64,000 bases of DNA from Crambe crambe (lineage: Eukaryota; Porifera; Demospongiae; Poecilosclerida; Crambeidae): contig OZ004597.1 of the NCBI GenBank assembly GCA_963924555.1, positions 3,738,404-3,802,403 on the forward strand, read 5' to 3'. Positions 1-64,000 of this stretch are shown piece by piece. The notes beneath the pieces are model-generated. The model was given only the letters and a program-made list of their open reading frames with translations. It searched no databases and was not told the DNA's origin. Made by a program: the position numbers and the translations under genes. The stretch's first letter is position 1. Every line of letters begins with the position of its first letter.

Positions 1-64
1 CCTACATACAATAATATTATAGATTTGTGCATGGACTCTTGCTATTCCCATTGTTTTATCTCAC

Positions 65-409
65 CCTAATAGCAGGCGATGAAGCCGTGGATGATGGATG
101 TGTGCAGTGTGTGTTGTTACTTGAGTCAAGTCTCATCCGTTTTGGTGAGCTAGGTTGTAATGGTTTGGAAATAACTGCATGCAAATTGTCTGATAGTCTT
201 TTCTGCAGGTCCAGGTATCGCTTGTATGCATTGAAACACTTTTTGCACATGTGTCCTGCTGGAGGCTCTTCATCTGAACAGTACAGCTTGGAAATCAAGT
301 CTTTCCACAAATGCAATATTCCGCTAGATTTTGCAGTACTGAGCAACCTCCTTTCATTCTTTTTATTAGTTATATCACAGCCACATCCACAACAATACAC
401 AGACATCAT
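65..409 (-). CDS. Cysteine-rich zinc-finger-like protein, first exon (partial)
   Basis: Minus-strand exon that starts at the ATG ending at 409 and runs to a GT donor at 64/63; the gene continues off the left edge. The peptide has an N-terminal CCGCGC cluster and, about 50 residues on, HMCKKCFNAYKRYLDLQKRL. Two CxxC-type pairs flanking a helical stretch resemble the treble-clef ZAD-type zinc-binding modules at the N-termini of some animal DNA-binding or transposon-derived proteins. The tail is Ser/Pro-rich with a small basic patch (SPKRMRL). The exact family is not recognised. It is divergent from receptor gene A, with a 366-bp spacer that could be a shared promoter. Confidence 0.5.
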
Positions 410-775
410 TGATTAATCGCACGAATTACTATGACAACTGTGATGTCACTGGCTAATTATAAAACCGCTACTACGACACTTCCTGTTAGTAACGCGCGTG
501 CGCAGTAGAATCCACCGGAACAACTCGTTGTATTGTATGTCACCAGACCACCTACTGAAGTCGGTGGGCGGTGCTATGCCAGACTACAAAGTCTGTACCT
601 CTCTTCCTCAGAAAATGTATTGCGACAATAGGGCTAAATTTTCTATGGTTACAACGCGGATAGCACGCGCGAAATGTATTAGCTTAATGGGAGTGACGTC
701 ACATGACGTAGGCAGTTTCCAATCCTGTTCCGTGTCTAATATCTATGGTTATAAGCTAATTTTCTGCTGTGTGAG
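410..775. promoter_or_regulatory. Divergent promoter region with a CRE
   Basis: Short spacer between two divergently oriented start codons (minus at 409, plus at 776). It contains a perfect CRE/ATF palindrome TGACGTCA at 694-701, followed at 705-711 by TGACGTA, about 75 bp before the start codon of gene A. The region is relatively CpG-rich (acgcgcgtgcgc near 491-502). An overlapping 97-codon ORF here is not believed to be coding. Promoter function is inferred from position and motifs. Confidence 0.5.
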
Positions 776-3700
776 ATGTCTCGAAACCTGAAGATATTTG
801 CATTCGTACTATTGCTTAGCGTTATTATAGCAGATGGACAAAGGATGGTGAAACTGCCTTGTTGTGGTAGAATGAGCCCAGATGACCTTGTGCAAGTTCG
901 TCGATATAGTAAGTACTATAGCTAGATAGCAGCCTATAGTTCAGTAGCTATAGCGTCTATATGCTGTGAGATTATCAGAGCTAGCTTTAGTCTGATAATC
1001 TCACAGCATATAGGTGCTCACCACTAGCAATCCAGCTAACAGTTGAATCTCTTGCCAGGTTTCTCCCCCTCTCGGGTTCGTCAATCCGTGTGCCCAACCA
1101 TCGCCAATGAGGCTAACAGTTTTAGAGGCATTCTCCTGCAACCTAATAACACCTTCCCTAGCAGACTGAACGGATGTTTCTTCATACCAGAATCTATACA
1201 GACCACAGGGCTCTTCAGTATCAGTCACAATCAGTACAACTGTTCTTCTAACTCTAACGTTCAGTGTGACCTACTTTTCATCTCCCCAGTGATGGAAATG
1301 ATAGCCAGTGGTGAATTTTTGATCCAATACAGGCCACCATCAGCATCAAACACAACCATCTCATTTATATATGGTGAGTGCTCTATTAAGTGTTCTCAAT
1401 GTACGCACAGCAAAATATTCAATGACCCACGTAACGTAATGTGGAATATGTTCCGTATGCAGCCATATATTAGTTATGGCTGAATACGGACCGTTATGGA
1501 CCCTTTACGGACCTATAACGTTCCGTAATTGGCTCACAGTTGAGCATGGACCCGTGGATAGTTTGCTGTGTAGCTAACCATTGGACTACAGCACCATAGC
1601 AACATACATAGACTTGACCACATGCATTGATCAATAGGTCCTGAAGGGATCTTCTTCAATGGAAGTACATCTAATGTGACAGTTGGTCAAAGTGGCTTAC
1701 AGTTTCTCTTTCGACCGAGTGATCAACCTACCAATCAATTCAATGTCTGTGAGGAAAATATTGGGAGTATAACAACTCAAACTCAAATATCTCCGTCAAG
1801 AGATTTTGAAACTTGTATTATTGCTGATGGTGAATTACAGAGTCTCTTTACTGTTCAAGTTACCTTTCCAAGCATTCAAGGGACCAAGGAGATTCGTCTG
1901 GTCAAGGGGGGGTGTGACTCACCGATCTTCAAATCAGCACCAATTAATGCAACATGTAAGTATGCCACTTGACACAGAGTTACAAAAAGAGTTACACCTT
2001 ATAGAGAATGAGAGAAAGACTGATCTCAGAATATACATTAAACTGTAGTGACCTCTAAAAGGTCATTATCCTTGTGCATTCCTAGATCCTCTGATCATCA
2101 AAGAAAGCTTCAGCACCAGGTCTTAATAATAATATATTATTTTTCTGCAGTCTTGAACACATCGAGCACCCCAACTATGAGCAGTGAGTTACATAATATG
2201 TATAAGTTAGCACTTGGCATCCCTCCCAGTAAATGTTTATCTTACAAGTTGTGACTTAGAATCCCTCTAATTAATGACACACCTTCTGTCTGTGCTGTTA
2301 CTGTTCTAATTGTTGCAATTAAGAAGCTCATTATCCCCCAATCACTTGGCATCCTAAACATAAGCTCTCCTGAGTGTCTGTGAGAAATAATAAACTAGTC
2401 AGATCATGTGTCCAGGAACATATGATTTTAAAAAGCCCTAGCCCTAGCCCTTAATAGCTCTAAGGTATAAGCATATTTATAGCAAGCTTAGTGACAAGCC
2501 ATGATTATATTTCTTGAGTGCATTAGTAAGGGATGGTCACTTGATAAAGAAGATAATGTGATTAGTGCTGTGTCACTCTGTAGTGATAATTGACCTTTAG
2601 TATTTGCTGATCGTGCAGATATTAATTAGCCACCAGATACAGTATTGAACCTGCATGGGGTGGGCATGTGGCAGCATGCACCTGTTACACACAGTTCAGA
2701 TCAACAAGGTCATGCAGTGCTGACATACATACACCTAGTGATGATCATGTCAGTTTCATGCTTGCAGCATCTTAAATTTGGCCAATTATAATCTTCTTCT
2801 TGACAACCATGACTCCCGACTGCTTCATCCTATATCTACGATCTTGGTACCATCTTAAAACTCTACACCTGAGGTAAGGATGTTTAATTTGAAGTAAAGC
2901 TCAAGTCCTAACTGTCAATTGCCATCCGAGTGCCTTCGTGGACGTTTGATAGCCATAACTCCCAACTGCTTCATCCTACTGTATATCTACAATCTTGGTG
3001 TCATCTTGAAGCTCTACACCTGAGGTAAGCCTAACTGTCAATTGCTGTGCTTTGAAAGTGCCTTCGTTGACGACTCAAACACTTTGTAGAATAGTCTAAT
3101 ACTACACTGGTTGATACCGATAGTATAACCATGAACCTTCTAATTCACGCAACACAGTTTATACACTAGAAAAAGAAACTGTCTTGCTGAGTTGCGGTGG
3201 GTGTGGTATTTGGTAAAGGGTTGTTCACAGTAGGCAGATACGTCGTTTCTATTTCTCCATCCAAGCCATCCGAGGAGCCAGATCATCCAGTGGACATGCC
3301 GAAAGAATGCCAACAGCAGTAGATCTGGTAAACTCGGAAGCACATCTCAAAATCTAAAAAGAAACATCTGCACAAGTTCATCATACTATTACATTTATTT
3401 TTGATCCACAATTACTCACTCGTTACCATATTTGACTTAATAAAAATTAAGGCTTGAAAAAAGTGTGCAAACAAGTGAGAGGAAAAACATTTCTTCTGAA
3501 TGAAAGAGTGGCGTAGGCTATGAATACATGACTATAAAAGTACGGAAACAAGGTGAGGTAGCTTGCTGGCTATGTACTGCATTTGTGCTCTGCTAACTGT
3601 CACAGAATTGACTACATTATTGCATGGACTGCATTTGTACTCTGCTAACTTTCATAGAATTGACATAAACCCTACATCGCTGCAAGGTGTAGATAATGTG

Positions 3701-5832
3701 GCAGCGGTTTATATGTCAATTCTATGACAGTTAGAGCACAGATGCAGATACAGTACATAGCCAGCAAGCTATCCCACCTTGTTTCCGTACTTTTTATAGT
3801 CATATACTCAAGCCTACATCACTCTTTCATTTAGAAGAAATGTTGTTCCTCTCACTTATAAATAAGGACTTGGTATCTACTGCTTGCGCATGCACTGATT
3901 TTTCACGCTTTTCCATCAATGTCACTATAATTGGGCGGGGCCTTGTTTCTATGACAGCTAGTTGGAACAATTATCATAATGGAAATTGCCGAAAGTTCTT
4001 CTCCAGCTCCAGCTACCAATGCCAATGATACTTGGTTCTCTGATACCATTGCTTTCCCTTGGAGACCTCATGTGGAGGAACAGAGCTTGGCCCATCAGGT
4101 TTGTCTATGAAGTATTTGTACGTCTGCCGACTGGTTTTGAGAAGACCCATTTGTAGTGGATGACCAGAACTTCTACTAGTCTCAGAAAGGTTTAGCCATG
4201 TGAGACTACAAAACTTTGTAATGGGAAAAGAGGTGTGGGAAGAGAAGCGCAGTTCTTGCTCCAAGAAAGAAGTGTGTGAGGGCCTCCATAATCACTCTTC
4301 AAAGTCTGCTTCCGAGGAGAACTTGGCTACAGAGTCATTACTTTTATTTTCCTGTGGCGTCATCAAATTAGCACTGTCTGTGGCACACTATAATGATATT
4401 TATATGTGGGTTGCATACGTGCAAACAGTGGATACCAGGCCTTTATTTATAAGGCCTGGGTATGAGGGTACTACATTATTGTGCTGCTTATGGCTCATGC
4501 CATGTGCCTGAGCTGCAGATACTTTGTACTACAATGACTCCTCTATCTGCATGCATGCACATCGTAATTATTTGCTCCCTTCCCCTCCTGCAGCCACTTC
4601 AACTACAGCTGGCACTACTACAGGAAGTCCTGATAATATAATTCTTATAGTCGTAATGCGTAAGTGTCCTTTTTCCATCGCATTCATGTACAATAATCAT
4701 ATAACAATTACCAATGCAGCTATTGCCCTCATAGTCATCATCATTGGTGTCATATTCATTATTATATGCTGCAAATGCTGTAATCATCGCTGTCAGAGCA
4801 AATCACTAGAGAGTAAGACTGAGTAATTACTGTGTCACAGTGCCTCCACCATTTACTTTCCCACAATAAGATCAGATTTTCTGATATTTTAAGTGTAATC
4901 CCCTATTATAATACTATAGTAGCTGGTCTACAGAGTATGCAAGTGGACACGCTAAAGGATATTGATGACAAAGGTGACAAAGATATGAAATCTCCAACAG
5001 CAATACCAAATGATTACGCAATGTTTCCTCTTGGTAGGTAAATGTAGTAATGATTGATAATACTCAAAATATGTTTTTCATTCCAGTTTCCAGCACAGGC
5101 TCCGAACAGCCAGTGTCCAGTGTGGCTTTTGTGACAGCTGAAGATGGCGAGAACTACCAGGAGTTGATGAGAAGGTTGGAGTCCTTGCATGACTGTGATA
5201 GGGTGAAGCCCTTTAGTGCCTCCGTCGTAGGCAGTGACAAACCATCTCAAACTGACTACCATCAAGGCATATCTCAGTGTCTGAGGAGAGAAAAGTGTTT
5301 AGTTTATATCATTTGGAGTGGAGCACTGGAGTCATTAAATGGCAATCAATGTCCTCCAATTAAGACTCTGATTCGGTCGCTTATGTTTCGTCCTTTGCGA
5401 AATGTATCTTCAAAGTCTGTAGAAAACGTAATGTACAAACTGATTCTTCTTCAGCTAGGGTCAAAGGGCAATAATAGGTTTGTTAGTACATCTCTGAACA
5501 GTACTCATATATTCTGGGAAGGCTCACCTGGTGATTCTGATTTTGACGCACAAAAATGTGCAGAACATGTCCATGGAATTGTGATGAAAAAATTAGAAGG
5601 AGTGAAATCAGAAAAACTCGTTACTCAAAAAACCACATCCTCACATTCATTTCCTCCATCTAATGGATCCTTATCACAGGATGCATTTCTTAAAATTGTT
5701 GACTCCAAACTTGATGCCCATGCAGAAAAAATTAAAAAGCATATCACCAGCGAAGCAAAGGGTGTGAAAGAAGCTGTGGACTGTGGATTTGAGAACATCA
5801 ATGAGAAGATAGACGATTCAAATTTAGCCTGA
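776..5832 (+). CDS. Receptor-like gene A: signal peptide, two extracellular modules, TM, cytoplasmic domain
   Basis: Eight exons: 776-908, 1059-1373, 1638-1955, 2151-2183, 4594-4659, 4720-4812, 4920-5033, 5087-5832; about 605 residues. Exon 1 gives a signal peptide (MSRNLKIFAFVLLLSVIIADG). Exon 2 is module 1 (CPTIAN... ILLQP... C...CDLLFI... GEFLIQYRPP... FIYG). Exon 3 is module 2 (GPEGIFFNGST... FLFRP... C...). Exons 4-5 are a Thr/Ser-rich stalk, and exon 6 a membrane helix (ALIVIIIGVIFIIICC) followed by a Cys-rich juxtamembrane stretch. The last exon encodes a soluble cytoplasmic region beginning VAFVTAEDGENYQELMRRL, with alternating predicted strands and helices, ending in a heptad-like helix (AFLKIVDSKLDAHAEKI). 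All seven introns are phase 1. Genes B and C are paralogues. A flavodoxin/TIR/SEFIR-like fold for the cytoplasmic domain is only a suggestion. A cell-surface receptor role is inferred from topology. Confidence 0.72.
957..1013. repeat. Perfect 23-bp inverted repeat (hairpin) in intron 1 of gene A
   Basis: Arms at 957-979 and 991-1013 are exact reverse complements (CTATATGCTGTGAGATTATC... at the outer left end), with an 11-bp loop. The RNA would form a 23-bp perfect stem. It could be a small foldback element remnant or a small-RNA-type hairpin; the sequence alone does not decide. Confidence 0.85.
2806..3030 (+). repeat. Two-copy tandem duplication in intron 4 of gene A
   Basis: A block of about 75 bp reading CTGCTTCATCCTATATCTAC... 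and ending in TCTACACCTGAGGTAAG recurs about 147 bp later (near 2953-3030) with small differences. Both copies end in a GGTAAG string that looks like a splice donor, but no open exon precedes either. Confidence 0.7.
3473..3857. mobile_element. Foldback/MITE-like element with arms of about 130-140 bp
   Basis: The left arm (3473-about 3611, starting AAGTGAGAGGAAAAACATTT) is nearly the reverse complement of the right arm (about 3713-3857). Landmarks such as GTACGGAAACAAGGTG and TAGCTTGCTGGCTATGTACT match in inverse order. The left arm also carries an internal partial duplication (GCATTTGT[G/A]CTCTGCTAACT twice). It has no coding capacity. It sits in the 2.4-kb intron 4 of gene A. No clear target-site duplication was found. 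Confidence 0.75.
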
Positions 5833-6597
5833 ATGATCTTGTTGTCAACTCACTCTTCTGTTCACTGTCATACATGACTCTCTTAATAGCATTCATCAAA
5901 CTTGTTTGTCACAGTGTCCCTTTATGATACAAAAATTTTGTGGAAAAAATGTATTCATGACCACCACACAAATGATATTATAAACAGCCCAATCGTGAAC
6001 ATACACCAACATCTATCCAGTGAGAGGTCACACTGGCATAGGAACAGGGGGGCCACAGGGGCCAGGCCCCCCCCCCCCCCATTATTTTCAGATAGAGGGC
6101 AGGGTCCCCCTTATGTTCAGCTATTATTAATTGCATAATTCAGGCCTGTAGCCAGAATTTAGATGGCTCAGGAATAATAATAATTGTGTTATTCAGATAT
6201 TTTCAATGTGTGAGAAGTGGTTATCAATTCAGCAAACTAATGCAAGTAACTATCAAAGGGAGGTGGGCTCAAGCCCGTTGAGCCACCTGCTGGCTACAGG
6301 CCTGTAATTGCTATAGCAGAATGCTTCCCTTTATCAAATTAAATAAGAAGCACTGTACATGTAGGACTGAATGTCGATAAATTAATTTTGGAGTTTGATT
6401 TTTTCTAAAAACTACCCCCCTATAAAAGAGGTCTCATGTAAAATTTCTAAATACCAGGAGCTGGTGAACTACTGACCCTCTTGTGACTCTGTATGCAGAA
6501 CAAACACTCACTTCCTCTAATGATTCATCATAGTGACAACCATAAAAAACCACATCCTAAATTTTACTTCCTCGTTGCTAGTGACAACCATGTAACC
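5833..6597. other. Spacer after gene A with poly-C tract and small inverted repeat
   Basis: Contains the gene A 3' region, a poly-C run near 6066-6080, and an inverted repeat with perfect 15-bp arms (CAGGCCTGTAGCCAG at 6141-6155 and its reverse complement at 6290-6304), which looks like the ends of a small nonautonomous element. Nothing convincing is encoded. Confidence 0.6.
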
Positions 6598-7320
6598 ATG
6601 GGTTGTGGTGTTTCCAATTCTATAGCTGTAACAGATTCACACACACCACCAGTGGATAGCAGTCAACTGAGACCACTCCTCTATCCTGAAAAGTCAACTG
6701 CAAGTGACAGCGAATCTCGATCTCAAGAATCACTGTGTTTTGAAGAGAGCAATGGAGATTTGAATCCAGCTGAAGATTCAGGGAATGTTGATAATGGTAT
6801 CTCATTACAAGTACACAATGGAGACCAACTACCACCCCTTGGTTGTAAGATAAGTGGTGGTGGAGCCAGTCAAGGACGTGCAATCTCAAGTGGTGGCTAT
6901 TGTGGAGTGGATCTTACATTAAGTGGGTGTGAAAGAGGAAGTGGAGAACGCACTCAAGCGCAAGGCCACCAGGAAGACAATTCCAGACTAGGCATTCCAC
7001 TTTGCAATCATGCTCAAACTGATCTTGCTTTGCAAGGAGTGCACCCGGACAGTATCGTGCACAAAAGAACAACTCCTTTCAATGAGGCTGAGCAAGGTGT
7101 TGTAGACAAACAACCTGAAACTTTGAACAGCAAGGATTTGCTTGTCTCTGATGTTAGTACACCCAATCAGCAGAATATACCAATAAGCTTATGCAGTGCT
7201 TCACTTGCAAAAACACAGGCTCCTTCTGGGCCAACCATGGGGTACAGTCTATCAAAGTGCTACAGCATCCAGAAGCTTCAGCTTCAATTAGGCTTCATTT
7301 CCAGCATAACAATTAATTAA
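6598..7320 (+). CDS. Candidate acylated Ser-rich protein (MGCGVSNS N-terminus)
   Basis: A 240-codon ORF from a well-placed ATG (ACCATGG context). The frame stays open upstream to 6493, but the internal start gives MGCGVSNSIAV. Gly2 followed by Cys3 and Ser6 is the pattern of dual N-myristoylation and palmitoylation, suggesting a membrane-tethered cytoplasmic protein. The rest is low-complexity: rich in Ser, Gln, Gly and acidic residues, with no recognised domain or membrane helix. It lies between receptor genes A and B on the same strand. It could instead be an alternative terminal exon of gene A (an AG acceptor-like site lies near 6495) or a chance ORF. An adaptor role is speculative. Confidence 0.4.
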   Translation: MGCGVSNSIAVTDSHTPPVDSSQLRPLLYPEKSTASDSESRSQESLCFEESNGDLNPAEDSGNVDNGISLQVHNGDQLPPLGCKISGGGASQGRAISSGGYCGVDLTLSGCERGSGERTQAQGHQEDNSRLGIPLCNHAQTDLALQGVHPDSIVHKRTTPFNEAEQGVVDKQPETLNSKDLLVSDVSTPNQQNIPISLCSASLAKTQAPSGPTMGYSLSKCYSIQKLQLQLGFISSITIN

Positions 7321-7333
7321 TTACACGTAATAA

Positions 7334-7340
7334 TACGTCA
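7334..7340. promoter_or_regulatory. CRE-like half-site upstream of gene B
   Basis: TACGTCA, a single-mismatch CRE/ATF variant, lies about 106 bp before the gene B start. Full palindromic sites precede genes A and C, which makes a shared regulatory input plausible. Confidence 0.35.
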
Positions 7341-7445
7341 TCAGTATTTTTAATTAACACTTCAAGGCCGGCTAGGCATGGCAGCGCAGACAGACGTATA
7401 TTTATTTATTAGCTAGCAAGTTTTTAGCGCATCAAAATTGCAAGG

Positions 7446-10401
7446 ATGATGCAGTGTCTCTTAAAATTGATCGTCTTGTGTATTTTGTTTGCTCAAGTCG
7501 CTGCTGCTTTCAATGTACAGTGCCCTCCGATGGAAGACTACAATCCCGTTCACCTAGATGAGAACGGCGTGCCTCCCAATCCATTTTACTATAGTAAGTC
7601 TTGTTCGACCTGGGGGGTAGCTTACTCGTGTTGCATATACAAGAAAAAATTCATTTGCCTAGCTAGGGACTCGACTAGCTAGCTAGCCAGCTTATTCGTG
7701 CTGCTGCAATAAGTTAGCCAAAAATTCATTTGCCTTTCTGTAGATATTGGGACTGCTGAGGGTAAGGTTTGTGGGCTTGAAAGAAATACGGTGTTGCAGC
7801 CAAATAGCTCACAAACGGGCGGTTGCTTCTACCATCGGGGAGTGAACGGCAGTCAGTTTACCCTGAGGCATATAGTGCAACCGTGCCATCAGTCAAAGAT
7901 AAGAGAGAGTTGTGATCAGCTGTGGATAAAAACTAATATCATTAACCTCCAAGGGAGTGGCTCGTTCTACATTAAATACATCCCACCTGACCCACCTGAT
8001 GGAGGAGGACAACCGATCAATATCAACGTGTCATATGGTACACTAACAGGAATTTATAAAAATTAATGAGTTAAACTTGGCTTTTTTTTTTTTTGCTTTT
8101 TTTTTCTGTAGGGGTTGAAGGCATAATGTACATTGGAAGTACTTCCTCAGATGGCAGTGTTCCGATTCCCATTACAAATGCTGGTATTGAGTTTGAAGTG
8201 AGAGTACACACACCAACTCCTTCTCCAATAGCCAAAATTTGCGAAAGTATCAATGGAATAGACTATAACCAGAGTTCACTGCTACGGGCCCATCCTACCA
8301 GACCCATTGCCGGATGTATCCCAGCAAGGATCAACACTCCATACCTCATACAAGTCATGTTCTCTCCCAATAATAATAATATAACCCTCACACCCAGAAT
8401 GATCGTTGTTACTTTCGGTAACTGTAACAGATCTAGCCTCCTCACATCAAAGCCTCTTTATGTAGTAGGTAAGGAAACTACATGTTGTTATGGATACGTA
8501 CATAAACAGTATGAGATCTCCTGTATTATCATAAGTGTATTAATAGGTGCAATAGGTGTGGGCACTACAAGTTCTGTTGAAACTGATTCAAGTTCCACCA
8601 CTGAACTGCTGCCATCAGCTACTCGTAAGTCATACTGCTGAGATCACTGTTGATAAGTCCAGATCATGTTCATGAATATTTGCTGCTGATTATGCATCAG
8701 CCTACAGGGTTCTGCCCAGAATTCTTGAGTGGTGGCCGAAATTTATTTTGCCCATGCCCACTTTATATTATAAGACTGTGTTCATTTAGGGGATGTCCCT
8801 TTGAATGATCAAAACCATCACTGATATGTAGTACAAGCTTAAAGTTACTGCAGCTAAGTATATGAGTGGTGGCCAAAATAGCCCAAGTGGTGGCCGAAAT
8901 AGTCGAGTGGTGGCCAAAATGGCCACTGTTGACCAGTGCGGGCAGAACCCTGAGCCTATATGAATCAAGGGGGCAGGGAGGGGATATTTTACTAGTTAGT
9001 CGCTATAGGGGCTATGCCTGATCCCCCCACTTATAAGGATGCACTAGTGCTTGTACTGTGGTTTGTAATCACTTGTGATTTAACATCTTGCTTGTTGATG
9101 CAGCTGGCAGCACCATAGAAGTGAGCCCAACAGCACAGTTGACCACCACCTCTACCAGCGAGACTAGAAACTCAGAACCTCAGACTGATACTCCAACATC
9201 AACTAGATTCCAGACTATTACCACACCCACCAACTCAAGTGAGTGCAATTAAATATGCTACTTTAGCAGCCAGTGAGGATTATAACAGTCTGCTCTTATT
9301 ATTACACTCAAGAATGACCAAAAGTCATCCGATCAACTCTGAGTTATAATCCTCACTACAACACAATAGCATTAGCTGATCACTCAAAATATAAGGGGAA
9401 AAATTGCAAGTTGGCTGTAAACTCCTCCTTTGTTTTCCCAGATATACAGAAAACAGAAAATCCTGATCATAAGATTATAGGCGGAATTGCTGGATTTGCT
9501 ATCATTTTGGTGATATTTTGTGTGACATTAATTATTTCGTATTTCCTCTGGAAATACAAAAAGAAAAGTGGTGATCCAGAGAAGCAGTGTGACTATGGTG
9601 ACGAAGGTAATCAAATAATTAATATCTTAGCATCATATGCTGTGACATTTTTGTGAGTAGAATGTTGAATCTTACTGTATATCATTTCCTTCCTGCAGAG
9701 CTGAAGTCAAAGGAATCTACAGATTCAAAGAAAGCTCATTGTCCAGACAAATTAACTAGTGAGCATTCATCTTTAGTGGTTTTAATTATTAAAATCACAC
9801 TTAGCCCTGAAGGGCTGGCCTTTATCCTATTATTCATTACATCACAATTGCAGGACCTGAAGACACCACTGTTGTACATGCAAATTTGAATTACAGACAC
9901 ACTCCATCCCCTGTGACTCGTATGCAGTTGAATTCCAATATATATGTAACACATTCAGAAGTCGAGAGTAAGGTAATCGAGAGCAAATGTTTACAGCAAA
10001 ATGTCAAGCGTGGAAGTTTCTCTGGATCAGAAGATGGGTCTGAAGTAGCCTTACTCAAAGTAATATCTAATCATCTCGTCTCCATTCATGACAGAGTTCA
10101 GGACAATGGAGCTGTTCTTGAAAATTTGTGTAAGTAACTATGTTACTCATTACTCCATGAGATGGTCAAAACACTGTGGATACAGTGATGTGATTTGGGG
10201 GCATGTATCAGTGTCTGGGTATTATTATGTTCATTGTTCAGGACCCTTCTTCAGCAGCTGAAGAGATTGCCAATAATCTTTAGATAGAGCATGCTTAATT
10301 GTCAACTCAACATTTAACCCTTATAGCATAATTTTATTATTCTTACAGCTGAACGTGTAGATGACAAAATCCTATCACCACAATCCAACTCAAGATCATA
10401 A
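7446..10401 (+). CDS. Receptor-like gene B: signal peptide, two modules, long stalk, TM, short tail
   Basis: Nine exons: 7446-7593, 7744-8037, 8112-8468, 8547-8624, 9104-9238, 9442-9606, 9699-9758, 9854-10129, 10349-10401; about 521 residues. It has a signal peptide (MMQCLLKLIVLCILFAQVAA), module 1 (VCGLERNTVLQP... CDQLWI... GSFYIKYIPP... VSYG) and module 2 (GVEGIMYIGST... FEVRV... C). A Thr/Ser-rich stalk is encoded by two exons, followed by a membrane helix (IIGGIAGFAIILVIFCVTLI) with a basic stop-transfer (WKYKKK). The cytoplasmic tail ends in a heptad-like helix (EVALLKVISNHLVSIHDRV). Unlike A and C it lacks the large cytoplasmic alpha/beta-like domain, so it may be a decoy or co-receptor version. 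All eight introns are phase 1. Two tandem ATGs exist and the first is used here. Confidence 0.72.
8863..8942 (+). repeat. Short tandem repeat GAGTGGTGGCCAAAAT in an intron of gene B
   Basis: The string AGTGGTGGCC[A/G]AAAT recurs three times at about 21-24 bp spacing, with an outlying copy near 8729. It is noncoding. Confidence 0.7.
9273..9356. repeat. Inverted repeat with 14-bp arms in an intron of gene B
   Basis: GTGAGGATTATAAC (9273-9286) is the exact reverse complement of 9343-9356, about 56 bp apart. It looks like a small MITE or a relic of one. Confidence 0.65.
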
Positions 10402-10508
10402 CTGCCCGCAGGTTCAAATCATAACAGTACTGTGCTTGCTTTTGTTTTTGTCTGTCTCTTCACATTTTGGTTATCATCATATCACTATACTATTATTAAT
10501 AATATCTC

Positions 10509-10516
10509 TGACGTCA
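10509..10516. promoter_or_regulatory. Palindromic CRE upstream of gene C
   Basis: Perfect TGACGTCA in the 260-bp spacer between the gene B stop and the gene C start, about 146 bp before the ATG. A GC-rich patch (GCGCAGCGCAGCGCGCG) follows at about 10539. Confidence 0.45.
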
Positions 10517-10661
10517 TTCTAAATTTAGAATTGCGAATTGCGCAGCGCAGCGCGCGATTATATTCGTGCATTAATAAAATTAATGGTGAGCTCAGCAAAA
10601 ACAGCTAGCCGGCCTATTGCAGTCGTAATGAGTAAATTTATCTAGAAGTATAATTTCGAAG

Positions 10662-13179
10662 ATGCAAACGTTGTTAATAAGTTTTCTTTTGGCATGGAGT
10701 GTTATTCTCGACCTCTCCACCGAAGAGCAGGAATCCTCGAGCTCTGGACAATATATGGATGTCCCCAGTGGTCCAAACCCCCAGATTGTAGGCCCGCTAG
10801 AGAGTTATGGTAAGGGCGCAGCTGATAATATCCTGCTAAGTCGCTAATCAGGTGTTAATTAGCTAGCTAGTAGCTATAATTATTATCCACCTTGAATAAT
10901 TAACTCATTTCATTTTGCAGCTCTCACTAATGGCAGCAGCATTTGCCCAGTTGTTCTTTCGGATACTGATGTGACACTGCTGCAACCAGGCTTGAGAGGA
11001 GTGTACAGAACTAGAAATTTGAATAATAATTTCTTCTCAGTTTACAGTACTAGTACAACATGTGATGTTGGTGCAATGTCATCCATGAGGTGTGATCAGC
11101 TTGTGATACAAAAGAACAATACTATCAGCAGGAGAGGAAATTTTTATGTTCAGTTCACTCCAATTGCAGGAAGTCAACCTATAGAAGTGGAAGTCCGATT
11201 TGGTAAACCATTGCTCATTAATAGTGATTAGCTAATTCATGCAAGCTTGCATGCATGTGACCATAAAAAATAATGTGTGCATGAATATATCTTGTGTAGG
11301 GCCTCCAGGGCTCATCTATGTGGGTGATACTGTCCCAGTCACAATTAGTCGAGAAATGCCTCTGGATTTTGAGCTGAGAATTTCCGACTTTAATGGAGTA
11401 AATATTCCAGAATCTATAGTTTGTGTGGATGAAGGAGCTGGCATATTTCGAAATAATGGAATGTTTAGGGTGATGCTATTAGATACAGACTGCATATTTG
11501 ATATATCAAATGGAACTTTCTCTCGACCATACTACTTTCGAGTGACTCTCAGTAATAGTAATGCTGTTACTGAAATGACTGAGCTGACAATAAAGTTGGT
11601 CTTGCTGGATGATTGTAATGTTTCTGATGAAAGAAGCAAAACACTTCGTGTCTTGGGTAAGAAAGTGTAGCTATAGTAAGAAAAGGTTTGCTCTAGTTAC
11701 TCCCTCCTTTTGTAGTTATGCCAGTGAACGTGATTACTTCAGCTCCACTGGAAAATGTGACAGGTATTACTTTTGCTGACATCATTGTGCATAGTGCAGT
11801 AATCATAAGTGTATTCATAGCTGCTAAGATCATGCCATTAATTTTATCTCGACTTTATTGCATCATTTTTATAGATCCAAGCAATGTCACTGAATTTATG
11901 CCAACAGGACCAGAATCTCCTACAAATAATGGTAATCCTGAGGAGTGATTTACATTAATGCTTATAATTCATTATAATTATTATAGTTGGACTGATTGCT
12001 GGTGTTACATTTGCTGCTGTCCTTGTCACATTCGTAATAATAATATTGGCTGTGATAATCTGTGTACTGTGCAAGAAAGGCAGATGTAGTGATGTTGAAT
12101 CAAACCAAGAAAGTTAGTAGTGCCAAAATCAAAATGTCACTCTGTAATCTTTTTCTTTACAGCAAGGTATATCTCTGTAATTTCTGATGTATCGGATGGA
12201 GAGAAAATTTCCAAACTCACCAAAGTGCTCCAGGAGAAATGGGATGCTCAGGATTATCCTGTTGATGACGATTCTATACTTTCAGAATTATCAAATCAGA
12301 GAATTAAAAAATTCTACATTATGTTGGAAGGACCGTCAGAAGAGAGCGAAAATAACTCACAACGAATGCAGTTATTGGAGAGAGCTGCTCAGAATCATCC
12401 TCAGGTTAAGCATAAAATTGCTGTTATTAATTTTGAGTGTGAAAGGGACAGTGAAAGGATTATTAAGGACTCCTTCACTTGTGTGGATATCAGACACGGT
12501 GATGATTCTTCCACCTTTTGGGCTGAAGCTGCAGATAGAGTGTTCCATGCTACACACAACATTTCAGCTAACAGTGCAGATACTTCAACCGCATCATCAC
12601 ATGAGATTGATGGGGGACTTAGCACTTCTAGCTCACCTCCAGGTAGTGGCGGTTTTCCTGATCAGCAGCGTGCAAATGGAACAAGGAATGGTGGTGCTCT
12701 CTCCTGGCCAGCGACAAGAAGAAAATATCATGTCAGTAAACCCAAGAACTCAGACAAAAGTGACTCGAGTTTGAAGCTTATAATGGATGGGCTTGGTAAG
12801 TGTGAGGAAACTCTCCTTGTATTATGAGATCTATCTAAGATCTCCACCCTTGAAAATCAAAGCCTCTGGGCTAAAATAGAACAGATGTTTCAATCATGCA
12901 GATTCATTAATTTGGGTATTGCTATTATTTTGCATTCACAGGTGCAGTACACCAAATAGTGAAGAAACAAAGTGAGTTCAATAGTGAAATATGATGCATG
13001 AATGAATTTTATCTTAATGATAGGTGCAGATGTTAAGGAGATAAAAGAAATGTCTTCCTTGACAAATGAAATGGTGGAGAATCAAAGTATGTGCATATAC
13101 TTTACCAGTTAAAATCACTTAACTACTTTTTTTATCCAAAGGTGAAAAGCTTGATAATCTCAGACTTTCTGACCAGTGA
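10662..13179 (+). CDS. Receptor-like gene C: signal peptide, two modules, TM, cytoplasmic domain, helical tail
   Basis: Ten exons: 10662-10809, 10921-11202, 11300-11656, 11716-11763, 11875-11931, 11987-12112, 12163-12795, 12942-12971, 13024-13086, 13142-13179; about 593 residues. It has a signal peptide (MQTLLISFLLAWSVILDL), module 1 (ICPVVLSD... LLQPG... CDQLVI... GNFYVQFTP... VRFG) and module 2 (GPPGLIYVGDT... FELRI... C). A short stalk leads to a membrane helix (GLIAGVTFAAVLVTFVIIIL) and a basic/Cys juxtamembrane stretch. The cytoplasmic domain starts RYISVISDVSDGEKISKL, shows strand-helix alternation, and has a Ser/Gly-rich linker. The last three tiny exons encode a heptad-like helix (VKEIKEMSSLTNEMV). 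All nine introns are phase 1. A TIR/SEFIR-like fold is possible but not demonstrated. The gene ends only 225 bp before the ATM start. Confidence 0.75.
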
Positions 13180-13404
13180 TCAAGTACTTCTGTAATCCAT
13201 TGTCAATTTTTAATCATATCTACCTCAACTTCTGTCCCCCTGCTGCCATTATATCATTCTGTTTCACAGGTTAATTTTTGTGCACTCTCTAAATATACAA
13301 TGAGATGGAAAAAAAAAATAATTTTTTTTTAAGTTCCACCACGTGGTAGAGAGTTGGCTGGCCGGGGAGCTGGCTAGAGAGCTGGGTAGCTAGCTGGCGC
13401 GTCA
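13180..13404. promoter_or_regulatory. ATM upstream region with palindromic E-box
   Basis: This is the 225-bp spacer between the gene C stop and the ATM start codon. It contains ACCACGTGGT (13338-13347) with a core CACGTG E-box at 13340-13345, of the type bound by MYC/USF-class bHLH-zip factors. A poly-A/poly-T stretch at 13309-13330 precedes it. Regulatory use is inferred. Confidence 0.4.
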
Positions 13405-58995
<45,591 letters not shown>

Positions 58996-60248
58996 GTACA
59001 TAAGCTTCTCAAAGAAAGCATGTACTCATGATCACTCTGACTGGTGATATCTATCAGTTATTCCTTTAGCCATGTGAAGGGCATCTTGCCTCAGACGACA
59101 GTGTGCATACCTTTATCACCACACTAATCATAGTGCGTTTTGGTATAGTACATATCACTTCATGTCCTCCCCCTTCCCTTCCTCTCTTCTCCCCTCCCTC
59201 CTCCCCTTCCTCCCCCTCCCCTGCCTCCTTTTTCTTCCCCCCTTCCTCCTCCCCCTCCCCTTCCTCCCCCTCCTCCCCCTCCCCTCCCCTCCCCTGCCTC
59301 CTTTTTCTTCCCCCCTTCCTCCTTCCTCTTCCCTTCTTTCTCCTTCCCTATCCACCCCTCTCATATGCTGGGACTTATGCCAGGATTTGGACCAATAGGA
59401 TTACATAAATGCTAGACCAATAGGATTGCTGCAATAGAATTAGTATGGCCACGATACAAGTCTATTATCAACCTGGTGTGTGTGATTTATGCCTCTAAAC
59501 TCATTGAATGGTGTTTGAATGACCATATCTTATCAAATAGTAAAAAGAGAAATTACATACCAAGTAGCAAAATGATGTAATTAATTTTAATCAAAACACA
59601 TGCGCTTTGCTGCCATCACGGATCTCTAAAGCAACTTTGTCCTTCTTGATGCCACTTAGAGCGCCTAACTCTCTTCATTTTGGACAGATCAGAAATTATA
59701 CTACCTTCTGTATGTTGACGACCCTTTACCATATGTAGATGCCACTTGTAGCTCATTCAAGATACATACTTTTTCTTCAAGTGATTTTGATAGCGTATGG
59801 TTCTTATACCAAGTTGTGCGGCCATCACAATCATGAAATTGTTACAGTTTACCTCTTCTATTTCTTTGTCATTGTTGTCAACAAACACTACAACTGTAAT
59901 AAACCCTATCAAGATGCTCTTTGGTGTTTAATAATCATGACGAGATTAAGAGCCGAGGTATCCCACTCAGTTGGAACCTCAACCTCATCTAAGAAGAGTA
60001 CTATTTTTTGGTCTACTAACATTGTAACCCTCTACCTCAAGTTCCTGCAGCCTACTGCATAACCCATAGAGATCCCAGTGCCCTCGAGCCTACCTCCAGA
60101 ACGGCCTACAGAGTAACCCTCACTGGCACCAGTGCCCTTGGGCCTACCTCCAGAATGGCCTACATTGTGTTCAGAGATTTCTTACTCTTCCCTTGTAGGG
60201 GAGAGCTACAAACCTTGCAATTGAAGTGTAGTTTAAATAGAAGTTCAC
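58996..60248 (+). other. Region after the last recognised ATM exon
   Basis: A pyrimidine-rich tract (CCT/CTT clusters) spans about 59163-59350. An ACCCTTTACCATAT motif at about 59721 resembles those in other ATM introns. Two near-identical segments of about 60 bp containing CCTACCTCCAGAA[C/T]GGCCTAC occur at 60090-60165. No further ATM exon or other gene was recognised. Confidence 0.5.
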
Positions 60249-60420
60249 ATGGGATGGCCAGTTTCTAGCAACAATGGGTACTTTAGGACATGGATCTCAG
60301 TGCTAGGGCTAGGGCTAGATATGGCTGATGCTGATCATATTCAAGTTCTGAACTTTGACCTCACCTTTTCTAGCATTTTGGGAATTATGGTAGTGGTAAG
60401 GGACAGTTTGAGTATTCACT
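60249..60420 (+). pseudogene. Broken NHL-repeat fragment related to the downstream TRIM gene
   Basis: Two blocks match the TRIM-NHL gene at nucleotide level. TGGGATGGCCAGTTTCT (60250-60266) matches the gene near 62856. A block containing TTGACCTCACCTTTTCTAGC, then TTTTGGGAATT and GGACAGTTTG (about 60340-60412), matches the gene near 62965-63030. The sequence between is shortened, and the reading (VLNFDLTFSSILG) soon loses frame. It is a decayed partial duplicate lying 0.9 kb upstream of the intact gene in the same orientation. Confidence 0.8.
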
Positions 60421-61310
60421 CTTTTGTTAAAAGAAGGTCTGACAAAACTGCTAAGGAATGAATTAATGTATATCACAGTTAATGTGGGTGTATCGAGCCG
60501 CAGAGCAGCTCAATATACCCAAACACTCAAGTTTCTAGCTATGGACTTGACTCAACAATGAATCTTGACACTCTAAGTGTCCAACGTTACAAAGAGGTGA
60601 GGGGGAGAAAGAAAGAAAAAGAGAAATATGGTTCAAAGGTCAATAGCTACTACGACTGTAACAAGCCTAGCCAGGCTGGCGAAGATAGAAACAAGTGGCC
60701 AGAGACTGCAATAAGCCTAGGCCAGTGAAGAATGCAGGGCTGTAGCAACCTAGCAAGTAAGATGCCAGAAAACTGCATAGGAAAAGCCTCACTGAAGGAA
60801 GAAGAGCACAGCACAGAACCCCAATTGCATGCAATTTCAATTGATTGCCACAGGTGCAGGCTAGTATCTATTCATAGTGCACATCTTTCATTATGTGCAG
60901 TCAGTGTATTTCCTGTATGCAGTCACCTTTGCAGAAGTTATAGTAGGAGAAAAATTCACTCTTTCTATGACCATTAGTAACATACATGCGTGCCTATCCA
61001 AGTCTGTTGAATACTTCAGATCCTAGAGAAGAGAAGTTGGGACATGGAGGAGAGCCAATCATGCCAATGAGACAACTGAAGAAAGAAGAACATCTAAGGA
61101 AGTCTCAAAAAACGTCAAATAAGCAGGCAAGACATGCTACTCAGCACAAGAAGCCAGCATTTAATCAGTCTTTCTTATCAGCCTGAGCATGCTGAGGTCA
61201 TCCACACAACCACCATATTAACCACACCATCGCACTAACGTAATCTCTTAATGATATTCATAGTAGTGTCATGTGATACAGTACAGTATACACACATTGT
61301 GCATCTGAAA
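60421..61310 (+). other. Upstream region of the TRIM-NHL gene
   Basis: AT-rich sequence with short unsupported ORFs (60732-60977, 60986-61186). It probably contains the TRIM promoter or 5' UTR; no specific motif is convincing. Confidence 0.4.
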
Positions 61311-63395
61311 ATGTCTGAAGAAACTATCAAGAAGCTTGAAGAAAGACTCAAGTGTGCCATCTGCCTTGACACCTATACTGACCCTAAACTGCTCCAGTGC
61401 TTCCATATCTTCTGTAGAGACTGTCTGGTGCGACTGGTGGTCCGAGACCAACAGGGACAACTCTCCCTGACTTGCCCTAACTGTCGTCATACCACACCCA
61501 TTCCAGCCAATGGAGTGGCAGGCCTCCAGTCAGCATTTCATTTCAATGACTTCTTAGAAATTGTGGAAGAGCACAAGAAGCCTAAGGATACAGCAACCAG
61601 TCAGAAAGGTGATGTGGCACTCCCCGATCCTTCAAAGAAAGTCTCTCCTTACTGCTCTGTTCATGCTGATAAAGAACTGGAGCTGTACTGTGAGACATGT
61701 GGGGAGTTGATCTGCTTTCATTGCTCACTACGAGGTCAGAAACATCACAGTCACGAGTATGACTTGATCAGCTCGTGTTATGAGAAGTACAAGAAAGAGA
61801 TTACCCCATCACTGGAGCCAGTGGAGAAGCAACTCGCGTCTGTCAAGAAAGCACTGGCACTTTTGGATGAGTGTTGTGGAGAGATATCCGACCAGCGAGC
61901 AGATGTCGAAGATGACATACATCTCACCACCCAATGGTTCCATGAAATTATCGATATCAGAAAGACTGAGTTGATAAACCAGCTACACCAAAAGACTCAG
62001 GAGAAGCTGAAAGGCCTTGCAGTCCAGAGAGACGAGTTGGAGACCATCCTGGCCAAGTTGAGCAGCTGTATAGAGTTTGTGAGAGAGAGCCTGAAAACAA
62101 GTAGTCAGGGAGAAGTAATGAAGATGAAGACGACCATAATCAAGCAAGTGAAGGAACTAACTGCTACATTCCAACCAGATGTATTAAAGCCCAACATGGA
62201 AGCTGGCTTAAAATTTGAAGTTTCAGCTCATGTCAGTGTAATGATTAAAAACTACGGTCAAATCTGTGTACCAGGAAGTCCAGACCCTTTACAATGCCAT
62301 GCAACAGGTAAAGGTGTGGAGGTAGCTGTGATTGGAGAGAAATCTACTGCTATTGTTCAGGCTAATGACTTCAAGGGTAAACCGTGTGAGAAACAAGTAT
62401 CGCTGCAATGTGAGCTCATATCGGAACTAACAGATGCTGTGGTGAGAGGCAACATAAGGAGAAGAGGAAAGAGCTGGTACGAGATCAACTACCAACCTAC
62501 CATCAAGGGGAGGCACCAACTACACATCAAAATCAAGGACCAGCACATCAGAAGAAGTCCATTTCCTGTGACAGCAAAGATGCCTGTTGAGAAACTGGAT
62601 ACTCCAATCCGAGGTATCTATAGAGTGATCGGTCCCTGGGGAATAGCCATCAACAAGAAGGGAGAATTGGTGGTAACAGAGTATTATGAACATCGTGTAT
62701 CAGTGTTCAGTCCCGGTGGAGAGAGGATTCAATGGTTTGGCACACATGGCTCTGGTCAAGGACAGTTTGACCATCCTTGTGGTGTGGCAATTGATGGCAA
62801 AGGAAATCTTTTAGTGGCTGACAATTTCAATAATTGTGTTAAAAAGTTCACAGGGGATGGCCAGTTTCTTGAAGCTCTTCATTTCATCGACATCACGAGC
62901 ATTGCATTCAATACTAAAAACAACAAAATATATGTAACTGATTCTCATAAGAGTTGTATCCAAGTTTTGAACTCTGACCTCACCTTTTCTAGCACTTTTG
63001 GGAATTTCGGTAGTGGCAAGGGACAGTTTGGGAGTTCAAATCATGTATCCTGTGACAGCTCTGGGAAAGTATTCGTGGCCGATTATTATAACAATCGTAT
63101 TCAAGTATTCACAGCTGAGGGAAGATTCGTGAGGATGTTTGGGCGACCTGGTAGTGGCCGTGGGGAGCTAAACGGGCCTATTAGTATTTTTATTGATGCT
63201 GATGGAATTGTGTATGTCACTGAGAGTGTGAATCATCGTATTTCAGTCTTTACCTCTGAGGGTCGTTTTGTGACATCATTTAGTAGCAGGGGACAAGGAC
63301 CAGGACAGTTTATTAGTCCTCGTGGCATAGCAGTGGACGACAATGGAGTAGTGTATGTGTGTGACTTACATGTTCATCGCATTCAATTATTCTAA
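61311..63395 (+). CDS. TRIM-NHL protein (RING, B-box, coiled coil, filamin repeat, NHL propeller)
   Basis: Uninterrupted 694-residue ORF, single coding exon. The frame is open 20 codons further upstream, but the ATG at 61311 (MSEETIKKLEERLKCAICLD) gives the normal TRIM start just before the RING. The C3HC4 RING uses Cys15, Cys18, Cys30, His32, Cys35, Cys38, Cys55 and Cys58. The B-box2 is at about residues 115-150 (CSVHADKELELYCETCGELI). A BBC coiled coil follows to about 290, a filamin/ABP280-type repeat at about 300-425 ending RRSPFPVTA, then five to six NHL repeats (GVAIDGKGNLLVADNFNNCV, VFVADYYNNRIQVFTAEGRF, GIAVDDNGVVYVCDLHVHRI). The architecture matches TRIM2/TRIM3/TRIM71-class proteins: RING E3 ubiquitin ligases whose NHL propeller binds RNA or protein partners. 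One-to-one orthology cannot be claimed, since invertebrates have lineage-specific expansions. It is probably nested in ATM if ATM continues to the right. All zinc ligands are present, so it is likely functional. Confidence 0.95.
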   Translation: MSEETIKKLEERLKCAICLDTYTDPKLLQCFHIFCRDCLVRLVVRDQQGQLSLTCPNCRHTTPIPANGVAGLQSAFHFNDFLEIVEEHKKPKDTATSQKGDVALPDPSKKVSPYCSVHADKELELYCETCGELICFHCSLRGQKHHSHEYDLISSCYEKYKKEITPSLEPVEKQLASVKKALALLDECCGEISDQRADVEDDIHLTTQWFHEIIDIRKTELINQLHQKTQEKLKGLAVQRDELETILAKLSSCIEFVRESLKTSSQGEVMKMKTTIIKQVKELTATFQPDVLKPNMEAGLKFEVSAHVSVMIKNYGQICVPGSPDPLQCHATGKGVEVAVIGEKSTAIVQANDFKGKPCEKQVSLQCELISELTDAVVRGNIRRRGKSWYEINYQPTIKGRHQLHIKIKDQHIRRSPFPVTAKMPVEKLDTPIRGIYRVIGPWGIAINKKGELVVTEYYEHRVSVFSPGGERIQWFGTHGSGQGQFDHPCGVAIDGKGNLLVADNFNNCVKKFTGDGQFLEALHFIDITSIAFNTKNNKIYVTDSHKSCIQVLNSDLTFSSTFGNFGSGKGQFGSSNHVSCDSSGKVFVADYYNNRIQVFTAEGRFVRMFGRPGSGRGELNGPISIFIDADGIVYVTESVNHRISVFTSEGRFVTSFSSRGQGPGQFISPRGIAVDDNGVVYVCDLHVHRIQLF

Positions 63396-63705
63396 TAATA
63401 TGATTCTAGTATTTCGTACTTTGTACCATAATTCGTTGTTTTCTCTCATACAAACTGTAAACTAAAAAAAGATTGTTCATTCACAGCATTTGTAGCTGGC
63501 ATGACAAGAATCAGAGTAGCCAATTTTAGCCTAACACTGCCAGTTCTTCCTCGGCAGAGGAAACAACCCAGAACTTAAGAAGGTGGTGGTGTTAGTGATT
63601 TCCATGAGAGACTGGACGATTTATACAGAAGTATCTGACAGTTGGTGGCCTCAAAGATCGCTTCGACCTGCAGGGATATCAGTTATGCTCAAACCTTGAA
63701 GTTTT

Positions 63706-63909
63706 TCAAGTTAAAGCTGCTAAAAATCTTTGATGTCTGAAGTCATCAATGTCGAGATCACTTGCCTTTTGGGTAACCTTTTTTCCAAAACACACAGCTT
63801 CATAAGCAGTATCCATTGCATCTCTCATCACTTTACACTTCTTCACAGCATCATTACATGCCAGATTAAGGGCACGATTCTTCCTTTTGAATTTGGGGTA
63901 TCCAGACAT
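63706..63909 (-). CDS. Candidate small minus-strand exon, unrecognised
   Basis: A 67-codon minus-strand ORF (MSGYPKFKRKNRALNLACND at the start, then KKCKVMRDAMDTAYEAVC and KASDLDIDDFRHQRF). Composition and amphipathic spacing look like a helical protein segment, and the start context is acceptable. No family recognised, and no clear splice donor or partner exon was seen before the window ends. It could be a chance ORF. Confidence 0.25.
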   Translation of the reverse strand: MSGYPKFKRKNRALNLACNDAVKKCKVMRDAMDTAYEAVCFGKKVTQKASDLDIDDFRHQRFLAALT

Positions 63910-64000
63910 TGCATTGACCTCTGATATATAATTCTATCTCGTCAAGGTCTGGATAGTGATGAAAATGATTCACAGCGTATCAAGTTTAGGGAGAGGAAAT

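What the first reader, a model, noticed from the sequence alone, without database searches (positions are those of the whole stretch)
776..13179. Tandem cluster of three paralogous receptor-like genes of an unrecognised family
Seen: genes A, B and C share order and exon layout: signal peptide; module 1 (C... LLQP... CD-x-L... G-x-F-[IV]-[QK]-[YF]... [YF]G); module 2 (G-x-x-G-[IL]-x-[FY]-x-G-[SD]-T); Thr/Ser stalk; one TM; tail ending in a heptad-like helix. I cannot place modules 1 and 2 in a known extracellular fold. Inference: a lineage-specific, possibly rapidly evolving surface receptor family, perhaps in self or microbe recognition.
Basis: partly seen in the sequence, partly recalled or inferred. 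Interest (0 to 1): 0.85.

Follow-up and report, generated by a model that had tools for sequence, protein, structure and literature searches.

The report
Three sister orphan sponge receptor genes
Three neighbouring genes in a sponge genome encode related cell-surface receptor-like proteins whose outer parts matched no described protein family; only three copies were found, so it is a real orphan family but not shown to be a self-recognition or fast-evolving system.

Summary
Three tandem genes (A 776-5832, B 7446-10401, C 10662-13179, all +) splice into type I membrane proteins of 605, 521 and 593 aa; all 24 introns are GT-AG and phase 1. They are true paralogues: BLASTP E 1e-8 to 1e-14, and two-gene profiles recover the third. 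Order: signal peptide, module 1, module 2, stalk, TM, diverged tail, related C-terminal helix. Pfam and PDB sequence searches place neither the modules nor the tails. The hoped-for expansion is not there: a consensus query of the 143-Mb genome returned 6 matches, the six module exons, and a profile found no further copy in 230 kb upstream or the rest of the window. Selection, fold and function could not be tested; structure prediction was off. My idea that the A and C tails hide a SEFIR/TIR domain got no statistical support. Best reading: a small receptor family sharing one head, with diverged tails. In passing: three tandem IL-17-like genes and an Fn3-TM-SEFIR receptor elsewhere in the genome.

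The parts
776..5832 (+). Gene A, 605 aa; exons 776-908, 1059-1373, 1638-1955, 2151-2183, 4594-4659, 4720-4812, 4920-5033, 5087-5832
   Evidence: open CDS, 7 GT-AG introns all phase 1
1059..1373 (+). A module 1 exon
   Evidence: aligned with B and C module 1
1638..1955 (+). A module 2 exon
   Evidence: aligned with B and C module 2
4594..4812 (+). A stalk end and transmembrane segment (two exons)
   Evidence: Kyte-Doolittle peak 3.51 at residues 282-300
5087..5832 (+). A cytoplasmic exon: unplaced region that looks alpha/beta by eye, plus C-terminal helix
   Evidence: no Pfam or PDB sequence match; helix related to B and C
7446..10401 (+). Gene B, 521 aa; exons 7446-7593, 7744-8037, 8112-8468, 8547-8624, 9104-9238, 9442-9606, 9699-9758, 9854-10129, 10349-10401
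   Evidence: open CDS, 8 GT-AG introns all phase 1
7744..8037 (+). B module 1 exon
8112..8468 (+). B module 2 exon
8547..9238 (+). B Ser/Thr/Pro-rich stalk (two exons)
   Evidence: S+T+P 0.51 over 82 residues, the last of them from the next exon
9442..9606 (+). B transmembrane exon
   Evidence: Kyte-Doolittle peak 2.78 at residues 349-369
9854..10401 (+). B short tail with C-terminal helix; no counterpart seen of the A and C cytoplasmic region
10662..13179 (+). Gene C, 593 aa; exons 10662-10809, 10921-11202, 11300-11656, 11716-11763, 11875-11931, 11987-12112, 12163-12795, 12942-12971, 13024-13086, 13142-13179
   Evidence: open CDS, 9 GT-AG introns all phase 1
10921..11202 (+). C module 1 exon
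11300..11656 (+). C module 2 exon
11987..12112 (+). C transmembrane exon
   Evidence: Kyte-Doolittle peak 3.45 at residues 308-326
12163..12795 (+). C cytoplasmic exon: unplaced region of about 130 residues, then linker and start of the C-terminal helix
   Evidence: no Pfam above cut-off, no PDB match below E 0.5
12942..13179 (+). C C-terminal helix exons; last intron shared with B

Best explanation
A, B and C are a small single-locus family of type I membrane glycoprotein receptors of a sponge, made by tandem duplication. Shown from sequence: one related head (two cysteine-containing modules on phase-1 exons), a stalk, one hydrophobic TM segment, and a related C-terminal segment in all three; the tails between TM and that segment differ (a domain-sized region in A and C, none seen in B). 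Inferred: the modules are beta-sandwiches diverged beyond sequence detection; the head binds a ligand on another cell, a microbe or in the matrix; binding clusters the receptors; the C-terminal helix pairs the tails or docks a common adaptor; A and C add a signalling domain that B lacks, so B would act as a co-receptor, decoy or modulator.
For: Gene structure and phases; homology of heads; hydrophobic N-terminus and single TM in each, and 7, 6 and 6 N-glycosylation sequons before the TM in A, B and C. Six ectodomain cysteines are shared by my count (five are invariant in the alignment; the sixth, in module 2, lies one column apart), and gene C lacks both the cysteine of the N-terminal exon and the 'GCF' cysteine of module 1, as if one disulphide had been lost whole (my reading). 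Related C-terminal helix with a shared intron in B and C. The first six exons correspond in order in all three.
Against: No ligand, expression or localisation data. No fold could be predicted. Gene A has an odd number of ectodomain cysteines (9). The A and C cytoplasmic regions are not detectably related to each other (global z -1.3), so a common signalling domain is not shown. Module 1 and module 2 are not clearly related to each other (2 of 9 cross pairs p<0.05).
Confidence: 0.5

Rival explanations
1. Divergent IL-17R/SEFIR-like (or TIR-like) receptors: the region after the TM in A and C is a degenerate SEFIR/TIR domain that recruits SEFIR-Death adaptors; B is a decoy.
For: By eye the C tail alternates strand and helix in the order of that fold. 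The genome holds TM-SEFIR receptors and SEFIR-Death proteins and IL-17-like ligands.
Against: hhalign: 7 of 7 comparisons (A, C or both against two own-genome SEFIR profiles, and A against C) at probability 0.62% or less. Global alignments of A and C to 5 SEFIR sequences: 10 of 10 not significant, A against C z -1.3, while 8 of 10 SEFIR pairs beat shuffles, one of them only at p 0.023. No Pfam SEFIR or TIR hit at E up to 10, with HMMER's filters on.
Confidence: 0.17
2. Allorecognition receptors of the Hydractinia Alr kind: polymorphic tandem genes with hidden Ig-like domains that bind themselves on neighbouring cells.
For: Similar anatomy to Alr as described: single-pass proteins, low identity, clustered genes, placed in the Ig superfamily with the help of AlphaFold (passages of PMC11067881). 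Homophilic binding of Alr is recalled.
Against: [quoted passage not shown] no polymorphism data; no Ig match.
Confidence: 0.08
3. Adhesion or matrix-binding proteins with little signalling of their own.
For: Stalked heads with glycosylation sites and cysteines; no recognised signalling domain.
Against: Long tails with a related C-terminal helix kept in all three.
Confidence: 0.17
4. Gene-model artefact or decaying copies.
For: No transcripts; a 2.4-kb intron in A (2184-4593) holding repeats; 4 of 27 exons not best in the modelled frame by codon usage.
Against: Open frames over 27 exons, 24 of 24 phase-1 GT-AG introns, codon bias of the whole CDSs, shared protein motifs at 25-30% identity.
Confidence: 0.04

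Closest known systems
Hydractinia Alr family (allorecognition complex)
   Same: clustered single-pass surface proteins of low mutual identity, assigned to the Ig superfamily with the help of structure prediction (passages of PMC11067881)
   Different: Alr is a large, polymorphic, Ig-superfamily set; here three genes found, no Ig evidence, polymorphism unknown
IL-17 receptors (Fn3-TM-SEFIR), with an own-genome example in L036
   Same: ectodomain of modules in front of one TM and, in A and C, a domain-sized cytoplasmic region plus a C-terminal extension
   Different: no Fn3 and no SEFIR detectable in A, B or C
Sponge Ig-TIR receptors (TIR with extracellular Ig, passages of PMC12909245; the name IgIR is recalled)
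   Same: sponge membrane receptors with a possible immune role
   Different: no Ig and no TIR match in A, B or C

Membership tests
IL-17 receptor family | cytoplasmic SEFIR domain (PF08357) | tested here: not met
   no hit at E up to 10, HMMER filters on; profile and global alignments not significant
IL-17 receptor family | extracellular fibronectin III-like domains | tested here: inconclusive
   no fn3 in the Pfam scans; the A1 profile did not list L036 at E up to 5; structure not predicted
TIR receptors (TLR/IL-1R/Ig-TIR) | TIR domain (PF01582, PF13676) | tested here: not met
   no hit at E up to 10, HMMER filters on
Immunoglobulin superfamily / Alr | Ig-like fold of the ectodomain | tested here: inconclusive
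   no Pfam or PDB sequence match; fold prediction unavailable
Alr-type allorecognition | allelic polymorphism in a large cluster | not testable with these tools
   one assembly only; three genes found
Filamin-type repeat | PF00630 match | tested here: not met
   the end of module 1 looks alike by eye; Pfam no hit; shuffle test against the filamin repeat of the window's TRIM gene p 0.011 (A), 0.61 (B), 0.083 (C)
Type I membrane receptor (general kind) | signal peptide, ectodomain, one TM, cytoplasmic tail | tested here: met
   hydropathy and gene models; by sequence only, no dedicated signal-peptide predictor was run

The most novel reading that the evidence does not exclude
A sponge-specific receptor family with a previously undescribed two-module extracellular fold, in which one ligand-binding head is paired with different tails joined only by a C-terminal assembly helix: a self-contained signalling set at one locus.
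Probability: 0.15. Interest if true: 0.7.

Novelty: new variant of a known kind. Interest (0 to 1): 0.38.

Why it matters
If the heads are a hidden Ig or Fn3 relative, the genes add to the early history of animal receptors; if the fold is new, they are a rare receptor head outside the known superfamilies. As they stand they are an orphan family, which is common in animal genomes (recalled), so interest is moderate.

Tried and rejected
SEFIR/TIR in the A and C tails: considered, not supported. Internal duplication of module 1 and module 2: not supported. Filamin-like module 1: suggested by eye, not supported. Weak outside matches were judged chance: L008 on C5 (E 6.8), a place on C19 (E 4.1), and L013 on C10 with the A tail (E 0.49 in the genome; 0.003 in the small set; its alignment, a Ser-rich stretch, was seen). 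Pfam matches below cut-off, mostly over the stalk or TM, were set aside: TMEM154 on A (7e-5), DUF3149 on B (0.00094), DUF7147 on the C tail (0.0045). Relatives in prokaryote and viral collections: none confirmed among 36, 12 and 74 pattern matches (the tail alignment was not run on genome contigs).

Full report
What was checked. The window is bases 3738404-3802403 of contig C20 of a 143-Mb genome. I spliced the three genes by hand from GT-AG sites; each gives one open reading frame of 605 (A), 521 (B) and 593 (C) residues. All 24 introns are GT-AG and phase 1, and the first six exons correspond in order (signal peptide, module 1, module 2, two stalk exons, TM; in A the TM starts at the end of the fifth exon). 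Codon usage trained on three other coding stretches (two in the window, one in L036) prefers the modelled frame in 23 of 27 exons.

Are they related beyond chance? Yes. Whole-protein BLASTP gives 8.5e-12 (A/B), 1.0e-8 (A/C) and 1.1e-14 (B/C). For the same module in two genes, 6 of 6 pairs beat shuffles (z 4.0 to 11.7). Profiles built from two genes find 5 of 6 module exons of the third at E<0.001 among 7,919 reading frames, and A module 2 only at 0.24. The C-terminal helices are related more weakly (p 0.0035, 0.0010, 0.0090), helped by an intron at the same point in B and C.

What the modules are. Unknown. hmmscan of the three full proteins, the six module exons and the A and C cytoplasmic regions against Pfam gave nothing above a curated cut-off. 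Profiles of the ectodomain, of each module and of the A and C tails, and the A tail alone, found no PDB chain below E 0.1; the best was 0.11. By eye both modules are strand-rich, and the end of module 1 resembles a filamin or Ig-type hairpin, but tests did not support it.

How large is the family. Three genes found. Single-sequence searches of the whole genome found little beyond the query genes, and their power is low: C found B module 1 only at E 0.078, B found neither other gene at E<=10, nor did A module 2; A module 1 was asked only at E<=0.001. Tail queries found themselves and one chance match. A consensus query is stronger: it returned 6 matches at E<=10, and they are the six module exons of A, B and C, the weakest (A module 1) at 0.0016. 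The consensus comes from these genes, so recovering them is expected; the weight lies in finding nothing else. From the leave-one-out values, scaled for genome size, I estimate that a fourth gene as distant as these would usually show in at least one module, but not always. A three-gene profile found no more copies in 230 kb upstream and in the rest of the window; the best other frame had E 0.53. The 200 kb downstream of the window could not be fetched.

Host. Of 24 cathepsin-like matches in the genome I read four fragments: L044 has CGSSYAF and L045 CGCSYAF, with serine where cathepsins have cysteine; L046 and L047 have the cathepsin-like cysteine. That this serine marks silicatein, and so a siliceous sponge, is recalled. 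The species is not identified.

Mechanism. Shown from sequence: type I layout, shared heads, related C-terminal segment, diverged tails. Inferred: ligand binding by the head, clustering, and assembly through the helix, with B as a modulator since it lacks the cytoplasmic region of A and C. I considered that this region is a hidden SEFIR/TIR domain, because the genome has such receptors. The tests failed: hhalign probabilities were 0.62% or less in all 7 comparisons, and 10 of 10 global alignments to SEFIR sequences were within shuffle noise, whereas 8 of 10 SEFIR pairs beat shuffles. It stays a minority reading.

Literature. Eight searches were made: sponge SEFIR, IL-17R, IL-17 or lineage-specific tandem receptors, allorecognition, orphan genes and the sponge genome. 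No title or abstract start that I was shown names this family. Four lists were cut (15 of 34, 15 of 32, 10 of 11 and 12 of 262 papers), and the library holds open-licence papers only, so this is not proof that it is unpublished. I read only passages of PMC6321704, PMC8353272, PMC12909245, PMC11067881, PMC5450542, PMC11797021 and PMC4517768.

Side finding. The genome has 5 SEFIR matches, all over the cut-off in the genome search; as whole proteins 4 of 5 pass. L036 is one reading frame with Fn3 (28 bits, cut-off 25), a TM by eye and SEFIR (26.1 bits, 22.6 against 23). L034 has SEFIR and Death, L037 caspase, SEFIR and Death on neighbouring frames. The IL-17 family model gives 4 matches, 2 over cut-off, three of them in tandem on C13; of the three frames read, 1 passes the whole-protein cut-off (28.3; the others 23.0 and 21.5 against 24). 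[quoted passage not shown]

Noticed in passing
G000:C13:1356162-1360056 (L048, L049, L050): Three tandem IL-17-like genes in a sponge genome; a CPW-x-YECDYNP motif stands in two of the three frames and a looser form in the third (by eye). 2 of 4 genome matches over cut-off, 1 of 3 frames over the whole-protein cut-off. Two papers report no IL-17 in a sponge.
   Followed up: partly
L036 (C16), L035 (C14), L034 (C12), L037 (C19), L038 (C20:1026182): Fn3-TM-SEFIR receptor, a TM-SEFIR receptor, SEFIR+Death, caspase+SEFIR+Death, and a further SEFIR protein: possibly an IL-17-type pathway in a sponge.
   Followed up: partly
6598-7320: Open frame of 240 aa starting MGCGVSNS (myristoylation-like start, recalled rule) between genes A and B; no Pfam match.
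   Followed up: partly
3473-3857: Palindromic element with arms of 47-50 nt, 91-92% complementary, in the long intron of gene A; two-copy repeats about 150 bp apart lie at 2800-3029.
   Followed up: no
61239-63395: TRIM-type gene: RING, B-box, filamin repeat, NHL repeats.
   Followed up: no
26091-26654: 57-bp unit repeated about ten times at 94%, open in two forward frames and one reverse frame.
   Followed up: no
53582-56018: Long array of a roughly 106-bp unit, 99% uniform over its last 6.9 copies.
   Followed up: no
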